A stretch of 64,000 nucleotides of DNA, from the IMG/VR virus record IMGVR_UViG_3300040856_003015, positions 1 to 64,000 of that record; one strand, 5' to 3'. The notes under the pieces are model-generated. The model was not told where the DNA came from. It searched no databases and was given only the letters and a program-made list of their open reading frames with translations. The DNA comes from a virus. Position numbers and translations under genes: made by a program. This document shows, one piece after another, positions 1-64,000 of the stretch. Every line of letters begins with the position of its first letter. Position 1 is the stretch's first letter.

Positions 1-289
1 GTTGCCTTCCCCATCTATCTGTTCCTCTTTGCCCATCTGTTTTTACAACTTTTCCTGGAGATTTATCTTTAATATCTTTTTTAGGAACCCTAAAAGATAT
101 TACTTTAGTATCCTCACCCTTTCTTTGCCCAAATGATTTTGCAGTTTCTTTTGATGTTGAAGTATAAACTTCTGGTGTATTGAACCCAGATTTTTTAATT
201 TTATCTGCAGAAGATGCAGAAGTTCCGTGATACATTTTTACAAACTTTAATCTTTTTGCCTCTGCAATAAATTCTTGAAATGTTTTCAT
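1..289 (-). CDS. Capsid-targeted ADP-ribosyltransferase-like protein (3' end off window)
   Basis: The first 96 residues are in the window and the reading frame is still open at base 1. The N terminus MKTFQEFIAEA differs at one position from the capsid targeting sequence of T4 internal proteins (MKTYQEFIAEA), which gp21 protease cleaves after the Glu. Right behind it comes YHGTS, a stretch with ADKIKKSGF, then VYTSTSKETAKSFG and ISFRVPKKDI. This layout (His in YHGT, then a Ser/Thr-rich strand) resembles the mono-ADP-ribosyltransferase/PARP fold. The inference is a protein packaged in the head and injected to modify host proteins, as T4 Alt is. The catalytic C-terminal part is not visible, so the enzyme call is tentative. 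It lies downstream of nrdA, co-directional. Confidence 0.6.
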   Translation of the reverse strand, partial: MKTFQEFIAEAKRLKFVKMYHGTSASSADKIKKSGFNTPEVYTSTSKETAKSFGQRKGEDTKVISFRVPKKDIKDKSPGKVVKTDGQRGTDRWGRQ

Positions 290-310
290 TTCTTATTGGT
301 TTTTAGATAT

Positions 311-424
311 TTAGTTTTCATAACTCCACTTATATCCTTTACAGTGCTTAAATTTTCCTTCACAAGTATATTTGATATTAGAAGGAGTTGTTCCTACACT
401 TTCATCAAATTTTACAACTTTCAC
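311..424 (-). CDS. Possible 37-residue protein overlapping the nrdA 3' end
   Basis: A second frame stays open across the nrdA stop codon and ends at a TAA at 311. The best start is GTG at 424, preceded by the purine-rich stretch GAAGAAGAAGATT. The product would begin VKVVKFDESVG and end with KYTCEGKFKHCKGYKWSYEN, containing two cysteines. The composition looks protein-like and it fills the gap between nrdA and the Alt-like gene. I do not recognise it, there is no ATG, and it could be chance readthrough. Confidence 0.35.
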   Translation of the reverse strand: MKVVKFDESVGTTPSNIKYTCEGKFKHCKGYKWSYEN

Positions 425-2705
425 AATCTTCTTCTTCAGCACCAGAAAGTTCTTGGAGAAGTGATTGAAGGTCTTGTTTTGGTTCTTCCACTACCTCATC
501 AGTTTTAATATCATAAGTGTTTTGATAATAACTTGTTTTCCAACCCATAGAGTAAGAATAAAGCATATCGTGTGCCATAACCGAAACAGGAACTTCATTA
601 TCAGGATAATTTTCTGGATTATAAGACCAATTTCCAGAGATTGCCTGATCGAAGAACTTTTGCATTACCGCAACAACATTAATATAACCAGTGTTGCTAG
701 GCATATCCCACAGAAGCGTATAATTGTTCCTGAGAGTTTGATATTGGGGAACAATCTGCTTGAGTGGCCCCTTCTTGGATCTCTTAATGGACAAGAATCC
801 ACGAGGAGGTTCTATTCCATTTGTTGCGTTTGACACAACGGAACTGCTCTCCGATGGCATCTGTGCGGACAACGTACTGTGTCTGAGACCATGTTCCAAG
901 ATAGATGTTCTAAGAGATTCCCAATCATGTTGAAGTTTAATAGAAGAAATTTCGTCTACGTCTTTTTTATAAGTATCAATCGGAAGAATTCCATCTGCAT
1001 ACTTAGTGCGTCCAAAGTATTCACAATAACCCTTTTCCTTAGCAAGTTGATTTGATGCTTTAAGTAGATAATATTGGAAAGACTCAGAAAGACCATGAAC
1101 AGCATCCCATGCTTCTTGAGAATCATAATTAAACCCAAGTTTTGCCAAATAGTGAGCAAGACCAATAAACCCTATACCAAGCGAACGACGCGCCTTGGTG
1201 GCGATTTCTGCCGCCTTTACGGGGTATTTTTGGTAGTCAATCAATTCATCCAATGCGCGAACAGAAAGATCGCAAAGTTCCTCAAGTTCTTCATCAGATT
1301 TTACTTTACCAACGTTGATAGCGGAAAGAATGCAAAGAGCAATTTCTCCCATTTCATCATCAATATGCTGAATAGGATAAGTAGGAAGAGTGATTTCTTG
1401 ACAAAGATTGCTCATCTCAATTTTGTCCTTAAAAGAGGAGTGAGAGTTGCAATGATCAATATTCATAATATAAATACGACCAGTTTCTGCACGCTCCTTC
1501 AAAAGTTTAAGAATTAATTCTTGTGCCCTAATAGTCTTTTTTGGAATTGTTGGAGTTTGTTCATAAGATACATATAACTCATCAAATCGATCAGTACCAA
1601 AAGCATCATACAACCCCGGAACGTCGTGTGGAGAGAAGAGTGTGATCTCTGTGTCTTGGATGAAACGTTCATAGAAAATTTTGCTGATTTGAATAGAGTA
1701 ATCTAGTTTACGAACACGGTTATCCTCAGTTCCTTTATTATTCTTTAATACGAGGATGTCTTCTATTTCTTGGTGCCAGATTGGAAAGTGGACAGTAGCA
1801 CTTCCACCGCGAATCCCGTTTTGTGTACAACTTCTGACAGTTGCTTCAAACTTTTTGAGGAATGGGATAATACCTGTGTGAATAACTTCTCCCCCTCGGA
1901 TTTTACTGTTGATGCCACGGAGTCTACCTGCGTTGATACCAATTCCTGCTCTTTGAGCAACATACCTAAAAATTGCAGCATCACTAGACTCAATACTGCG
2001 CATGGTGTCGTCAATATCAACAAGAACGCAACTCGCAAATTGGCGAAGTGGGGTTCTAACGCCTCCCATGATTGGTGTTGGGATGTTGATCTTGTGCTTT
2101 GATATGGCATCGTAATATTTTTTTACGTGGTGTAATCTTGTTTGTTTTGGATACTCTGCAAAAATAGTCAGAGAAATCATCATGTACATAAATTGTGGAG
2201 TTTCATATATTCCCCCAGTACTTCTATCTTGCACGAGGTACTTATCAACGACTTGACGTAAACCTGCATAAGTGAATAAGTAGTCACGGTCATGATCGAT
2301 GTAAGAATTAACTTTTTCAATTTCCTCTTGTGAGTATTTAACAAAAATTTCACTATCATAAACACCATCATTCACACATTTATAAATGTGTTGCTCTAAA
2401 TGTGGAAGTTCTTTCATCTTTCCATACAACTGTTTTCTAATAGAAAAAAGAAGTAAGCGAGCAGCAACATATTGATAATTTGGATGATCAAGATCAATTA
2501 AATCTGATGCTGATCGAATTAAAATTTCTTGAATTTCTGCAGTCGTAATTCCATTATAAAATTGAATTCCTGACTTCATCTCAACTTGACTTGCAGAAAC
2601 ACCCGCAAGTCCTTTACATGCTTCTCCAACCATCAGATGAATTTTATCCAAATCGAGAGATTCGATTCTCCCATCACGCTTTTTTACTTTAGTTCCGTTA
2701 CTCAT
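405..2705 (-). CDS. nrdA: Ribonucleotide reductase class I alpha subunit (NrdA)
   Basis: Reduces ribonucleoside diphosphates to deoxynucleotides, with NrdB supplying the tyrosyl radical. An N-terminal ATP-cone (about residues 5-95) precedes the catalytic barrel. Visible motifs are the active-site cysteine in FASCVLVDIDDT (Cys226 from the ATG), NLCQE (Asn, Cys and Glu of the thiyl-radical site), the second redox Cys in ALCILSAINVGK, the Tyr-Tyr pair in SYYQN, and the C-terminal swinging pair CESC four residues from the end. The length (766 aa) is normal. I chose ATG 2705 rather than an in-frame TTG at 2717: it overlaps the primase stop (ATGA) and has GGAAG 5 nt upstream. NrdB is not in the window. 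The gene is probably transcribed from the primase promoter at 3698-3725. Confidence 0.97.
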   Translation of the reverse strand: MSNGTKVKKRDGRIESLDLDKIHLMVGEACKGLAGVSASQVEMKSGIQFYNGITTAEIQEILIRSASDLIDLDHPNYQYVAARLLLFSIRKQLYGKMKELPHLEQHIYKCVNDGVYDSEIFVKYSQEEIEKVNSYIDHDRDYLFTYAGLRQVVDKYLVQDRSTGGIYETPQFMYMMISLTIFAEYPKQTRLHHVKKYYDAISKHKINIPTPIMGGVRTPLRQFASCVLVDIDDTMRSIESSDAAIFRYVAQRAGIGINAGRLRGINSKIRGGEVIHTGIIPFLKKFEATVRSCTQNGIRGGSATVHFPIWHQEIEDILVLKNNKGTEDNRVRKLDYSIQISKIFYERFIQDTEITLFSPHDVPGLYDAFGTDRFDELYVSYEQTPTIPKKTIRAQELILKLLKERAETGRIYIMNIDHCNSHSSFKDKIEMSNLCQEITLPTYPIQHIDDEMGEIALCILSAINVGKVKSDEELEELCDLSVRALDELIDYQKYPVKAAEIATKARRSLGIGFIGLAHYLAKLGFNYDSQEAWDAVHGLSESFQYYLLKASNQLAKEKGYCEYFGRTKYADGILPIDTYKKDVDEISSIKLQHDWESLRTSILEHGLRHSTLSAQMPSESSSVVSNATNGIEPPRGFLSIKRSKKGPLKQIVPQYQTLRNNYTLLWDMPSNTGYINVVAVMQKFFDQAISGNWSYNPENYPDNEVPVSVMAHDMLYSYSMGWKTSYYQNTYDIKTDEVVEEPKQDLQSLLQELSGAEEEDCESCKI

Positions 2706-3673
2706 ATTTTCTTCCAAGTGGTAAATTTTAGTTTTGCTTCTAGTCCAGTGTAGATATTAGATTTTATCACAGATTGAACATCTAGTCCAGACAATACCAT
2801 TTCATTAATATCTTTTTCACTAATGGATGAAGGCCAAATAACTATTGGAATATTTTGATCGATTATTTTTTCCATCCGTAAGTGAATTTCATGGTTTCTT
2901 GGTTCATTGTCATAAACATATACCAAGTGAGAAATATTTAGATCTTTTAAATTAATGTCAGATCCACACATCGCTACACTGTTGTCAATAAAGTTAGAAT
3001 CAAATGGACCCTCAACAACATAAACTGGTTTATTTAAATCTAAGTTATCATAACCATAAATTTTTGGAGCATCCTGATCTAACATTATAGTGATATACTT
3101 GATTTTATTATTATCCAAGGATCTTCCCTGAAATCCGACTAATTTTTTATTGTAGTAAAGTGGTATAATGATCCTAGGTTCATCGTATACAATTTTTTCA
3201 AAAACTTTTTTTTGTTGATTTACCCACTGTTTAAAATTTGGAGTGTAAAAAAATTTTTTAGGGTCTAATTTCCTCTTATCAAGATATTCTTTTGCTTGTT
3301 CATTAGTATCTGCCGTCGGCAAATCTAACTTTTTTTTAAAGTTTGGTTTTTCGAATTTAAATTGTTTTTCTGGAGGAACAGAAGGCTTTGTTTTGGTATT
3401 ATTTGTTTTGAACTTTTCTAGAGAATACTCTTTATATAAAGAAGAATCAACTTGCTTTAAAAAATTTGAAAATGAGATACTTATGCCACAGTTATGGCAT
3501 TTATAATTTGTATTATTTTTTACGGAATAAAGAAATCCTCTAGATTTATTTTTATTTTTCTTAGAATCTCCACAGATAGGACACCGGAAGTTGTAGAGAT
3601 TTAAATTCTTCTTTGAAAATTTATCAAGTTTAACTGATAAAGTATTAATATATTTGTCATCAATAAAATCCAT
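2702..3673 (-). CDS. 61: DNA primase gp61
   Basis: Makes RNA primers for lagging-strand synthesis with helicase gp41. It has an N-terminal zinc finger (CPIC and CHNC, separated by a basic stretch) and a TOPRIM-like core with VYVVEGPFDSNFID, MCGSD and VYVYDNEPR supplying the acidic metal-binding residues. The length (323 aa) matches T4 gp61. The frame is open back to 3712, but ATG 3673 is preferred because the predicted transcription start of the promoter at 3698-3725 is near 3691. The stop overlaps the nrdA start by 4 nt, so primase and nrdA are probably translationally coupled. Confidence 0.9.
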   Translation of the reverse strand: MDFIDDKYINTLSVKLDKFSKKNLNLYNFRCPICGDSKKNKNKSRGFLYSVKNNTNYKCHNCGISISFSNFLKQVDSSLYKEYSLEKFKTNNTKTKPSVPPEKQFKFEKPNFKKKLDLPTADTNEQAKEYLDKRKLDPKKFFYTPNFKQWVNQQKKVFEKIVYDEPRIIIPLYYNKKLVGFQGRSLDNNKIKYITIMLDQDAPKIYGYDNLDLNKPVYVVEGPFDSNFIDNSVAMCGSDINLKDLNISHLVYVYDNEPRNHEIHLRMEKIIDQNIPIVIWPSSISEKDINEMVLSGLDVQSVIKSNIYTGLEAKLKFTTWKKI

Positions 3674-3697
3674 AATAAAAAATCCAAAGACAACACT

Positions 3698-3725
3698 AGT
3701 ATACCAGATCACGTCCCGTTGTCAA
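3698..3725 (-). promoter_or_regulatory. Sigma70-type early promoter for primase-nrdA
   Basis: Minus strand TTGACA (3720-3725), a 16-nt spacer, then TATACT (3698-3703) with an extended -10 TGG in front. The expected start is near 3691, giving a leader of about 18 nt to the primase ATG. It sits alone in the gap between the 141-aa gene and gene 61. Confidence 0.7.
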
Positions 3726-3740
3726 GGTCTAGATGGGTTA

Positions 3741-4166
3741 TTATTTTCTTATATTTTCTATTACAGATTCTCTTCCAGAAAAGACGTTTTTAACTGAAGG
3801 TGTGGCAACATCTAATACTGCAAGTAGTACGACCAACACTGTAAGAACTCCACCAACTTGCCACCTAAACTTTGCAAGATTATCTAATTTAGTTTCCAAC
3901 TTGTCCATTCTTTCTATTACAGATTTATGTTCTTCTTTATTTTCTCTTTTAACATCATCAACTATTTTTATAAGTAATTCGTCACTTTTTGTTGCTTGTC
4001 CTATCTTCTCATCATGTTTTGCTAAAATATTAGCAATCCTAGAATTTCCCTCAGATATTTTTTCTACAGCAGATTCAAGTTTGGCTAACATCTCTCTTGA
4101 TAAATCTTCATATATATTCAGTTTTGATTCTAGGACTGCAAGCTTAGACTCTGAAGATTTAAACAT
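3741..4166 (-). CDS. Coiled-coil protein with one C-terminal membrane segment
   Basis: A 141-residue protein. Residues 5-100 are heptad-like and charged (coiled coil), and residues 103-121 (VGGVLTVLVVLLAVLDVA core) form one hydrophobic helix, followed by a short tail with both charges. The plan resembles small phage membrane proteins of the XhlA type that anchor a coiled coil to the inner membrane, but no specific family can be proven by reading. A lysis accessory role is one possibility and is an inference. Its 5' end overlaps the 3' end of the 69-aa gene (4159) by 8 nt, so the two are cotranscribed. Confidence 0.75.
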   Translation of the reverse strand: MFKSSESKLAVLESKLNIYEDLSREMLAKLESAVEKISEGNSRIANILAKHDEKIGQATKSDELLIKIVDDVKRENKEEHKSVIERMDKLETKLDNLAKFRWQVGGVLTVLVVLLAVLDVATPSVKNVFSGRESVIENIRK

Positions 4167-4368
4167 GGGTGCTACTTACTTTTTTTCTTCTCATTATTCT
4201 GACAAGATCCTTAAAGAAAGGATTCCATTTATATTTAGTCCTTAGATCAATTCTAACTGGCGGATCGTCACCAGCTTGAGAAGTTCCTGCAATTTGCCCA
4301 GAACCTAAGGACATTTCTTCGGATAAATGCCTTTTAAAAATTTTTATTACCCTATCAATTTTTTCCAT
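4159..4368 (-). CDS. Small conserved phage protein of unknown function
   Basis: 69 residues, basic at both ends, with a central GSGQIAGTSQAGDDPPV segment rich in Gly and Pro. Short proteins with this GxIAGT-AGDxPPV motif recur in T4-like cyanophages without an assigned function. It overlaps both neighbours by a few bases and is part of a tightly packed run of three genes (4747 to 3741), which supports it being real. Confidence 0.7.
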   Translation of the reverse strand: MEKIDRVIKIFKRHLSEEMSLGSGQIAGTSQAGDDPPVRIDLRTKYKWNPFFKDLVRIMRRKKVSSTHV

Positions 4369-4747
4369 TTTCGGTGTAAATTTTTTTTAATAAATTCATA
4401 CAATTTTCATCAATATCAATATCGTGAATATAAGTTTTTGGGTAATCTGGAAGTCTATCCAAAAAAACAATAAATGTTTTCACTTGCTTCCACATATCCT
4501 TGTCGAACTTATAAAAAAGCATGGGATTAGTTGCTTCACCAAATATATTGTACAAAGTCATGAAATGATTTATGAGAAGGTGAGTTTTTAATTCACCTTT
4601 ATTAATATACCTTTTCAATAACCTTTTAATATACTTAAAATGATTAAGATCTTTTTCAAAATCCTCACGAGTTATTGCATGAGGATTTTCATAATTTTTT
4701 ATAGCAAACAAAAGGAAATTATCGGAATTTAATTCATTAAAAAACAT
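4355..4747 (-). CDS. Conserved phage hypothetical protein
   Basis: 130 residues, mostly helical by composition, opening MFFNELNSDNFLLFAIKNYE and containing RYINKGELKTHLLINHFMTL and KQVKTFIVFLDRLPDYPKTY. No catalytic motif is visible. I recall similar proteins next to virion genes in marine T4-like phages, with no known role. It starts 6 nt after the stop of the Ig-like structural gene and overlaps the 69-aa gene downstream, so it belongs to the same transcript, probably the late one from 5632-5639. Confidence 0.75.
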   Translation of the reverse strand: MFFNELNSDNFLLFAIKNYENPHAITREDFEKDLNHFKYIKRLLKRYINKGELKTHLLINHFMTLYNIFGEATNPMLFYKFDKDMWKQVKTFIVFLDRLPDYPKTYIHDIDIDENCMNLLKKIYTENGKN

Positions 4748-4753
4748 ATTTTA

Positions 4754-5596
4754 TCATGAAACTGTCATTGTTGCTATACCGGAAGTTACGGTAACATCCC
4801 CGGATGTAATCACTACCTGATACTCATATCCATCCTTAGTTGCATCAGTATTAGCAATACTTACGCTAGTTCCAGTTTCTCCAGAAAGAGTAGATCCTTC
4901 CTCATACCACTGATAGGACAGAGGTGCATATGAAGGAACAACGGTAGCAGATACGCTAAATGTTGCAGTTTCAGTTGTTCCGACCCCAACAGAAGCAGGT
5001 TGAGAAGTAATAGTAATTACAGCGTCTGCAAGGACTGAATCATCAGCAGCATCACCTGGTTGAGTATAAGTTGGGAATGATCCATTAGTTATTTCAGACA
5101 TTGCAACTAATGTTTCGGACTTAACTCTCAAATTACCATGCATATCGATATAAGTATGAATACCAACCCATCCAGCATGGAATCCACCATATTGTGTGGA
5201 TAAACCAGATGCTCCAGGTGCTAAAAGTCCAGCCTCATAAATATCGACACCATATACATCATGTTTTGGTACAGTAGTTGTTAAACCAATAACATTTGAT
5301 GAATAGTTGGAATCGTGAAGTGTATAAATTGGTCTTTCTGAAATTGAATATGCAACGCCAGAAATAACTTCACCTGTTAAAAACTGTGTAGTAGCGATTG
5401 AAATAACAGTATCAGATGTAATGCCAGAAATTACTACAGATCCAAAAGTTCCCCCAACACCGATGGTAATTACATCTCCAGTTGAAATACCTACAGCAGT
5501 AAATGAAGTTCCAGAACCAGTAATAGTTTTTGCAGCATAATCTAAATCTACACTTCCAATAGAGTAAAGACTATCTGCTGTTCCCCAGAGTGCCAT
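4754..5596 (-). CDS. Virion structural protein with C-terminal Ig-like domain
   Basis: 280 residues. The N terminus MALWGTADSLYSIGS and a Gly/Thr/Ser-rich beta region (residues 1-95) are typical of cyanophage virion proteins. Residues about 195-280 (VITITSQPASVGVG, then LSYQWYEEGSTLSG, ending VTSGIATMTVS) read as an Ig-like fold with the conserved YQWY strand. Such domains on phage particles usually bind glycans or cell surfaces; that role here is inferred. A late promoter (5632-5639) directly behind a terminator fits late expression. Confidence 0.8.
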   Translation of the reverse strand: MALWGTADSLYSIGSVDLDYAAKTITGSGTSFTAVGISTGDVITIGVGGTFGSVVISGITSDTVISIATTQFLTGEVISGVAYSISERPIYTLHDSNYSSNVIGLTTTVPKHDVYGVDIYEAGLLAPGASGLSTQYGGFHAGWVGIHTYIDMHGNLRVKSETLVAMSEITNGSFPTYTQPGDAADDSVLADAVITITSQPASVGVGTTETATFSVSATVVPSYAPLSYQWYEEGSTLSGETGTSVSIANTDATKDGYEYQVVITSGDVTVTSGIATMTVS

Positions 5597-5631
5597 TCTT
5601 TTTTACCTTTACTAAAAATTTAATCTAAGAA

Positions 5632-5639
5632 TATTTATA
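5632..5639 (-). promoter_or_regulatory. T4-type late promoter for the Ig-like structural gene
   Basis: An exact TATAAATA on the minus strand, 35 nt before the ATG at 5596. Its first T is also the end of the U-tract of the terminator at 5640-5670, so transcription stops and late transcription restarts within a few bases. Confidence 0.75.
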
Positions 5640-5670
5640 AAAAGAGAGACCTCATATATTTGAGGTCTCT
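5640..5670 (-). terminator. Rho-independent terminator
   Basis: A perfect 10-bp stem (AGAGACCTCA with TGAGGTCTCT) and a 6-nt loop, followed on the minus strand by CTTTTT. It lies after the stop of the small gene at 5690 and before the Ig-like gene. Confidence 0.9.
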
Positions 5671-5689
5671 TGTTATTATATGAAATTAT

Positions 5690-5863
5690 TTATAAGCAAT
5701 TTTTAAGTAGTGCTTTTTTAACACTTCCGGCAATTATATCATCAATATCATTATCAGTTGTTTTCACATAACGCTCAAGTAGTTCAACTACAAGACGCTT
5801 AGTGTGACAAGAATTCATTGCCGCCAAGAGAAGTGGTTTTACTACTTCTACTAGTACACCCAT
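5690..5863 (-). CDS. Small conserved phage protein of unknown function
   Basis: 57 residues starting MGVLVEVVKPLLLAAMNSC, largely alpha-helical, with one Cys near the middle and one near the C terminus (LLKNCL). The frame is open to 5908, but ATG 5863 has an excellent ribosome binding site (AAGGAGG 6 nt upstream). It lies 41 nt downstream of the large structural gene and just before a strong terminator, so it is the last gene of that transcript. No family assigned. Confidence 0.75.
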   Translation of the reverse strand: MGVLVEVVKPLLLAAMNSCHTKRLVVELLERYVKTTDNDIDDIIAGSVKKALLKNCL

Positions 5864-5904
5864 GATGTCCTCCTTATAAGTGGATTCAGAACTATTTAGA
5901 AAAA

Positions 5905-8007
5905 TCAATCTCCAGAACGATACCCTCTAATACCACCTAAACCATCCTTACTATAAACATCATCCTTATATCTTTCTTTAGAAGAAGCTTTTGGTTGTGT
6001 GTTTGCTTTTGCTTTTGCTGCTGCTGCCTTTCTTGCTGCCTTATTTTCAGGAGTTCCCACCAGTGATGCCGCACCATATTTATCAATAATTTTTTGCCTT
6101 ACAATATCAAGTGCAGAAGGTTTTTCATTTTCTTCTCCCATAGATCCTCTTCCCATGGGAAGTTTGCCAAGTTTTTGTTGATTCAAAATATCCATTTCAT
6201 ACTTTCTTTTTTTGTCAAGCATTCTTTTTTGATTTGTAAGTTGCTGCCTTTGAATATTATCCTGTTTAGCAGTTGTTCCCACTGGAGGATTATTCTCTCT
6301 TCCAGAAATTTGAGATACTGCTTCATCAACTTTCTTAGGAACATCTGAGTGCTTTGTTTTTGCATACTTACGAATTTGCTTTTCACTCATGGTTTCAACA
6401 ATTTTAAGTACTTCCGCACTTACTTCCGATCTTGGTGTCTGTCCTCTTTTAACTGAAAGAGCAAGACCAAAAAGTTTTTGCTGTTGCTCACTTTCTGCTT
6501 CTTCAGAAATTCCAAGTTTTTTCTTTATTGCTTGACCAGTTTTACTCTTTCCAGCCTCTTTACCTAAACGATGAGCAACTATACCAGCACCATGGACAAC
6601 ACCAGCAGTAGTTCCTGCTGCCCTAGCAACTTTTTTACTGTCTTCTCTTGCTCTATCCCCAACATACTTTAATGCACTACCAATTCTAGATGCTATACCA
6701 GACTTAGTTTTAGTTGATTTTGATTTAGTAGGAGTTTGGTTTGACTTTGCCTTTTCCATATTTCTCTTTCTTTGAGCATCTTGGAGTCTTGCTAAAGTCT
6801 TTTGTCTTTCAGTAGGTTCTGGAGTTTGTCTTGCTGCTGCTCTTGCCTCTCCCCTTGCCTTATCAGATCTTTCTTTGGCGGCGGCAGATCCACCTTTCAA
6901 GTCCGATACATTCTTTCTAGAAACTGATTTTTTAGTAATTCTTTCTCTAGACTTTGCTGGTAATGCAGTCTCACCTGATCTTAATTTTCTTTCTACTAAA
7001 ATATTTTGATTAACTATATCAAACACCCACTCACAGAAAGAATCTTCACCCATCTCATCGATAAGAATCTGAACTCCATGTTCATTCAAACCCTGCCCAT
7101 AAAAATATTCTGTAGAAATATCTATTGCTTCTGAAAGATATTCTTCAGAAATTTCAAATGACTCAAATACTTGAACTTGTTCTATATTGATTTCTGGGTT
7201 TATTATTATATTATTAGAAACCTTTTTTTCTTTTACTTGAGTCTTTTCTTGATTTTTAATATCATCTTCAACAACTTCAAAAAGATCATTTCTCCAATCA
7301 GAAAAATCTTCCTTTATCTTTACTTTAGAATTCTTTTTATTAATTTTATTGGATATTACTTTACGACGATTTAAAAGATATTGATCATTTTTATCTTTGC
7401 TCGCGGGAATTCCATCATTATCTACATCACCTTTCTTATCTTCTTTACCAACTGGATCCAATCCTTTACCTGAAGTAGTTTTAGAAGTTTGCTCTCCCTT
7501 GGATTTTTCTCCTTCATAAGGATCACCATATTGAGTCATTTCAACAGATGATATATTTGGATTAGATCTCAATTTAGAAATTTTTTCTCTAGTAGCATAA
7601 CGAACATAAGTTTTTTTAGATAAGTTATCTGTTACCCTCACTTTGTATTTTTTAGTATTGCTGTTATACTTATTATAGTGGGGTGCTTCATCAATATATT
7701 CTTCATCTACAGATGATGAACTAGACTTAGAAAGTCCAAGTTTTTCTTTTACTATCATTCTCTCAGAAGAAGATAATGAAGAGTGGGCCATATACTGAGA
7801 AAATGCCGATTGAATTGGCACATTCTCTCTTCTTGCTCTATATCTAATATCGTAAACTGCTTGTCTTATTTTTTTCTCTGAGGATGCATTAGGATCACCA
7901 GATTTATTTTCCCCAGATGACCCTGAAGATTCCTTCTTCCCAAGTTGTGGAGTTATAACTTCTTTAATATAAGATTCATATAGATCAATAGTAATATTAG
8001 ATGGCAT
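5905..8007 (-). CDS. Large low-complexity virion structural protein
   Basis: 700 residues, hydrophilic. Distinct segments: an N-terminal helix region (ESYIKEVITPQL); AVYDIRYRARREN-IQSAFSQYM around 55-75; a calcium-loop-like DVDNDGIPASKDKND near 195-210; an acidic helical block (ESFEISEEYLSEAIDIS to WVFDIVNQNILVERKLR, about 280-340); then a Lys/Arg/Ala-rich half with ARAAARQTPEPTERQ, a segment rich in Gly/Ala (VGDRARE to VVHGAGIVAHRLG) and a basic tail. I recall this layout from marine T4-like phage virion proteins near prohead genes; no enzymatic motif is visible. It starts 4 nt after the capsid-targeted gene upstream; a late-promoter variant AATAAATA lies at 8034-8041. Function unknown, a head-internal role is plausible. 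Confidence 0.75.
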   Translation of the reverse strand: MPSNITIDLYESYIKEVITPQLGKKESSGSSGENKSGDPNASSEKKIRQAVYDIRYRARRENVPIQSAFSQYMAHSSLSSSERMIVKEKLGLSKSSSSSVDEEYIDEAPHYNKYNSNTKKYKVRVTDNLSKKTYVRYATREKISKLRSNPNISSVEMTQYGDPYEGEKSKGEQTSKTTSGKGLDPVGKEDKKGDVDNDGIPASKDKNDQYLLNRRKVISNKINKKNSKVKIKEDFSDWRNDLFEVVEDDIKNQEKTQVKEKKVSNNIIINPEINIEQVQVFESFEISEEYLSEAIDISTEYFYGQGLNEHGVQILIDEMGEDSFCEWVFDIVNQNILVERKLRSGETALPAKSRERITKKSVSRKNVSDLKGGSAAAKERSDKARGEARAAARQTPEPTERQKTLARLQDAQRKRNMEKAKSNQTPTKSKSTKTKSGIASRIGSALKYVGDRAREDSKKVARAAGTTAGVVHGAGIVAHRLGKEAGKSKTGQAIKKKLGISEEAESEQQQKLFGLALSVKRGQTPRSEVSAEVLKIVETMSEKQIRKYAKTKHSDVPKKVDEAVSQISGRENNPPVGTTAKQDNIQRQQLTNQKRMLDKKRKYEMDILNQQKLGKLPMGRGSMGEENEKPSALDIVRQKIIDKYGAASLVGTPENKAARKAAAAKAKANTQPKASSKERYKDDVYSKDGLGGIRGYRSGD

Positions 8008-8011
8008 TTTA

Positions 8012-8584
8012 CTACTTTTTAGTATTTTTCCTGTATTTATTTATCATATTTTTGATTTTATTAATATGTGCCATTTTCATTGTATACTGAACTAAACTAT
8101 CTGTCCCAACTTCCCTTTTATCTGCAGTTACACCAGATTCATTAGTCCATTCCATAAGATCATGTATCCAAGATTTAAACATTTCATTATCTTCTGTGAC
8201 ACATATTAAGTGATTTGCCCCCTTTCGGATTATTGATCCAACTTTACCATCACTAATTCTTTTAACAAGATCACCTTCATTAAAAATTTCTCCACTTATA
8301 TATTTTTCTCGTATTTGATTATTTGAAGATACTTGAGTTGCTTTTGCTAAAGAAGCTACTCTCCTTTGTGCAGTAGGAGTTTGTGCATGTACTTGTTTTG
8401 GATCTTTTCCACCAATAACTTGTTTTTGATTGTAGAACTTAAGGTTACCATCTACAGACTTGGCAACAAATTCTCCATCCTTGTACCATCCACCTTTACC
8501 ATCACTAGTTAATCCCAATCTTTTGGCATTTAACACGGCTAAAGATTGAGATGCTTCATTTATAAATTGATTATATCTTTTCAT
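8012..8584 (-). CDS. Capsid-targeted protein with SH3-like domain
   Basis: 190 residues. The N terminus MKRYNQFINEAS matches the T4 capsid targeting pattern (MK-x-[YF]-x-x-F-I-x-E-A), with a predicted gp21 cut after Glu10. Next come a short beta region (GWYKDGEFVAKS), a linker, and a beta-barrel-like segment from FNEGDLVKRISDGKVGSIIRK to EMFKSWIHDLMEW (residues about 103-145). The last part, GVTADKREVGTDSLVQYTM, is shared by several marine T4-like phage proteins. Probably an internal head protein; what it does after injection is unknown. It is followed closely by the 700-aa structural gene. Confidence 0.7.
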   Translation of the reverse strand: MKRYNQFINEASQSLAVLNAKRLGLTSDGKGGWYKDGEFVAKSVDGNLKFYNQKQVIGGKDPKQVHAQTPTAQRRVASLAKATQVSSNNQIREKYISGEIFNEGDLVKRISDGKVGSIIRKGANHLICVTEDNEMFKSWIHDLMEWTNESGVTADKREVGTDSLVQYTMKMAHINKIKNMINKYRKNTKK

Positions 8585-8618
8585 TTACTTATGCTACTTT
8601 GGTAAAAGATAATACTAC

Positions 8619-8626
8619 TATTTATT
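8619..8626 (-). promoter_or_regulatory. Probable late promoter (one-base variant)
   Basis: AATAAATA on the minus strand, 34 nt before the ATG at 8584, right after the terminator at 8631-8653. It differs from the T4 late consensus TATAAATA at the first base. Confidence 0.45.
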
Positions 8627-8630
8627 TCAT

Positions 8631-8653
8631 AAAAAAGTCTCCCTATGGAAACT
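8631..8653 (-). terminator. Rho-independent terminator after the MazG-like gene
   Basis: Minus strand AGTTTCC-ATAG-GGAGACT (7 pairs, one G-T) followed by TTTTTTA. It lies between the MazG-like gene and the capsid-targeted gene. Confidence 0.65.
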
Positions 8654-8668
8654 TAATAAACTTACTAA

Positions 8669-9136
8669 TCACAAATCATTTTCAGACCTATTCTCACTAC
8701 GATAAATATCAAATTTCCCTTCTGGATAACGAGAACTTAGTTTTTCATAATTCATTTGAAGAATTTCATCAAATGATGTATTTAATGCCATACATGCTTG
8801 AGCAATATACCAACAAATATCTCCCAATTCCCTTTTCATATGAAAGACGTTTTCTTCCGTGTATGGTTTTCCCTGGAGAATAATTTTCTTTACAATTTCA
8901 GTAAATTCTCCAGCTTCAGCACTCATACCTAAAGAAGATGTCAATAAATGCGGAATATCAGCACCGCTTTGTTCAAGATCATTTACTCTTTCAATAAGTT
9001 TTAAAAGATCACTACTAGCCGGACTTGTAGTTTGGCGAACGAATTCAATGTATTTGTTTGAGTCAACGATTGTATTTTCAGCCATAGTAAATTTAGTAGA
9101 TCCATCAGAAAGAGTTTCTTTTTTAATATAGATCAA
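8669..9136 (-). CDS. mazG: MazG-like nucleotide pyrophosphohydrolase
   Basis: 155 residues. The core LGMSAEAGEFTEIVKKIILQG, followed by MKRELGDICWYIAQACMAL, holds the acidic E-x-x-E and E-x-x-D metal-binding pattern of all-alpha NTP pyrophosphohydrolases. Members hydrolyse (d)NTPs or, as proposed for cyanophages, alarmone-type nucleotides to alter host physiology. Start: a TTG at 9136 overlaps the gp41 stop (TTGA) and has GAGGGA upstream; an ATG at 9085 is the alternative and has no clear binding site. It is the last gene of the helicase transcript, ending at a terminator. Confidence 0.85.
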   Translation of the reverse strand: MIYIKKETLSDGSTKFTMAENTIVDSNKYIEFVRQTTSPASSDLLKLIERVNDLEQSGADIPHLLTSSLGMSAEAGEFTEIVKKIILQGKPYTEENVFHMKRELGDICWYIAQACMALNTSFDEILQMNYEKLSSRYPEGKFDIYRSENRSENDL

Positions 9137-10509
9137 AATTTAAATCCCTCAAATGTTTTTTTATGTTTTGATTCCATACGATCATACTCCACATCTTCTG
9201 TTGTGTCAACTGAAGAACTATTTTCAGATTGATCGCAATCGTATAATCTCATCTTTGACCTATCGATTCCCAAGATAAATCTTTTGTACACGGTTAGGTC
9301 ATTATACCTATTTTTTAATTGTTTAACTAAAATTTGACCACGCTCATCTAATTCTTCCGTACTGATCAAAGCAAACATTAAGTCTGCAGTTGCAGGCAAT
9401 CCAAAACTTTCAGATGTATCTGTTAATTCAACATCGGAAGAACCATACCCAGATCTTGTTGTTTGTGTTGCCGACACAATTGGAACATTTGTTTCTACGG
9501 CAAGTCCACGCAACTCTTCAGCAATCGCTTTGACAAACGTATATGAATTTATATTACTACCTTTATACCTACTTGATGCGCAAATATTTAAGTAATCAAT
9601 AAAAATCATATCTGGTTTAAATCTCTTCTTTAAAAAAAGTTCATTAAGTAAAGATTTAAAGTGTTCTGCATGTGCTGAAGCAGTTGGATACTCTTTGATT
9701 ATTAATGATCCTTGTGTTTTCTTGGTCAATGTATTTACTTTACTTTCAAAAATAGATTTTGGCAAATTTGTTATATCCTGTATAGGAACATCTAAAAGAT
9801 TGGCATCAATTCTTTCGGCAATCCGTTCTTCTGCCATTTCTAAAGTTATATAAAGAACATTTTTACCTTGAAGCAAAACTGAACTTGCTAGATGGCACAT
9901 GAAGAGAGATTTACCGACACCAGTTCCTGCAAGAGCAACATTTAGTGTTTTATTTGGGAGTCCTCCCTTAGTTATTTTATTGAAGTATTCTAAATCAAAT
10001 GGTATTTTATCTTCCTTTTTGTGATAACTTTCATATCTAGACTCAGAATCAAGGAAATAATCATGACCAATATGATCATCAAAACTTACGGATAATGCTT
10101 CCTGAAGAATAGAGGGAATGGCATCTCTTCCCTTATCTTCAGAATTTCCATCTGCAATATGAATTGCTTCCATAAGAGCTAAATATATTGCTCTTTCTTT
10201 GCACCATTTTTCTGTAGTTCCGACTAACCATTCGATTTCTGAACTAACATATTCCAAACATTCAATAATATGAACAGATTGTTTATATGTCTCTTCAGAA
10301 ATATCAGTACGCTTTTCAAGTTCAATAATAATTACATCTTTATTGATTACACTTTTATATTTTTGTGTAAATCTGTATATTTCCTGGAATATTATTCTTT
10401 TAGATAAATCTTCAAAATATTCATTTTTTATAAATGGGATTACCCTTTTAACATATTCCTCATTAAAAATTAAATTTGAAAGAATTAAAAATTCTACTTT
10501 ATCCATCAT
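9133..10509 (-). CDS. 41: Replicative DNA helicase gp41 (DnaB-like)
   Basis: 458 residues. An N-terminal helical domain is followed by a RecA-type motor with Walker A AGTGVGKS (near 200), Walker B MIFIDYLNI, and TQTTRSG (the H3/sensor region), then NRYNDLTVYKRFILGID near the end. It unwinds DNA 5' to 3' at the fork and recruits primase gp61. Two Met codons at 10509 and 10506 are equally possible starts; the first overlaps the oxygenase stop (ATGA). No intein is present here, although gp41 is a known split-intein host in metagenomic phages. Confidence 0.95.
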   Translation of the reverse strand: MMDKVEFLILSNLIFNEEYVKRVIPFIKNEYFEDLSKRIIFQEIYRFTQKYKSVINKDVIIIELEKRTDISEETYKQSVHIIECLEYVSSEIEWLVGTTEKWCKERAIYLALMEAIHIADGNSEDKGRDAIPSILQEALSVSFDDHIGHDYFLDSESRYESYHKKEDKIPFDLEYFNKITKGGLPNKTLNVALAGTGVGKSLFMCHLASSVLLQGKNVLYITLEMAEERIAERIDANLLDVPIQDITNLPKSIFESKVNTLTKKTQGSLIIKEYPTASAHAEHFKSLLNELFLKKRFKPDMIFIDYLNICASSRYKGSNINSYTFVKAIAEELRGLAVETNVPIVSATQTTRSGYGSSDVELTDTSESFGLPATADLMFALISTEELDERGQILVKQLKNRYNDLTVYKRFILGIDRSKMRLYDCDQSENSSSVDTTEDVEYDRMESKHKKTFEGFKF

Positions 10510-11066
10510 TTATAGTGCAAATATGTACTTAATATATACTTGGGATTACTTCTAGGAGAATTTCCTCGATGGGGAAACAACCATAGAGGGGGAAAGACTA
10601 ATAATTTTCCACTTTCTGGTTTTATTACTAAGTCCAAAAATTCAGTTTCCCCACCTTCATTAACATCATTTAAATACCACATAAAAGACAGAAACCTTAT
10701 CGAGGATGAAGAATCTGTAACATCAACGTGAGTATCAAAGACATCGTTTCCGTTATTCTGATATTTTTTTATTCTAAATTGCTCAAATGCATTTTTTTCT
10801 GGGAAACATCTTTTATCAATAAACTTATAATACTTTTCTTTATAATCTAAAGTTTTTCTAATAAGAGTATTATGAATTTTTTCAACATCCTCTGATAACT
10901 TTGAATTTTGAGTTAAATTTAGTTGAGTAAAATTTGGTTTTCTATCATTATCAATGCGTTCATGAAGTTCTTCATTTTCATCAAAAAAATTTATTAAAAA
11001 TTTACAAACATCAGAACTCAAATTATTCTTTTCTATGTGTATAAAATCATTTAATTCAACTACCAT
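10506..11066 (-). CDS. 2OG-Fe(II) oxygenase, prolyl-4-hydroxylase-like
   Basis: 186 residues. A double-stranded beta-helix with the iron ligands H-x-D in FDTHVDV and a distal His in FPHRGNSP, plus a basic residue in SNPKYILSTYLHY that would bind 2-oxoglutarate. The WYLNDVNEGGETEF segment is the classic P4H signature between the ligands. Such enzymes are common in marine T4-like phages; the substrate (protein or nucleic acid) is unknown. It overlaps the 3' end of the uvsX C-terminal ORF by 11 nt and the gp41 start by 4, so all three are on one transcript. Confidence 0.88.
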   Translation of the reverse strand: MVVELNDFIHIEKNNLSSDVCKFLINFFDENEELHERIDNDRKPNFTQLNLTQNSKLSEDVEKIHNTLIRKTLDYKEKYYKFIDKRCFPEKNAFEQFRIKKYQNNGNDVFDTHVDVTDSSSSIRFLSFMWYLNDVNEGGETEFLDLVIKPESGKLLVFPPLWLFPHRGNSPRSNPKYILSTYLHYK

Positions 11067-11967
11067 AACTAAACTCTACTCTAGCGATTTCATCAAGTTT
11101 TTGCATCACTTCATCAGTGAAATATACTTCAGGATCTTTTAGGATTTGTTTTGCGTAAATCTTTTTACCATTCATTTCATAACGACCTGCTACATTTTTC
11201 CAAAGTCCGCCAATCTCACCGAGTTCAAGAAGACCATAATATCTATCAAGACCACGCTCATCATAATAAAGACGAATTTCAACTTCTTTATTCTCCTTGC
11301 TCAAGCGCGACTTGTGAGTCTTTGCCTTGATAAGATTGCCGACGACTTCTGTTCCATCCTTCTCTTTCTTTTTGCTGAGATAGATGATTGTACTTGCTGC
11401 ATACTTGAGACCAGAATTGTGAGACACGACACCATTACCAAGAATATAATGATGTTCTCCTTCAACTGTGATGTCATAAACATCCTCAGTCTTTATTTTC
11501 TTGATAGACTTTACAATTCGTTCCATGCCACCTCTTATACATATAGATTTGATAGTATCTGAAGGTAATAACTCAGTAACGGATTTCCATTCATAACCAT
11601 CTCCAGTATCTACTAAAAACTTATGTTCGCCAGAACATCTAATAGTTTCTCCATCTTCCAATTCCAATTCATAAACATCTTTATCGGTGAAATGGAAAGT
11701 GTCAGTAACTGATGAATAACCAAACATAGTTCTCACTTTGTCACCAACTTGAATAGATTCAATAGGAATAGAACCATTTTCTGTTTGTATCTTAGTTCCC
11801 GCAACTAAACAACCCCCACCCATTTCCTTTGTAGGGACATAAGAGTTATGAGAAAGTGTCCCATCTTCAAAAATATAGTGATGAGCATCTTCTATTTCGA
11901 TATCATAAACATTAGTATTCTTTTTTTTAATTTTTTCAATTTTTTTAATTTTGATGCCAATAGTCAT
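11056..11967 (-). CDS. uvsX: UvsX recombinase, C-terminal half, with split-intein C part and an inner mini-intein
   Basis: 303 residues in four parts. Residues 1-41 are an IntC fragment ending HHYIFEDGTLSHN. Residues 42-52, SYVPTKEMGGG, are UvsX sequence (the DNA-binding L2 loop). Residues 53-184 are a complete mini-intein from CLVAGTKI to VVSHN. Residues 185-303, from SGLKYAAS, are the C-terminal part of UvsX. Joined to the N-terminal ORF (12617-13498), both inteins removed, the product is 334 residues, the usual size for marine phage UvsX. GGAG 10 nt upstream of the ATG serves as binding site. The half begins 52 nt from, and divergent to, the + strand HNH gene. Confidence 0.95.
   Translation of the reverse strand: MTIGIKIKKIEKIKKKNTNVYDIEIEDAHHYIFEDGTLSHNSYVPTKEMGGGCLVAGTKIQTENGSIPIESIQVGDKVRTMFGYSSVTDTFHFTDKDVYELELEDGETIRCSGEHKFLVDTGDGYEWKSVTELLPSDTIKSICIRGGMERIVKSIKKIKTEDVYDITVEGEHHYILGNGVVSHNSGLKYAASTIIYLSKKKEKDGTEVVGNLIKAKTHKSRLSKENKEVEIRLYYDERGLDRYYGLLELGEIGGLWKNVAGRYEMNGKKIYAKQILKDPEVYFTDEVMQKLDEIARVEFSYGS
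11416..11811 (-). other. Contiguous mini-intein in uvsX (intein 2)
   Basis: 132 codons from Cys53 to Asn184 of the C-terminal ORF. Block A is CLVAGTKIQTENG with VGDKV; block B is CSGEHKF; block F is VYDITVEGEHHYILGNG; block G is VVSHN followed by Ser. No endonuclease domain. The flanking extein is MGGG before and SGLKYAAS after. It resembles the split intein next to it, suggesting a common origin. Confidence 0.93.
11845..11967 (-). other. Split intein, C-terminal fragment (IntC)
   Basis: 41 codons (MTIGIKIKKIEKI to GTLSHN) with block F VYDIEIEDAHHY and the terminal His-Asn; the first extein residue is Ser. The partner IntN is at 12620-12886. The 89/41 residue division is like that of known phage split inteins. 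Confidence 0.93.
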
Positions 11968-11983
11968 TTGAAATTTACTCCGT

Positions 11984-11991
11984 TATAAATA
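11984..11991 (+). promoter_or_regulatory. Late promoter for the + strand HNH gene
   Basis: An exact TATAAATA on the + strand, 28 nt before the ATG at 12020. It is the only late consensus on the + strand found next to a gene, and that gene is the only + strand gene. No inverted repeat flanks it. Confidence 0.65.
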
Positions 11992-12019
11992 GTTATAATC
12001 ATACCTATTATGTAATAGA

Positions 12020-12655
12020 ATGAAGCACATACATCATATTATACCACGACATATAGGTGGGTCTGATGACCCAAGCAATTTAATAGAATTAACAATAGAA
12101 GAACACGCAAAAGCACATTTTGATCTCTGGAAGAAGTTTGGTCGCATAGAAGATAAAATTGCTTGGGAGTGTTTATCTGGAAGAAATCTTTCAGAAGAAG
12201 AAAGAATTATACTATCAAAATCTGGATTTGAAAAGTTTTTACTAGATGAAAGTAAAGTCACAAAATGGAAAAATAAAATATCAAATACATTAACTGGAAA
12301 AATTCAATCTGAAGAAACTAAAATAAAAAGATCAAACTCACTAAAATTAGCATATAAAGAAGGTAGAAAAAAAGTTATTGTTAATTCAGATGATGCTAGA
12401 AGAAGATATTATGAAAATAATATATCTCAATTAATGGCAGAAGGTAGAAAAAAATCTCAAGAGTGGAAGAACTCTGTAACTTCAGAAGAATATAAAATTA
12501 AAAAAACTTTATCAGACCCAAGATCTAAAAAAGTATCTGTAGATGGAATAGTTTATAATTCAATTAGAGAAGCATCTAAAAAAACAAATATAAATTATTC
12601 CAAACTAAGAAATGTACTAATTTCCAATATTAATAATAATATCTTCTTCTGTTAA
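12020..12655 (+). CDS. HNH homing endonuclease inside the fractured uvsX intein
   Basis: 211 residues. The nuclease core is N-terminal: HHIIPRHIGGS, then PSNLIELTIEEHAKAHFDLW, giving the His-His/Asn/His metal site of HNH enzymes. A Lys-rich middle with two repeats (ISNTLTGKIQSEETKIKRS, a NUMOD3-like helix) and a C-terminal IENR1/NUMOD1-like DNA-binding motif (VSVDGIVYNSIREASKKT) follow. It is the only gene on the + strand. It lies exactly between the intein halves, where a normal intein carries its endonuclease domain, and its last 39 nt overlap the end of the IntN ORF on the other strand. It has its own late promoter; there is no clear ribosome binding site. Confidence 0.92.
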   Translation: MKHIHHIIPRHIGGSDDPSNLIELTIEEHAKAHFDLWKKFGRIEDKIAWECLSGRNLSEEERIILSKSGFEKFLLDESKVTKWKNKISNTLTGKIQSEETKIKRSNSLKLAYKEGRKKVIVNSDDARRRYYENNISQLMAEGRKKSQEWKNSVTSEEYKIKKTLSDPRSKKVSVDGIVYNSIREASKKTNINYSKLRNVLISNINNNIFFC

Positions 12656-13498
12656 TTCAGAAACTTTTTTCCACTCACCCTCTTGAGTCATTAATTTATG
12701 CTCTCCTGTTAATTTATAAATCGACCCATTTTCAAGTTCAACTTCATAATATTCATCAAACGAATATCTATAAGTATTGATGACTTTTTTGGGTCCGACC
12801 ATAGTATTCACATAATCTCCAACTTCAATTTCTGAAATATCAATATTTCCATTTGGAGTTTTAATCTTGGTTCCTTTAAGAGCACATCCGATAACATCGT
12901 AAGTGTGGTTTGTTACTAAAAGTGGAATGTTTGCTTGTCCCAGTTTCAGAGTAAGCATACGGAATGCTCCTTTGACAAGTTGAGATTTGGTCATGTCCCT
13001 GACTTGCTTATCATCTAAAGCATCACGAATCTCTTTCTCTGTGGAAAGCATACCTAAAGAGTCTAGCACAAACATACAGGGTTTGCGATCCTCTACAGGT
13101 TTTTTTAAGTATATGTCTACTGCCTGTAATGCTTTCTGTCTAAACTGTTCAATCGTAACAACATTGACAACAACCAATCGCTCTAAGTCAATGCCACGAC
13201 TTGCAAGAAGAGATTTGTTAACTGCTGCCTCAGTGTCAAAGTACAAACAGTAACCGTCAGGATTACTATCCAAAAAATTCTTAACCACAGCGAGACTAAA
13301 GAAAGTCTTCCCAGTAGAAGACTCACCAGCAATGGCAGTAATCTTATTCCCAGAAACACCACCAAATATGCTACCTGAGACCAGTGAATTAAAGATGTAA
13401 GAACCCGTGTCCACAAAGGTTTCGGTGTCGTCGATGTCTGATGCGAGTTGGGTGTAGTCATCTCCAATCTCTTTTACAATTTCTTTTAAAAAATCCAT
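12617..13498 (-). CDS. uvsX: UvsX recombinase, N-terminal half, with split-intein N part
   Basis: 293 residues from ATG 13498 (MDFLKEIVKEIGDD). Residues 1-204 are the RecA-type motor: Walker A GESSTGKT, Walker B MFVLDSLG, and VTNHTYDVIG, where the extein stops. Residues 205-293 are an intein N fragment starting CALKGTKIKTPNG, with VGDYV and block B LTGEHKL, ending at a TAG. The rest of the recombinase is encoded 650 nt downstream, so activity needs protein trans-splicing. UvsX coats ssDNA and drives strand exchange with UvsY and UvsW. The frame is open to 13555, but family proteins begin near MDFLKE. The small gene upstream overlaps this start. Confidence 0.95.
   Translation of the reverse strand: MDFLKEIVKEIGDDYTQLASDIDDTETFVDTGSYIFNSLVSGSIFGGVSGNKITAIAGESSTGKTFFSLAVVKNFLDSNPDGYCLYFDTEAAVNKSLLASRGIDLERLVVVNVVTIEQFRQKALQAVDIYLKKPVEDRKPCMFVLDSLGMLSTEKEIRDALDDKQVRDMTKSQLVKGAFRMLTLKLGQANIPLLVTNHTYDVIGCALKGTKIKTPNGNIDISEIEVGDYVNTMVGPKKVINTYRYSFDEYYEVELENGSIYKLTGEHKLMTQEGEWKKVSELTEEDIIINIGN
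12620..12886 (-). other. Split intein, N-terminal fragment (IntN)
   Basis: 89 codons from the Cys at 12886 to the end of the ORF. Block A CALKGTKI and GDYV, block B TGEHKL are intact; the endonuclease domain and blocks F and G are missing here and the C part is found at 11845-11967 in a separate ORF. Confidence 0.93.
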
Positions 13499-13616
13499 TT
13501 TTTTGTTTCTGGTTAAATTTAAACGACCAAAGTTTAGAGTAGAGATCCTTTTCATTTGTATTTTTAAGGATCTCTATAATTTTATCCAATTCTTTTTCAG
13601 TTATTGGAACTTCCAT
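13458..13616 (-). CDS. Small conserved protein upstream of uvsX
   Basis: 52 residues from ATG 13616 (MEVPITEKELDKIIEILKNT, then LYSKLWSFKFNQ). The KLWSFKFN motif and the place between gene 43 and uvsX match a small protein I recall in marine T4-like phages. Its C-terminal codons overlap the uvsX start by 41 nt. The tail (NGFFKRNCKRDWR) is basic. Function unknown. Confidence 0.65.
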   Translation of the reverse strand: MEVPITEKELDKIIEILKNTNEKDLYSKLWSFKFNQKQKNGFFKRNCKRDWR

Positions 13617-13623
13617 AATACTA

Positions 13624-14970
13624 TCAAATGAAAAATGAATCAAGTGTTGATTTTTTTTCAGATGACCAACCAATAGCATTCAAAATAATTTTTAATGGTT
13701 CCAAGAATCCCTTTTCAAACTGAGTATCGTAATCAATATATTGTTTCAACCCAAGTTCTTTGGGAAACTCTTGAATGAAAGAAATAACATTTTCATATAT
13801 TGGATTTGGTTTTTTTAAATAACAAAATTTAAGTTTTTCACCATTTTTAATTAAAGAATATTTTCCTGTAAGTTTATTAAGTTTAATATAATGATTAAAC
13901 AATAATGCACCTCTGGCATGAATTGGAGTTCCTTTATTATAAATTGAATTGTATGATTGATGTTTTACAACATTAGAAACAGATCTTGGGAAAGAAATTT
14001 CTTCTGGTGGAAGTTTTGAAAATGAACTTCTACAACTATCAATATATTTTATAACATCATCTTCAGACCCGTCCATTAAAATTTTAAATGCTTCCTTAAG
14101 CATTTTTCTACATGAAGATGGAGTTGACGATTTAATTGCTTCAATTCCTTTAATTTTTAATTTGGTTTCTTTGTATCTAACCCCTTCACTATCCCACACA
14201 CTTAGAATATATCTCTTTTTTGCAGTCCAAATCCCACGTTCAGAAATACACTCTCTTTTCATGACCATCTTCTGATCATAAGCATTGACATACTTTGCCA
14301 ACTCCTGATAAGAAGACTCAATATATTTTTCAATTTTTTCTTTACAAATTTTATCTAAAAAATCAACAATCTTTTCTGGACTTTTTTCTTTTCCATCAAA
14401 TATAACATCAACCAAAGGACCCATATTAATATAAAGAGAATCAGTATCTGATGCAATTACATAATCAATGTCATTGGTTTTTAAAATGCTATTTAAATAA
14501 GAGTTCATCTTATTCATAATCCATCTAATTGAGACTTGACCAGAATATGTAATGGCTTCGGCAATATCTAGTTTGTAATACCTAAAGTACTGATTGCCAC
14601 AAGCGCCAAATGCAGAATTGAGTTGGATCTTGCGGGCCATCTGAATGTTATTGCATCTTGCAATCTCCTTCTCCAATGCCTTAGTCGGAGTTTTTTCATA
14701 ATCTTGTTTTGCAATAAGCATCTTCTTCTTGTAGATGGTGCGATCCTTATAAATCTTCTCCATCAGTTCTGGCAGCATACCTTTCACCCTATGATAGAGT
14801 GCTCCATTCGCAGTCATAGTGAGATTTACCTTTTGCAAAGGTTCCAAATCCAACTCTTGTTTGATAAGTTTATCTACATTCACCTTTACGGAAAGTTCTC
14901 TTACCTGTTTAAGTGCCTCAAGTTCTTCTACAATTTCCTCACGGGACATTTTACGAACATCTTTCCACAT
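13624..14970 (-). CDS. 43B: DNA polymerase gp43, C-terminal part (43B)
   Basis: 448 residues carrying the rest of the family B polymerase: DRTIYKKKM, motif B KIQLNSAFGACGNQYFRYY, motif C IASDTDSLYIN with the two catalytic Asp, the KKRY motif (AKKRYILSVW) and the thumb, ending in a short sequence (TLDSFFI) that could be the clamp-binding tip. The first catalytic Asp (motif A) is on 43A. I chose ATG 14970 (MWKDVRKM) with GGAG 7 nt upstream; its upstream frame overlaps the HNH gene. The HNH stop and this start are one base apart. It must assemble with 43A to work. Confidence 0.93.
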   Translation of the reverse strand: MWKDVRKMSREEIVEELEALKQVRELSVKVNVDKLIKQELDLEPLQKVNLTMTANGALYHRVKGMLPELMEKIYKDRTIYKKKMLIAKQDYEKTPTKALEKEIARCNNIQMARKIQLNSAFGACGNQYFRYYKLDIAEAITYSGQVSIRWIMNKMNSYLNSILKTNDIDYVIASDTDSLYINMGPLVDVIFDGKEKSPEKIVDFLDKICKEKIEKYIESSYQELAKYVNAYDQKMVMKRECISERGIWTAKKRYILSVWDSEGVRYKETKLKIKGIEAIKSSTPSSCRKMLKEAFKILMDGSEDDVIKYIDSCRSSFSKLPPEEISFPRSVSNVVKHQSYNSIYNKGTPIHARGALLFNHYIKLNKLTGKYSLIKNGEKLKFCYLKKPNPIYENVISFIQEFPKELGLKQYIDYDTQFEKGFLEPLKIILNAIGWSSEKKSTLDSFFI

Positions 14971-14971
14971 T

Positions 14972-15538
14972 TCAATTCTCCATAATTTTAGTATGCTTTT
15001 TGCGGTTTTCACTCATAGTAATAATCTGCAAGTTGTCTTCGTGATGCTTTCCTCCTTTTGAAATTGGAATTATGTGGTCCACTTCGTGAGGAATACCAGT
15101 TTCTTCTGTTAATCGTTTTGCTTCACAATAAATCTTATTTATTTTTTGTTGATTTGCAGTTTCATCAAAAGCATCTCTTATCCTACATCTTCTGCGAGCA
15201 GCAATAGAGTTTAAAACTGCCCTCTTATGCTCTTTACCCAAATATCTAAATTTAGAAGAACAAGAATGAGAACAAAATTGAAGTTTCCATTTCTCACTTG
15301 TTGCTCTAAATCTGCTTACAATAAATGGAGAACCGCAATTTTGACAGTAAAGAGTTTCCTTTCTCTCTTTATTTTTATTCTCCAAATGTTTAGGTTTTTG
15401 GAGTCCATACTTTCGTATTTTCTGCTTAATAAGAGGGTCGGAGCATCCAAAAAAATCAGCACACTCTTTACGACTTTTGTTTTCAAGAATATAAAGTTGA
15501 TGTAGTTGTTCTTTAGTTATGTTGAATTTTGGTTGCAT
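14972..15538 (-). CDS. HNH homing endonuclease between 43A and 43B
   Basis: 188 residues. An N-terminal helix-turn-helix-like stretch (ENKSRKECADFFGCSDPLI) is followed by a zinc-ribbon-like pair (YCQNCG and FCSHSC) and a C-terminal HNH core (HEVDHIIPISKGG, then HEDNLQIITMSENRKKH). It breaks the polymerase gene between motifs A and B. Insertion of freestanding endonuclease genes here is known from Aeromonas T4-like phages. A late promoter at 15564-15571 lies in the loop of an imperfect inverted repeat, so the gene is likely translated only late. Confidence 0.9.
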   Translation of the reverse strand: MQPKFNITKEQLHQLYILENKSRKECADFFGCSDPLIKQKIRKYGLQKPKHLENKNKERKETLYCQNCGSPFIVSRFRATSEKWKLQFCSHSCSSKFRYLGKEHKRAVLNSIAARRRCRIRDAFDETANQQKINKIYCEAKRLTEETGIPHEVDHIIPISKGGKHHEDNLQIITMSENRKKHTKIMEN

Positions 15539-15549
15539 TTGTTTTATTG

Positions 15550-15582
15550 TATCCGCACATTATTATTTATAAGATGTGGATA
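15550..15582 (-). promoter_or_regulatory. Late promoter within an imperfect hairpin (HNH2 control)
   Basis: Minus strand TATAAATA at 15564-15571, 25 nt before the HNH ATG. The arms TATCCACAT (15574-15582) and ATGTGCGGATA (15550-15560) pair with a 2-nt bulge. A transcript started at the late promoter would lack the first arm, freeing the GCGGA before the start codon. Confidence 0.6.
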
Positions 15583-15584
15583 TT

Positions 15585-16856
15585 CTACAACATTTTCTCC
15601 AATTCTGCAATACGATTATTAAGTTCGTGCTTTTCAACAAGTGTTTCTGGTGAAACTGAATATTGCATAATAAGATGGGGGTATAGAGAATTAAGGTCAA
15701 AACTAACAACCCATTCATATACTCCAGGAATAGGTTCCTTTACGTATGCTCCACCAAATTTCTCACTTTTACTTGTTGATTTTTTTGGTGGTATAACAAT
15801 ATTTTTTTTCTTAAGATAATTATATATAATCGTATCCCACATTCTGACCTGAGAAAAAATGTCGGCATAGTTAACCTTAGCGTCATAAGCCATAGTGATT
15901 GCCAATTCAATCAACTTCATTTTATCTTCAAGACGGTCAACAAGTTCTACGTCAATAATATTATATTCGACAAATTTTTGCCAACCTTTTTTATAAAAAT
16001 CTTGAAAGGTTTCGAACTCGGAGTGATCTAGTTTTTTCTGACCCAACTCAACATTAGCAATATGATCTAAACGATATGATTCTTGGGCAGTATACGTAAA
16101 TTTTTTGTAAAGATCCAAATAATCTAACTGAGTAATTCCACCAACATCAAAAGTTATTTGTTGATTATTATTTACAAATACTTCCCTCTCAGTAATAAGT
16201 CCCCATGGAGAAAACCGTTTCATTCTTTTTTTTCCAAAAATTTTATCAAGTCGTCCACAAATATATGGGACATCATAAAACTGAATATTCCACCCAGTAA
16301 TTACTTCTGGAGTATTATTTTCCCAATACGCAATAAAAGAATTTAACAGATCATACTCAGAGTTACACAAAATATAATTAACATTTTTTTGTTTATTATT
16401 AAATGGTTTTGTCCCCCATGTAGTTATTTCTTTAGTTGTATAGTCTTGAATAGTTATTAGAAGAATTTCTTCATCACAGTTTTTAGGATCTGGAAACCCA
16501 TTTTCTGAAGCGACTTCAATATCAAGAGTTACTAATTTAATTTTTGAGATATCAAACTTAATTTCATCTTCTGGGTATTTGTCCGAGATATATTGGTAAA
16601 TAAATCTCTCATTACCATATACTTCAAATCCATCAACATCTTCATATTTTTTATAAAACTCCCTACAATCTTTTACTGTACCTGGTTTTATTTCTTCTAC
16701 ATACTTTCCATCAAGAGTTTTATATTTTGTTTTTTTATTTGAATTCACATATAATGTTGGAAAGTATTCTTCCTTAAACATTACATGTTGACCATCATGA
16801 TATCCACGGACAAGAAACTTGTTTCCGACCATTTGGATGTTAGTATAAAACTTCAT
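15585..16856 (-). CDS. 43A: DNA polymerase gp43, N-terminal part (43A)
   Basis: 423 residues with the 3'-5' exonuclease (LVTLDIEVASENG; ITGWNIQFYDVPYI; YNIIDVELVDRL) and the start of the polymerase palm, including motif A SFDLNSLYPHLIMQYS. It then stops at TAG after IAELEKML. The reading resumes in 43B at MWKDVRKM; together they make 871 residues, close to T4 gp43 (898). The join looks clean: AAAATGT at the end of 43A and GAAATGT at the start of 43B suggest insertion at a repeat. It overlaps the 82-aa gene upstream by 4 nt. Confidence 0.94.
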   Translation of the reverse strand: MKFYTNIQMVGNKFLVRGYHDGQHVMFKEEYFPTLYVNSNKKTKYKTLDGKYVEEIKPGTVKDCREFYKKYEDVDGFEVYGNERFIYQYISDKYPEDEIKFDISKIKLVTLDIEVASENGFPDPKNCDEEILLITIQDYTTKEITTWGTKPFNNKQKNVNYILCNSEYDLLNSFIAYWENNTPEVITGWNIQFYDVPYICGRLDKIFGKKRMKRFSPWGLITEREVFVNNNQQITFDVGGITQLDYLDLYKKFTYTAQESYRLDHIANVELGQKKLDHSEFETFQDFYKKGWQKFVEYNIIDVELVDRLEDKMKLIELAITMAYDAKVNYADIFSQVRMWDTIIYNYLKKKNIVIPPKKSTSKSEKFGGAYVKEPIPGVYEWVVSFDLNSLYPHLIMQYSVSPETLVEKHELNNRIAELEKML

Positions 16857-17101
16857 TTTGTAAGACTTTCGTACTTTTCAAGAATAGTGCTTTTAGGATC
16901 GCAAATAGTTACAATCTTGTCAGAATGTATCATAAAATTATCCTCAGATGAAAAATATCCCATCCATGATTCTAGTGTAAAATCTTTTTTGATTAAAAAT
17001 GGTTTTATTAACATACAGTCTGGTTCTCCCAACTGAGACTGTATTTCTTTTATTTCGCTTATTAAAATTTCTCCCGTAGATATTTTTAAAATTTTAATCA
17101 T
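16853..17101 (-). CDS. Small LSM/SH3-like beta protein
   Basis: 82 residues: IKILKISTGEILISEI, PDCMLIKPFLI, ESWMGYF, and SDKIVTICDPKSTILEKYESL. This strand pattern (a 'k-l-k-T-G-E-e-i' start, a middle 'P' strand, a final 'd-D-I-l-i' strand) is that of small phage beta-barrel proteins, and a second copy of the plan is the 130-aa protein at 30835-31227. Nucleic-acid binding is plausible but unproven. It is the first gene after the promoter at 17122-17150 and overlaps the 43A start (ATGA). Confidence 0.65.
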   Translation of the reverse strand: MIKILKISTGEILISEIKEIQSQLGEPDCMLIKPFLIKKDFTLESWMGYFSSEDNFMIHSDKIVTICDPKSTILEKYESLTK

Positions 17102-17121
17102 TTAAAATTCCCATCTGTCTA

Positions 17122-17150
17122 AGTTTAGCATAAAAAAAGTGGGGCGTCAA
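17122..17150 (-). promoter_or_regulatory. Sigma70-type promoter for the polymerase operon
   Basis: Minus strand TTGACG (17145-17150), 17-nt spacer, TAAACT (17122-17127) with extended -10 TGC. The -35 is inside the stem of the preceding terminator. The predicted start near 17115 gives a short leader to the ATG at 17101. Confidence 0.6.
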
Positions 17151-17173
17151 CTGGTTTTTGCCAGTTTGCCCCA
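17132..17173 (-). terminator. Rho-independent terminator after hsp20
   Basis: Two stacked stems (TGGGGC/GCCCCA and AACTGG/CCAGTT, split by a small internal loop), a 6-nt loop, then TTTTTTT on the minus strand. Confidence 0.85.
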
Positions 17174-17199
17174 GAAGCGCCGACTATATTCAATTATAT

Positions 17200-17634
17200 T
17201 TATAAGTAATCTTTACGCTTATGATGTTCTGGAACAATCTTCCTTATGTAGATAGTGAGGAGTCCATCTTCAAAGGATACATCTGAGACTTCTGTATCAT
17301 CTGCAAGTGTCCATGATCTATTGAAAGATCGTTGTGCCAATCCTTTATGGACGTAGTTGGTATCAGTTTCTTTATCTGCCTTTTGCCCCTCAACAAAAAG
17401 TTTTCCATCTTGGGTATAGACATAAACTTCTTTCTTTTTAAATCCTGCAAGTGCAAGTTCAAGTCTCGATTCTACATTACTAACTTGAACAAGATTATAT
17501 GGAGGGTAATTTGAAGTAGTTTCATGAAGACTAAATAGACGATCAAAATATTCGTCCATCCCAATACTATAATGATTGATTCTATCCATTAGAGTGGGAA
17601 GATCTTCTGCAGTATAACGTTTAATACTAGTCAT
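17200..17634 (-). CDS. hsp20: Small heat shock protein (Hsp20 family)
   Basis: 144 residues. An N-terminal part with MDEYFDRLF is followed by an alpha-crystallin domain from YNLVQVSNVESRLELALAGF through VYTQDGKLFVEGQK to SWTLADDTEVSDVSFEDGLLTIYI, and a short basic tail. ATP-independent chaperone; a common gene of marine T4-like phages, suggested to help host proteins or virion assembly. The binding site AAAGGAG is 6 nt upstream of the ATG. A single-gene unit: regA terminator before it, its own terminator after it. Confidence 0.93.
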   Translation of the reverse strand: MTSIKRYTAEDLPTLMDRINHYSIGMDEYFDRLFSLHETTSNYPPYNLVQVSNVESRLELALAGFKKKEVYVYTQDGKLFVEGQKADKETDTNYVHKGLAQRSFNRSWTLADDTEVSDVSFEDGLLTIYIRKIVPEHHKRKDYL

Positions 17635-17706
17635 TTTTTCTCCTTTAAAAGCGAGTTTGTAAATTTGGATCCATTATGGCATCCATTACTAATTATACAA
17701 TAAAAT

Positions 17707-17732
17707 AAAAAAAATGGGGTGTTGAAACCCCA
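17707..17732 (-). terminator. Rho-independent terminator after regA
   Basis: Minus strand TGGGGT-TTCAAC-ACCCCA followed by TTTTTTTT. A TATAAT (17692-17697) lies just downstream and may be the -10 of hsp20, although no good -35 is visible. Confidence 0.88.
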
Positions 17733-17739
17733 ACAAAAA

Positions 17740-18180
17740 TTATTCGGTTTCCTTTACCCTGGTTTTTTTACCAATATTATATTTTTGTTCTAGAATCCAT
17801 TCATTTTTTTCTTTGTAAGAAATAACTTTAATTTGATTTAAAGGAGCAACATCAACTACTTTATTATGATCAACAATCGATACCAATCCCCAATCAGAAA
17901 TTAAATGTATAATTCTATTTCTCCTTTGAATATCATTAACTGTTAGATTTGCATGTTTGCCATCAAGGGCAAAAAGTTCTTTAAAATGAGTTATATAATA
18001 TCTACCTTGTTTGTGTAGAATGTGAGCACTCTGATAAAGTTTCTTCTGTTTTCGTGAAGCAACACCAATTCTTGTTAGTGTTTCTCTAACTTTGAGAAAA
18101 TCATCAGGTTCATTTAAAACAACCTCCACCATCATATCAGGTGACCAATTTACTTGAGGTTCGTTTACAGTGTTAGTCAT
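17740..18180 (-). CDS. regA: RegA translational repressor
   Basis: 146 residues. Represses translation of many early phage mRNAs by binding near their start codons. Recognised by order (directly after gene 62, as in T4) and by sequence: MVEVVLNEPDDFLKVRETLTRIGVASRK, LYQSAHILHKQGRYYITHFKELFALDGK, and NDIQRRNRIIHLISDWGLVSIV. The C-terminal tail is basic. Overlaps the gene 62 stop by 4 nt and ends at a terminator. Confidence 0.93.
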   Translation of the reverse strand: MTNTVNEPQVNWSPDMMVEVVLNEPDDFLKVRETLTRIGVASRKQKKLYQSAHILHKQGRYYITHFKELFALDGKHANLTVNDIQRRNRIIHLISDWGLVSIVDHNKVVDVAPLNQIKVISYKEKNEWILEQKYNIGKKTRVKETE

Positions 18181-18563
18181 TTGTTACCACCAATTTCAAA
18201 TCGTTTTTTAATAAAGTTTATTTGTTCTTCAGATAAAATTTTTAATGCCTGAATAGCCTTTTCATTACTATAACCATAATATTTTTTGATATATTCAAGA
18301 TCATCAATCTTATCTTTTCGGATCCAAGGAGAAAATCTCTTTTTTTTCCTAAGTGTATTTATATAAAAACAATATTGCATATCTTTATCCAAATGATGAT
18401 TCATATTCATTTGATTTGAATATAAAATAGCATCAATATGAGAAGAAAGACATTTATTGATTATAAATGGATTATATTCTTTTTTTAAATCATGGTTTTC
18501 ATCCATTAAATTTACTTTTGTGGTATTAATAGAATTCAACCAATCTTTCAATTCAATAGTCAT
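18177..18563 (-). CDS. 62: Clamp loader small subunit gp62
   Basis: 128 residues from ATG 18563 (MTIELKDWLNSINTTKVNL). One gp62 joins four gp44 to load the gp45 clamp. The opening LKDWLNSIN, the NPFIINKCLSSHIDAILY core and the SPWIRKDKIDDLEYIKKYYGYS segment are characteristic. The frame extends to 18596, but ATG 18563 overlaps the stop of the preceding gene (ATGA). Confidence 0.92.
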   Translation of the reverse strand: MTIELKDWLNSINTTKVNLMDENHDLKKEYNPFIINKCLSSHIDAILYSNQMNMNHHLDKDMQYCFYINTLRKKKRFSPWIRKDKIDDLEYIKKYYGYSNEKAIQALKILSEEQINFIKKRFEIGGNK

Positions 18564-19618
18564 CTGATTATCTCCATATCTACACCAGGTTTCCAAAGTT
18601 CTAACTCTGTTCTAAGTTTATTTTCACTTTTTAATTTTTCATATCTTTTTGATGCCTTTCTTTTCCACCATGATATTACTTCTTCTTTTTCATAACCAAA
18701 TTTAGATATATAGTATCTCTTTTTTTCAGTCAATGATTTTGCACGATCTATGCAATTCTTAAACTCAATTTTCTTTTGATCATCTTGAAGAGAATTCATA
18801 ATAATAGAAATCATCTTTGTCTGAATCTTCAATTTTTTAGATGATTTATCTGCAGATATTAATCTTTCCCCATTATTTGCATTATTATTGAACCACCAAA
18901 ACATTTTTCTAAAGTAGTCATCATGAAATAATGGTAAAAAATTACTTTCAGTATCTCCTATATGACGAATATAAGGTTTTAACCCGTCATACATTGATAC
19001 TCCTTTAGTTGTTCCATATAAAGAAGTCGTCTCAAAATATTGTAAGTTAGTTCCATACTTCATATCAAACTGACGTTTTAATTCATTAGATGAAGATAAT
19101 AACGCAAGAAGTTTTCCTCCCAAATAATTATACCCAAAAGGTTGTACTGGTACTATATTAAATCCCATAACAAACTCATGATTTATTTTTGATAGTGGGA
19201 GAACTTCATCAAAATATTCATTCCTTGGTTTAGAGTTAATAGTCGGAGATCCAAATCTAACAACACCAACTATTTTAGATGTTGTATCTTCTGTAACTAT
19301 CCATTTTATGGTTCTTCCAGGAATTGCTTCTTCAATAGGATTTGATGCCGTATCGTTTAAAATTTCAGAATATAAATCTTGATTATATTTTGTTTTTGGT
19401 TTTGAGGAAGTATCAACGACATGAATAGAAAAACTCATATCGTTTGGATGAACATCAAAATTTGAAAATATCTCATCTTCTGGACCAAATAATTTACCAG
19501 AAGATTGGTTAAGTCTACTATTTTTCACAAACCTTAGATAATCATCAATTCTACTAAATTTTGAATAATATTCAATAAATTGATCTGCTGCCCATACTGC
19601 TTGGTCTGGAGATAACAT
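18560..19618 (-). CDS. DUF4338/DruA-like protein
   Basis: 352 residues. The middle (about 105-250) has IKWIVTEDTTSKIVGVVRFGSP, HEFVMGFNIVPVQPFG, LGGKLLALL, YGTNLQYFETTSLYG and YIRHIGDT, an order resembling the DUF4338 family (which includes Druantia DruA), where 'ET' precedes a glycine-rich loop. The C-terminal 100 residues are basic and helical. The biochemical role of the family is unsettled; a phage version inside the replication operon may act on DNA. Family assignment is from memory of the pattern only. It couples to gene 62 by an ATGA overlap. Confidence 0.6.
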   Translation of the reverse strand: MLSPDQAVWAADQFIEYYSKFSRIDDYLRFVKNSRLNQSSGKLFGPEDEIFSNFDVHPNDMSFSIHVVDTSSKPKTKYNQDLYSEILNDTASNPIEEAIPGRTIKWIVTEDTTSKIVGVVRFGSPTINSKPRNEYFDEVLPLSKINHEFVMGFNIVPVQPFGYNYLGGKLLALLSSSNELKRQFDMKYGTNLQYFETTSLYGTTKGVSMYDGLKPYIRHIGDTESNFLPLFHDDYFRKMFWWFNNNANNGERLISADKSSKKLKIQTKMISIIMNSLQDDQKKIEFKNCIDRAKSLTEKKRYYISKFGYEKEEVISWWKRKASKRYEKLKSENKLRTELELWKPGVDMEIIR

Positions 19619-19627
19619 AATAAAAAA

Positions 19628-20182
19628 TTAAATTAAAAATTTTTTTTCATACTCAGTTAAAATCTGAGGTGTTTCGATTATATTTGAACCTAAAGGAACA
19701 CTGTTCTTCCATTTACCCTTTTTTGTTGGTCTAAAAAATAACTTAATTCCCAAATGGTTATATTTTAAATGTGTCGGAACTTTTACTTTATAAGTATAAC
19801 CATCATTAATTGTTAAGTCGGACAAAGCAATGTTTTCTTCTGCTGTAACGAGAACTGTACTACAAGAAGTCCAAAAGAGTTCCTCGAATTTCTTATAGTC
19901 TGTTAGATAAACATCAGAGTTGTCCAAGATCATTCTCCCTATAAATTGTGGAGACAAGCAGTGATCGTGAACGACTTTTATCCTATTCAATTTATTCTGC
20001 AATGCATTTTCACTAATAAGTCCTGTAAAATTGCACAATCCAGAATCAAATACATTAATGTAATATATTCTAGTAATTGGTCTATAAAACTCTGGTTTTC
20101 CCCAATTATGCAAGTTTGCTTTTAAACTATTAAAAGATGACTCACAATATGCTTTCCAATCCTTTCTAATTTTAATTTCCAT
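19628..20182 (-). CDS. Conserved phage protein of unknown function
   Basis: 184 residues from ATG 20182 (MEIKIRKDWKAYCESSFNSL). Notable segments are PITRIYYINVFDSGLCNFTGLIS, the His-rich RIKVVHDHCLSPQFIGRMI, and LKYNHLGIKLFFRP. The HDHCLSP motif could form a metal site, and a nuclease is conceivable, but no family is certain. The 5' part overlaps the oxygenase gene upstream if the earlier in-frame start (20215) were used; the chosen ATG lies inside the overlap region at the end of that gene by design of the operon. Confidence 0.65.
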   Translation of the reverse strand: MEIKIRKDWKAYCESSFNSLKANLHNWGKPEFYRPITRIYYINVFDSGLCNFTGLISENALQNKLNRIKVVHDHCLSPQFIGRMILDNSDVYLTDYKKFEELFWTSCSTVLVTAEENIALSDLTINDGYTYKVKVPTHLKYNHLGIKLFFRPTKKGKWKNSVPLGSNIIETPQILTEYEKKFLI

Positions 20183-20192
20183 AAGTAAATTA

Positions 20193-20759
20193 CTATAATT
20201 CAATATAAGTTGCAACTAAAACAATTCTCCTATTGTTTTCTGGAGGTCTTATGGAATGTATTCCCTCGAAAATTACAATATCATCTTCCTTTGGAGAATG
20301 TTTATGAATTACGTTTAATTTATCATCATACAAAATAGTGTCTCCTCCAGCATCTGTTAAATATACTATTAAATTTTTATGATCAAAATTATGATCAACA
20401 TGAGGGACTGTTGTATTTTTTGTTTTTAATGGGTGAACACAATTAGCATTAAATCTTAGCAAACAACCAACATGTATATTATTAATTTCAAATATTTGCT
20501 CCAATAATGGATAATACAATTCTGTTAAATTTGAATTAACTTCTGGGAACAAATATTTGGATTCGCTAGATTTATCCATTCTAGGTCTACTTATAAACCT
20601 ATGACTATAAAAAGGAATATTTTCATACTTCTGAAAGTTATCTAGTCCACTATTAATTGTGGAGTCTTTATTATAGTACCAAGGAAAATCAGAACTATTA
20701 ATATGTTGTTTTAGTTTAAAATATAAATTAGTATATGGATTTACAATTGTTTTAATCAT
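20193..20759 (-). CDS. 2OG-Fe(II) oxygenase family protein
   Basis: 188 residues. Iron ligands HVD in TTVPHVDHNFDHKN, distal His in IFEGIHSIRPP, and Arg in NNRRIVLVATY. Between them is the hallmark LIVYLTDAGGDTILYDD strand pair and a PKEDDIVIF turn. It is a second, diverged oxygenase relative to the one at 10506-11066. Substrate unknown. The start overlaps the gp44 stop (ATGA) and the gene belongs to the 45-44-...-62-regA transcript. Confidence 0.85.
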   Translation of the reverse strand: MIKTIVNPYTNLYFKLKQHINSSDFPWYYNKDSTINSGLDNFQKYENIPFYSHRFISRPRMDKSSESKYLFPEVNSNLTELYYPLLEQIFEINNIHVGCLLRFNANCVHPLKTKNTTVPHVDHNFDHKNLIVYLTDAGGDTILYDDKLNVIHKHSPKEDDIVIFEGIHSIRPPENNRRIVLVATYIEL

Positions 20760-21700
20760 TTGAATTCACACTCACACATAATTTCTGTTAATGCTGCTAA
20801 AAGATTTATTTCCTGGTCTGCAACAAAAGCACCTTGATATTGATATTTTGCTATGATAAGAACTGCCGCAGGAATAGATCTTGGCAAAATGTATTCATAA
20901 CATGCATCGTAAATTTTCCTAAGTAAACTAGACGCATCATTATCTAAATTAGATACTACCCATTTACGAACTTCCGTAAAATTTTTCTCTTTAAGATTTT
21001 TTACTAAATCATTTAAAGGAACATCTGAAATGGAAGAAAGAATACCTACATCAATTTTTCCTCCAGTAGAATATCGTTGGATTTCATTTAGAACACGTCT
21101 AAAGTCGGGAAAATGTTTAGATACGAGTTCTACAACTACTTTCTGATCATATTCAATTTTTTCTTGCTCAAGAATGAATTGTAATCTTTTGAAAAAATTT
21201 GCTGCAAGTTGTACACGCTGTTTTCCCTTAATTGTGAAATCAATTACTGCACAACGGGAGTGAAGTGGTTCAATAATTTTGTTCTTATAATTACAGGTAA
21301 AAATAAATCGACAATTGTTATAAAATGACTCAATATTTGCCCGTAACAAGAGTTGTACGTCGTTTCCTGTATTATCTGCCTCGTCAATGATAATGACCTT
21401 ATGTTTAGATGATCCAATAAGTGAAACAGTAGAAGCAAAGTTTTTTGCTTGGTTCCGTACAGTATCTAAGAAACGCCCTTCATCAGATCCATTAATAATA
21501 TAATAATCTGCACCCAATTCATTACACAACGCTTTAGCGATAGTAGTTTTACCAATACCAGGAGGACCAGCAAGAAGAAGATTTGGAATCTCCCCCTTTT
21601 CTACAAACTCCTTAAATGTTTTTTTAGTTTCATCAGGAAGAATACAGTCCTCAATTACTTGAGGACGATATTTTTCCACAAAAAGAAATTCACTAGGCAT
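20756..21700 (-). CDS. 44: Clamp loader large subunit gp44
   Basis: 314 residues, AAA+ ATPase that opens and loads the gp45 clamp. EKYRPQVIEDCILP box, Walker A AGPPGIGKT, Walker B KVIIIDEADN, arginine finger region LHSRCAVIDF, and a C-terminal helical collar. Normal length. It starts about 35 nt after the gp45 stop; its ATG has no strong binding site. Confidence 0.96.
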   Translation of the reverse strand: MPSEFLFVEKYRPQVIEDCILPDETKKTFKEFVEKGEIPNLLLAGPPGIGKTTIAKALCNELGADYYIINGSDEGRFLDTVRNQAKNFASTVSLIGSSKHKVIIIDEADNTGNDVQLLLRANIESFYNNCRFIFTCNYKNKIIEPLHSRCAVIDFTIKGKQRVQLAANFFKRLQFILEQEKIEYDQKVVVELVSKHFPDFRRVLNEIQRYSTGGKIDVGILSSISDVPLNDLVKNLKEKNFTEVRKWVVSNLDNDASSLLRKIYDACYEYILPRSIPAAVLIIAKYQYQGAFVADQEINLLAALTEIMCECEFK

Positions 21701-21735
21701 GTCAATAATAAAAAAGTTAATTTGATAGGATCGTA

Positions 21736-22401
21736 TTATTCGTAAGTAGAATCTGGTTCTAAGGCAATATAATAAGTCATGTCATAAGTAGTATTAACAA
21801 ATCTAGAAAGAAGTTTGGATGAAATGACTACTTCATAAGTTCCAGGAAGAATTTTAATATTTTCTACTTTAAAATTGAAAGTAAACTCAGAATTAGTTTC
21901 CCCTACGATTTCACAAAATTCATCTGAAGTGTCATTTTTTTTATCTCTAACGACAAGTTTTACAACACCAGACTCTCCAACAACACAAAGATCTGGAAGT
22001 TGGTAAATTGAAGATGCTTTAAGTAATTTTGTTAATTGATTTGTATCAAGTTCAAAGCAAGCATCTTCACTTGGTAGAACAAGATTTTTATCCGGCGGAG
22101 TAATGATTACATTTTCGTCAGCGAAAAAATACTTAGACCGAGATTTCCCTTCTTTAATTAATACAAAACTATCGTTACTAAAATCTAGTTCCGGATTTTT
22201 GTGCAAATAAAGTCCGTTTAAAAATCTATTGAGATCATAAATTGCAAAGTCTTTAGGGAACTCTTCTTCAATATTCGCTTCAACTAGAATATTTCTCATT
22301 ACAGAAATAGTCCTAAGATGACTCCCTTTCTTAATTAAGATAGACTGATTAATATCAGAGAAGTTTTTTAGAATTTTAAGAGTTTTATCTGAAAGATACA
22401 T
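21736..22401 (-). CDS. 45: Sliding clamp gp45
   Basis: 221 residues from ATG 22401 (MYLSDKTLKILKNFSDINQS). The trimeric clamp tethers DNA polymerase and, in T4, activates late transcription through gp33/gp55. The N-terminal SDINQSILIKKGSHLRT, IEEEFPKDFAIYDLNRFL and C-terminal YDMTYYIALEPDSTYE are typical. An in-frame TTG five codons upstream is less likely. Confidence 0.95.
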   Translation of the reverse strand: MYLSDKTLKILKNFSDINQSILIKKGSHLRTISVMRNILVEANIEEEFPKDFAIYDLNRFLNGLYLHKNPELDFSNDSFVLIKEGKSRSKYFFADENVIITPPDKNLVLPSEDACFELDTNQLTKLLKASSIYQLPDLCVVGESGVVKLVVRDKKNDTSDEFCEIVGETNSEFTFNFKVENIKILPGTYEVVISSKLLSRFVNTTYDMTYYIALEPDSTYE

Positions 22402-22402
22402 A

Positions 22403-22798
22403 TCAATTATTTTCAATAAGATTGAGGTGATTAATTAGAAGAATAGTATAATGAAGCACTTTAAAGAGATCTGCTCGGGGGGTTCCTTTGGTGTCATATC
22501 GATCAATGTATTTTGTTACATTGCCTGCACAGAATCCTTCACGACGATTATGTTTGATTTTGTCGAGTGTTTGTTCTGTTCCACCACCAGTTCTATCTAC
22601 ATAATGTTGACTATAGGTACTAGAGATATATTCTTCAAGTTGTTTGAGAATTTTATCTTCATTATACTTCCAAAAATGATTAGTTTGTTGATTCATATTT
22701 ATTAATGTCTCAAGATCAATTAGTTCTTCTTTGTTTGAGGACATATTGTATGTTTGCATTATTCCAGAGAGTATATCTGGATCTTGGTCTTCACCCAT
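22403..22798 (-). CDS. DUF3310-like protein
   Basis: 131 residues from ATG 22798 (MGEDQDPDILSGIMQTYN). The C-terminal half (YVDRTGGGTEQTLDKIKH, GFCAGNVTKYIDRY, GTPRADLFKVLHYTILLINHL) matches the short DUF3310 pattern: a GN-x-x-KYI-x-R core and a D-L-x-K-A-like helix. Function unknown; some relatives are annotated loosely as nucleotide kinases. The frame is open to 22891, overlapping the HNH gene; the internal ATG avoids most of the overlap. It leads into gp45 without a gap. Confidence 0.7.
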   Translation of the reverse strand: MGEDQDPDILSGIMQTYNMSSNKEELIDLETLINMNQQTNHFWKYNEDKILKQLEEYISSTYSQHYVDRTGGGTEQTLDKIKHNRREGFCAGNVTKYIDRYDTKGTPRADLFKVLHYTILLINHLNLIENN

Positions 22799-22835
22799 AA
22801 TAAAAAAGACGAGATATTTATCTTTCCATATTCTA

Positions 22836-23345
22836 TCAGGATTGAGTCTGCTGGTCAAGTTGTTGTTGAATGAGTTTTTGTCGTTCTTCAAAAGAAAGAT
22901 TTATCCAATAAAGGTGTTTTGCTGCCATTTCAGCATCACTATGTTTTTTGTGACAGATCTTACAAAGAAGACGGCACTTTTCAACTTCTTTCCACCAATT
23001 TTCTAACGAACAAGGAAACGCACTTATAGTAAACTGTTTTTGTGCTGGGTCTATATGGTCAAATTCAAGATTTTCTGTTGTTTCGCACCATACACACTTT
23101 CCACCAAGTTTTTGTTTTGCTTCTTCTTTCAGAAGATTTCTTCTCGTATTGAAATAAGGAACTCTTTTTTCATTTATTTTTTCTTTATTTTCTTGATAAT
23201 AACGCATATTGCGTTCATCAACTTTTTCTTTGTTTTTGTAATAATACTCTCTATCAGAAAGTCTTTTTGCTTCTTTTTGTTCTTCCGTCATTTTTTGACG
23301 GTATTTTTTGTTATATTCAATTTTTTGTTCTTTTGAATAAGGCAT
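22836..23345 (-). CDS. Freestanding HNH homing endonuclease
   Basis: 169 residues. The N-terminal half is a long, charged helix (KYRQKMTEEQKEAKRLSDREYY, then several YYKNKEKV/YYQENKEKI repeats) as in AP2/HNH phage endonucleases. The core is CVWCETTENLEFDHIDP, then NWWKEVEKCRLLCKICHKKHS: a four-Cys zinc site plus the D-H and H-K-K-H catalytic residues. Its neighbours (AAA gene and DUF3310-like gene) are complete, so it is an intergenic insertion. It is preceded by a perfect hairpin with a late promoter in the loop (23352-23393). Confidence 0.92.
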   Translation of the reverse strand: MPYSKEQKIEYNKKYRQKMTEEQKEAKRLSDREYYYKNKEKVDERNMRYYQENKEKINEKRVPYFNTRRNLLKEEAKQKLGGKCVWCETTENLEFDHIDPAQKQFTISAFPCSLENWWKEVEKCRLLCKICHKKHSDAEMAAKHLYWINLSFEERQKLIQQQLDQQTQS

Positions 23346-23351
23346 AATGAA

Positions 23352-23393
23352 CTGAAAAGTGTTATTACTATTTATACGAATAACACTTTTCAG
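23352..23393 (-). promoter_or_regulatory. Late promoter in the loop of a perfect 15-bp hairpin (HNH3 control)
   Basis: The arms 23352-23366 and 23379-23393 are exact reverse complements (CTGAAAAGTGTTATT on one side). The 12-nt loop holds TATAAATA (23369-23376, minus strand). The inner arm ends 6 nt before the HNH ATG, so in a read-through RNA the stem would cover the initiation region; an RNA begun at the late promoter would lack the outer arm. The hairpin may also end the transcript of the AAA gene. Confidence 0.8.
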
Positions 23394-23405
23394 AAAAAAG
23401 CACTA

Positions 23406-24533
23406 TCAGAAAGAAACTTCGTGACCACCCTCAATAGTCAATTCAAGTTCAGGTTTTTCTTCTTTGGGAAGTTCAAAGTTTGCATCAATTTTATCATAAA
23501 GTTCAAGAAATGCTTGTTTAGTTTCATCATCAAAACGGTTTACACACACTTGAATTGCTTTTGCTTTATCGTTAAAGATAGAATAAGCACGAATGATGTG
23601 AACCAATCGACGGGTGCTGATGATTTCTTCAATACCACCATCATAGAAAGTTTTCCTAATAATATCAGACCAATTCACCAATTGCTTGCAGAAGTCACGA
23701 TCTTCCACGCCAAGGTCCAGAGCAACACCTTCAATAATTTTTTTCTCAATGGAGGGAGAAGGATAAGACTGCTCAAAGGTTACAGGGAAGCGTTCAAGAA
23801 ATGCTTCATTGAGAACATTAGTGCCGATGAAGCGACCATCATCAGAACCCTTGCCTTTGGTGTTTGCTGTAGCGATAACATTAAATCCCTCAGCAGGTTG
23901 AACCCACTTACCAATCTTCTTCAGAAATACTCCTTTACCCTCAAGGATAGACTGAAGACAGAGAATCTTATTGGAGGCAAGGTCAATTTCATCCAAGAGG
24001 AGAATAGCACCACGCTCCAGTGCTTCAATCACAGGACCATTGTGCCAGGCAGTATTTCCATCGACAAGACGGAAACCACCAATCAGGTCATCCTCATCAG
24101 TTTCAATTGTGATGTTAACACGGATCAGTTCACGCTTGAGTTGAGCACACGCTTGCTCCACAGAGAACGTTTTACCGTTACCCGAAAGACCCGTAATGAA
24201 CGTCGGATAAAAAAGACGGGACTGAATAATTTTTTTAATATCCGAAAAGTTACCAAAGCGGACGAAGGTATCATCTTTTTCAGGAATGAGATTTTGTTCT
24301 ACAGAAGGAATGGCAGCAGGTGCTTGGAAAGTACGTTCAATTTCTTCCACCTTTTCTTGTGTCACTTCAAGATTCCAACGACCACGGGCAGTTTTGTACT
24401 GGGCAAGTTTATTGGTTACGGTCTGATAGTTACTATCATTCAAGTTACACCAGGCACGAATGTCAGCACCAGTCACAATATTTCCGTAAAGAGACTGAAG
24501 AGAAGTGCGGATGTAATCAGAAGAGAAAGTCAT
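23406..24533 (-). CDS. MoxR/CobS-like AAA+ ATPase
   Basis: 375 residues. An N-terminal 95-residue region (YGNIVTGADIRAWCNLND) precedes the AAA+ core: Walker A GLSGNGKT, DEDDLIGGFRLVDGNT (ligand-binding loop), Walker B GAILLLDEIDLAS, ANTKGKG sensor, and EAFLERF (arginine finger). Often labelled CobS in marine T4-like phages, but the C-terminal and partner context (a VWA protein encoded upstream) fits a MoxR-type remodelling ATPase. Whether it touches cobalamin synthesis is doubtful. The 62-aa gene and the VWA gene upstream are on the same transcript. Confidence 0.88.
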   Translation of the reverse strand: MTFSSDYIRTSLQSLYGNIVTGADIRAWCNLNDSNYQTVTNKLAQYKTARGRWNLEVTQEKVEEIERTFQAPAAIPSVEQNLIPEKDDTFVRFGNFSDIKKIIQSRLFYPTFITGLSGNGKTFSVEQACAQLKRELIRVNITIETDEDDLIGGFRLVDGNTAWHNGPVIEALERGAILLLDEIDLASNKILCLQSILEGKGVFLKKIGKWVQPAEGFNVIATANTKGKGSDDGRFIGTNVLNEAFLERFPVTFEQSYPSPSIEKKIIEGVALDLGVEDRDFCKQLVNWSDIIRKTFYDGGIEEIISTRRLVHIIRAYSIFNDKAKAIQVCVNRFDDETKQAFLELYDKIDANFELPKEEKPELELTIEGGHEVSF

Positions 24534-24560
24534 AATGAGGTGTTTGTTTCAACGAAGTAA

Positions 24561-24749
24561 TTATAGATCAGAATCCCAAGGATTCTGTGGTTGGTTGGAC
24601 AGTTCATCAACTGTCACATTGTTATGTTTCTTCCGACAGAAAGCACGGGCATATGCTCGTGCCATACTAGTAATTTCGGAACATGGTTCACCCATTTTAC
24701 CACAATAAGGACAAGTAGATAAAGAATCTGGGTATGTAAACTTAGACAC
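24561..24749 (-). CDS. Small protein with CxxC motif
   Basis: 62 residues from a GTG at 24749 that overlaps the stop of the VWA gene (TAGTG). Cysteines: CPYCGK, PCSE, FCRKKH, a possible one-zinc knuckle. It sits between the VWA-metallopeptidase gene and its AAA partner, so it may be an accessory factor. No family recognised. Confidence 0.7.
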   Translation of the reverse strand: MSKFTYPDSLSTCPYCGKMGEPCSEITSMARAYARAFCRKKHNNVTVDELSNQPQNPWDSDL

Positions 24750-26959
24750 TATGCGATCAACTCTACAAATTCAGACAATACTTTTTTATTTAATTTTTTA
24801 GTCTTGAGAGACTTAACAAAAGCAGACTTAATCTGAGTCTTTGTAGCATTCTCATCCACATCAAATGCACTTTCCTGAGACAGTGCTGAAGAAGAAATAC
24901 CAAAGTAAGCATCATATCCAGAAGTAGTGATAACAAAACTTCTTAGTTTTTTCCAATCATCATTAATTTTAGATCGCTCCTTAGATCTAAAATTAGAAAA
25001 GTTTGACACAAAATTAGAAAAATTACGACTTTCAAGAACACGAATTCCAATGAAGTTCATGTGAGGAAAATTATCCTTCAAGTTTTTAACAATAATATTA
25101 GTGAAATCTGTATAATTGCATCCGAATTTATAAGTTGTTCCCAGTTTACGATCTCTCAAAAATGTAGTAATTGGATGAACATATCCAGTTCCAAGATAAG
25201 TTTCATCTTTACTAATTATTTCCCTATGACGAAGGAGTTGCCCTGCCTCACCATCAGTGAGGACAATACACTGAACTTTTTGTAGTTTATTCTCTTTCTG
25301 AAATTTAGGAAGAATTTCATGAAGACAAACCAGTGCTTCATTCAAAGGAGTACCAGAAAGTGATAGGCGGGATGGGTAAGTATATTGAACAGAATAATAC
25401 CTACCAAAAGAATAGGCAAGACGCCAGACATTCATCATCTGGTGTTCAAGTACAGAAGCAGAGACCTTACTAGTAAGAATGTTCATCAATGAAAACGATT
25501 CATGGATGTGTAGTAATCCATCCCTTTTTTCATAATGTGGTTTGATGTTGAATGGAATATATTCACCTTTATCATAGTCATAGGAAATTTTAGCCCATTC
25601 ATTGGTAAAAGCATATACTTCAAATGGGATAGAAACTTTTCTACAGAACCAGATTAGATTAAAGAGTTGCTTACAAGTATCTGTCATTACATCACACATA
25701 GAACCACTCCAATCCAGTACAAATACCAGACCATGATTCTTACCATCAGGAATTACAGATACTTTCTTAAAAAGATCATCATTATACTTATAGGTATAAA
25801 GACGAGCAGTATCAAGAATACCAGTTCGAGCAGTTGATGCACGAGCATACTGATCTGCTGCTTTACGACATTCAAACTCTTTCACAAGGTAATTAACTTC
25901 CTTTTGAGTTGATGCCTTAAACTTTTTAAATTCAGAATCTGGTTTATCGAAGACATTATCAGAACTTCTGCAAGGATTATTTTTATATAACTCTTGCTGC
26001 CGATTAAAAAAGGAATCAATCTCACCGTGAACATCACTATTTTTAGCAATGATCGTTTCAAGATTAACCTTGGGAATTTCTACATATACGTTTTCTTGAT
26101 CAAGGTTATTTACAAGTTCACGAATCTTGTCTTCAAGGGCATCAGCAGTACGAACTTCTGGTTCTTCATCATTATTGTCATCACCAGCAGTTTTATTGTC
26201 TTCATAGATATCACTACCTTGCGATGTTCCACCATAAGATTCGGAGTTTTCTTCATTTTGAGAATCTCCATCATCACTATCACTATCACTTTGCTCAAAT
26301 GGAGTTGATTCCGGGGTCTGACTACCAGAACCCGAAATAATAGTACCTTGATCTTGAGAATCATCAATCTTCTCAAGATTCTCTGGTTTATTTTTACAAT
26401 ACTTGTACAGTTCTTCTGCGGCAATCAAAACGTCCGCAAAGGTTTCACAGGCATCAATGAGACGAATAATTTCCTTCTCTTCCTGAGTAAAATTAATGAT
26501 GATGTAGTTACCAATCTTGAAATAAAGATTGGTACGATCAGCAAGGTTAAACTTATTCACATCGTCCTCACCAATTTGGAAAAAGTCCTCATCACTGAGT
26601 TCTCTATATCCATTATAAAAAGTCTTAGCAAGTCCAGCATACTTACGCTTCATCAACTTTTCGATGCGAGCATCCTCAACAATGTTTACGAACTGTTGGG
26701 GAACTTTCACAGTTTCTGTCCAGTCTTCATCTGGAGTAAACAGCGCATGACCTACTTCATGACCCACTAGAAGGTCATATACAGTATTGCTTGCCTTTTC
26801 CCACATAGGAAGGGTTAGGACGCGAGTATGGACGTTAAAACAAGCAGTGGGGACTTTCTTGTGCTCTACCACAATATCCTCTGTGGCAAGCAGTTTAGCA
26901 AGTTGTGATTTAATTTCGTGTGAAACTGACATAGGATTTGTTTCGAATGAACCCATCAT
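24749..26959 (-). CDS. Metallopeptidase-VWA protein (CobT-like)
   Basis: 736 residues. Near residue 67 LLVGHEVGHALF is a zincin H-E-x-x-H site, with NIVEDARIEKLM supplying the third ligand. Residues about 210-280 are a long Asp/Ser/Gly/Glu-rich acidic linker. Residues about 390-700 form a von Willebrand A domain with the metal-ion site D-W-S-G-S, a conserved T (SGTPLNEAL) and VLTDGEAG. The layout matches the partner of MoxR-type ATPases; the phage annotation is usually peptidase or CobT. An in-frame ATG at 26932 (MSVSHEIKSQLA) is a good alternative start and avoids overlap with the basic gene upstream. Confidence 0.88.
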   Translation of the reverse strand: MMGSFETNPMSVSHEIKSQLAKLLATEDIVVEHKKVPTACFNVHTRVLTLPMWEKASNTVYDLLVGHEVGHALFTPDEDWTETVKVPQQFVNIVEDARIEKLMKRKYAGLAKTFYNGYRELSDEDFFQIGEDDVNKFNLADRTNLYFKIGNYIIINFTQEEKEIIRLIDACETFADVLIAAEELYKYCKNKPENLEKIDDSQDQGTIISGSGSQTPESTPFEQSDSDSDDGDSQNEENSESYGGTSQGSDIYEDNKTAGDDNNDEEPEVRTADALEDKIRELVNNLDQENVYVEIPKVNLETIIAKNSDVHGEIDSFFNRQQELYKNNPCRSSDNVFDKPDSEFKKFKASTQKEVNYLVKEFECRKAADQYARASTARTGILDTARLYTYKYNDDLFKKVSVIPDGKNHGLVFVLDWSGSMCDVMTDTCKQLFNLIWFCRKVSIPFEVYAFTNEWAKISYDYDKGEYIPFNIKPHYEKRDGLLHIHESFSLMNILTSKVSASVLEHQMMNVWRLAYSFGRYYSVQYTYPSRLSLSGTPLNEALVCLHEILPKFQKENKLQKVQCIVLTDGEAGQLLRHREIISKDETYLGTGYVHPITTFLRDRKLGTTYKFGCNYTDFTNIIVKNLKDNFPHMNFIGIRVLESRNFSNFVSNFSNFRSKERSKINDDWKKLRSFVITTSGYDAYFGISSSALSQESAFDVDENATKTQIKSAFVKSLKTKKLNKKVLSEFVELIA

Positions 26960-27101
26960 AAAACGAAAGGTCGCCCTTCGGACGACCCATGTGCCTCTTT
27001 TTGAACTGTCTGAGGCGTGCTTTCGCTTGCCTCAGTGCTTGTGGTTTCAACTTCCGCTTCTGTTGTTTCTTGCTGTGATGGTATCTATTTGGTACTAACA
27101 T
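26910..27101 (-). CDS. Small, highly basic protein
   Basis: 63 residues, MLVPNRYHHSKKQQKRK with RQAKARLRQFKKRHMGRPKG, about one third Lys/Arg. AAGGA stands 9 nt before the ATG. It overlaps the VWA gene start by 50 nt if ATG 26959 is used, or by 23 nt if ATG 26932 is used. Basic short proteins at this place are known in marine T4-like phages. DNA or RNA binding is a reasonable guess. Confidence 0.55.
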   Translation of the reverse strand: MLVPNRYHHSKKQQKRKLKPQALRQAKARLRQFKKRHMGRPKGDLSFYDGFIRNKSYVSFTRN

Positions 27102-27231
27102 AACCTTTTTCCTTTAGAAGTAATAATGCTTCCTCGTATTTTTCAGGAAGAACTGGAAGGTAAAGGTGTTTTCCAACCTTATCTCTATTATTATCAGACC
27201 ACCATATAGGAAAAGTTTTTTCTTTTTTCAA
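27085..27231 (-). CDS. Possible 48-residue protein after gene 46
   Basis: A TTG at 27231 opens a frame (LKKEKTFPIWWSDNNRD, VGKHLYLPVLPEKYEEALLL) to TAG at 27085. Composition is protein-like (WW, LPVLPEKYEE), it overlaps the end of gene 46 by 38 nt and the start of the basic gene by 17 nt. No ATG and no binding site, so uncertain. Confidence 0.4.
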   Translation of the reverse strand: MKKEKTFPIWWSDNNRDKVGKHLYLPVLPEKYEEALLLLKEKGYVSTK

Positions 27232-28906
27232 ACTTTATGACACTTCCAAATTTGTCCTTTAAAAGTTCTTTATGTGATATCACAAAAACATTAGCATCTT
27301 TAATAACATACCTAATTATTTTTAAAAACTCATCTGCTCCAAATTCATCGAGTGAAGAATCAAAGGTTTCATCAAAAATAATTAAATTACAACTTAAAGA
27401 ATTTTTAAGTTTTGCGACTTCTCTCCAAGCAAATAGTAAAGCAAGATTTATTCTAGATTTTTCACCCTCACTAAAAGATGCATAAGAAAAATCTTCATGA
27501 ATCGGTGATTGTATTGTTTCATTAAATTCTTCATCAAGAGTGAAGTTTATATAAAAATCCATCATCTGAAGATACCGATTAACTTGTTGATTTATAAGTG
27601 GTAAATATTTTTTAATAATTTTAGTTTTTACTCCACCATCTTTTAATAAACTATAAGAAAAATCATAATAATCAATTTCTTCTTTTTTTGAAATTAATTC
27701 TTCGTATGTATTTTTTAAATTTTCATTGAATAACTCTAACTTTTCATGTTCAGTATTTCTATTTTCAAGTTGTTTGGTAATTGTTTGAATTTCAGATTCA
27801 AGATCTCGGATTTGTTTTTGATATCCAGATATCTTAGTATTATTTTGAGAAATGTCATTAGTTAGTTTAGTGATTTCTTTCATAAACAAAGAAAATTGAC
27901 TCTCTCTTTTTTCTTCATCTCTAATTGCTTGCTCTAGATCATCGTAACCAGATTGCAATTCTTTTGCTTTATTTTGAGCGTCTTCAATTTTATTGATTCT
28001 AAAATCTTCATCTATTTCTTGAGTGCACGTTGGGCAAATCTTATTACTATTGAAAAATTGATGTTCTGATACAATAGTAGATATTTTCTGGGATATTTTA
28101 CCTTTAAGATTTCCCAATTTTCTAAGTTTTTCAGTAGATCCGCTATAACTTTCTATTTCGATTTTACTTTCATCTAATTTATTTTGAAGATTATTATTAT
28201 CCAACATCAAAGAATTAATTTCATTGTTTAATTGCAATATCCCCTCATCTTTTTGTGCTATATTTTCCTTTCCACGATTTTCCAACTGTAAGATGAAGTT
28301 TTTTTGCATCTTAACTTTATCATTTAAAGATTCTTTTTTAAGTTCTAATACATTCACTTCATCTTTTGAAGTTTTCATTTGATCTTTAATGATCGAAGTC
28401 ATTGATGAAAATATTTTAATATCAAGTAAATCTTCTATTACTTCTCTACGACTAGATGCTGACAACTGCATAAATGGGATGAAATTACTACTTCCAAGAA
28501 TTACAAGTTGTGTAAATGATTTGTAATTCATTTTTAATATACTTTGCTCAAGTAACTTCTGTTGGTCAGAAGAAGAAGAATCTTGGTTTAGTAACTCTCC
28601 ATTTTTGTATATTTCAAATATAGATGGTTTTATTCCCCGTATAATCTTCCAATTAACTGATCCAATTGAAAATTTTAACTCTACAACACAATCTTTTTCA
28701 TTTATAGAATTTATTAACTGTGGTTTATTAATTCCTCTATAGGATTTCCCAAAAAGAGAGAAAGTTATAGCATCAAGGATCGTACTTTTACCAGAACCAT
28801 TATTTCCAACTATTAGAGTAGTAGGATTTTTATTAAGATTTATTTCAATAAAATAATTTCCTGAACTTAAAAAGTTTTTATATTTTACTGTTTCAAATGT
28901 AATCAT
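27194..28906 (-). CDS. 46: Recombination endonuclease subunit gp46 (SbcC/Rad50-like)
   Basis: 570 residues. ABC ATPase head: Walker A GNNGSGKS; signature YASFSEGEKSR; Walker B NLIIFDETFDSSLD, with VISHKELL as the H-loop. A coiled-coil middle (about 165-430) holds a CPTC zinc hook. With gp47 it processes DNA ends for recombination-dependent replication. It overlaps the 90-aa gene upstream by 14 nt. Confidence 0.95.
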   Translation of the reverse strand: MITFETVKYKNFLSSGNYFIEINLNKNPTTLIVGNNGSGKSTILDAITFSLFGKSYRGINKPQLINSINEKDCVVELKFSIGSVNWKIIRGIKPSIFEIYKNGELLNQDSSSSDQQKLLEQSILKMNYKSFTQLVILGSSNFIPFMQLSASSRREVIEDLLDIKIFSSMTSIIKDQMKTSKDEVNVLELKKESLNDKVKMQKNFILQLENRGKENIAQKDEGILQLNNEINSLMLDNNNLQNKLDESKIEIESYSGSTEKLRKLGNLKGKISQKISTIVSEHQFFNSNKICPTCTQEIDEDFRINKIEDAQNKAKELQSGYDDLEQAIRDEEKRESQFSLFMKEITKLTNDISQNNTKISGYQKQIRDLESEIQTITKQLENRNTEHEKLELFNENLKNTYEELISKKEEIDYYDFSYSLLKDGGVKTKIIKKYLPLINQQVNRYLQMMDFYINFTLDEEFNETIQSPIHEDFSYASFSEGEKSRINLALLFAWREVAKLKNSLSCNLIIFDETFDSSLDEFGADEFLKIIRYVIKDANVFVISHKELLKDKFGSVIKFEKRKNFSYMVV

Positions 28907-29165
28907 TTTCTATCGGCGGAACTACAATATCATTTTTAGTTATTACAAAATACTCATAATTATGCATATCACAAGATTCTAATAAAATTTGATCATCAAC
29001 TTCTTGCACCTGCATTTGTGGATATTTTTTAGACTCATTTAATTGAAGTGCATATCTTTCAGCATCATCTTTTTCTTCGAAAATGCAAAGTATTTGTGAA
29101 CCCCTTTCATCTCTTAAGGAAAATGCTCCTTCATTTATTTTACCTTCTATAGTGATGATATACAT
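28893..29165 (-). CDS. DUF3110-like small protein between genes 47 and 46
   Basis: 90 residues, MYIITIEGKINEGAFSLRDERG, ILCIFEEKDDAERYALQLN, YFVITKNDIVVPP. The FE-x-x-DDAxRYA motif and the short strand-helix-strand plan match the DUF3110-type proteins found between genes 47 and 46 of cyanophages. Function unknown; its location suggests a link with the gp46/47 complex. The ATG follows the gene 47 stop directly. Confidence 0.75.
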   Translation of the reverse strand: MYIITIEGKINEGAFSLRDERGSQILCIFEEKDDAERYALQLNESKKYPQMQVQEVDDQILLESCDMHNYEYFVITKNDIVVPPIENDYI

Positions 29166-29166
29166 A

Positions 29167-30207
29167 TCATACTAGTTCGCACGCTTCTTTGTAAGTTTTA
29201 TAAAGAATTTTTTTAATCTTTGATTTTTTTAAATCTGTCTTAGATTCTTCAATGTATTTATCAACTATAGACATAGTATGTTCTGTTTCAAACTCACACG
29301 AAATATCTATATTATCTACATTAAAATTTTCTACTATTTTTAGTTCAGAGATATCCGAAGAGTAAAGTTCATCTATAAATTTTTCATATCTATTTTTATC
29401 AGTCTTTTTCTTGACTATAACCTTTACTATTTTATTTTTATATTCCGAAAAATCTATATCATCAATATCACTATCTTCATAATATATCTGATAGTGCATC
29501 TTATAAGGATTTTGAATAAAATTTAATTCAAGTGTGCTTGTGTCAAATAAATGAAATCCCCTCCTATCATCAACATCATTCCAATATATTTCGTAAGGAT
29601 TACCTAAATAAAATATTTTTTTATTGTCAGATTTGGTATGATAATGTCCAGAAAATACTAACTTGCAATTGTCAAATAGAGATCTATCATAACCTTCCTG
29701 CATAACATGCCCTTTGTATGCAGTAAACCCCGAAAGTTCAAGATGTCCCATTGCAACTTTGCATTTGGAGTTTTTTATTGCGTTAAAAGTCTTTTGTTCA
29801 TTTTCTTGATTAATCCACGGAAGAAATAAAATAGATAAATCTCCTATTTGAAGTACTTGAGGATCTGAGATTATTTTTACATTATCATACTCTCTCAAAA
29901 GCAAATCTACTGCATTAAGATTATTTGAATTTTTGTAATATGATGTATGGTTTCCAACTACAGTATAAACTGTACATCCCATATCTCTGAGTTTATCATA
30001 ATAATTTGTTTTAGACCATTCTAATGCAGCAAAATCTATTGACTTTCTGTTATCAAAAGTATCTCCAAGATCAATAACAGTTTTTATATTATTTTTTTCG
30101 AGGTTTGGAAAAAATATATTATTGTAAAAATCTAAAAAATAATCATGGAATAACTTAGAATTTTTTCTACATCCAAAATGTTGGTCCGTAATAATTGCTG
30201 TTAACAT
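29167..30207 (-). CDS. 47: Recombination nuclease subunit gp47 (SbcD/Mre11-like)
   Basis: 346 residues. Metallophosphoesterase motifs in order: TDQHFG, GDTFDNR, VVGNHTSYY, AMGHLELSG, FSGHYHTKS. The C-terminal 120 residues cap the nuclease and bind gp46. It is coupled to gene 55 upstream by a one-base overlap. Confidence 0.95.
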   Translation of the reverse strand: MLTAIITDQHFGCRKNSKLFHDYFLDFYNNIFFPNLEKNNIKTVIDLGDTFDNRKSIDFAALEWSKTNYYDKLRDMGCTVYTVVGNHTSYYKNSNNLNAVDLLLREYDNVKIISDPQVLQIGDLSILFLPWINQENEQKTFNAIKNSKCKVAMGHLELSGFTAYKGHVMQEGYDRSLFDNCKLVFSGHYHTKSDNKKIFYLGNPYEIYWNDVDDRRGFHLFDTSTLELNFIQNPYKMHYQIYYEDSDIDDIDFSEYKNKIVKVIVKKKTDKNRYEKFIDELYSSDISELKIVENFNVDNIDISCEFETEHTMSIVDKYIEESKTDLKKSKIKKILYKTYKEACELV

Positions 30208-30686
30208 TAATGTCTAAGTTTCGAATGAACATTGTCTTTGATAGAATTATAGTCGCTATAGTTATTTCCGTCAACACCCCCATCATCGAAAAATACTTCA
30301 TCAAACCCAGTTTTTTCTATGATTTTATTTTTTATATCTAGTTGACGTTTTTCTTTTTGAATTCTTCTCAAAAAAGCGTAGTGTATAATTTGAGTAAAAT
30401 AAGCAAAAGGATTTTGCGACTTTTCAGGATTGAAATTATGAATATACTGAACACAATTTTCAATACCATCAGAAATCATATCATCTTTAAAGATATAATT
30501 AACAAAATTTGGTTTGAATGATAAATGCGTTGCAATTTTGAGAAAGCACTCACCTAGATAATTAGTAATTCTTGGTTTGGGTAAGTTATTTTTTTCAGCA
30601 TCATCAATAGATTTTTTATATTCTATAATTGCTGCTAGAAAATCTTTATTATTAACATAATGAATGGTTCTCTGTCTTTTTGGCAT
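30207..30686 (-). CDS. 55: Late sigma factor gp55
   Basis: 159 residues from ATG 30686 (MPKRQRTIHYVNNKDFLAAI). It directs RNA polymerase to TATAAATA late promoters, found throughout this window. YVNNKDFL at the N terminus, ISDGIENCVQYIHNFNPEKSQNPFAYFTQIIHYAFLRRIQKEKR (a region-2-like helix pair) are typical. Starts at 30704 (ATG) or 30731 (TTG) are open, but transcription from the promoter at 30731-30759 should begin near 30724, which excludes 30731, and T4 gp55 has about 10 residues before YVNN, which favours 30686. Confidence 0.92.
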   Translation of the reverse strand: MPKRQRTIHYVNNKDFLAAIIEYKKSIDDAEKNNLPKPRITNYLGECFLKIATHLSFKPNFVNYIFKDDMISDGIENCVQYIHNFNPEKSQNPFAYFTQIIHYAFLRRIQKEKRQLDIKNKIIEKTGFDEVFFDDGGVDGNNYSDYNSIKDNVHSKLRH

Positions 30687-30730
30687 TTTACTTACTAATG
30701 ACATGAATTTCTTGAACTTACTATCTATCA

Positions 30731-30759
30731 ATTATACCACATATACCCACACTTGACAC
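30731..30759 (-). promoter_or_regulatory. Sigma70-type promoter for gene 55
   Basis: Minus strand TATAAT (30731-30736) with extended -10 TGG, a 17-nt spacer and GTGTCA at the -35 (30754-30759). It overlaps the -35 of a divergent + strand promoter. Confidence 0.6.
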
Positions 30760-30781
30760 ACTTATGGATTCTGTGTATAAT
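30753..30781 (+). promoter_or_regulatory. Perfect sigma70 consensus promoter on the + strand, with no gene behind it
   Basis: TTGACA (30753-30758), 17-nt spacer, TATAAT (30776-30781): an exact match to both boxes. Transcription from about 30788 would be antisense to the 130-aa gene and possibly uvsW. No + strand ORF with a start follows. Confidence 0.6.
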
Positions 30782-30834
30782 CGTGCTTGTCACCCTTTGG
30801 AAATTACTTAATAGCTATAGGTACTTAAAGATAC

Positions 30835-31227
30835 TTAAAAATCATTATATATCCTTTCTAGCATATCCTTTGCTATATCTACTGTAGATATATACCCCAT
30901 CTTTCTAGTTAATTTTGGTTTATCATCGTATTTTCTATTACTAGATTTTACAAATGTTTGATACATCATTATAGTCTTAGGATCAAAGCATTCAGATATT
31001 AATAATATATCATCAAGTTTTAAAATGAATAGATCTTCATCAGTAGTTTTTATCCAGGGTTCTATTTTATAACCCATTTGTTTTCCACGTACACTCATTT
31101 CTGTAACTATAACTGGGTTAAATATTAATACTATCATTTCATCATTTTCTTCAGAAGGTAGAACCTTACAGAATATTTCTTCCCCAGTTTTTAATTTTAC
31201 AGTTGCATAAAAATCTTCTTCTTTCAT
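30835..31227 (-). CDS. LSM/SH3-like beta protein
   Basis: 130 residues: FYATVKLKTGEEIFCKVLP, MIVLIFNPVIVTEM, YKIEPWIKTTDEDLFILKLDDILLI, then a helical tail (KDMLERIYNDF). The KTGEEI start, the P strand and the DDIL strand repeat the plan of the 82-aa protein at 16853-17101. It follows uvsW with a 4-nt overlap. Possible RNA or protein binding; no proof. Confidence 0.65.
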   Translation of the reverse strand: MKEEDFYATVKLKTGEEIFCKVLPSEENDEMIVLIFNPVIVTEMSVRGKQMGYKIEPWIKTTDEDLFILKLDDILLISECFDPKTIMMYQTFVKSSNRKYDDKPKLTRKMGYISTVDIAKDMLERIYNDF

Positions 31228-32687
31228 ATCTTTAAATTAATAGGTATAATTTCATAATTAAATTTTTCTTCGTTATAAATTTTTATTCTTTCTATTAAAT
31301 GATTTAGAGTATAATTTTTTCTACCTTTAAATGTACAATCATCAGAAATATCATAAAGTTTTGCTTGACTTTTATTTGATGATTTTCTCAATACTCTTCC
31401 TATAGATTGTAAATTTCTTATTCTAGACTTACTTGGTGATGCAAATACTACATTATGCAAATTTTTAATGTTTATTCCTGTTGAAAAAACTCCATATGAT
31501 GCAATTATTATTGCATTACTTTCTTTTTCAGTAATTTCTCTTACTTGCTCTCTTTCAGAAGTTTTTATTCCACCATGAACAAAAAATACCTTTCTTTTAT
31601 GGTCAATACTACTATTTATTAAATCATACAATGGTTTACCATGAGTTTCTACTCTAGAAAATAAAATTAAAGTATTTCCACTCAAATCTAAAGATAAATT
31701 TTTAATAAAGTTATTCCTTTTATCATTAGTTATTAAATATTGAATTTCATCTTCATATGTGCTAAATTGCAATGGTTTATGCTTCAAAAGAAGACATTGT
31801 ATGTCTAATTTTGATAGATAACCTTTTTCCATTAATTCTGATGTATTAGTCACTTTATATGAAGGTCCAAACAATCCTTCAAGAACCCACTTATGAGTCT
31901 GAGATCCATCTAGAGTTCCAGTAAAACCAAATCTATACTTAGTATGATGTAACTTTGTCATTATAGAGATTAAAGATTTACTTTTAAATAAATGTGCTTC
32001 ATCCCCAATTACTACATTATATTTTTCAAAAAATGATTTGGGTAATTTGTAAATACTTTGCCAAGTAGTTATTGTAACTGGCATATCATTATATTTTTCC
32101 CTACCAGAATATATTTTATGACAATAGGAATCAGAGTCCCACCCATAGTCATTAAAATCTTTAGACATTTGCTCTACTAGACTAGTTGTGGGAACAACTA
32201 ATAAAATTTTTTGTTTCTTATGAACATAATATCTAACAATAGAATATATCATCAAACTTTTACCGGATGCTGTTGGACTTAGTAAAAGTTTTCTATTATA
32301 TCTTAATGCGTTATAAATCCCATCAAGTTGATAATCTCTTGGTTTAATTCTAGAAATAGAATTTATATAGTCTTTTAATCCCTCTACTGATATTTCTTCG
32401 TTTACTTCGAATGGTAACCCATAATATGGATTATTTTTAAATTCATAACTATAATTATATTTCTTTAATTTTTCAATAACTTTATCAAGCAACCCCACAT
32501 AGATTTCTCCAGTATGTGTACTTAATAATCTTATTTTTCCATCCCAATATTTATTTCTCATCTGAGGCATAAATTTTGCACCTTCAACATCAAAAGTAAA
32601 ATGTTGTTGAAGTTCATACAAAATATGAGGTTCACATTCTAACTTAATGTAAACCTCATTCTTTTTAGAAATTATTACATCAGACAT
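31224..32687 (-). CDS. uvsW: UvsW RNA-DNA/DNA helicase
   Basis: 487 residues. An N-terminal DNA-binding domain (residues 1-105, PQMRNKYWDGKIRLLS) precedes SF2 motor domains: Q-like RDYQLDGI, Walker A SPTASGKS, DEAH in VIGDEAHLFK, GFTGTLDG, and motif VI QSIGRVLRKS. UvsW unwinds R-loops and recombination intermediates and in T4 shuts down origin replication late. A late promoter and a 9-bp hairpin lie before the start. Confidence 0.95.
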   Translation of the reverse strand: MSDVIISKKNEVYIKLECEPHILYELQQHFTFDVEGAKFMPQMRNKYWDGKIRLLSTHTGEIYVGLLDKVIEKLKKYNYSYEFKNNPYYGLPFEVNEEISVEGLKDYINSISRIKPRDYQLDGIYNALRYNRKLLLSPTASGKSLMIYSIVRYYVHKKQKILLVVPTTSLVEQMSKDFNDYGWDSDSYCHKIYSGREKYNDMPVTITTWQSIYKLPKSFFEKYNVVIGDEAHLFKSKSLISIMTKLHHTKYRFGFTGTLDGSQTHKWVLEGLFGPSYKVTNTSELMEKGYLSKLDIQCLLLKHKPLQFSTYEDEIQYLITNDKRNNFIKNLSLDLSGNTLILFSRVETHGKPLYDLINSSIDHKRKVFFVHGGIKTSEREQVREITEKESNAIIIASYGVFSTGINIKNLHNVVFASPSKSRIRNLQSIGRVLRKSSNKSQAKLYDISDDCTFKGRKNYTLNHLIERIKIYNEEKFNYEIIPINLKI

Positions 32688-32691
32688 AGAA

Positions 32692-32716
32692 ATATGTTCA
32701 ACTGAACATATTTATA
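32692..32716 (-). promoter_or_regulatory. uvsW late promoter with a perfect hairpin
   Basis: TATAAATA (32709-32716, minus strand), 21 nt before the uvsW ATG, followed by an exact 9-bp inverted repeat (ATATGTTCA, 2-nt loop, TGAACATAT; 32692-32711) that spans the expected start of transcription. Confidence 0.7.
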
Positions 32717-32718
32717 TC

Positions 32719-33153
32719 TTAAAAACCAGATTGAAATTTCATATAGTCTATTGCATTTTTTATCTGATAATTTCTGTTATGAATCATTTTTATAATATCT
32801 TCAAGATATTTTAACATAACGTCATAATATTCAACTTTCAAAGAAATTTCTGATAATTTTTCATCTGCATCCATATATTTTTGCATAGTATCCTTATCTC
32901 TGATTTTCTTAGGAAACGGATTTTCTAGATATACATCAGGATCTGCTTTTCCGGAATAATATTCATATCTTTCATGTCTTATTGTTTTTTTTAATTGCTC
33001 TGCTCTCTTTCTTAGGAGAATTATATTATTGTATATTTCAAAATATTTTGAATGTAGTATTGAAGAATTTAATGATTCTGTATGCAAATTATCAGGATCT
33101 ATTTTAGAATCTTCTTCCCACATACTTTGAATTTTTTCAAGATCTAATATCAT
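32719..33153 (-). CDS. uvsY: UvsY recombination mediator
   Basis: 144 residues, helical. IQSMWEEDSKIDPDNLHTESLNSSILHSKYFEIYNNI and RHERYEYYSGKADPDVY match the UvsY pattern (T4 has ARLDYYSGRGD). Helps UvsX displace the single-strand binding protein. It is separated from uvsW by 31 nt that hold the uvsW late promoter and overlaps the structural gene upstream by 4 nt. Confidence 0.9.
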   Translation of the reverse strand: MILDLEKIQSMWEEDSKIDPDNLHTESLNSSILHSKYFEIYNNIILLRKRAEQLKKTIRHERYEYYSGKADPDVYLENPFPKKIRDKDTMQKYMDADEKLSEISLKVEYYDVMLKYLEDIIKMIHNRNYQIKNAIDYMKFQSGF

Positions 33154-33728
33154 AATGGGTGTAGAGGTTCATCAACTTTATCTACTATATTATACATCAT
33201 ATACTTAAATTTTACTTCTGCAGTCAAATATTCAATATCGTCTGATGTGGAATCAAATCTTAATGAGGATAACTCGTATGGAAATAGTCCTTTGAATATA
33301 ACTTTAAAATTTGCATTCTCGGAACTAGTAAGAACAAGTAAAGTTCCATCAGAATATAAATTCATCTCCGACCTTGAGAATCTGGTATAATCAACATTTG
33401 TTTTCTGCAATTTATATATTTCACCCAAAGACTCTGGAAATCCTAATCCCCTCATCCAATTTTGTATTTCCATGTAATTCTCTAAATTTTCATCGACCAA
33501 AAATCTAAATGTAAAATCATCAAACTCCATCTTATCCCCAGGAACTGGTATATCTCTTAAATAATTTGGATGATTTGCTATTCCTAAAGATATACCAGGT
33601 ATTTCTGCGGTATTTGCAAAAAATGCAGTTTTTGGTGATCTATTTAAAGTTAGTTTATAACCAAGTGGAGATAGAAAATTTCTATTCTGTATTTCATTTC
33701 TGAAAATATTACTAGTTTGATTGCTCAT
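33150..33728 (-). CDS. Tail tube-like/tail completion protein (possible gp3)
   Basis: 192 residues. SPLGYKLTLNRSPKTAFFANTAEIPGIS, NYLRDIPVPGDKMEFDDFTFRFLVDENLENYMEIQNWMRGLGFPES, and VIFKGLFPYELSSLRFDS are the strand pattern of T4 gp19/gp54-type tube proteins. Its place after the capsid gene and before uvsY fits the gene called gp3 (tail completion) in cyanophages, but this is from memory and another tail part is possible. A terminator lies before it. Confidence 0.65.
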   Translation of the reverse strand: MSNQTSNIFRNEIQNRNFLSPLGYKLTLNRSPKTAFFANTAEIPGISLGIANHPNYLRDIPVPGDKMEFDDFTFRFLVDENLENYMEIQNWMRGLGFPESLGEIYKLQKTNVDYTRFSRSEMNLYSDGTLLVLTSSENANFKVIFKGLFPYELSSLRFDSTSDDIEYLTAEVKFKYMMYNIVDKVDEPLHPL

Positions 33729-33751
33729 TATACTTTTTTAAATATTTAGAT

Positions 33752-33779
33752 AAAAAAAGAGACCCCATAAGGAGTCTCT
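33752..33779 (-). terminator. Rho-independent terminator after gene 23
   Basis: Minus strand AGAGACTCC-TTAT-GGGGTCTCT (8 pairs, one mismatch) followed by TTTTTT. It closes the major capsid transcript. Confidence 0.88.
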
Positions 33780-33801
33780 GTACAACTTTTGTGATAAGTG
33801 A

Positions 33802-35208
33802 TCACATGAGGTTCTTAACTTGAACTCTTCTGTAATAGCGGTTGCTATTAATCTTAAGTGCTCCAAGACCCTTATCTGGACCTTCTGCGAATGGATTAGC
33901 AACAAGACCATAACGAGTCTTAAATCCAATTTTTGGCTGGAAGGTGTTCTCACCAACTGCACGTACCATCTGGAGAGGTACATATGGGCAGTAGAAGATA
34001 CCAGCATCATAAGGAGAAGAACCCTTGTAACCCACAACGTAATACTGATTAGCAGATACGTTAGCAGCATAAGGATCAATATAAACGCGGAACTTACCGA
34101 GAAGAACACCAGCAAAGGTATTGCCAGTATCATCAACGCTAAGATTTGCGTTAAGTGCAGGAGTATAGTCGAGAACACCTGCCATGCTTAGCGCAGAAGC
34201 AACGTCTGCGGAACACATGATGGTGTTGCCCTTTCCTCTACGAGTACGCTGTGCGATTGCATTAGCATCACGCTCGATTTGGAATAGTAGACCCTTGAAC
34301 TTCTCAACGCTCCAACGACCGTTAGAATCGATGTCAAGGTCAAATACACCCTGGGTTGCCACATTAGCGGCAGCACCCTGCTCAGCGACCTTGTAGATGG
34401 TTCTGATGACCTCACGGTTGATCTCTGCAAGAATCTCGCTAGAAAGGATATTAGCGAGTTCTGCTTCAGCATTCAGACCGTGAATTGCCTTAAGGTCTTG
34501 AGCAAGTTCTAGACTGTACTCAGCTTTCAGTGCTCTGGATTTTGCTTCAACGAGGACTTTCTCGATAGAGAATGCCATTTCGTTGAACTGGTTACCATCA
34601 GCATTACCAAGAGATTCTGATTGAGTGGTCTTCATCCCTTGACCGACATTATATCCGGTTGAGGATGCAGTACCAACTGGGTTTAGAAGTCCTGGATTAT
34701 CGCCAGTCTGAGAAGTAGTACCCATACCTGCTGCAGCATCGCTAAATGCTGAGGTAAGGTTATTACTATCATTCTGACCAGAGAATGCGGTATTTACTTC
34801 ATCATAGAAGGTTTCTGGTCCAGTCTGATTCTCGTATCTGGAGCGCATAGCAAAGATTAGTCCAGTAGGACCAGTCATTGGTTGAACCCCAGCGAGATCA
34901 TATGCTACCAGGTTAGGCATTGCACGTCTGATCAATGAAATCAGAACGGGATCAAAACCTGATACTGGACCACCAGCATCAGCACCACCGCTGAAACCGG
35001 CGGCACCACTTGCGGTGCTAGTATTTACAGTTGGGGTCTCAGTTAGAAGACCACCTTGTTGGAAAGCAGTTTGCTCTCTTAAAAATTTTTCTTGATTTTC
35101 GAGCAGGACAGCGGTTACAGCCTTTCTGTGTGAATCCTTGATTGGATCAAGACCTTCATAATTTAGTAAAGGTGCCCACTTTTCCTGCAGATGCCCGGAT
35201 TGGAACAT
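33802..35208 (-). CDS. 23: Major capsid protein gp23
   Basis: 468 residues, HK97-fold T4-type capsid protein. The N-terminal delta region (residues 1-57) ends at GGLLTE, a gp21-protease site (L-x-E), followed by TPTVNTS. Then FDPVLISLIRRAMPNLVAYDLAGVQPM, SRYENQTG, VLVEAKSRALKAEYSLELAQDLKAIHGL and NPFAEGPDKG are strongly conserved. AAGAGG is the ribosome binding site, 9 nt before the ATG. The codon use is richer in G and C than in neighbouring genes, as expected for the most abundant protein. Confidence 0.98.
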   Translation of the reverse strand: MFQSGHLQEKWAPLLNYEGLDPIKDSHRKAVTAVLLENQEKFLREQTAFQQGGLLTETPTVNTSTASGAAGFSGGADAGGPVSGFDPVLISLIRRAMPNLVAYDLAGVQPMTGPTGLIFAMRSRYENQTGPETFYDEVNTAFSGQNDSNNLTSAFSDAAAGMGTTSQTGDNPGLLNPVGTASSTGYNVGQGMKTTQSESLGNADGNQFNEMAFSIEKVLVEAKSRALKAEYSLELAQDLKAIHGLNAEAELANILSSEILAEINREVIRTIYKVAEQGAAANVATQGVFDLDIDSNGRWSVEKFKGLLFQIERDANAIAQRTRRGKGNTIMCSADVASALSMAGVLDYTPALNANLSVDDTGNTFAGVLLGKFRVYIDPYAANVSANQYYVVGYKGSSPYDAGIFYCPYVPLQMVRAVGENTFQPKIGFKTRYGLVANPFAEGPDKGLGALKINSNRYYRRVQVKNLM

Positions 35209-35255
35209 TTGCGTTTACCTCTTAAATGCGTTTTTTGTTTGATTTAATATTGAAT

Positions 35256-36488
35256 TCAGCGTTTTGCAACTGCTGAAAGAGTTCTCAAGTAAGTATTCAT
35301 CGTATCTGAATGGTATTCAGGTACAACATCTACTCCTTCAGAAAGTGTTTCAGTTATTGCCTGTGGAGAAGTTACTCTTGAAGAAAAATATGCTTCCTTC
35401 AATGTCTCCAGTTTTTCACGATAAGTTGACTCACTTTCAAACTCAACACTTTCGGCAAGTGAAGCGAGCTTCTCTTTCTGAGTGACTGCTAATCCTTCAG
35501 AAATTTCATCAAAAATTCTATCTGCAACCGACTCGGAGAGACGCTTGTTTATAGAGATATTTTTTTCAATTTGCTCGTTGAGTTTTGTCTCCATATCATC
35601 AAGTTTTTCTACCATGCTCTCAAGTACATCATATTTATCTTCAGGGATTGATACATAATGTTCTTCAAAAAGTCCTTTTAGACCAGTCATAAAGGACTCA
35701 GTTAGTTCTTCTTTAAGTCCAGTTTCAATGGAAAGAGTATTTTCTGCCATCCATTCACTTGCAACATATTCTAGATAAGTATCGACACGTTCTTGTAGAT
35801 CCGATTTAATTTCTTCAATTTCTTCTACAAGTCTTTGCTCATAAGATTCTTCTAGTTCTTCACTAATTTCATTAACTTTTGAACGTAGAGCAGATTCAAA
35901 AATAATTTTTGCTTTTTCTTGGAATTCTTCGGAGAGTTCTTCATTTTGAAGAAGTGCATTAACATCTTCTTCGATGTCAAATTCTTCTTTCATTTCATCA
36001 TCATCTTCTTCATTATTCCTTTTCTTTTTCTTTTTTTTATCACCTTTTCCTGAATAGTCATCATCATCATCATCATCATCATCTTCATCATCTCCACAAC
36101 TTTCTTCATCTAGAAGATCATCTTCATCTATATCTTCATCTGCATCTTCATCTAGATCTTCATCTTCATCTAGAAGATCTTCATCATCCAAATCTTCATC
36201 TTCTTTAACTGCTAATTTTTTCATAGAGTCGGCAGACTTAGCACCTCTGTTTACAACATCAGATACTGTTTTTAAAGATGGTTCTTTCAACTTAGATGAA
36301 TCATCATCAGATTTATAATTTTCTGGAGTAGGACCACCAAGATCTTCCCAGCCAGTTGCACTTTGACCATCAGGAATACCTGTACTCAAATGTGCCATTG
36401 GTTCTGCTGAACTTGCCTTAGCATTTACAGCAGTTCTGGATTGCTTTGTGCCTGCTTCCATTTCCTGTAATTTTTTGCCACGAGACAT
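35256..36488 (-). CDS. 22: Prohead core scaffold gp22
   Basis: 410 residues. An N-terminal region (1-95) with GWEDLGGP, then an extremely acidic tract (about 96-150, long Asp/Glu runs), a Lys run, and a long coiled-coil C-terminal half (EELSEEFQEKAKIIFESALRSK to DRIFDEISEG), degraded by gp21 during maturation. Encoded between protease 21 and capsid 23, as in T4. Glu-containing L-x-E sites are frequent, as needed for its removal. Confidence 0.92.
   Translation of the reverse strand: MSRGKKLQEMEAGTKQSRTAVNAKASSAEPMAHLSTGIPDGQSATGWEDLGGPTPENYKSDDDSSKLKEPSLKTVSDVVNRGAKSADSMKKLAVKEDEDLDDEDLLDEDEDLDEDADEDIDEDDLLDEESCGDDEDDDDDDDDDYSGKGDKKKKKKRNNEEDDDEMKEEFDIEEDVNALLQNEELSEEFQEKAKIIFESALRSKVNEISEELEESYEQRLVEEIEEIKSDLQERVDTYLEYVASEWMAENTLSIETGLKEELTESFMTGLKGLFEEHYVSIPEDKYDVLESMVEKLDDMETKLNEQIEKNISINKRLSESVADRIFDEISEGLAVTQKEKLASLAESVEFESESTYREKLETLKEAYFSSRVTSPQAITETLSEGVDVVPEYHSDTMNTYLRTLSAVAKR
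36058..36088. repeat. Trinucleotide tract (TCA/GAT)n in gene 22
   Basis: Near-perfect repeats of TCA on the + strand, coding for a poly-Asp run in gp22. Further shorter ATC/TCT tracts continue to about 36190. Confidence 0.8.
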
Positions 36489-36533
36489 TTGAACTCTCCG
36501 TTTAACCTTAGTTAGTTTAACTATATTTATTTA

Positions 36534-36541
36534 TTAAATTA
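36534..36541 (-). promoter_or_regulatory. Probable late promoter for gene 22
   Basis: AATAAATA on the minus strand (one mismatch to TATAAATA), 45 nt before the ATG at 36488, in an AT-rich gap of 58 nt. Confidence 0.4.
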
Positions 36542-36546
36542 TTAAA

Positions 36547-37197
36547 TTACAACGAATTCAAAAATTCGTTAAATAAGTTTAATTTATGTTCTTCTAAAAC
36601 TCTTTGATCTACTAATGTATTAATTCTTCTTTTAGTTTGCTCAGCAATCTTTTCTCTCAAAATACCACCATCCCATACCCACTCCTTTCCTTCCATAATT
36701 CCAGATACAAACGCATCAGGTGCAGAAGGATCTGCTACAATATCAGCAGCAGTTGCTAGCATGAAATCTTCGCCAACTTCCTTATAACCTTTTTGGTTTT
36801 CTCTAAGTGAACCAATACCCCTAGAAGACACTCCAAGAGTTACTCCATCTTTGAGTAAAGATTCTGCAATCTTACCCATAGGAGTAGATAAAATTTGTGC
36901 TTTACCTACAAAGTTATTACCTACTTGATTTAACTCAGTAATTTTATGTGAAACACGATCAAGATTTACAGTTGGTCCATCTGGATGACCAAGTTCTCCA
37001 AGAGCACGACCTTTTTGAACATATTGCTCATTATAACGCTTTACTTCCTTTTCCATGATTGAAAGAGGATACATTCTTCCATTTCTATTAACACATTCTG
37101 CTTGTAGAAATGGTCCTTTAATGTAAAGTTTTTGGTCTTTTCCAGTTCCTTCTTTAAGAACTTCTACCTTTTCGATTTCTTCTCTGATTAGTTTCAT
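36547..37197 (-). CDS. 21: Prohead core protease gp21
   Basis: 216 residues. LYIKGPFLQAECVNRNGRMYP, the catalytic His in ALGELGHPDGP and Ser in LGVSSRGIGSL are the serine-protease signature of the T4 U9/S78 type. It trims gp23, gp22 and capsid-targeted proteins. Its substrates in this window include the MK-x-[FY] tagged proteins. It follows the 88-aa gene by 5 nt. Confidence 0.95.
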   Translation of the reverse strand: MKLIREEIEKVEVLKEGTGKDQKLYIKGPFLQAECVNRNGRMYPLSIMEKEVKRYNEQYVQKGRALGELGHPDGPTVNLDRVSHKITELNQVGNNFVGKAQILSTPMGKIAESLLKDGVTLGVSSRGIGSLRENQKGYKEVGEDFMLATAADIVADPSAPDAFVSGIMEGKEWVWDGGILREKIAEQTKRRINTLVDQRVLEEHKLNLFNEFLNSL

Positions 37198-37202
37198 TTT
37201 TC

Positions 37203-37469
37203 TTAGTTGGTAAATCCTACTTTTGCTGCTTTAATTGAAGATGAAGTCCAGATAACTTCGGAAGGAAGTTTTTCCAGAAATTCCACAGAATTTGCTGGCA
37301 TAGTAAAAAATACTGTTGTTGCTGCTCCAACCGTGGCATTAATTGCAACTGTAGTAACACCTTCAGTATTATTATGAAGTCTTACGCAACTTGCACTACC
37401 AATGCTTGTAGCAGCACCAGCACTTGCACCAGTTGAAACTTCAGATTCAATTATTTTAGTTCTTTGCAT
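37203..37469 (-). CDS. Small virion-associated protein
   Basis: 88 residues, Ala/Gly/Thr/Ser-rich beta protein (SVRLHNNTEG-like strand, VFFTMPANSVEFLEKLPSE). The 'MPANSVEFLEKLPSE' segment followed by WTSSSIKAAKVGF is typical of small cyanophage virion proteins. A perfect late promoter (37494-37501) stands 24 nt before its ATG and likely also serves gene 21. Confidence 0.7.
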   Translation of the reverse strand: MQRTKIIESEVSTGASAGAATSIGSASCVRLHNNTEGVTTVAINATVGAATTVFFTMPANSVEFLEKLPSEVIWTSSSIKAAKVGFTN

Positions 37470-37493
37470 TGGTATAATAAAGACTTTATTAGT

Positions 37494-37501
37494 TATTTAT
37501 A
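37494..37501 (-). promoter_or_regulatory. T4-type late promoter (88-aa gene and gene 21)
   Basis: An exact TATAAATA on the minus strand, 24 nt before the ATG at 37469. Confidence 0.75.
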
Positions 37502-37510
37502 AATTACAAA

Positions 37511-38968
37511 TTACCTACTAATTTCTTCCCAGTCCAGTGAAGCAAAAACATTAGCACCAGAAGTATCAGTGGCACAAACAAGTGTTAATTCATAAGGAGT
37601 TCCAGTTAATCCATTTCTTTCTAACTGGAACTTAAAGAGTGCTTCTTTGAGAATATCTACTGATGCTTGTGATTGATTATTTGATGCGAAAAATCCAGAT
37701 GCTAATATTCTTCCACCACTCACAGTTCCACCATCAATCTTATATTCAACTGCACTATCAACCCCAGCACTTACCCAAGTTCCACCTGATGTAGTTGTAG
37801 ATGCTCTCACCTGCCAATTATATAATGGTCCATTTCCCGTTCCCATAATTGATAATGCAGTCAAAATAACAATTGCATCTAATCTATTTGGAGAAGATTT
37901 GAGACGAATTGAAAGTACTGGATAATAAGTTCCTGCTGGTGAAGGTAACTCTACTGGTGCCGTAATTGGTGTTTGTACTGCCTGTTGTAATCCACGAAGT
38001 TCATAACCACCTTCTGAAATCACAGAAGAACAAACCTGTTTGAGTGTGCTTGAACTTGTAGTAATTCCAGTATTACTAATCTCATATCTCAAAGGTAATG
38101 ATGCTGTTGTAATATAAGTTGATTGAATAATATTTGCGTGATGGAATGAATGGCAATGAACAAATTGACCGTTAATCACAAAACCAATTCTTACAGTTCC
38201 AAGTCCCAACCACTCAATATCCATCCAAAGTATTTGTGCTTTATCTTTGGATAGTGTAATACCAGATGGACCAGTTCCATCTAACTTATCAATATTCCAA
38301 GATGATTGTGATACTCTTGTTTCTATTCCAGTTGATAAACTTCTTTCTACGAAATATGCAGTAGTTCCATCAATCTCAAAATACATTCCATTGTCTGCAC
38401 CAAAATATCCAATTCTTTGCCTTAGATTTGCTTTTGGTGTTGCAGGAACAAAAGTATTCAATACTAATAATGACTTTCCTGGTTGATATGAAAATACTTT
38501 TGTGGTTTCTCTAATTGCAGAACACCCAGCAGTTGTTCCAATACCAATATTAACTAATCCTTGAGTGGTTGCAAATTCAACTGTAGAACCTGTTCCTACT
38601 AACAAACTATCCCAAAGATTATTATCTCTATATCTGTGAGAACTATCAAAAAGTGTGAGAGGATTTGATACTCTTGTTCTTCCAAAAGCATCTGTAGTTC
38701 CTGTTGGTGGACTAGTTGCGACTGTTCCAGTTATCGGAATTGGATTTCCAGTATCATTTTTAATTTCAACTTCTGGGATTGTTCCAATATTGACAGTTCC
38801 ACTGATGGATACTGTATTTCCTATAGAAACTGTAGTATTTCCAATAGATACTGGAAAACGATTTGTTTCTGTTACTTGCTCACCATCACTAGTTGCAACA
38901 TTAAAAACCTCAAAGAGACTTCTTTCTTGATTTAGAAAGTCCTGTGTATTTTTATTCCACTGTGCCAT
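37511..38968 (-). CDS. Virion structural protein, fibre- or decoration-like
   Basis: 485 residues, MAQWNKNTQDFLNQERSLFEVF then beta-rich repeats in residues 40-75 (SIGNTTVSIGNTVSISGTVNIG), TTDAFGRTRVSNPLTLFDSSHRY, GYFGADNGMYFEIDG, and a C-terminal lectin-like beta region. The TDAFGRxRVS-NP-TLFDS motif recurs in marine phage structural proteins. Attachment to the capsid or a fibre is likely; exact role unknown. It lies in the 20-67-21 head cluster. Confidence 0.7.
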   Translation of the reverse strand: MAQWNKNTQDFLNQERSLFEVFNVATSDGEQVTETNRFPVSIGNTTVSIGNTVSISGTVNIGTIPEVEIKNDTGNPIPITGTVATSPPTGTTDAFGRTRVSNPLTLFDSSHRYRDNNLWDSLLVGTGSTVEFATTQGLVNIGIGTTAGCSAIRETTKVFSYQPGKSLLVLNTFVPATPKANLRQRIGYFGADNGMYFEIDGTTAYFVERSLSTGIETRVSQSSWNIDKLDGTGPSGITLSKDKAQILWMDIEWLGLGTVRIGFVINGQFVHCHSFHHANIIQSTYITTASLPLRYEISNTGITTSSSTLKQVCSSVISEGGYELRGLQQAVQTPITAPVELPSPAGTYYPVLSIRLKSSPNRLDAIVILTALSIMGTGNGPLYNWQVRASTTTSGGTWVSAGVDSAVEYKIDGGTVSGGRILASGFFASNNQSQASVDILKEALFKFQLERNGLTGTPYELTLVCATDTSGANVFASLDWEEISR

Positions 38969-38971
38969 AAA

Positions 38972-39301
38972 TTAAATCCATTCTAGTTTTGAAGGATGAT
39001 ATCTTTTAATATCTTTTATATTTACTTGATTGTTTTTTTCTTGAATTGGGTATATATTGTGAACTATGGAACCTGGATAATCACTTTGAAGCATTTCTCC
39101 CAATTCTCTACGAGACGGTAGTGTATAACTGTCCAATTGAAGTTCAATTCGATAAATCTGCCCTTCCCAAAGAAAGTCCGCAAAAAAACTTTTAGTTTCT
39201 TTTACATCTTCTGGGAAATCGCTTTTTACAATAATTGTCCCAACTGACGCATTGCCAGAAATATTTACAGATTCTGATAAAAAGTTTTTAAAAGTTTTCA
39301 T
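38972..39301 (-). CDS. Capsid-targeted small protein
   Basis: 109 residues. The N terminus MKTFKNFLSES matches the capsid targeting pattern, with a predicted cut after Glu9. The remainder FFADFLWEGQIYRIELQL, TLPSRRELGEMLQSDYPGSIV shares its W-x-G-x-x-Y and P-x-R-x-E, YPGS motifs with the C-terminal part of the DUF5661 protein at 46444. It lies between the structural 485-aa gene and the 67-like gene. Probably an internal head protein. Confidence 0.7.
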   Translation of the reverse strand: MKTFKNFLSESVNISGNASVGTIIVKSDFPEDVKETKSFFADFLWEGQIYRIELQLDSYTLPSRRELGEMLQSDYPGSIVHNIYPIQEKNNQVNIKDIKRYHPSKLEWI

Positions 39302-39318
39302 TGCGGATTTTCCTTTGA

Positions 39319-39474
39319 TTAGTCTTCGGTTTCCATATTGAAAACTGAGTTATAAACATGTGGTCTATAATTATTGATTTTTTCTGCAGATTTTGCGTAT
39401 AAAATTTCTTTTATTTTATCGCTTACTTGTAGAGGCGATCTATCAGATGCCATTAAATCCATTAGTTCTTCCAT
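39319..39474 (-). CDS. 67: Prohead core protein gp67-like
   Basis: 51 residues, MEELMDLMASDRSPLQVSDKIKEILYAKSAEKI, then a short tail. The opening and the helix ending AKSAEKI resemble T4 gp67 (MEGLIEAIKSNDLVAARKLF), and the place directly after gene 20 is as in T4. The acidic tail of T4 gp67 is missing. A perfect late promoter stands 23 nt before its ATG. Confidence 0.72.
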   Translation of the reverse strand: MEELMDLMASDRSPLQVSDKIKEILYAKSAEKINNYRPHVYNSVFNMETED

Positions 39475-39497
39475 AAAATTAAATTAAATTCTTTATT

Positions 39498-39505
39498 TAT
39501 TTATA
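39498..39505 (-). promoter_or_regulatory. T4-type late promoter for the gp67-like gene
   Basis: An exact TATAAATA on the minus strand, 23 nt before the ATG at 39474, overlapping the gap behind gene 20. Confidence 0.75.
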
Positions 39506-39508
39506 AAT

Positions 39509-41134
39509 TTATTTTAGTGGTTTATCTTCATAATCAATTGGAACTTTTCCAGAATCACCTTCAATATTATTACCTTGATCTAAAGGTAATCCAGTTGCAG
39601 GATCTATTGGAGCATTAGGATCTGTTATAACTCCATCTTCGATTTCCTTTTCAATAATTATATCTTGATCTATTATTTCTTGATCGGTTTGGCGTAATAT
39701 TTTATTTCTAACATAGTTTTGTGAAAAATATTTTCCAATATAAGGTTCCGCAGTTGCTGCTAAATTCAGTCTTTCAGTCATTAATTCTGCATCTTTTAAT
39801 TCTGAAAAATGATTATCATATAAGAAATCGTATTGTATGTGTTCAGAAATGATCTCCCAATCTTCTAAAGTAATAATATTTTTTAAAATTAATTGAGTTT
39901 TTAATAAATCATTAAATAAATTTGCAAATCTTTTTCTTAATCTACCAACAAATTTTGTAAATTTGAGTTCATCTCTTAGAATTTCAGAAGATCTACCTAA
40001 ATTAAATCCACCTTCACCATCCATTCTTGATGGTGGTACATTTAATGAGCGATATAATTTTTTTCTAAAATACTCAATATCAGTAATTTCTCCAAGATTT
40101 TGTCCCCCAGGAAGTGTAGTAATTTCAGTACCTCTACCACCCTCTCTTCTAGGTAACCAATAATCTTCGAGCATGGACATAAATTTTTTGTCATCTCGAA
40201 TTTCGCCTGTTGTTGCATCATACACTAATTTGTTACGATACCTCGTCATAACATCTCTAAGATATTGTTCCGCTTTAGTCTTAGGTAAATTTCCTACATC
40301 AATATAAAAAATTCTCCTCTCTGGTGCGCGAGATAATCTGTAAATAACTAGACTATCCTCAATCATACGTAATTGATTGAGAGATTTAATTGCTTTATTT
40401 AAATATGATAAAACTATATTTTTATTTCTATCAATAAGTCCAGAATTGCAATATGCAATAGAGTCTTTTGCCATTTTAATTCCAGCAGACATATCTGTAT
40501 TATTCAATCCAGTACCAGAAGTAAATGATTTTGGATTGTAGATAAAATATTCTTCTATATCTGGAAAAGTTTTATTTATATCTTCTTTTCTACTAGTTAT
40601 TATATTATCTTTTTTTTCTTTTTTTTGATGCCTTACATATTTTATCTTTAAAGAATCTATATATCTTAATTCTTGTATCCCTAAGTGAGGATTTTTCATA
40701 TCAATCATTTTATGGTAGTATAATCTACCATCAATGTACCAATTTCTGCATATTTCATGGCATTTTTTATCAAAATCTAATAAACGAAGTATATTTTTAA
40801 ATTCTTCTCTTATTTTAGATTTTATACCATCACTAGCATTTAAATTTGATAATTCTATTTCAACTGGACTATCATTAGAATCTGATACTATCGCTTCATT
40901 TATAATATCTTCTATTGCACTATCAACTTCTGGATGTAGAGACATTTCTCTATATCTCTTTATTAAATCAAATTCAGTTTTATAGACTCCTTCTATATCT
41001 ACGTATGATCCAAAAAAACCACTAGTAAGATAATGATCAACCCCGTCCTCATTATTTTGAGGAACAGGGGAGACAACGTTTTTGGATTTTTGTGTGGAAG
41101 AATCGTCAATAGAAAAACCAAATAATTTAGCCAT
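39509..41134 (-). CDS. 20: Portal vertex protein gp20
   Basis: 541 residues forming the dodecameric DNA entry ring. VDIEGVYKTEFDLIKRYREMSLHPEVDSAIEDIINEAIV, IEDSLVIYRLSRAPERRIFYIDVGNLPKTKAEQYL, VYDATTGEIRDDKKFMSMLEDYWLPRREGGRGTEI and SLNVPPSRMDGEGGFNLGRS are the family signature. A late-promoter variant stands 26 nt upstream. Confidence 0.98.
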   Translation of the reverse strand: MAKLFGFSIDDSSTQKSKNVVSPVPQNNEDGVDHYLTSGFFGSYVDIEGVYKTEFDLIKRYREMSLHPEVDSAIEDIINEAIVSDSNDSPVEIELSNLNASDGIKSKIREEFKNILRLLDFDKKCHEICRNWYIDGRLYYHKMIDMKNPHLGIQELRYIDSLKIKYVRHQKKEKKDNIITSRKEDINKTFPDIEEYFIYNPKSFTSGTGLNNTDMSAGIKMAKDSIAYCNSGLIDRNKNIVLSYLNKAIKSLNQLRMIEDSLVIYRLSRAPERRIFYIDVGNLPKTKAEQYLRDVMTRYRNKLVYDATTGEIRDDKKFMSMLEDYWLPRREGGRGTEITTLPGGQNLGEITDIEYFRKKLYRSLNVPPSRMDGEGGFNLGRSSEILRDELKFTKFVGRLRKRFANLFNDLLKTQLILKNIITLEDWEIISEHIQYDFLYDNHFSELKDAELMTERLNLAATAEPYIGKYFSQNYVRNKILRQTDQEIIDQDIIIEKEIEDGVITDPNAPIDPATGLPLDQGNNIEGDSGKVPIDYEDKPLK

Positions 41135-41160
41135 GAATATATTTCCTATTTAATTATTAC

Positions 41161-41168
41161 TATTTATT
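41161..41168 (-). promoter_or_regulatory. Probable late promoter for gene 20
   Basis: AATAAATA on the minus strand, 26 nt before the ATG at 41134; one mismatch to the consensus. Confidence 0.5.
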
Positions 41169-41814
41169 ATCTAATAATAGAACCTGTTTGATCTTTATCG
41201 TCATTGTCACCACCTGCTTCCCAATATTGAACTTGGAATTCAACCGTATATTCTTCTATATTATCTCCAGTATCGTATGAAAGATCAATCTGAGATACGT
41301 TAGTTGGGAAAATGTCAAAGAATTTGTAAGTTCTTAATGGTTTAATACCATCTTCAGAACCATCGACTCCGTTGTTAGAGTTACTTTCAATACCTTTTCC
41401 AGCACCTCTACCCAATTGATAAACATAAGCATTCTTCATATATGAAGATGGATTTGTCGCACCTGAAGAATTATCTAACTTATTAATCCCATTCATCCAC
41501 TGTTCAAATGCTGTTCTCAACAAAAAGTTTTCATCATTTATAATGGTTACAGTCCATGTGTCAAATGTTCTATCTCCAGCAACTTTTAAAATCCTCCCTC
41601 TAAAAGGAACATCAATTGGTGCTATATTTGAAGCAGGAAGTGCTGCTGCCTTGCACAAAAATCTGAAGTTTAATTGTGCTTCAGAATCCCATGTAGCACC
41701 TGCTGTAGTAGCTGCTTCTGGAAAATCTGGAATGTTTACTTCAAATAAATTAGGTCTTGCACCCCCTCCAGATAGATTTGATTTAAAATCTGAAATTGTT
41801 CTGAGAGTTGCCAT
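41167..41814 (-). CDS. 19: Tail tube protein gp19
   Basis: 215 residues. ARPNLFEVNIPDFP, FLCKAAALPASNIAPIDVPFRGRILKVAGDRTFDTWTVTIINDE and the C-terminal VSQIDLSYDTGDNIEEYTVEFQVQYWE parallel T4 gp19 (KATALPAG, NVAGDRTFDDWTVTVMNDE). Stacked hexamers form the inner tube. AAAGGAGG precedes the ATG by 8 nt. Gene order 18-19-20 is as in T4. Confidence 0.97.
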   Translation of the reverse strand: MATLRTISDFKSNLSGGGARPNLFEVNIPDFPEAATTAGATWDSEAQLNFRFLCKAAALPASNIAPIDVPFRGRILKVAGDRTFDTWTVTIINDENFLLRTAFEQWMNGINKLDNSSGATNPSSYMKNAYVYQLGRGAGKGIESNSNNGVDGSEDGIKPLRTYKFFDIFPTNVSQIDLSYDTGDNIEEYTVEFQVQYWEAGGDNDDKDQTGSIIR

Positions 41815-41850
41815 TTTTTATTCCTCCTTTGGTTAATAGATTAAAAATAA

Positions 41851-44271
41851 TTAAACAGTACCAGCAACTTCTTCAAAACTTATGCCAGTTCTAGTTGCCA
41901 CAAAAGTGAGAGTTACATAATTAATTGATTTTGTTGGTTTCAGATAAATATCTGCCCTAAATTCATTATTGTCAATTATGTCTGGAGTATTATTAGAGGA
42001 ATCACAAACGAGCAAGTAATCATATACACCTCTCTTTGATTTTACTTCTCTTAAATATGGTTCAACTATATTGATAAAGTTTGAACGAGTTATTTCGTCA
42101 TTAAGCTCAAACAGTTGTGCCTTTGCAGCAGATTCTATTGCCTGCTCTACAGTTAAGAAAAGTCTTCTTACATTTATTCTGTCAAATGCTGAAGGATAAC
42201 TTAAACCAGTTTTATCACCAAATAATAATGTGCCAACTCCACTTTGAGTAATTATTGGGTTAATTCTCTGACTGTAGAGCCTATCTCTTTGCACTTTAGA
42301 AGGATTGTACGCAAGTTTTACTGCATTATTGATTATTCCTCTTTGTTGACCAGCAGGTGAGAACCATGGATAGAAATTAATTCCTGTTCTGACCATTAAT
42401 CCAGCAACATCTGGATTGCATGGTACATAAGTAAATTGAGAATTGAATCTATCATAAGTATACTTGTATCCAGAATCAAAAACTGCATAAGAAGAACTTG
42501 GTAATGAAGAGTAGAATGATATTATATTGTTAGTTTGTGTTTCAGATGAAGTTATATTGATAACATCATTTGAAAATGGTGATATTGTAGCAATACAATC
42601 TTTTCTACTTTCTGCTATACTTATGAGATATTTTGCTTTTGCTTGAGTTTCAACTTTAGTATTTAAACTTGGACCCATGATCAAGTGGTCTAAAGAAATT
42701 TCATCTTTATTTTCAAATTTTCTATATCCTGAAATTATGGAATCCAAACCTGCGGCATATCCACCGGATTGGTTATAGTTTTCTCCACCTTTAAGTTTAA
42801 AGTTTACAGAACCAATACAAGTGAAAGATTTATTTTGAGCATCTTGATTCCAGTCATCTGATATTGGAATAAATCCTGTAGAATTTATTGCAGATGGAGT
42901 TATATTCCAGAATAAATCTGGTTGTCTTGATAAATCTCTTCCCCCATATACTAATGTAGAATATCTTGATAGATATTCTTTCCACCATATTTTTAGTGGG
43001 GCATTTTGTGTAGACTCTGCATCAGAAGCTTTTGATAAGAATAAATGCTTTTCTAAAAGGTTTGATTTTATTCCACTAATCTTCCCACTATTATCAAACA
43101 CTGCTATATGCATTGAGTCGCCAACACAACCCCTTTCTAATGCATAGTTTGTTGACACTGGCTTTGGTGCTATATTAGACCAGTATATCTCTTGATTATC
43201 TAATATAATTTTTTGATTTCTATACCAATCTTTTACAGATAGAATAGAATTTGATTCAGATTCTATAGAACCATTGATAGCAACTACATCAAAGTTTTCT
43301 GATGTAAATGAAGTAAGATCATCTAATTCCTTATAAGTAACTTTTGTTTCTACTCCACCAGAGTAAGATTTTGTTTTTATTTGTATGGAGTCTCCTGAGT
43401 TTATAGTTGATGCCGGACCTACATTAATATCTATATAATCCGATCCAATTCCAGTTATGGGTATATCTATTAAATTAGCAGAAGGTATTGAAATTATATT
43501 TAAAGATGTACTTAGACCAACTGGAACTGAATCCACATAAACTCTAGTACTAGATATTCCAACATCTAGAGTGATTATTTGAGTATTGGTCAAATTATAT
43601 GATGTAGTATATCCAACTACAGTAGAGAGTATTTTAACTCCAACTTCTGTTTGTGTACCATTTGTAGTAATTCCCGTAACTATAGATTTCAAATGACCAT
43701 TAAAAAATAATTGCTCCCCGGAATCAGAAGCATATGATGTTGATCTTTTGGAAATAATATGATTTCCAATCTCTATACCAAGAGTTGAAACTGATCCTGA
43801 AGAAATTGTTAATATCTGATCAGATTTATCATCAATGATAGAAACTACCATATCATTAGCCCATCTCCCAGGAGTTTGTGAAGCAAAACAAAATCCTGGT
43901 TCTGAGTCTTGATATGTATCTACATAATTTTCATAATTTTTTATTTTTAAATTAGTTGTATTCGCATATCCTACAGCAGCGTTAGCATTCTTTAAATCTG
44001 GATCATCTACTCTAACAACCTTTATAATTCCACTGTATGATAAAAATGAGGATGCTGATAACCAATATTTATTCTGACTATCTGTTGATATTGGTTTACC
44101 AAAAGTCTTTAGTAAATCATTTTCGTTTGTCACTTCAATAACTTGGTCTACTGGACCCAGTTCAAATGGTCCCGCAATAGCTCCAACATTATCTAAAACA
44201 TTATCAACTCTACCTACAGTTAAGTCAACTTCTCTGACGAGTACGCCTGGAGATAATTGAGGAGTTGCCAT
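41851..44271 (-). CDS. 18: Tail sheath protein gp18
   Basis: 806 residues, larger than T4 gp18 (659). SPGVLVREVDLTVGRVDNVLDNVGAIAGPFELGPVDQVIEV at the N terminus and the C-terminal domain (AYNPSKVQRDRLYSQRINPII, FDRINVRRLFLTVEQAIESAAKAQLFE, FRADIYLKPTKSINYVTLTF) are conserved. The extra length is in the middle (about 100-330), a beta-rich insertion that would lie on the outer surface. A late-promoter variant CATAAATA (44310-44317) lies 38 nt upstream. Confidence 0.97.
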   Translation of the reverse strand: MATPQLSPGVLVREVDLTVGRVDNVLDNVGAIAGPFELGPVDQVIEVTNENDLLKTFGKPISTDSQNKYWLSASSFLSYSGIIKVVRVDDPDLKNANAAVGYANTTNLKIKNYENYVDTYQDSEPGFCFASQTPGRWANDMVVSIIDDKSDQILTISSGSVSTLGIEIGNHIISKRSTSYASDSGEQLFFNGHLKSIVTGITTNGTQTEVGVKILSTVVGYTTSYNLTNTQIITLDVGISSTRVYVDSVPVGLSTSLNIISIPSANLIDIPITGIGSDYIDINVGPASTINSGDSIQIKTKSYSGGVETKVTYKELDDLTSFTSENFDVVAINGSIESESNSILSVKDWYRNQKIILDNQEIYWSNIAPKPVSTNYALERGCVGDSMHIAVFDNSGKISGIKSNLLEKHLFLSKASDAESTQNAPLKIWWKEYLSRYSTLVYGGRDLSRQPDLFWNITPSAINSTGFIPISDDWNQDAQNKSFTCIGSVNFKLKGGENYNQSGGYAAGLDSIISGYRKFENKDEISLDHLIMGPSLNTKVETQAKAKYLISIAESRKDCIATISPFSNDVINITSSETQTNNIISFYSSLPSSSYAVFDSGYKYTYDRFNSQFTYVPCNPDVAGLMVRTGINFYPWFSPAGQQRGIINNAVKLAYNPSKVQRDRLYSQRINPIITQSGVGTLLFGDKTGLSYPSAFDRINVRRLFLTVEQAIESAAKAQLFELNDEITRSNFINIVEPYLREVKSKRGVYDYLLVCDSSNNTPDIIDNNEFRADIYLKPTKSINYVTLTFVATRTGISFEEVAGTV

Positions 44272-44309
44272 TTCTTTCTCCGTAATAAGTCTCAGTTTAA
44301 TCTAAGAAA

Positions 44310-44317
44310 TATTTATG
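44310..44317 (-). promoter_or_regulatory. Probable late promoter for gene 18
   Basis: CATAAATA on the minus strand (one mismatch), 38 nt before the ATG at 44271, in the gap after gene 17. Confidence 0.45.
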
Positions 44318-44329
44318 AAAAATCATATT

Positions 44330-45982
44330 TTAATTAATATAGTCCCACATATATGACATATCACCATATTCATCAGTAAACCATCTATCACCTTCTTTAT
44401 CGACAAAAGTTCCGTCCTGAGTTAATCCATCCGATATAAATCCAAAAGGAGACATATCTTGCTCTATTTGATTTTTTTGCTCTTGATAAAGTCTTTTTCT
44501 TATATCCTGATCCGTAAGTTCTTTGAAATAATCTTCATTGATCATCCAAGAGTACATAACTAAACACATTACCAAATCATCATTTCTACCTTCTTCAGCC
44601 TCGAAAGAATTTCCTTTTTGTATAAAAGTTGTTAATTCGTTTATAATATCAAAATCTTCAAATACTAATTTACTTTCTTCAATTAGAGTTTTTAAATTTA
44701 AACATCCGACTTTTTTTATAGTTTTGGACATTTTTACTCCCAACTGAACTTTTTTTCCAGAAAATCCTTGGCCCAAAACTTGTCCAGCTCTTCCTCTCAT
44801 GGAAGTCATGAGTAAATTTGAATACTCTAATTCATAAAATAATCCCGCAGCAACCTGATCACCAACATCATTAACCTCACATAAAACATGTGCTTTATTA
44901 TATGATAAAGCAACATTTCTTATAATTTGTGGGAAAAATAGTGGTCTTATTTGATTATTTCTATACTTTGCAACAACTTTATGTGGAAATTGTGATACAT
45001 CAAAAACAACAAATGCGGAGAAATCTTTTTCTACTCCTCTAGCAACATCGACAGTTACTGCATATGTATGATCATCTACAGGATCTTCATACACATCTAA
45101 CCCAGCATTTGATGTTATTGGATTACTAAAGACTAATGAATTCAATTTTGGACCAGAAATCAGTGTATCTGCAGATCCTAAAAACTGGCACTCAAATTCT
45201 TGTCTCCATTGTGCTTCAGATGTGTTTGCAATAGTAGTCTTTTTGAAGTTTTCATCTCTACCAGGAACATCTGTCCAATGGACCTCTAATGGTACATATT
45301 CATTCTTCCCCTTTTGGGCATCACTCCATAGTCTATAGAAATGATTCATTCCAAATGGAGTTGAAACAACTATAACTTTAGATGAACTACCGGAAGTAAT
45401 AGTTGGATATACCGAACTGAAGAAATTATCTGCTACCTGATTTGGTACGAAAGCAAATTCGTCTAGGAATATTATATTGTAAGTACCACCACGAACTGAT
45501 GATGCAGAAGTTGATGATGCAAATATTTTGGATCCATTTTCTAATTCTAGAGAACCTTTATTCCATGATAATATACCCTGTTGCAACCATCTTGGTAGAT
45601 TTTCATACCCAGTTTGTAATCTAGCAAGCAAATCTCTTGCAGTATTTGCTTTGTTTGCTAGAATAGCAACATTAACATTATCATTAAATATTGCATAGTG
45701 TAGTAGATATGAAACTACTGTGGTTGATTTTCCACTCTGTCTCGGTAACTTACATATATTAAATCTATTATCATGAAAACTTCGTAACATATTTTTTTGG
45801 AATGGGTACATAGTAAAAGGTTGTAACCCATGATCCAAAGTAACAATTTTTATGTAATTATTGGCAAAATATACTGGATCTCTGGAACAATTTATAAATT
45901 CCTCAATTTGGTTTCCACTAAATTCATGTTTTGTGTTTGCCTTTTTTAGTAACGGATTACCGAGGTAAAATTCTTCAGACAT
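44330..45982 (-). CDS. 17: Terminase large subunit gp17
   Basis: 550 residues. ATPase domain: Walker A LPRQSGKST, Walker B IIFLDEFAFV, coupling motif VVSTP. RNase H-fold nuclease: TVDVARGVEKDFSAFVVFD, CEVNDVGDQVA, and a final acidic pair in EEGRNDDLVMCLVMY. It cuts concatemers and pumps DNA through gp20. It is not next to its small subunit, which lies 5 kb upstream at 51060. Confidence 0.98.
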   Translation of the reverse strand: MSEEFYLGNPLLKKANTKHEFSGNQIEEFINCSRDPVYFANNYIKIVTLDHGLQPFTMYPFQKNMLRSFHDNRFNICKLPRQSGKSTTVVSYLLHYAIFNDNVNVAILANKANTARDLLARLQTGYENLPRWLQQGILSWNKGSLELENGSKIFASSTSASSVRGGTYNIIFLDEFAFVPNQVADNFFSSVYPTITSGSSSKVIVVSTPFGMNHFYRLWSDAQKGKNEYVPLEVHWTDVPGRDENFKKTTIANTSEAQWRQEFECQFLGSADTLISGPKLNSLVFSNPITSNAGLDVYEDPVDDHTYAVTVDVARGVEKDFSAFVVFDVSQFPHKVVAKYRNNQIRPLFFPQIIRNVALSYNKAHVLCEVNDVGDQVAAGLFYELEYSNLLMTSMRGRAGQVLGQGFSGKKVQLGVKMSKTIKKVGCLNLKTLIEESKLVFEDFDIINELTTFIQKGNSFEAEEGRNDDLVMCLVMYSWMINEDYFKELTDQDIRKRLYQEQKNQIEQDMSPFGFISDGLTQDGTFVDKEGDRWFTDEYGDMSYMWDYIN

Positions 45983-45988
45983 AATAGA

Positions 45989-46450
45989 TTACCATTTTAC
46001 TTTATTTGCCCAATAAGCTGCAGACATTTTTCCTTTTTTGATATTTTTTGCGTGTCTTGACTTAAATTTTTCACGTCTCTTGGCATATTCTTTTGACTCA
46101 CCTTCTTTTTTAGGAGAACCTTTTACTCCAAGTTGACCAAACCTTATAATTTTTTCTTTACCACCCTCACATGCTTTTACTATGTGGGATTTTCCAGATT
46201 CTCCAGACCCATGTGCTTGTACTTTAGGTTGATTACATTTCATCTTATTTTTATCAACAGATTCATTTTTTACTCTTAAATCTGTATATAATTTTCCTTT
46301 ACCATCAACTGATGGTATGAATGCACCATATGGTCCAGATTTTTTGTCTTTATCGTCAATAAATCCATCAATATTCGAATCACTGCGTTTAATAGATTTT
46401 TTTATTTTATTGAGAAGTTCCTTCTTAGATCTAGGAGGAACTTCTATTTC
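45989..46450 (-). CDS. -1 frame extension, likely made by programmed frameshifting (84-aa ORF inside)
   Basis: 153 codons open from 46450 to the stop at 45989, with no ATG, GTG or TTG until ATG 46243; translation from that ATG alone gives 84 residues and has no ribosome binding site. The region before the ATG is protein-like (EIEVPPRSKKELLNKIKKS, DGFIDDKDKKSGPYGAFIP, GKGKLYTDLRVKN). The part after it (ACEGGKEKIIRFGQLGVKGSPKK, RREKFKSRHAKNIKKGKMSAAYWANKVKW) is strongly conserved in marine T4-like phages, as I recall. Both parts are most simply read as the tail of the 46444-47769 protein, reached by a -1 shift at A AAA AAG, giving 593 residues. Alternative: a homopolymer error in the A7 run. 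Confidence 0.75.
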   Translation of the reverse strand, partial: EIEVPPRSKKELLNKIKKSIKRSDSNIDGFIDDKDKKSGPYGAFIPSVDGKGKLYTDLRVKNESVDKNKMKCNQPKVQAHGSGESGKSHIVKACEGGKEKIIRFGQLGVKGSPKKEGESKEYAKRREKFKSRHAKNIKKGKMSAAYWANKVKW

Positions 46451-46456
46451 TTTTTT
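46413..46456 (-). promoter_or_regulatory. -1 ribosomal frameshift signal (slippery site plus stem-loop)
   Basis: Slippery heptamer A AAA AAG in the zero frame (46450-46456), a 4-nt spacer (46446-46449), then a perfect 10-bp stem (AGAAGTTCCT with AGGAACTTCT; 46436-46445 and 46413-46422) with a 13-nt loop. The zero-frame stop TAG is inside the first stem arm. The layout is that of the E. coli dnaX site; GAGGGGG and AAAGGAAG lie just upstream and might act as the stimulatory Shine-Dalgarno. Confidence 0.75.
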
Positions 46457-47769
46457 TCTTCCTTTATTTCAACCCCCTCACCAATTGTATTATTATTCAT
46501 GAGATAATTTTTAGATTTTGAGTTTTGAACCTGTACGAGAGGTTGATTAGGATCAAGATCTGCAGTATTATATGTAACTACTCTTGATCCAGGATAAACT
46601 TTTTGGACTTCGGCAGTAACTTCTTTTCTATTTGGCATTCTAACTTGTGGGAAGAATAATCTCATAGAGTAATATTTTCCCCTCCAAGATATCACTACTG
46701 ATATTATATTTCCATTTTGAGCTTGGAGGCGAACTGATTCACTGACATTTTTTTTCTTATACCCCTTTGCCTTTTTCACTCCCTTTTTAACTGGTACGCA
46801 ATTTGGAACTTCTTTCCCATTCTTCATTTTCATACCAACTTGAGTATATCCTTTCCAACAAGGATTTTCTTCTTCAATAGAACCTGGCTTTATCAGATCT
46901 ATAAACTCTGCATAAACATTTCCATCACAATCTCTTACAATATTACTTTCATTTTTAGACTCAACTTTTTTTAATTTGCTATAATAATTTGGAACTTCAT
47001 CTAAATGTTGTAGGGCAGTTATTCTTGCATCTTTTCTATTTGATGTATGCTCTAATTCAACTTTAATGCCCATTTCCAATTGATTTTTTATAATATCTAA
47101 AGAAACTCCATGTTTTTGTGCTATTTCTTTAGGTGATTTATATGGTTGAACTGGACCTTTTGGGTCTTTTTCTTCACCCATTGGGCAGGACTCTTTATTA
47201 TGCACTGGACAATATTTACCTTTTTTGGTATGATTACAAGATGATTCCTCCATCATCTTCTTAGATAAAGGTTTGCATACTTTATCTGTCTTGCACCAGT
47301 ACATTCCCTTTCCACACTTTTCTTCACCAAGAATTTTTTCAACTAAAGAAACCTCCTCTTTATTAAATTTTGGGGGAAGACTAACCTTGGACACTTCTCT
47401 TTGCCTAAGTTTTTCTGCTTTGGGACCAAGAGCTTTTGCAGCTTCTGGTCCTAGTGCCTTTGCCCCAGTTCTTGGAGCAATTTGACTCCCTGTACTTGTT
47501 AAAATTTTAGTTCTAGGTATGCGATTACTTTTAGTATTTTCATCGATACTTTCATCGCTCTGAAGATATTCTGAAGCGGTATCAATGTAATCCGCAGCTT
47601 TAGTTATTTTAGATTGAACCCATGCTGGGAGTTGTTGATTTCCGGATTTAATTTGTTTCCTGAGATTTTTAATTGATCTCTCTATTGAATCTAATTCATT
47701 TCTAGCCATATATCCTTCATCATCTTTCTTTTTTCCTGAAGAAATTTCTTTATGATCTTCCCTAATCAT
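46444..47769 (-). CDS. DUF5661-containing multidomain virion protein
   Basis: 441 residues in the zero frame. Helical N terminus with LPAWVQSKITKAADYIDTASEYLQSD; a repeat ALGPEAAKALGPKA; a Cys-rich part (CGKGMYWCKTDKVCKPL and CNHTKKGKYCPVHNKESCP); a DUF5661-like segment (VSLDIIKNQLEMGIKVELEHT, ITALQHLDEVPNYYSKL); NPCWKGYTQVGMKMKNGKEVPNCVPV; and an SH3-like domain (SWRGKYYSMRLFFPQ, PGSRVVTY) shared with the 109-aa protein at 38972. These are modules common to marine T4-like virion proteins. It ends IKEEKKK, where a -1 shift would extend it. Function unknown. Confidence 0.82.
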   Translation of the reverse strand: MIREDHKEISSGKKKDDEGYMARNELDSIERSIKNLRKQIKSGNQQLPAWVQSKITKAADYIDTASEYLQSDESIDENTKSNRIPRTKILTSTGSQIAPRTGAKALGPEAAKALGPKAEKLRQREVSKVSLPPKFNKEEVSLVEKILGEEKCGKGMYWCKTDKVCKPLSKKMMEESSCNHTKKGKYCPVHNKESCPMGEEKDPKGPVQPYKSPKEIAQKHGVSLDIIKNQLEMGIKVELEHTSNRKDARITALQHLDEVPNYYSKLKKVESKNESNIVRDCDGNVYAEFIDLIKPGSIEEENPCWKGYTQVGMKMKNGKEVPNCVPVKKGVKKAKGYKKKNVSESVRLQAQNGNIISVVISWRGKYYSMRLFFPQVRMPNRKEVTAEVQKVYPGSRVVTYNTADLDPNQPLVQVQNSKSKNYLMNNNTIGEGVEIKEEKKK

Positions 47770-47792
47770 GGTTATAATACTAGTCTTTATTT

Positions 47793-47800
47793 TATTTATT
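47793..47800 (-). promoter_or_regulatory. Probable late promoter for the DUF5661 gene
   Basis: AATAAATA on the minus strand, 23 nt before the ATG at 47769; one mismatch to the consensus. Confidence 0.45.
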
Positions 47801-48578
47801 AAAAACCAAGATTTTTAGATCGAACATAATCTAAATCATATGAAGTATATGTTATTGGAATATCTTCTTTTCCATATGGATTTTTTGTTGGACTACAATA
47901 TCTCCACTCATCACCCCATTTTTCATACATATATGAAAAATTTTCTTGATTAATTTGATCTAGTCTTTCTTTTAGTAATGGATCAGTTTTTGTTGTCTGA
48001 CTTCCATGCTCATAATATTGATCTTTATTACCTAGTCCGTGGTAATAGTTACTTTCCAAAGACAAAATTTTCTTTATTGGTCTATGTATGAATCTCATAA
48101 TATAATCTGCATCTTCACAATATGCTGGATATAAATTTTCATCAAAAAGACCAAATTTTGATATAACCCAGTCTTTAATCAAAAAAAGATCCCAACTGCC
48201 AACTCCAAAATCTCCAGGATTGCCATGAATTAACCCAATTTCATTATCTTGAGCATAATCATACATTTCTTTTAAAAGTCCTATCCCAAAAGAAACGTCA
48301 TCATTTACTATAATCCAATAAGGACAGTTCATATAACATTTTATAATTAAATTCCATGCACCAGAAACACCTATATTTCTAGGCAGATTACAAACGGTAA
48401 TTTTTTTTATAAATTTATGATTAATTTTCTTTATTTTTTCTAGGTCATCATCTAATTCACCTTTTCCATTATTATTAATAATCACAAATTCATCTACTGG
48501 ATAATCAACACTCATAATTAATCTCATTACCCAGAATGAACTATTAACAACTGCTGTTCCAATAACAGGTATACTCAT
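47799..48578 (-). CDS. GT2-like glycosyltransferase
   Basis: 259 residues. FVIINNNGKGELDD, VCNLPRNIGVSGAWNLIIK, YWIIVNDDVSFGIG (nucleotide-sugar and metal site), and AYCEDADYIMRFIHRP are the GT-A fold motifs. It would move a sugar onto a virion protein or host envelope component. It forms a block with the next two genes (ATGA overlap). Confidence 0.85.
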   Translation of the reverse strand: MSIPVIGTAVVNSSFWVMRLIMSVDYPVDEFVIINNNGKGELDDDLEKIKKINHKFIKKITVCNLPRNIGVSGAWNLIIKCYMNCPYWIIVNDDVSFGIGLLKEMYDYAQDNEIGLIHGNPGDFGVGSWDLFLIKDWVISKFGLFDENLYPAYCEDADYIMRFIHRPIKKILSLESNYYHGLGNKDQYYEHGSQTTKTDPLLKERLDQINQENFSYMYEKWGDEWRYCSPTKNPYGKEDIPITYTSYDLDYVRSKNLGF

Positions 48579-49822
48579 AGTAATCCCAACATATAGTGCT
48601 CAGATTTTTTAACTTTATCACTAATACATGTCATCTTGTTTAAAATTTCTTTATCCACCAAATCTGGGTGAACCCACCAATCTTCGTAAGATCTCCATTC
48701 ATCTGGAGATATATTATTAACAACTCTCACGTACCCGTATGATTCTAAGTATTTTTTAGATTTTTCCTGGAATTGTTTTGTTTGATCACAATAATAATCA
48801 TGTTCATAAGTAATTACAGCAAATTTAAATTGTTCAAATGGGATACTAAGAAGTATTTTATAAGTTACATCTGGAGGATCACAATCTAATTGTAGATAGT
48901 CTATTTCATTATAAAAACCAAATCCTTGCAAAAAGTTTTCATAATTTATTCTAGTAGCATCTTTTAATAAACAAAGGTTTTTTCTTTCTTTTGAAAATAT
49001 TTCTACAAATTTTTCATCAATATCTAAAGAAACTCCATCCCATCCAAATTCAGTCTCTAGAAGTGCAGTGTTATTTCCATAAAATGGATTTGCTGATCCA
49101 ATTTCTAGATATTTTCCTCTTTTTTTGCCATTCAACATAGAGAGGACGAACATATCCTGATAAGATTCAGAATAATTTCTTTCAATTGACTCTAAACCTG
49201 GGAATTTGAACTTATAAGAATCATACTTAGATTTATTATAATTTGTTAATTCTCTAGAGGTAGATGTAATCTTACAAAGATTTTCTATAGATTTCGATCT
49301 ATATTCTTCATTAATATCTTTACTTTGTACTAACTCTATAAAAGTTTTTCTAGAATCGTCACATAGTCCACACCACCAACCAGATACTGCACGCATGAAT
49401 TTTAGACTAAAAAATCCGGGATAATCTAATTTTGTCCTCAGATTTTCGGAATTTGGGTCTGATACATCTAATCCTATGCTTGATATAAGATAACACTCAT
49501 GCCAATCAGATGTAAATTCGTAGAATCTACTCATATAAAAATATGCTTCAGGCCTTTTAGGGCATGTCGCTATAGCATGTTGTATTAATCCTTTTACAGT
49601 GAAGTTTCTAGATCCTTGTTTACTAAAGCATGTTGATGCACGCAGAAGACCCTCATATTTTAACAAATCATTATCTGTTCTTTCAGCAGACCTTAAATAA
49701 TATGAAACTGCAGACGCTAACTGTCCAATATTATCATAATATAAGGCAAGGTCAAAATTTACTTCAGCATTATTTGGGTCAAAAACATATTTTTTTATTA
49801 ATTCATTTATTTCAGTTTGCAT
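48575..49822 (-). CDS. TPR-FkbM-like methyltransferase
   Basis: 415 residues. Residues 1-130 contain TPR-type helices (AEVNFDLALYYDNIGQLASAVSYYLRSAE, EAYFYMSRFYEFTSDWHECYLIS). Residues about 220-370 are a Methyltransf_21/FkbM-type SAM domain: YLEIGSANPFYGNNT, WDGVSLDIDEKFVEIF, DYLQLDCDPPDVT, and FAVITYEHDYY. Such enzymes methylate sugars. It overlaps both neighbours and is part of a glycan-modification cassette. Confidence 0.85.
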   Translation of the reverse strand: MQTEINELIKKYVFDPNNAEVNFDLALYYDNIGQLASAVSYYLRSAERTDNDLLKYEGLLRASTCFSKQGSRNFTVKGLIQHAIATCPKRPEAYFYMSRFYEFTSDWHECYLISSIGLDVSDPNSENLRTKLDYPGFFSLKFMRAVSGWWCGLCDDSRKTFIELVQSKDINEEYRSKSIENLCKITSTSRELTNYNKSKYDSYKFKFPGLESIERNYSESYQDMFVLSMLNGKKRGKYLEIGSANPFYGNNTALLETEFGWDGVSLDIDEKFVEIFSKERKNLCLLKDATRINYENFLQGFGFYNEIDYLQLDCDPPDVTYKILLSIPFEQFKFAVITYEHDYYCDQTKQFQEKSKKYLESYGYVRVVNNISPDEWRSYEDWWVHPDLVDKEILNKMTCISDKVKKSEHYMLGLL

Positions 49823-50801
49823 AAAGAAATTCCTCTATTACTTTTTCTGGGGTTTTTAATAAGTATGCACAATTGTCTTGGAAACCAAAAGTTATTAAGA
49901 AATCGTTATTGTATTTTGCCATACCTATGCAAAATTCTACATGACCAGACATTATTGAAAAATCATTGGAATATTTTACCATATTCCAATTTTTATCCCA
50001 TAAAATTAATCTATGTCTATAAATTGCATCTTTTCTACCCACTTCGCTATTAAATAAATCAACTTCATGAGTTATTGCGAGATAGTGATCATTCCAAGAA
50101 ACTACCTGAGATCCTCCTCTAAGGTCTCTAGGGAGACTTATATGGTCTGTTAAAACCTCTGTAGTACATATATTAGTTATTGGATCTACTTTTACCAACT
50201 CAGTAGGATTAGACCACTTAATGTAATGATATGGAATATCTAAAACAGGCATCCAATTTTTTTCACAATATGAATCTGGATATTTTGGTGGGGGAATTCT
50301 TAATCTAGAAACTTCTTCTACTGAATTATCTGTAACAATTATTTCAGAAAGTTCCATTCTTCCCTGACCATTTGTTGTAGTATCCCTCCTTACACCAGAT
50401 ATATACAACTTTTCATCCCATTTAAAAATTCTAGCATCTTCTAGACCCACAAAATCCCACATAGGTTCGTATGTGTCAAATTTAGAAGTGTCTATCTTAT
50501 TATATCTTACAACATTAAAATTGTTATCTAGTTCACAATAATAATTATCTGTCCTTAAGTACATATCATGCTCTGGATGAACATATGTCAGAGGACCATA
50601 TTGATGCTGATATAATTTTTGTTCTGAATGATAAAATGTATAATTTACATGCCTAATATTTACTAAAATTTTTCCACCATCTATAAAAATAGATGGATTC
50701 ATTATACCAGTACCTGATGTTATATTACCAGGAATTATTAGTGGATGTATGTCTCCACCACATTCTAAAGATCTTCTAGAAAGAGAATATAAAAATTCCA
50801 T
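49812..50801 (-). CDS. GH130/beta-propeller-like protein
   Basis: 329 residues. GTGIMNPSIFIDGGKILVNIRHVNYTF, VGLEDARIFKWDEKLYISGVRRD, and VEFCIGMAKYNNDFLITFGFQDN follow the pattern of five-bladed propeller glycoside phosphorylases (GH130), in which blade motifs 'E-D-P-R' and 'H-E/I-G' line the active site; here 'LEDARIF' fits. A sugar-binding or sugar-cleaving role is likely, the exact one unknown. Adjacent to the transferase and methyltransferase genes. Confidence 0.6.
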   Translation of the reverse strand: MEFLYSLSRRSLECGGDIHPLIIPGNITSGTGIMNPSIFIDGGKILVNIRHVNYTFYHSEQKLYQHQYGPLTYVHPEHDMYLRTDNYYCELDNNFNVVRYNKIDTSKFDTYEPMWDFVGLEDARIFKWDEKLYISGVRRDTTTNGQGRMELSEIIVTDNSVEEVSRLRIPPPKYPDSYCEKNWMPVLDIPYHYIKWSNPTELVKVDPITNICTTEVLTDHISLPRDLRGGSQVVSWNDHYLAITHEVDLFNSEVGRKDAIYRHRLILWDKNWNMVKYSNDFSIMSGHVEFCIGMAKYNNDFLITFGFQDNCAYLLKTPEKVIEEFLYAN

Positions 50802-50816
50802 AATATAATTAAAATA

Positions 50817-51029
50817 TTAATTTTCTTGATCTGCTTTTTCTTCTGAGTCTAAATCTTCCGAAATATTTTCAATACTTACTCCAATTCCAGTAAGATATTC
50901 ATAAATTCCTTGTAATTTTATAGAAATTTCTTTTTTTATTGATAATTGATTATTTAATTCTTTAATTTCTTTGTATAGTTGTTCTTGCTGCTCTATAACA
51001 GACTTTAAATGCTTTTGTTGCTCAGTCAT
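50817..51029 (-). CDS. Small coiled-coil protein
   Basis: 70 residues, KHLKSVIEQQEQLYKEIKELNNQL heptads, then IKLQGIYEYLTGIGVSI and an acidic tail. It corresponds to a small conserved gene I recall next to terminase genes in cyanophages. Probably a structural or packaging helper; unknown. Confidence 0.72.
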   Translation of the reverse strand: MTEQQKHLKSVIEQQEQLYKEIKELNNQLSIKKEISIKLQGIYEYLTGIGVSIENISEDLDSEEKADQEN

Positions 51030-51059
51030 TTTGCAATACTTTAATCAATAATAACTCAA

Positions 51060-51518
51060 CTATTTATTCATGTTAGAATCGGATTTAATTTGAGATTTTA
51101 AAAATTTAGATAATTCCGCTGTAGATCCAACAAATAATGCATTGGTTACATTAGTCTGGTTTGAGGTTTTACTCTTTTCCCCAGTTAAATCATTAAGTTT
51201 TTTTTGAACATCTAATAATTTTTCTGTTGCATCAGTAACGCTTTTAATCAGTTGCCCTGCAACTTCATATGCTCTAGGTTGTTCAGTTTCTTGTGCTAAT
51301 TCTAAAACTCCATTTAATGCTTCTTGCCCCCTTTCTATTATAGAATATAAATTACCTCTAGTATAATTGTAATCTTTTTCAAGATCACTATTTTGTTTAG
51401 TTACATTCATGGTATCATTTTTTACTATTTGTGTTTCAACTTTCTCAATATTTTCCATATTATTCTCAGCATAATCAGTATCAAAAATAGAATTTAATTC
51501 TTCGAATTTATCTGCCAT
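51060..51518 (-). CDS. 16: Terminase small subunit gp16
   Basis: 152 residues. DYNYTRGNLYSIIERGQEALNGVLELAQETEQPRAYEVAGQLIKSVTDATEKLLDVQKKL is the T4 gp16 core helix pair, which forms a ring that recognises DNA and stimulates gp17. It is coupled to gene 15 upstream by a 4-nt gap. Its 3' end holds a late-promoter variant (51061-51068) for the next gene. Confidence 0.93.
   Translation of the reverse strand: MADKFEELNSIFDTDYAENNMENIEKVETQIVKNDTMNVTKQNSDLEKDYNYTRGNLYSIIERGQEALNGVLELAQETEQPRAYEVAGQLIKSVTDATEKLLDVQKKLNDLTGEKSKTSNQTNVTNALFVGSTAELSKFLKSQIKSDSNMNK
51061..51068 (-). promoter_or_regulatory. Possible late promoter for the coiled-coil gene
   Basis: AATAAATA on the minus strand inside the 3' end of gene 16, 31 nt before the ATG at 51029. 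Confidence 0.35.
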
Positions 51519-51522
51519 TTAT

Positions 51523-52545
51523 CTAAAAATCTATACTGAATCCAAAATCATCACCAGGTTCTATCAATACATCATCTTCAATAGTAATTTTAAATATTTC
51601 TGATCCTAAAGTATGTAAAGTTGATTTTGTATTATATTGAGATCTTTCAACTACAATAGTATCATCTTCAGATGTATTAGGATTTAATTCAATTTTTTTA
51701 ATTAACATAGTTTCATTGTCGATTGTTACATAAGAATTAATTTCTAAAGAATCAGCACTATTAACCTTAAACCTTGTAGTATTCTCTAATATGTCTTCTG
51801 CTATAATAGCACTAGCATTTCCAGTATAATTTTTAGTTGCTGTAGGTGTTATGGAATATACAAGTTCTCTATTTTTAGAACCAGGATCTCCAGATAAGTA
51901 ACCAATCGAAACCTTTTTTATAATATCGTTTGAAATTCCCTTTGTGTTTATAGGTCCGAAAAGATATGCCTTTGCAGTAAATTTTAATGTATAAATTAAT
52001 GCTCTTCTTGTAGAAAAATCCCCTTCATAATCATCTTGCATACTAATATTATTTAAAGTTATTGGAATATCTCTTTTTTCCCCTATTTCTTCTAATACTT
52101 CTATAGAAACTGTATAGGATGGTTGAAAATATGGTAAAATCTGCTCAATAATTTGAAGCATATCATCATTATTCTTGCACATAATAGACAATTCAAACTC
52201 AATATTATATGGAACTGGCATATATGTCTTTGTCACAACTTTAGAGTTCTCTAAAGATTTTGATCTAAAAGTTTGAGTTGTTGTTACTTTTCTGGAAGAG
52301 TCATATGTAAGACCTATTAATTCAAATGACATTCTAGGTAAGGTCATTTGAATTGGTCTATTTAAATCTGGAGATTGTTCTAGTCGTGCTAAAAATTTTT
52401 GAGTGGGTCCATATGATATTGGAACATCTATAATAGAAAAAGTATCTCCGGTAGAAGTTTTCTTCTTTATTTTTATATTATTAAATAAAGATCCGAAAGA
52501 TATAACAGTTTTTCTTATAATTTCGTGGTAAAAATACTCAAACAT
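51523..52545 (-). CDS. 15: Tail sheath stabilizer/connector gp15
   Basis: 340 residues. MFEYFYHEIIRKTVISFGSLFNNIKIKKK, FSIIDVPISYGPTQKFLARL, LPRMSFELIGLTYDSSRK match T4 gp15 (MFGYFYNSSFRRY, DLFSNIQIKR, VPITYASK). It caps the tail and joins it to the neck. The C-terminal 100 residues are longer than T4 (272 aa), with a beta-rich extension. Confidence 0.95.
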   Translation of the reverse strand: MFEYFYHEIIRKTVISFGSLFNNIKIKKKTSTGDTFSIIDVPISYGPTQKFLARLEQSPDLNRPIQMTLPRMSFELIGLTYDSSRKVTTTQTFRSKSLENSKVVTKTYMPVPYNIEFELSIMCKNNDDMLQIIEQILPYFQPSYTVSIEVLEEIGEKRDIPITLNNISMQDDYEGDFSTRRALIYTLKFTAKAYLFGPINTKGISNDIIKKVSIGYLSGDPGSKNRELVYSITPTATKNYTGNASAIIAEDILENTTRFKVNSADSLEINSYVTIDNETMLIKKIELNPNTSEDDTIVVERSQYNTKSTLHTLGSEIFKITIEDDVLIEPGDDFGFSIDF

Positions 52546-52559
52546 TTTATTTGACCTTA

Positions 52560-53942
52560 TTATGGATTACCAAATGGATTACTCTCACTAAAATCTACAA
52601 TGTTATCAAATTCTTCTTGTATTTCACTATTATCTGCAAATCCATTACTAGTATCGTTACTATTTATTGATTTTATTTTATAAGATGCATTAGATTTATC
52701 TCCATAAACAACTTCAGATCCTAAAAATTCTCCACTCATTTGATATATTTGCATCTCTAAAGTACTTATATCCCATGATTTAACATATGCTGTAGAACCA
52801 CTTATAGATCCAGTTATTTTTTCATTTTTTATAAATGATCCATTACCAATCAAAACTGGGTCGGATATTATTATTGTTGGTGCTTGTGTATAACCTATTC
52901 CAGAACTAACTATTCTTATATCTGAAACTGATCCATTTTCATCTATAATTGCTCTTGCTTTTACTTCACCCTCTACTGGTTGTGGAGATATTACGACATT
53001 TGGTTCAGATGCATACCCACTTCCGGGATTATTAACTGTTATTTTTTGTATAATTCCGTCCCCAATAGTTGCTATAGCATATGTTCCCGAACCAGTATTA
53101 CTGATGAAAGAAACTAAAGGTGCTACTGTGTAACCATAACCAGCGTTAACTATTTCAACTCCCTGAACCCTTAGTAAACTGGAATCTGGTTCGCAAAAAT
53201 CTACTATATTTGAAATCATAGTAGCAATTCCTACTGCAGTAAGTCCTCCGTATGGTGGAGTTGAAAATTTAACTTCTGGAGGTGTCTTATAACCACTACC
53301 TCTTCTTACAACTGTTACAGATTTAACTCCACCATTTACAATACTCGCAGTAGCAGTAGCAGTTGTCCCAGAACCAACTAATTTTAGCGTCTGGAAATAA
53401 CCAACAGAATCTGATACATCATCTATTATATCTACACCAGTGTTTATAAATTCATCTTCATATCTGAATAATTCACATTTGAGTTCATATACGTAATTTT
53501 TCATTAGTTGATAAAATGGTTTTTCATGCTCAACATATTTTATTTCAAAGATTCTATCGCCCAAAGGAAAATATATTAAATCGCCTTCTTTTGGTCTATC
53601 TATCAGTTTTGAACCTTGGATATTTTTTAACAGAGGTGCTATGTAAACTTCATATCTTTCTTTTGATATTGTTAATGTTAACTCATCAATATCTTGAATA
53701 CCAAATTTTGACATCAATGTTCCTTGTCCGCTATATCCTTCATAACTATTAACATATGCTTCAATAGGTACTGAAAAATTAAATTCCGATTGTATGACCT
53801 CTTTAATAACAGTATTTTCAGTTAAATATTGTCTCGGGATATAATATACATCTATCCCATACATTCTTATCTGTTCATTTATTAAATCCTGTACTAAATT
53901 TTGTTCTCCTGGAGAACCTTGTAGAAAAAATGGATTTAACAT
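52560..53942 (-). CDS. 14: Neck protein gp14 with GSGY repeats
   Basis: 460 residues; T4 gp14 is 256. Residues 1-185 (QNLVQDLINEQIRMYGIDVYYIPRQYL, RPKEGDLIYFPLGDRIFEIKYVEHE, NYVYELKCELFRYEDE) are the gp14 core. Residues 200-362 are a domain not found in T4: four copies of a [VI]-x-x-x-G-x-GY-x-x-x-P-x-[VI] unit (RRGSGYKTPPEV, NAGYGYTVAPLV, NPGSGYASEPNV, SSGIGYTQAPTI). The tail has KITGSISGSTAYV. Related repeats occur in the DUF4815 protein and gp8. Confidence 0.93.
   Translation of the reverse strand: MLNPFFLQGSPGEQNLVQDLINEQIRMYGIDVYYIPRQYLTENTVIKEVIQSEFNFSVPIEAYVNSYEGYSGQGTLMSKFGIQDIDELTLTISKERYEVYIAPLLKNIQGSKLIDRPKEGDLIYFPLGDRIFEIKYVEHEKPFYQLMKNYVYELKCELFRYEDEFINTGVDIIDDVSDSVGYFQTLKLVGSGTTATATASIVNGGVKSVTVVRRGSGYKTPPEVKFSTPPYGGLTAVGIATMISNIVDFCEPDSSLLRVQGVEIVNAGYGYTVAPLVSFISNTGSGTYAIATIGDGIIQKITVNNPGSGYASEPNVVISPQPVEGEVKARAIIDENGSVSDIRIVSSGIGYTQAPTIIISDPVLIGNGSFIKNEKITGSISGSTAYVKSWDISTLEMQIYQMSGEFLGSEVVYGDKSNASYKIKSINSNDTSNGFADNSEIQEEFDNIVDFSESNPFGNP
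52857..53345 (-). repeat. Four protein-level GSGY repeats in gene 14
   Basis: Each unit of about 35-60 residues contains an N/R/S-x-G-x-GY-x-x-x-P-x-V core. Diverged in DNA sequence, clear in protein. Similar units at about 56500-56780 and near 63330-63380. Confidence 0.75.
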
Positions 53943-53943
53943 A

Positions 53944-54774
53944 TTAACCTATCATGTCTAAAGGTGGTAATTCATAGTAAGAACTCATTTTATCCATCAA
54001 AACATCAATTTCTCTTTGGGCATCATCATATATTTGTCTACCGTTTAATTCTATACCACCGGGTAATTTAACTCCACTAAATTTTATTAAATTTTGTCCC
54101 CATTGTCTTTTTATTAGAGAAGTTAGATATTGTTTTAAAAAAGAATCATTCCAGACTTGTTCATTATCATTTGGATCTAATATTCTATAACAATCAATTA
54201 CTAAATATTGACCAACAGATAAAGATCCCCAATCAATATCCAAATAAAGTCTATCTTGCCTTTGATTAAATCTTATTTGTTTTTGTGTAGTTAATAAGAA
54301 ATTAATATCTTCAAGATATGATTTTGTCATAGCATATGTAAGCAACTCAGTAGAACCCCAAAAATAAATATCATTTAAAAATAATTGATATTTTATACTA
54401 AACATTCCGCTAGATATACTATTTGATCCTTCAAATTGAAAAACTTTGTTGATTCCTATAACATGAGATGGTACTTGTATATAATTTGAATTTTCTGTAA
54501 AATTAAATGTAGTTGGAATACCACTAATATCCGCTGTTGCCGAAGAAGTTTCTATTCCAACTTTACCCCTACCTCTATCAATATCATCTTTTGTTATTTC
54601 ATATTTTAAAAATGTTGGATATACTCCATTAAAATGCCTTTCTTGAAAAAATTGGATGGCATCATCAACCAAGTCATCTATTTGTTCTTCGGCAACATTA
54701 ATTTCTAATACTGGATAACCAAGTTTCCTTAAACAGTAATCTACCAATTCTTTTTTTGATGATGGTTTTGCCAT
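53944..54774 (-). CDS. 13: Neck protein gp13
   Basis: 276 residues. SKKELVDYCLRKLGYPVLEINVAEEQIDDLVDDAIQFFQERHFNGVYPTFLKY and ITSLIKRQWGQNLIKFSGVKLPGGIELNGRQIYDDAQREIDVL are the gp13 signature. With gp14 it closes the filled head and gives the tail its docking site. Confidence 0.96.
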   Translation of the reverse strand: MAKPSSKKELVDYCLRKLGYPVLEINVAEEQIDDLVDDAIQFFQERHFNGVYPTFLKYEITKDDIDRGRGKVGIETSSATADISGIPTTFNFTENSNYIQVPSHVIGINKVFQFEGSNSISSGMFSIKYQLFLNDIYFWGSTELLTYAMTKSYLEDINFLLTTQKQIRFNQRQDRLYLDIDWGSLSVGQYLVIDCYRILDPNDNEQVWNDSFLKQYLTSLIKRQWGQNLIKFSGVKLPGGIELNGRQIYDDAQREIDVLMDKMSSYYELPPLDMIG

Positions 54775-54788
54775 TTTTTTAAAAAACC

Positions 54789-55022
54789 TTATGTGTTAGA
54801 ACTATTTACAATCATTTTTAATAGAGATTTTATTTCATCAATATCATCTTTTAATTTTGTAATTTCTAAACTAACATCATCAATTTTTTTGTCTTTTTTC
54901 AACATAGATTCTCTTTTTTTCAAATAATTTTGATATTCATCAAAGTTATTATTGATAATTGCATTAGTACTTTCATCTCTAAATAATCCCACTCTATCTT
55001 TTACAGGTTTTAAATTTCTCAT
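54789..55022 (-). CDS. Small coiled-coil virion protein
   Basis: 77 residues. RNLKPVKDRVGLFRDESTNAIINNNFDEYQNYLKKR followed by a heptad helix (ITKLKDDIDEIKSLLKMIV). The 'K-P-V-x-x-R-x-G-L-x-R-D' opening is shared by small proteins next to gene 13 in marine T4-like phages. It overlaps the DUF4815 gene stop. Confidence 0.75.
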   Translation of the reverse strand: MRNLKPVKDRVGLFRDESTNAIINNNFDEYQNYLKKRESMLKKDKKIDDVSLEITKLKDDIDEIKSLLKMIVNSSNT

Positions 55023-58000
55023 TAGATTGATCCCAATGCTATCGCTCTTAGATTTTTAATGATAGGTACAAAAGAACTGTTTGATGAAGTTCCAACTATT
55101 TTTATTCTATATGATTTAAATGATGTTAAATTATCTATTGTATATTCATGCTCAATATATTCTACTGGTAATGGATTAAATGTATTATGATCAGTTTTAC
55201 TTATAAATTTATCAGTAGTTCCATTATTTTGGGAGAAATCTATTATAGATCCATCAGCATTTATGTTTGAATAACCTGGGAATAATGTAAATACCTGACT
55301 GTCTCCAATAGAATATAAAACTCTAACATTAGAATCTATGTTAATGTATGCATCAAATATTACTTTTAATCCTGATGCTGGAACTTCGAGATTTATTAAA
55401 TTGGTTACATATTGGAAAAGATGAGGATCTTCATATAAAGTATTAACTCTATAATCATTAACATAATCTATAGTATTGTCACTAATTACATTAGATATTA
55501 ATACAACATCTGTTTGTGATAAGTCTATTGCTGGACTTACTCTACTGTCAAGTGTAGTAAAGTAGGTATTTAATGAAATAGACTTATTAAATGAAACATC
55601 ATCCAACCATTCAACTTGATTTATTGGAGAAGCAATTAATCTTGGAGTATCAAAATAGTTAATTGAAATATTTTCAATATTTTGTGCTCCAGCATCTACA
55701 AAAGAAACTTCATTTCCACCAATAGTTGTTCCAGTAACAGTATTTATTTCATACTTTATACTGGTGTTAGTTGGTGAAATTGCCTTAATATTTGGATTGA
55801 CTGCGTTAAAAGGTATATTATAACTTGCTATGCAACTCTTACCACCAACTTCTTTAGTTTCATTAAATTTTAAATCTGTTCTTGTTCCAGTATCAATTTT
55901 TACATAGTAATGATTCACACCAATCTTATCTTTAATATTTGTATCAACATTAGATAAATCATGATCAGTATTTATTCTTCTTAAAGAAATTCCTCCAAGT
56001 TCGTATTTTCTAACAAGATCTTCATTAAAATGTTTAACTGGAGTTGTACTATCAACACCTCGTGTAATTCCAGTTAATGTAGTTGCAGTAACTCCAGTGT
56101 ACTCTATAATCTCTTTATTAATAATCACATAACCTGGATTTAGTACAGAAACACCAAGATTTTCAAAGGTTTCAAAATCTGATGTATCCGAAACTGGTAA
56201 TGCATCCGTAGAAGATGATAAGTAGTCGGATGTCAATTTAGATGAATTGATATCAGTCTCAACATTTTTAATTGTCACAAAATTGCTTTCAGAATACATT
56301 CCATGATTTCTATGAAATACTTTAATATGTACACCATCAGTTAATTTTTTCACTGGAGAATTAATATATATGGAAGTTCCATTTAAATCAACTACTTGAT
56401 TGGAATTATTAACATATTGAATTTTATCAGTACCAGATTCTTTAAATTCACCTTGGACTTTATCTATGATTAATTGGTTGTATCCCTCTATTTCAGAGAC
56501 TGATAGTATCATTCCAACACCTAGGTTATTATTACCAATAGAAACTGGTTCTAAAAGATCTCCTATAGAATAACCAGACCCTCCATTTGTAATTGTTGCA
56601 GAACTAGCAGAACCATTTTCTATAATAATGGTTGCCTTTGCATTCAATCCATCACTATTGATATTTTTTAAGTCAACATTTGTATAAGTATAAGTTCCTG
56701 ATGATGGGGTAAATCCAATTCCAGCATTAATTACTTGTAGAGTACCAGTAGCACTTCCACCATATCCAACAAGAACACCTTGCGCCGTTGCAAATCCTAC
56801 GGGAGATTGAATAATTCTAGTTCCAAAATCTATAGAACTTGTAACTGTAGAAGATAGTGATACTTTTACTTTTTGAGATTCAATAAGTAATGGATTTTCT
56901 CTCATTAATCCAAAAGTATCAGGTAAATTTTGGTTGAAAAATTGAGTAAATCCAGAAGATTTAAAGTCCGCTCTAAAAAGATTAAATGTTAGGTCTTCAT
57001 ATTGACTTGGAGTCCAAGTAGATGCATTCTGAGACTTAAATAGTGATCCTAATAATCTTTGAGTAGTAACTAGGATTTGATTTTGCTCATTTTCTAAAGT
57101 AGCTATATCTGGTTCACCTAACCTCGATATCCAAAGATTATATTCATTTGAGTTGGAAATAATAATTATTGCGTATTCTCTTTGCCCTTCGAGATAAACT
57201 GGTGATGGGAAAATAAATGATGTTGCTACTGATGCATCCTCGGATAAATTAACTTTATCTGGGGTAAGTTCTACTTCAGAGAATGCCAATATTTTTTGTG
57301 ATGGTATTCCTAACTCAATTTCCCTAATCTGAACAGTAACAGGAAGAGATTCATCTTTTGTTCTAAAGTATATATCAACTTTAGTTACAAATATTCCAGT
57401 TTCATCATCAACAATGAATGATTGGGCGAGTGGATCTCTATATTCTCCAGTTAATCTTGTGTTTGAATTTGTAGATGATGAAACCGTTGTAGTAGAATCT
57501 ATAATTGCTTCATCAGATAATGATTTAGTTTCAACAAAACTAGTATCAACTTCAACTCTTGCATTCCTTAGTGATAAAGTAGTTGCTTGAGATATATCTG
57601 AATCTCCTTGACTGTAGAAAGTTTCCTCAGCATAAGTAGTAACTACTCCCGGCACTTGACTATTTGTAGAACTACTGGTTAATCTGAATCTAGATCTTCC
57701 AGTCTCGAATCTTGGAGATTCTTCTATTCTATTGTTTGGTACTCTATAAGAACCTATTAAAGTTCCTACTCTGTCGGTAACTAGATCTACATTGGTAACT
57801 ATAGCTTGTGCACCACTAGATTCCCCATAGATAACCATATCAACTCCAACATATCCAAAGAAATCTGAATTAACTTCTTCAGATAAAGAGAAAGTATCTA
57901 TATTTAAAATTGTACTTGTTTGATTATATTCTGTTGACAAAACATTATCTCTATCAAATGGATTTCTATCATATACATCAGTTGGATTATTATATGGACC

Positions 58001-61000
58001 GTACTTATGATTTAAAGTCGCAACTCTAAATCTTCCAGAGATATCAAATGTTCCGCTAATACTGTAATTATTAATATATGCAGTCACCGATTCACCAACT
58101 TCAAAAGTTCCAGAAATCATTTCAATTTCTATCAATTTATTAAAACAGTAATCAGATACATTAACATTATCAAAGAATGGATATACCTTAGTGAAAGGTT
58201 TCATTCTTCTAGCAATAAATTCAATGTTTCTGGATCTCATATAATTTATGAGTTCCCTACTAACTATACGTTCACCTAAAGATTCTGTGTTTATTTCTTC
58301 ATTTACGGTATATTGAGTACCTGATCTAGATTGATCTAAGCCAACGTTTAAAAATTCATTCGTAGTTGTAACAGTTGTAGTTGTAGTTCCAGAAGTCTCT
58401 GTTCCAACTGTAAATGTATTTGGGACTCCTCCTGAAGGAACTTCCCCTACAAACTGGGCAAACTCTGCATCATTACCTTGTCTAGAACCTGTGTTAGTAA
58501 AATTTGATGTTGATGATGATGAATTTACTTCTGTTCTAACATTTACATCAATTCCAGTCGTTTCCCAAGAATCCCAAATTACTGGACTTACGCCAGTCCT
58601 GGATCCATCATTATTATCAGTTATTTCTGCTTGTAAAGATTCTGCTACACCTGTGAAAGAACCTTCCATCACAACATTATTTGGTTCAATTATTGTAGTG
58701 TCTATCCAAACATCTACAGTAGGGTTCAATTCTATAGAACCTTCATATAAGGTGACAAAATAAGGGGTTACGTTTTCAGTTCTAGTTGCAAATGGTTGTC
58801 TTAACCAAGACACTTCAGTATAATCTAATGTAATTATATCTCCAGAACGTTTTATATTTGATCCAATAATACTTTCGTATCTATAGTCCGAATCCGACAC
58901 AGAAAGTGGATTGTTTAGTACATCGTTACTCGCAATTTGTAACTTTATATCTGTTGTATAGTGTGATGGTCTTAATAGTCCTCTTTTAACATCAATACTA
59001 TTTTTAATACCAATAGGGAATTGTGTTAATAAAGATGTGAAATTATCTACAAAAAAACCAGATTTAAATCTATTAAGTCCTGTTCCATCATCAACAAATA
59101 ATGTTTCAGTTTTTGTCTCTAATAGAGATAGAGAAGTTGTTCGTTCTAGTCTATTAAGTCTACTTTCAATTTTTGCGATATCTTTCATCTGATATCTTTT
59201 ATAACTTACAAAATCAATTATTGCGTCTTTAGTTGAGTACAAATATGGAGGCAAATATATATTAGCAATATTCATTGATCCAGATAAGACATCTGGTAAT
59301 TTTGGATCATCAGATGCTACTCCATTTTTAACTGAAAATGTGCCATCCCTATTTAAATATATTCTATCATATCTAGGAAGATAGTATGAATAACCCAATG
59401 TTAATGGATCAGAGTTAGATATTATATGTTTTGAACTATGATTTGATCCAGAAAAATCTCTACCATCAAATTCAAAAGGTGATCTTGACCCAACAGATAC
59501 CGAATAATCTTTTACTCTAGGTCTTAAATCTATTATATCAGTTACTCTTATAGATTTTATTGTTGGTATTTCATTTGCGTAATCAAATGAATTATAGGAT
59601 TCTTTAGTTGTTATGTCACCAGAATCAGATCCATCATAGTATCCCCTCATATAATAAACTTTCAATTTTTTAGATGATGGAGAAGTGGAAGGATTTCTAA
59701 TTAATTTTGAATAATCATAATAAGATGGTTTTTGTCCATTGTATAAAGAATATTTTGAGGTTACATTTACACTAATTTCAGTTACTGACCCAATATTTGC
59801 AGAAACATTAGATCTTTCAAAATCTATTATTTCACCCAAAGAAAATCTATTTTCATTCAAATATATAAACCCTATAGAAGTATCACTCTTCTTTTCTATA
59901 AATATTCCTCTTGCTTTACTAAATCTACCTTGGAAATATTCTCCTATAATCAAGTCATTAGTTGTTGAAGTTGCTCCTGTCATAGATGATAAAGATGTTA
60001 CAGGAGGCTCAGGATCATTTACATTTTTTGATTCGAATATGCCGTATATTAGATTAATATCTGGTTTATTAAGACATATTTGCGAATCTTGAGTTCTTGT
60101 CCCATAAGGATAATCACCATATATTAATCCATCTTCCAATGTCGTTGAGCCTATTCCAGATGAAGGATTATTTGATTTATTAATTATTAAAGATTCAACT
60201 ATAACTTTATTTTTTGTTTTTGATGTTAAATTAGATTTTCTAATAGTTGTTATTAAGCGAGAACCAGTATCATTAGAACCTAAATTATCTATTCTTAATT
60301 TTGTAGATCCGTCAATAAATGTAAATTTATCATCAGTTAAATTTTCTAATTGACCATTACTTCTAATTAATGTATATCTTTCTTCATCAAATGGTAGAAA
60401 AATTTCATCAACCCCAGCAGATATAACTCCAGTAGAATTTGAAGTTATATCCACAGAAAATTCCTTTCTTATTGTTATTTGTGATTCTGTTAAATCAATT
60501 TCACTAATATTTGCTTTTGGAAGAGCACTAAATAAACCGTTATTATCTGAAGGATTTCCTGTATATTCGGTTTCGGATAACTTGGTTTCTAATATATTAA
60601 AATCACTAACGGTTATCTGTGAAGGAGGTAATATACCATAGTTTACACCGGAGATACTTTGTATTTCTATTAATTCTATTTCTTTTGATGTGGTGTTTAC
60701 TGATGTTACTTTCGAATATGTTATTGTACTTATTCCTGGAGATGAAAAACTTACTATATCACCAGATTTTACTTTATTTGATATATTTTCTGTAACCGTT
60801 GCAGTAGATGCTGTCCCAACTTTTGGTGATATTGTTGCAGAACCTATTTTTACTTTTATCTTTTGTACTGTATCACAATTAAATTTCTTACTTCCAGATG
60901 ATGAATATATTGACTTTACATCTGATATGCCATAGTTTTTAACATCACTTATAACTCTTTTTGATTCGCTATCTGAAACATCACCTTCAAATAATATTAC

Positions 61001-62566
61001 TTCTTTATCCGAAAATTTACCATTTACTTGATAAACAGTAATAGTTGATGACGAACTAACATTAGATTTTAAGTGACCAGTTGCTCCGGTTTGTTGTCCT
61101 GTTACATACACTGGTGTATTAAGTGTTACTGGAGAATTCAGTGTAATTACACTATACATTTGTATATCAAATACACTTAAATTCCATAAATTAGTATTTA
61201 AATTATTTGGAGAATATGACCCATTTTCTAGGTAGAAATCATATGCTCTAGCTACACCAATTTCATTCCCAGATGCAACGGATTGATCTGAACCAGTTCT
61301 AGAATCTCTTAGTGATAGGATTGACGAAGTGTTAAATCCAAATTCTGGAGATCCATAAACCCTATTTACATTAAATTGTGGTCCAAAATCAAAATTTATT
61401 GCCTGATAATCTATTTTTTTAGTTGTTCTTGGTTTTAATACATCTAAAAATACTGGAGAAAATGTTTCTACTTCATAACCCTTAACATATGCTTTACCAG
61501 CAGAAATTTTATATAAAGCTAATTCTGGTTTGGGTGTTGAACCGGATTGAGTTTTTTCATTTTTTGAATGTATACCACCATTTCCAAACCCACTATTTAA
61601 ACTCTCCTTTAACGAAACATTAAAAGATTTCACATAGTAATCTCCAGACTCATCATTAGTTCTTCTAGCAAACTCATCCATTATAAAAGAATATTCTGTT
61701 TTAGATTTTTTATCCCTTATAACACCATCTTTTATTGTAGTTAAAAGAATAAAATTCTTATCTTCAAAATCATCAATATCTTTTTTTGCTAACTGTGTGG
61801 AGATTTTGAGTCTATCTGCCCCAGGAGCGGAAAAATTATTAAATCCTCTAGCATTATCTGTCAGAGATTCATCTTCATAGTAATTAACTATTGATTCTTC
61901 AACTAATAATCCAACTCTACAACTAGGAGTATTACTATATTGACTCAATACTACTATATCATCATATACTTTTACGAAATGTCCTCTAATATAATAAATT
62001 CCTTCTGTTATACCAAACCCAGATCCTATAGAATTGCAATTTAAATTTATAGTTGAAAAAATACCTTCTCCTGGAGATATGAAAACATTGGAAGAAATCT
62101 CTACGGATTTTGTAGTTTCAATTATTTCATTGTCAATAAATTGTGATTTAGATCCATCTGTTGAAGAATTTATATAGTCAATATAAATTGTTATATTATT
62201 TCTTTCAGATTCGTTTGCATTCAATATTTTTATTATTTTTGCAGTAACACCAGAAGATCTACCTTTTACGACTAGACCAATCAGTTTATCTGTATATGAA
62301 CTTACTGGTATGCCACCAAAAAAAGAATTAATCTCTATACAATTAAAATTTTTAATGTATGTTGTTTGACCGGGTATTACTACAGAACCTTCCTTAAAAA
62401 TGTGGTCGCCAAAGTTTTCGATTTGGTTTTGCAAAATGGACTGAATATTATTCAGTTCCCTTGCTTGTACAGGATATGAGGGTTTGAATAAAACCCTATA
62501 AAAATTTTTATCGGAATCAAAGTCATCATAATATGGTGATACATTGAGATTTGTTTCTTGAGGCAT
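55022..62566 (-). CDS. Giant DUF4815-type baseplate/fibre protein
   Basis: 2514 residues. The N terminus YYDDFDSDKNFYRVLFKPSYPVQARELNNIQSILQNQIENFGDHIFKEGSVVIPGQ is the DUF4815 domain. Beta-rich repetitive sequence follows, with KGYEVETFSPVFLDVLKPRTTKKID near residue 365-390, YLPRYDRIYLNRDGTF near 1070, FIARRMKPFTKVYPFFDNVNVS near 1450, DPLAQSFIVDDETGIFVTKVDIYFRTKDESLPV near 1720 (a lectin-like domain), GGSGYSIGDLL near 1995 and a carbohydrate-binding-like end. Located next to gene 8, as in other marine T4-like phages. Likely part of the baseplate periphery or fibre attachment; no single T4 counterpart. Confidence 0.85.
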   Translation of the reverse strand: MPQETNLNVSPYYDDFDSDKNFYRVLFKPSYPVQARELNNIQSILQNQIENFGDHIFKEGSVVIPGQTTYIKNFNCIEINSFFGGIPVSSYTDKLIGLVVKGRSSGVTAKIIKILNANESERNNITIYIDYINSSTDGSKSQFIDNEIIETTKSVEISSNVFISPGEGIFSTINLNCNSIGSGFGITEGIYYIRGHFVKVYDDIVVLSQYSNTPSCRVGLLVEESIVNYYEDESLTDNARGFNNFSAPGADRLKISTQLAKKDIDDFEDKNFILLTTIKDGVIRDKKSKTEYSFIMDEFARRTNDESGDYYVKSFNVSLKESLNSGFGNGGIHSKNEKTQSGSTPKPELALYKISAGKAYVKGYEVETFSPVFLDVLKPRTTKKIDYQAINFDFGPQFNVNRVYGSPEFGFNTSSILSLRDSRTGSDQSVASGNEIGVARAYDFYLENGSYSPNNLNTNLWNLSVFDIQMYSVITLNSPVTLNTPVYVTGQQTGATGHLKSNVSSSSTITVYQVNGKFSDKEVILFEGDVSDSESKRVISDVKNYGISDVKSIYSSSGSKKFNCDTVQKIKVKIGSATISPKVGTASTATVTENISNKVKSGDIVSFSSPGISTITYSKVTSVNTTSKEIELIEIQSISGVNYGILPPSQITVSDFNILETKLSETEYTGNPSDNNGLFSALPKANISEIDLTESQITIRKEFSVDITSNSTGVISAGVDEIFLPFDEERYTLIRSNGQLENLTDDKFTFIDGSTKLRIDNLGSNDTGSRLITTIRKSNLTSKTKNKVIVESLIINKSNNPSSGIGSTTLEDGLIYGDYPYGTRTQDSQICLNKPDINLIYGIFESKNVNDPEPPVTSLSSMTGATSTTNDLIIGEYFQGRFSKARGIFIEKKSDTSIGFIYLNENRFSLGEIIDFERSNVSANIGSVTEISVNVTSKYSLYNGQKPSYYDYSKLIRNPSTSPSSKKLKVYYMRGYYDGSDSGDITTKESYNSFDYANEIPTIKSIRVTDIIDLRPRVKDYSVSVGSRSPFEFDGRDFSGSNHSSKHIISNSDPLTLGYSYYLPRYDRIYLNRDGTFSVKNGVASDDPKLPDVLSGSMNIANIYLPPYLYSTKDAIIDFVSYKRYQMKDIAKIESRLNRLERTTSLSLLETKTETLFVDDGTGLNRFKSGFFVDNFTSLLTQFPIGIKNSIDVKRGLLRPSHYTTDIKLQIASNDVLNNPLSVSDSDYRYESIIGSNIKRSGDIITLDYTEVSWLRQPFATRTENVTPYFVTLYEGSIELNPTVDVWIDTTIIEPNNVVMEGSFTGVAESLQAEITDNNDGSRTGVSPVIWDSWETTGIDVNVRTEVNSSSSTSNFTNTGSRQGNDAEFAQFVGEVPSGGVPNTFTVGTETSGTTTTTVTTTNEFLNVGLDQSRSGTQYTVNEEINTESLGERIVSRELINYMRSRNIEFIARRMKPFTKVYPFFDNVNVSDYCFNKLIEIEMISGTFEVGESVTAYINNYSISGTFDISGRFRVATLNHKYGPYNNPTDVYDRNPFDRDNVLSTEYNQTSTILNIDTFSLSEEVNSDFFGYVGVDMVIYGESSGAQAIVTNVDLVTDRVGTLIGSYRVPNNRIEESPRFETGRSRFRLTSSSTNSQVPGVVTTYAEETFYSQGDSDISQATTLSLRNARVEVDTSFVETKSLSDEAIIDSTTTVSSSTNSNTRLTGEYRDPLAQSFIVDDETGIFVTKVDIYFRTKDESLPVTVQIREIELGIPSQKILAFSEVELTPDKVNLSEDASVATSFIFPSPVYLEGQREYAIIIISNSNEYNLWISRLGEPDIATLENEQNQILVTTQRLLGSLFKSQNASTWTPSQYEDLTFNLFRADFKSSGFTQFFNQNLPDTFGLMRENPLLIESQKVKVSLSSTVTSSIDFGTRIIQSPVGFATAQGVLVGYGGSATGTLQVINAGIGFTPSSGTYTYTNVDLKNINSDGLNAKATIIIENGSASSATITNGGSGYSIGDLLEPVSIGNNNLGVGMILSVSEIEGYNQLIIDKVQGEFKESGTDKIQYVNNSNQVVDLNGTSIYINSPVKKLTDGVHIKVFHRNHGMYSESNFVTIKNVETDINSSKLTSDYLSSSTDALPVSDTSDFETFENLGVSVLNPGYVIINKEIIEYTGVTATTLTGITRGVDSTTPVKHFNEDLVRKYELGGISLRRINTDHDLSNVDTNIKDKIGVNHYYVKIDTGTRTDLKFNETKEVGGKSCIASYNIPFNAVNPNIKAISPTNTSIKYEINTVTGTTIGGNEVSFVDAGAQNIENISINYFDTPRLIASPINQVEWLDDVSFNKSISLNTYFTTLDSRVSPAIDLSQTDVVLISNVISDNTIDYVNDYRVNTLYEDPHLFQYVTNLINLEVPASGLKVIFDAYINIDSNVRVLYSIGDSQVFTLFPGYSNINADGSIIDFSQNNGTTDKFISKTDHNTFNPLPVEYIEHEYTIDNLTSFKSYRIKIVGTSSNSSFVPIIKNLRAIALGSI

Positions 62567-62571
62567 GATGT

Positions 62572-64000
62572 TTAAAATTGAAGTATAACTTTAATAAGTT
62601 CTTTCTGATTTAAAGACCTAGTTATTGGAGGTCTATTGTCAACATACACTATATTTCCAGAATATTTTTTAACTTCTGGATTCGCAATTCCATTATTAAA
62701 AACCTGGCCTAAATTATATGTTTTATTATTTATTTGAAGAGATGACCCATCAAATGAGTTATCTATTTGCAAAGTCACGGTGCCATTATTTCCAACAATA
62801 TTTAAAGATCCTCCTGCATTGGGGTTTGATGTAAATTGGATAGGATTGAATCCATAATCCGGTGTTGTATCTAATGTATCATCATAGTTTATACCATAAA
62901 GATGTCTATCCTGCCAATACTTTAATACTCCAGTTAGCTTATTGTAAGATATAACTCTACCTACCGCAGTAGAACCAGTCCCAACTGTTTGATAAATTAA
63001 ACTATTTTGGTCAAATGAAACAATATTATATTCAGTTCCTTTAAGTTTTAGAGCACCAACTGCACTTGATTTGTCTAAATCCAATAAATCTGTAGAATCA
63101 TATGCCTGAGGATTTTCAATTATTCCTATTCTTGAAACTTTATTTTCTAAAATAAAATCCGGATTTTCTAAATCATTTTCAATATTAGAAAATATCATAA
63201 CATTATAAGCACCTAGATCTTTGTATATATCAAATCCATGTCCGTCTTTTGGTGGAATTATTACTTTAAATTTTGGTGCAATATTTATTGGAAATCCTGC
63301 AGATTTATAATCTAATATTCCATAAGTATACCCAGATCCTCCATTAGTTACTACAACGCTATCAACTCTAGAGTCATTTCCAATAATTATTGAAGCTTCT
63401 CCATTTATACCATCACCCTTTATAGGAATATTTGTATAAATTGAATTAGCAGTTCCTAAACCAACTCCCCTATTTTCTATTAAAATAACTTTTAATTGTC
63501 CCGATGTTTGAGCATTTGTTCTTACTGCAGAGGTATCAATATTAGTCTCCCATGAATCTGGTATTGGTATATAATCTTTAGAATCAAATTTTACGATATC
63601 ACTTGGTTTTATTGTAAAGAGATATTTCCATATGTATCCATCTCCACTTAACCCAGCAGATTTTGGTTCTAAATCAGTAAATCTAGGTTGATCTAAAGAT
63701 GGTCTCCCCTCGGGGTGTTCTGGGTCTGTTCCATTATTTAAACACATATAAACTCTATAATCTTCATTTAACACATAAAAATTTGATGCGTATAAATTAG
63801 TTGCTTTTGAATAATTTGAAACGTTTGTTCTACTAATATCATGTCTATACATGTCATACACAGTTTCTTCAGACCATGTAATTTTTCTAATTACATGTCT
63901 AACATCAGATGCTGTTATTTTTTTTAATGATATGATAGTCTCCCAGAATTTATTTTGTTCATCCAGGTTGTCTTTTGGGGATGGTGGAGTAACATTCCAA
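62572..64000 (-). CDS. 8: Baseplate wedge subunit gp8 (5' end off window)
   Basis: The frame is open to base 64000, so the N terminus is missing. FWETIISLKKITASDVRHVIRKITW, YRVYMCLNNGTDPEHPEGRPSLDQPRFTDLEPKSAGLSGDGYIWKYLFTIKPSD, and the C-terminal IVYVDNRPPITRSLNQKELIKVILQF run in the same order as T4 gp8 (GYVWEYLFEIPPD; ENRPPIIMAMDQTEEINILFTF). A GSGY unit (VTNGGSGYTYGILDY) is inserted near the middle. It links wedges to short tail fibres in the baseplate. Confidence 0.92.
   Translation of the reverse strand, partial: WNVTPPSPKDNLDEQNKFWETIISLKKITASDVRHVIRKITWSEETVYDMYRHDISRTNVSNYSKATNLYASNFYVLNEDYRVYMCLNNGTDPEHPEGRPSLDQPRFTDLEPKSAGLSGDGYIWKYLFTIKPSDIVKFDSKDYIPIPDSWETNIDTSAVRTNAQTSGQLKVILIENRGVGLGTANSIYTNIPIKGDGINGEASIIIGNDSRVDSVVVTNGGSGYTYGILDYKSAGFPINIAPKFKVIIPPKDGHGFDIYKDLGAYNVMIFSNIENDLENPDFILENKVSRIGIIENPQAYDSTDLLDLDKSSAVGALKLKGTEYNIVSFDQNSLIYQTVGTGSTAVGRVISYNKLTGVLKYWQDRHLYGINYDDTLDTTPDYGFNPIQFTSNPNAGGSLNIVGNNGTVTLQIDNSFDGSSLQINNKTYNLGQVFNNGIANPEVKKYSGNIVYVDNRPPITRSLNQKELIKVILQF

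Follow-up and report, generated by a model that had tools for sequence, protein, structure and literature searches.

A gene for a modular DUF5661 protein in an uncultured T4-like cyanophage is, in all likelihood, subject to a -1 programmed ribosomal frameshift of the dnaX type at the slippery heptamer A AAA AAG. The stretch analysed, 64,000 nucleotides in length and hereafter called the window, is taken from IMGVR_UViG_3300040856_003015, a 74.9-kb IMG/VR contig. The signal is present together with conserved synonymous sites, a -1 open reading frame under selection, an absence of start codons and a polarity that differs between relatives, and from this combination we infer that slippage occurs. 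The features of the junction in the window are as follows.

46444..47769 (-): zero-frame ORF of the modular DUF5661 protein, 441 aa, the predicted short product (read directly; Pfam DUF5661 match)
46954..47133 (-): DUF5661 domain (PF18905), residues 213-272 (Pfam profile, 3.7e-13)
46474..46749 (-): BETA module (our own label; AQNGN..WRGKYYSM..FFPQ), the final module ahead of the junction (relatives, alignment)
46465..46479 (-): conserved upstream cassette GAGGGGGTTGAAATA (family consensus GAGGTTGAAATA), containing an SD-like G-run (codon conservation in junctions)
46450..46456 (-): slippery heptamer A AAA AAG in the zero frame (read directly; found in 26/26 junctions fetched without using the heptamer)
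46444..46446 (-): zero-frame stop TAG (read directly)
46413..46445 (-): putative stimulatory hairpin, 10-bp stem, 13-nt loop, 4-nt spacer after the heptamer (folding, recoding tests)
45989..46450 (-): -1 frame extension, 153 codons and stop (read directly)
46265..46450 (-): E1 module (our own label), extension residues 1-62, without a start codon (homologues in loci L003, L192, L229 and L360; start scan)
45992..46264 (-): E2 module (phrog_7595), with an internal ATG at 46243; a stand-alone gene in other phages (homology searches, start scan)

The DUF5661 profile scores 50 bits against a gathering cut-off of 27, and the 3' end of the 441-aa ORF reads GAA GAA AAA AAG AAA TAG. A preliminary description of this DNA had claimed a zero-frame A AAA AAG, a 4-nt spacer, a 10-bp stem and a 13-nt loop, all of which are present on direct reading, with the spacer AAAT (46449-46446) and the arms AGAAGTTCCT (46445-46436) and AGGAACTTCT (46422-46413). 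It had also placed the stop codon in the first arm, which holds in part, as the TAG (46446-46444) spans spacer and first arm and is not wholly inside the latter. The -1 frame is open for the 153 codons claimed, ending at 45989, and the predicted fusion product would thus have 440 + 153 = 593 aa. Ranked by downstream structure, the heptamer is third of the 241 zero-frame slippery heptamers in long ORFs of the window, and among the 12 with the strongest downstream structure it is the only one lying four codons or fewer from the end of its ORF. Without the relatives, the evidence from the window is suggestive rather than decisive. Hairpins of equal strength follow the zero-frame heptamers AAAAAAT and AAATTTT at 4700 and 19463 (-), which lie far from ORF ends and are probably chance occurrences.

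A first-pass search with the extension returned E2 in two settings, as a short gene of its own and at the C-terminal end of long one-frame modular proteins; these matches would by themselves have suggested a broken gene in the window. The closest relatives, gathered by a search with the CX-DUF5661 part of the protein, include many in which the break falls between BETA and the C-terminal module. Counting the window, 17 distinct junctions have A AAA AAG followed by a zero-frame stop and the module in the -1 frame, and other relatives carry the same fusion in one frame and keep the heptamer; the conserved heptamer and the single fused ORF for which the preliminary description had looked to relatives thus both exist. 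The zero-frame protein of the split loci ends in ...VEIxExKK and a stop, encoded by the consensus ...GAG (or GGG) GTT GAA ATA nnn GAn nnA AAA AAG with TAA, TAG or TGA directly after it in all but L189 and L202; compared with this consensus, the window has one additional AAA between heptamer and stop. In these two loci, which come from different datasets, the -1 break lies further down, inside DUF6321, at G GGA AAG (TCG GGA AAG; L189 5822-6067, L202 2323-2568), which is likewise a classical heptamer for -1 slippage. The -1 modules behind A AAA AAG are E2, DUF6321 (PF19846), E1-DUF6321 or E1-E2, and the frame breaks are 16 of the -1 type against none of the +1 type.

When the whole viral collection was scanned for the motif plus TRR, 22 of the 23 contigs returned were family members of this layout; the other, L316, is unrelated to the family. 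Most matches of an earlier scan with the exact junction as pattern were due to chance, though the scan also brought up a twin contig of the window. The split in L241 looks like a private indel, with no slippery site and with close relatives in-frame, and the apparent two-CDS E2 matches in HMO-2011, CRP-345 and CRP-235 are in fact neighbouring stand-alone small genes. No member of the split class was found among cultured phages, in which DSL-LC02, P-TIM68 and S-SCSM1 have single-ORF DUF6321 fusions. In L292 (plus strand, 1516-3861), another long structural-looking protein, in which neither DUF5661 nor BETA is recognised, ends in VEIxExKK and a stop with E2 in the -1 frame; judged by this arrangement, the C-terminal slot is common to more than one protein.

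Loci fetched without using the heptamer yielded 26 distinct VEIxxxKK junctions, about half of them split and half in-frame, and A AAA AAG is present in 26/26, against a background of 6.5% of all xKK codings in long ORFs of the same loci; the junctions come from related sequences and are hence not independent trials. The GAG/GGG-GTT-GAA-ATA codons are likewise found in all 26 heptamer junctions, with GTT, GAA and ATA invariant there and mixed in VEI linkers lacking KK. Elsewhere synonymous sites have diverged (median pS 0.56 in E2), and across nine E2 split loci the -1 frame shows a median omega of 0.12, which indicates purifying selection. An SD-like G-run (GAGG/GGGG) is also conserved about 16 nt upstream of the heptamer. 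Since even one-frame relatives preserve the signal at the nucleotide level, it is very probably a real two-product switch and not a sequencing error.

The downstream RNA was assessed by folding and by synonymous recoding. The window hairpin has a fold energy of -13.8 kcal/mol (z -3.0, no shuffle as good), and the fold is better than those of all 1000 synonymous recodings of the same peptide (p<0.001). Hairpins lie 3-8 nt past the heptamer in 13/17 split loci (the window and 12/16 others) and are of several unrelated sequences, among them the AGAAGTTCCT stem of the window, AAGGCA-GNRA-TGCCTT, GATTGGC-AAAAA-GTCAATC and TCCTCC/GGAGGA. No hairpin was found within 45 nt of the heptamer in L192, L224, L259 and L292, of which L259 and L292 may have longer-range ones. 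The mean fold z of in-frame relatives is -0.47. Recoding gives p of about 0.05 or less in eight split loci, and p<0.05 also in 19% of sampled in-frame loci, so that single loci should not be over-read.

In 37 of 51 in-frame relatives a -1 stop lies one codon past the heptamer (AAAAAAG TCT GA), against a background of 8% after Lys codons, although the 51 include loci found by the heptamer pattern, and common descent accounts for the in-frame Ser-Glu codons that follow the heptamer, which means that these cases are not independent. Such relatives have the layout of E. coli dnaX, with a stop one codon after the slip, and slipping would give the short product. Given this prompt -1 stop, the family seems to produce one and the same pair of proteins, short and long, in either polarity, and we propose that this holds for the split and in-frame classes alike. 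A tree of the upstream protein requires at least six changes of frame status, the split state being common to a whole clade of nine. According to a review (PMC5009743), both polarities are found in dnaX, and when about half of the ribosomes shift, a slight change is enough to swap the product made by shifting with the one made by normal reading. The A AAA AAG cassette could be a standing frameshift dock, at which slippage near 50% would allow C-terminal modules to be swapped in either frame, the same two products would result and frame flips would be almost neutral; we advance this tentatively, at somewhat less than an even chance of its being correct. If true, a single family of virion proteins would show both module exchange and the reversal of polarity of a programmed frameshift as they take place.

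The mechanism that we propose for the window is as follows. Ribosomes ending the 441-aa protein would reach A AAA AAG, where tRNA-Lys would re-pair one base back, aided by the hairpin 4 nt downstream and perhaps by the SD-like element about 16 nt upstream, a putative stimulator. Ribosomes that do not slip would stop at the TAG and release the 441-aa protein; those that slip would read 153 more codons to give a 593-aa protein ending in the E1-E2 modules. The rate of slippage is probably high, because both polarities persist.

Several other explanations have to be weighed against a programmed frameshift. That the A7 run holds a sequencing or assembly error, the true gene being one ORF, would agree with the homopolymer at the break and with the single fused ORF in several relatives, but has next to no chance of being right. 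A separate record, IMGVR 3300021335_000269 (dataset 3300021335), aligns without gaps over 13,141 bases, with 2 mismatches, and shows the identical seven As and TAG at the junction, which makes a lone assembly error unlikely; the eight As that according to the preliminary description would mean a single ORF are absent there. Moreover, 16 further distinct sequences, drawn from about 15 datasets, break in the same way at this heptamer, and their stop codons are of three kinds. A recent frameshift mutation in a decaying gene that is losing its C-terminal module is very improbable too: in-frame relatives do exist and the tree does call for at least six changes of frame status, but a clade of nine has the split state throughout, the -1 ORF is under purifying selection, the heptamer and upstream codons are invariant, and all breaks are -1.

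It is improbable that the two frames are simply overlapping genes, the module being produced on its own (through translational coupling or internal initiation) and A AAA AAG having no part in it. This would suit E2, which is stand-alone in many phages (in S-EIVl, for example, directly after a long gene with TAATG) and which in E2-only split loci has an ATG 14 nt past the heptamer, most with AAGG before it, so that a separately started E2 (re-initiation) is possible there. The internal ATG at 46243 in the window, together with the stand-alone E2 genes elsewhere, means that E2 alone might also be made from this gene, but that ATG is without an SD match. The E1 and DUF6321 modules of split loci have no usable start codons: the first ATG, GTG or TTG of the -1 frame comes 57-63 codons in, well inside DUF6321, in L200, L205 and L271, and at codon 143 of 155 in L360 (E1-E2). 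The clean ATG and binding site before the extension, named beforehand as evidence against frameshifting, are therefore absent for E1 and DUF6321 extensions, and E2-only relatives do have the ATG, often with AAGG. The first 69 codons of the extension, described as protein-like, indeed have protein homologues (E1), and an AlphaFold model of E1-E2 reached a mean pLDDT of 51, too low for a fold search. The heptamer and the synonymous sites of the cassette are also conserved. Internal initiation may operate in addition to frameshifting, not instead of it. Unlikely, at perhaps a slim chance, is that the conserved nucleotides are a recombination joint for C-terminal module swaps and the frame breaks its tolerated by-products. 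Modules do swap at the joint, and some pairs of split loci match best over 27-42 nt close to it, but the precise A AAA AAG, the hairpins mainly in split loci, the -1-only breaks and the prompt -1 stop in in-frame loci are left unexplained; a recombination joint could be an additional role. Transcriptional slippage, which has a run-length requirement, is unlikely, since the number of As at the sites is only six to eight, mostly six or seven. Runs of 9 are given for it (PMC5009743).

The DUF5661 gene is closely followed by the large terminase gene (44330-45982), and in cultured Kyanoviridae its homologue stands between gp16 and gp17, annotated as a hypothetical, structural or virion protein. In S-SCSM1 the homologue adjoins terL, combines the same BETA module with a C-terminal DUF6321 in a single ORF, and is annotated 'virion protein'; the study behind that record identified virion proteins by mass spectrometry (PMC9602691), and the assignment of this ORF to the virion follows the annotation. 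The conserved linker VEIxE fits the T4 gp21 cleavage rule L/I-x-E (PMC9026906), and the window phage encodes gp21 (36547-37197), although a motif this short, in a protein with many charged residues, makes the cleavage idea weak. Taken together, the modular build, the position beside terL, the virion-annotated homologue, the VEIxE linker and the presence of gp21 suggest an internal head protein bearing a C-terminal basic module on only part of its copies. Both products would then enter the virion, probably the head.

Regarding the neighbourhood, a 109-aa phrog_1742 protein, a weak BETA homologue (36% over 36 aa), is encoded at 38972-39301 (-) between gp20 and gp21; cultured relatives, DSL-LC02 and S-SCSM1 among them, instead have the phrog_1742 gene immediately behind the DUF5661 gene. 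Between the phrog_1742 gene and gp21 of the window lies a gene for a 485-aa fibre-like protein without a Pfam match (37511-38968, -). Upstream of the DUF5661 gene, 47799-50801 (-) encodes a glycosyltransferase family 2 protein, a 415-aa TPR protein and an unknown 329-aa protein, where cultured relatives have gp16 or fibre-like genes.

In the literature searched, outside which most subscription papers fall, no paper naming DUF5661 was found, nor, with cyanophage and virion terms, any on frameshifting of this gene. Both dnaX-type frameshifting and phage structural proteins with an optional C-terminal domain have precedents; this family, its exchangeable modules and its frame flips appear unreported in that literature. 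A widespread virion-type family of uncultured T4-like cyanophages hereby joins, by prediction, the short list of phage structural proteins with programmed frameshifts. Its members form a natural series, with different modules behind one slippery site in both polarities, on which the idea that polarity becomes interchangeable near 50% frameshifting can be tested. These genes come out of automatic annotation split or truncated, and the E1 and DUF6321 modules, which lack a start codon, are lost.

Frameshifting is known to add optional C-terminal domains to phage structural proteins, as in the T3/T7 major capsid extension, phage A2 and Ig-like domains (PMC5009743). The present family resembles these in having an optional C-terminal domain on a virion-type protein by predicted frameshift, and differs in that the protein is not a major capsid or tail tube protein, the modules are E1, E2 and DUF6321 and not Ig-like, and the hosts of the gene are T4-like cyanophages. 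With the lambda G-GT tail assembly chaperone it would share a -1 frameshift and two products, and L189 and L202 appear to use the lambda-type heptamer, G GGA AAG; the gene, however, lies by terL and not before the tape measure gene, and its modules are different. Membership of the tail chaperones finds no support, as the gene is next to gp17, gp16 is upstream in relatives, and no homology match to a tail chaperone was obtained. Bacterial dnaX (tau/gamma) is a better analogy than tail chaperones with their set product ratio, having the same A AAA AAG, a downstream hairpin and possibly an SD-like element upstream, the spacing of which is longer in the cyanophage family than the approximately 10 nt of E. 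coli dnaX. Some bacterial dnaX genes are described as having, like the split class, the reversed arrangement, in which the zero frame stops immediately past the slippery site (PMC5009743). The difference from dnaX is that the DUF5661 family is an unrelated phage gene, with both polarities among close relatives and with exchangeable C-terminal modules.
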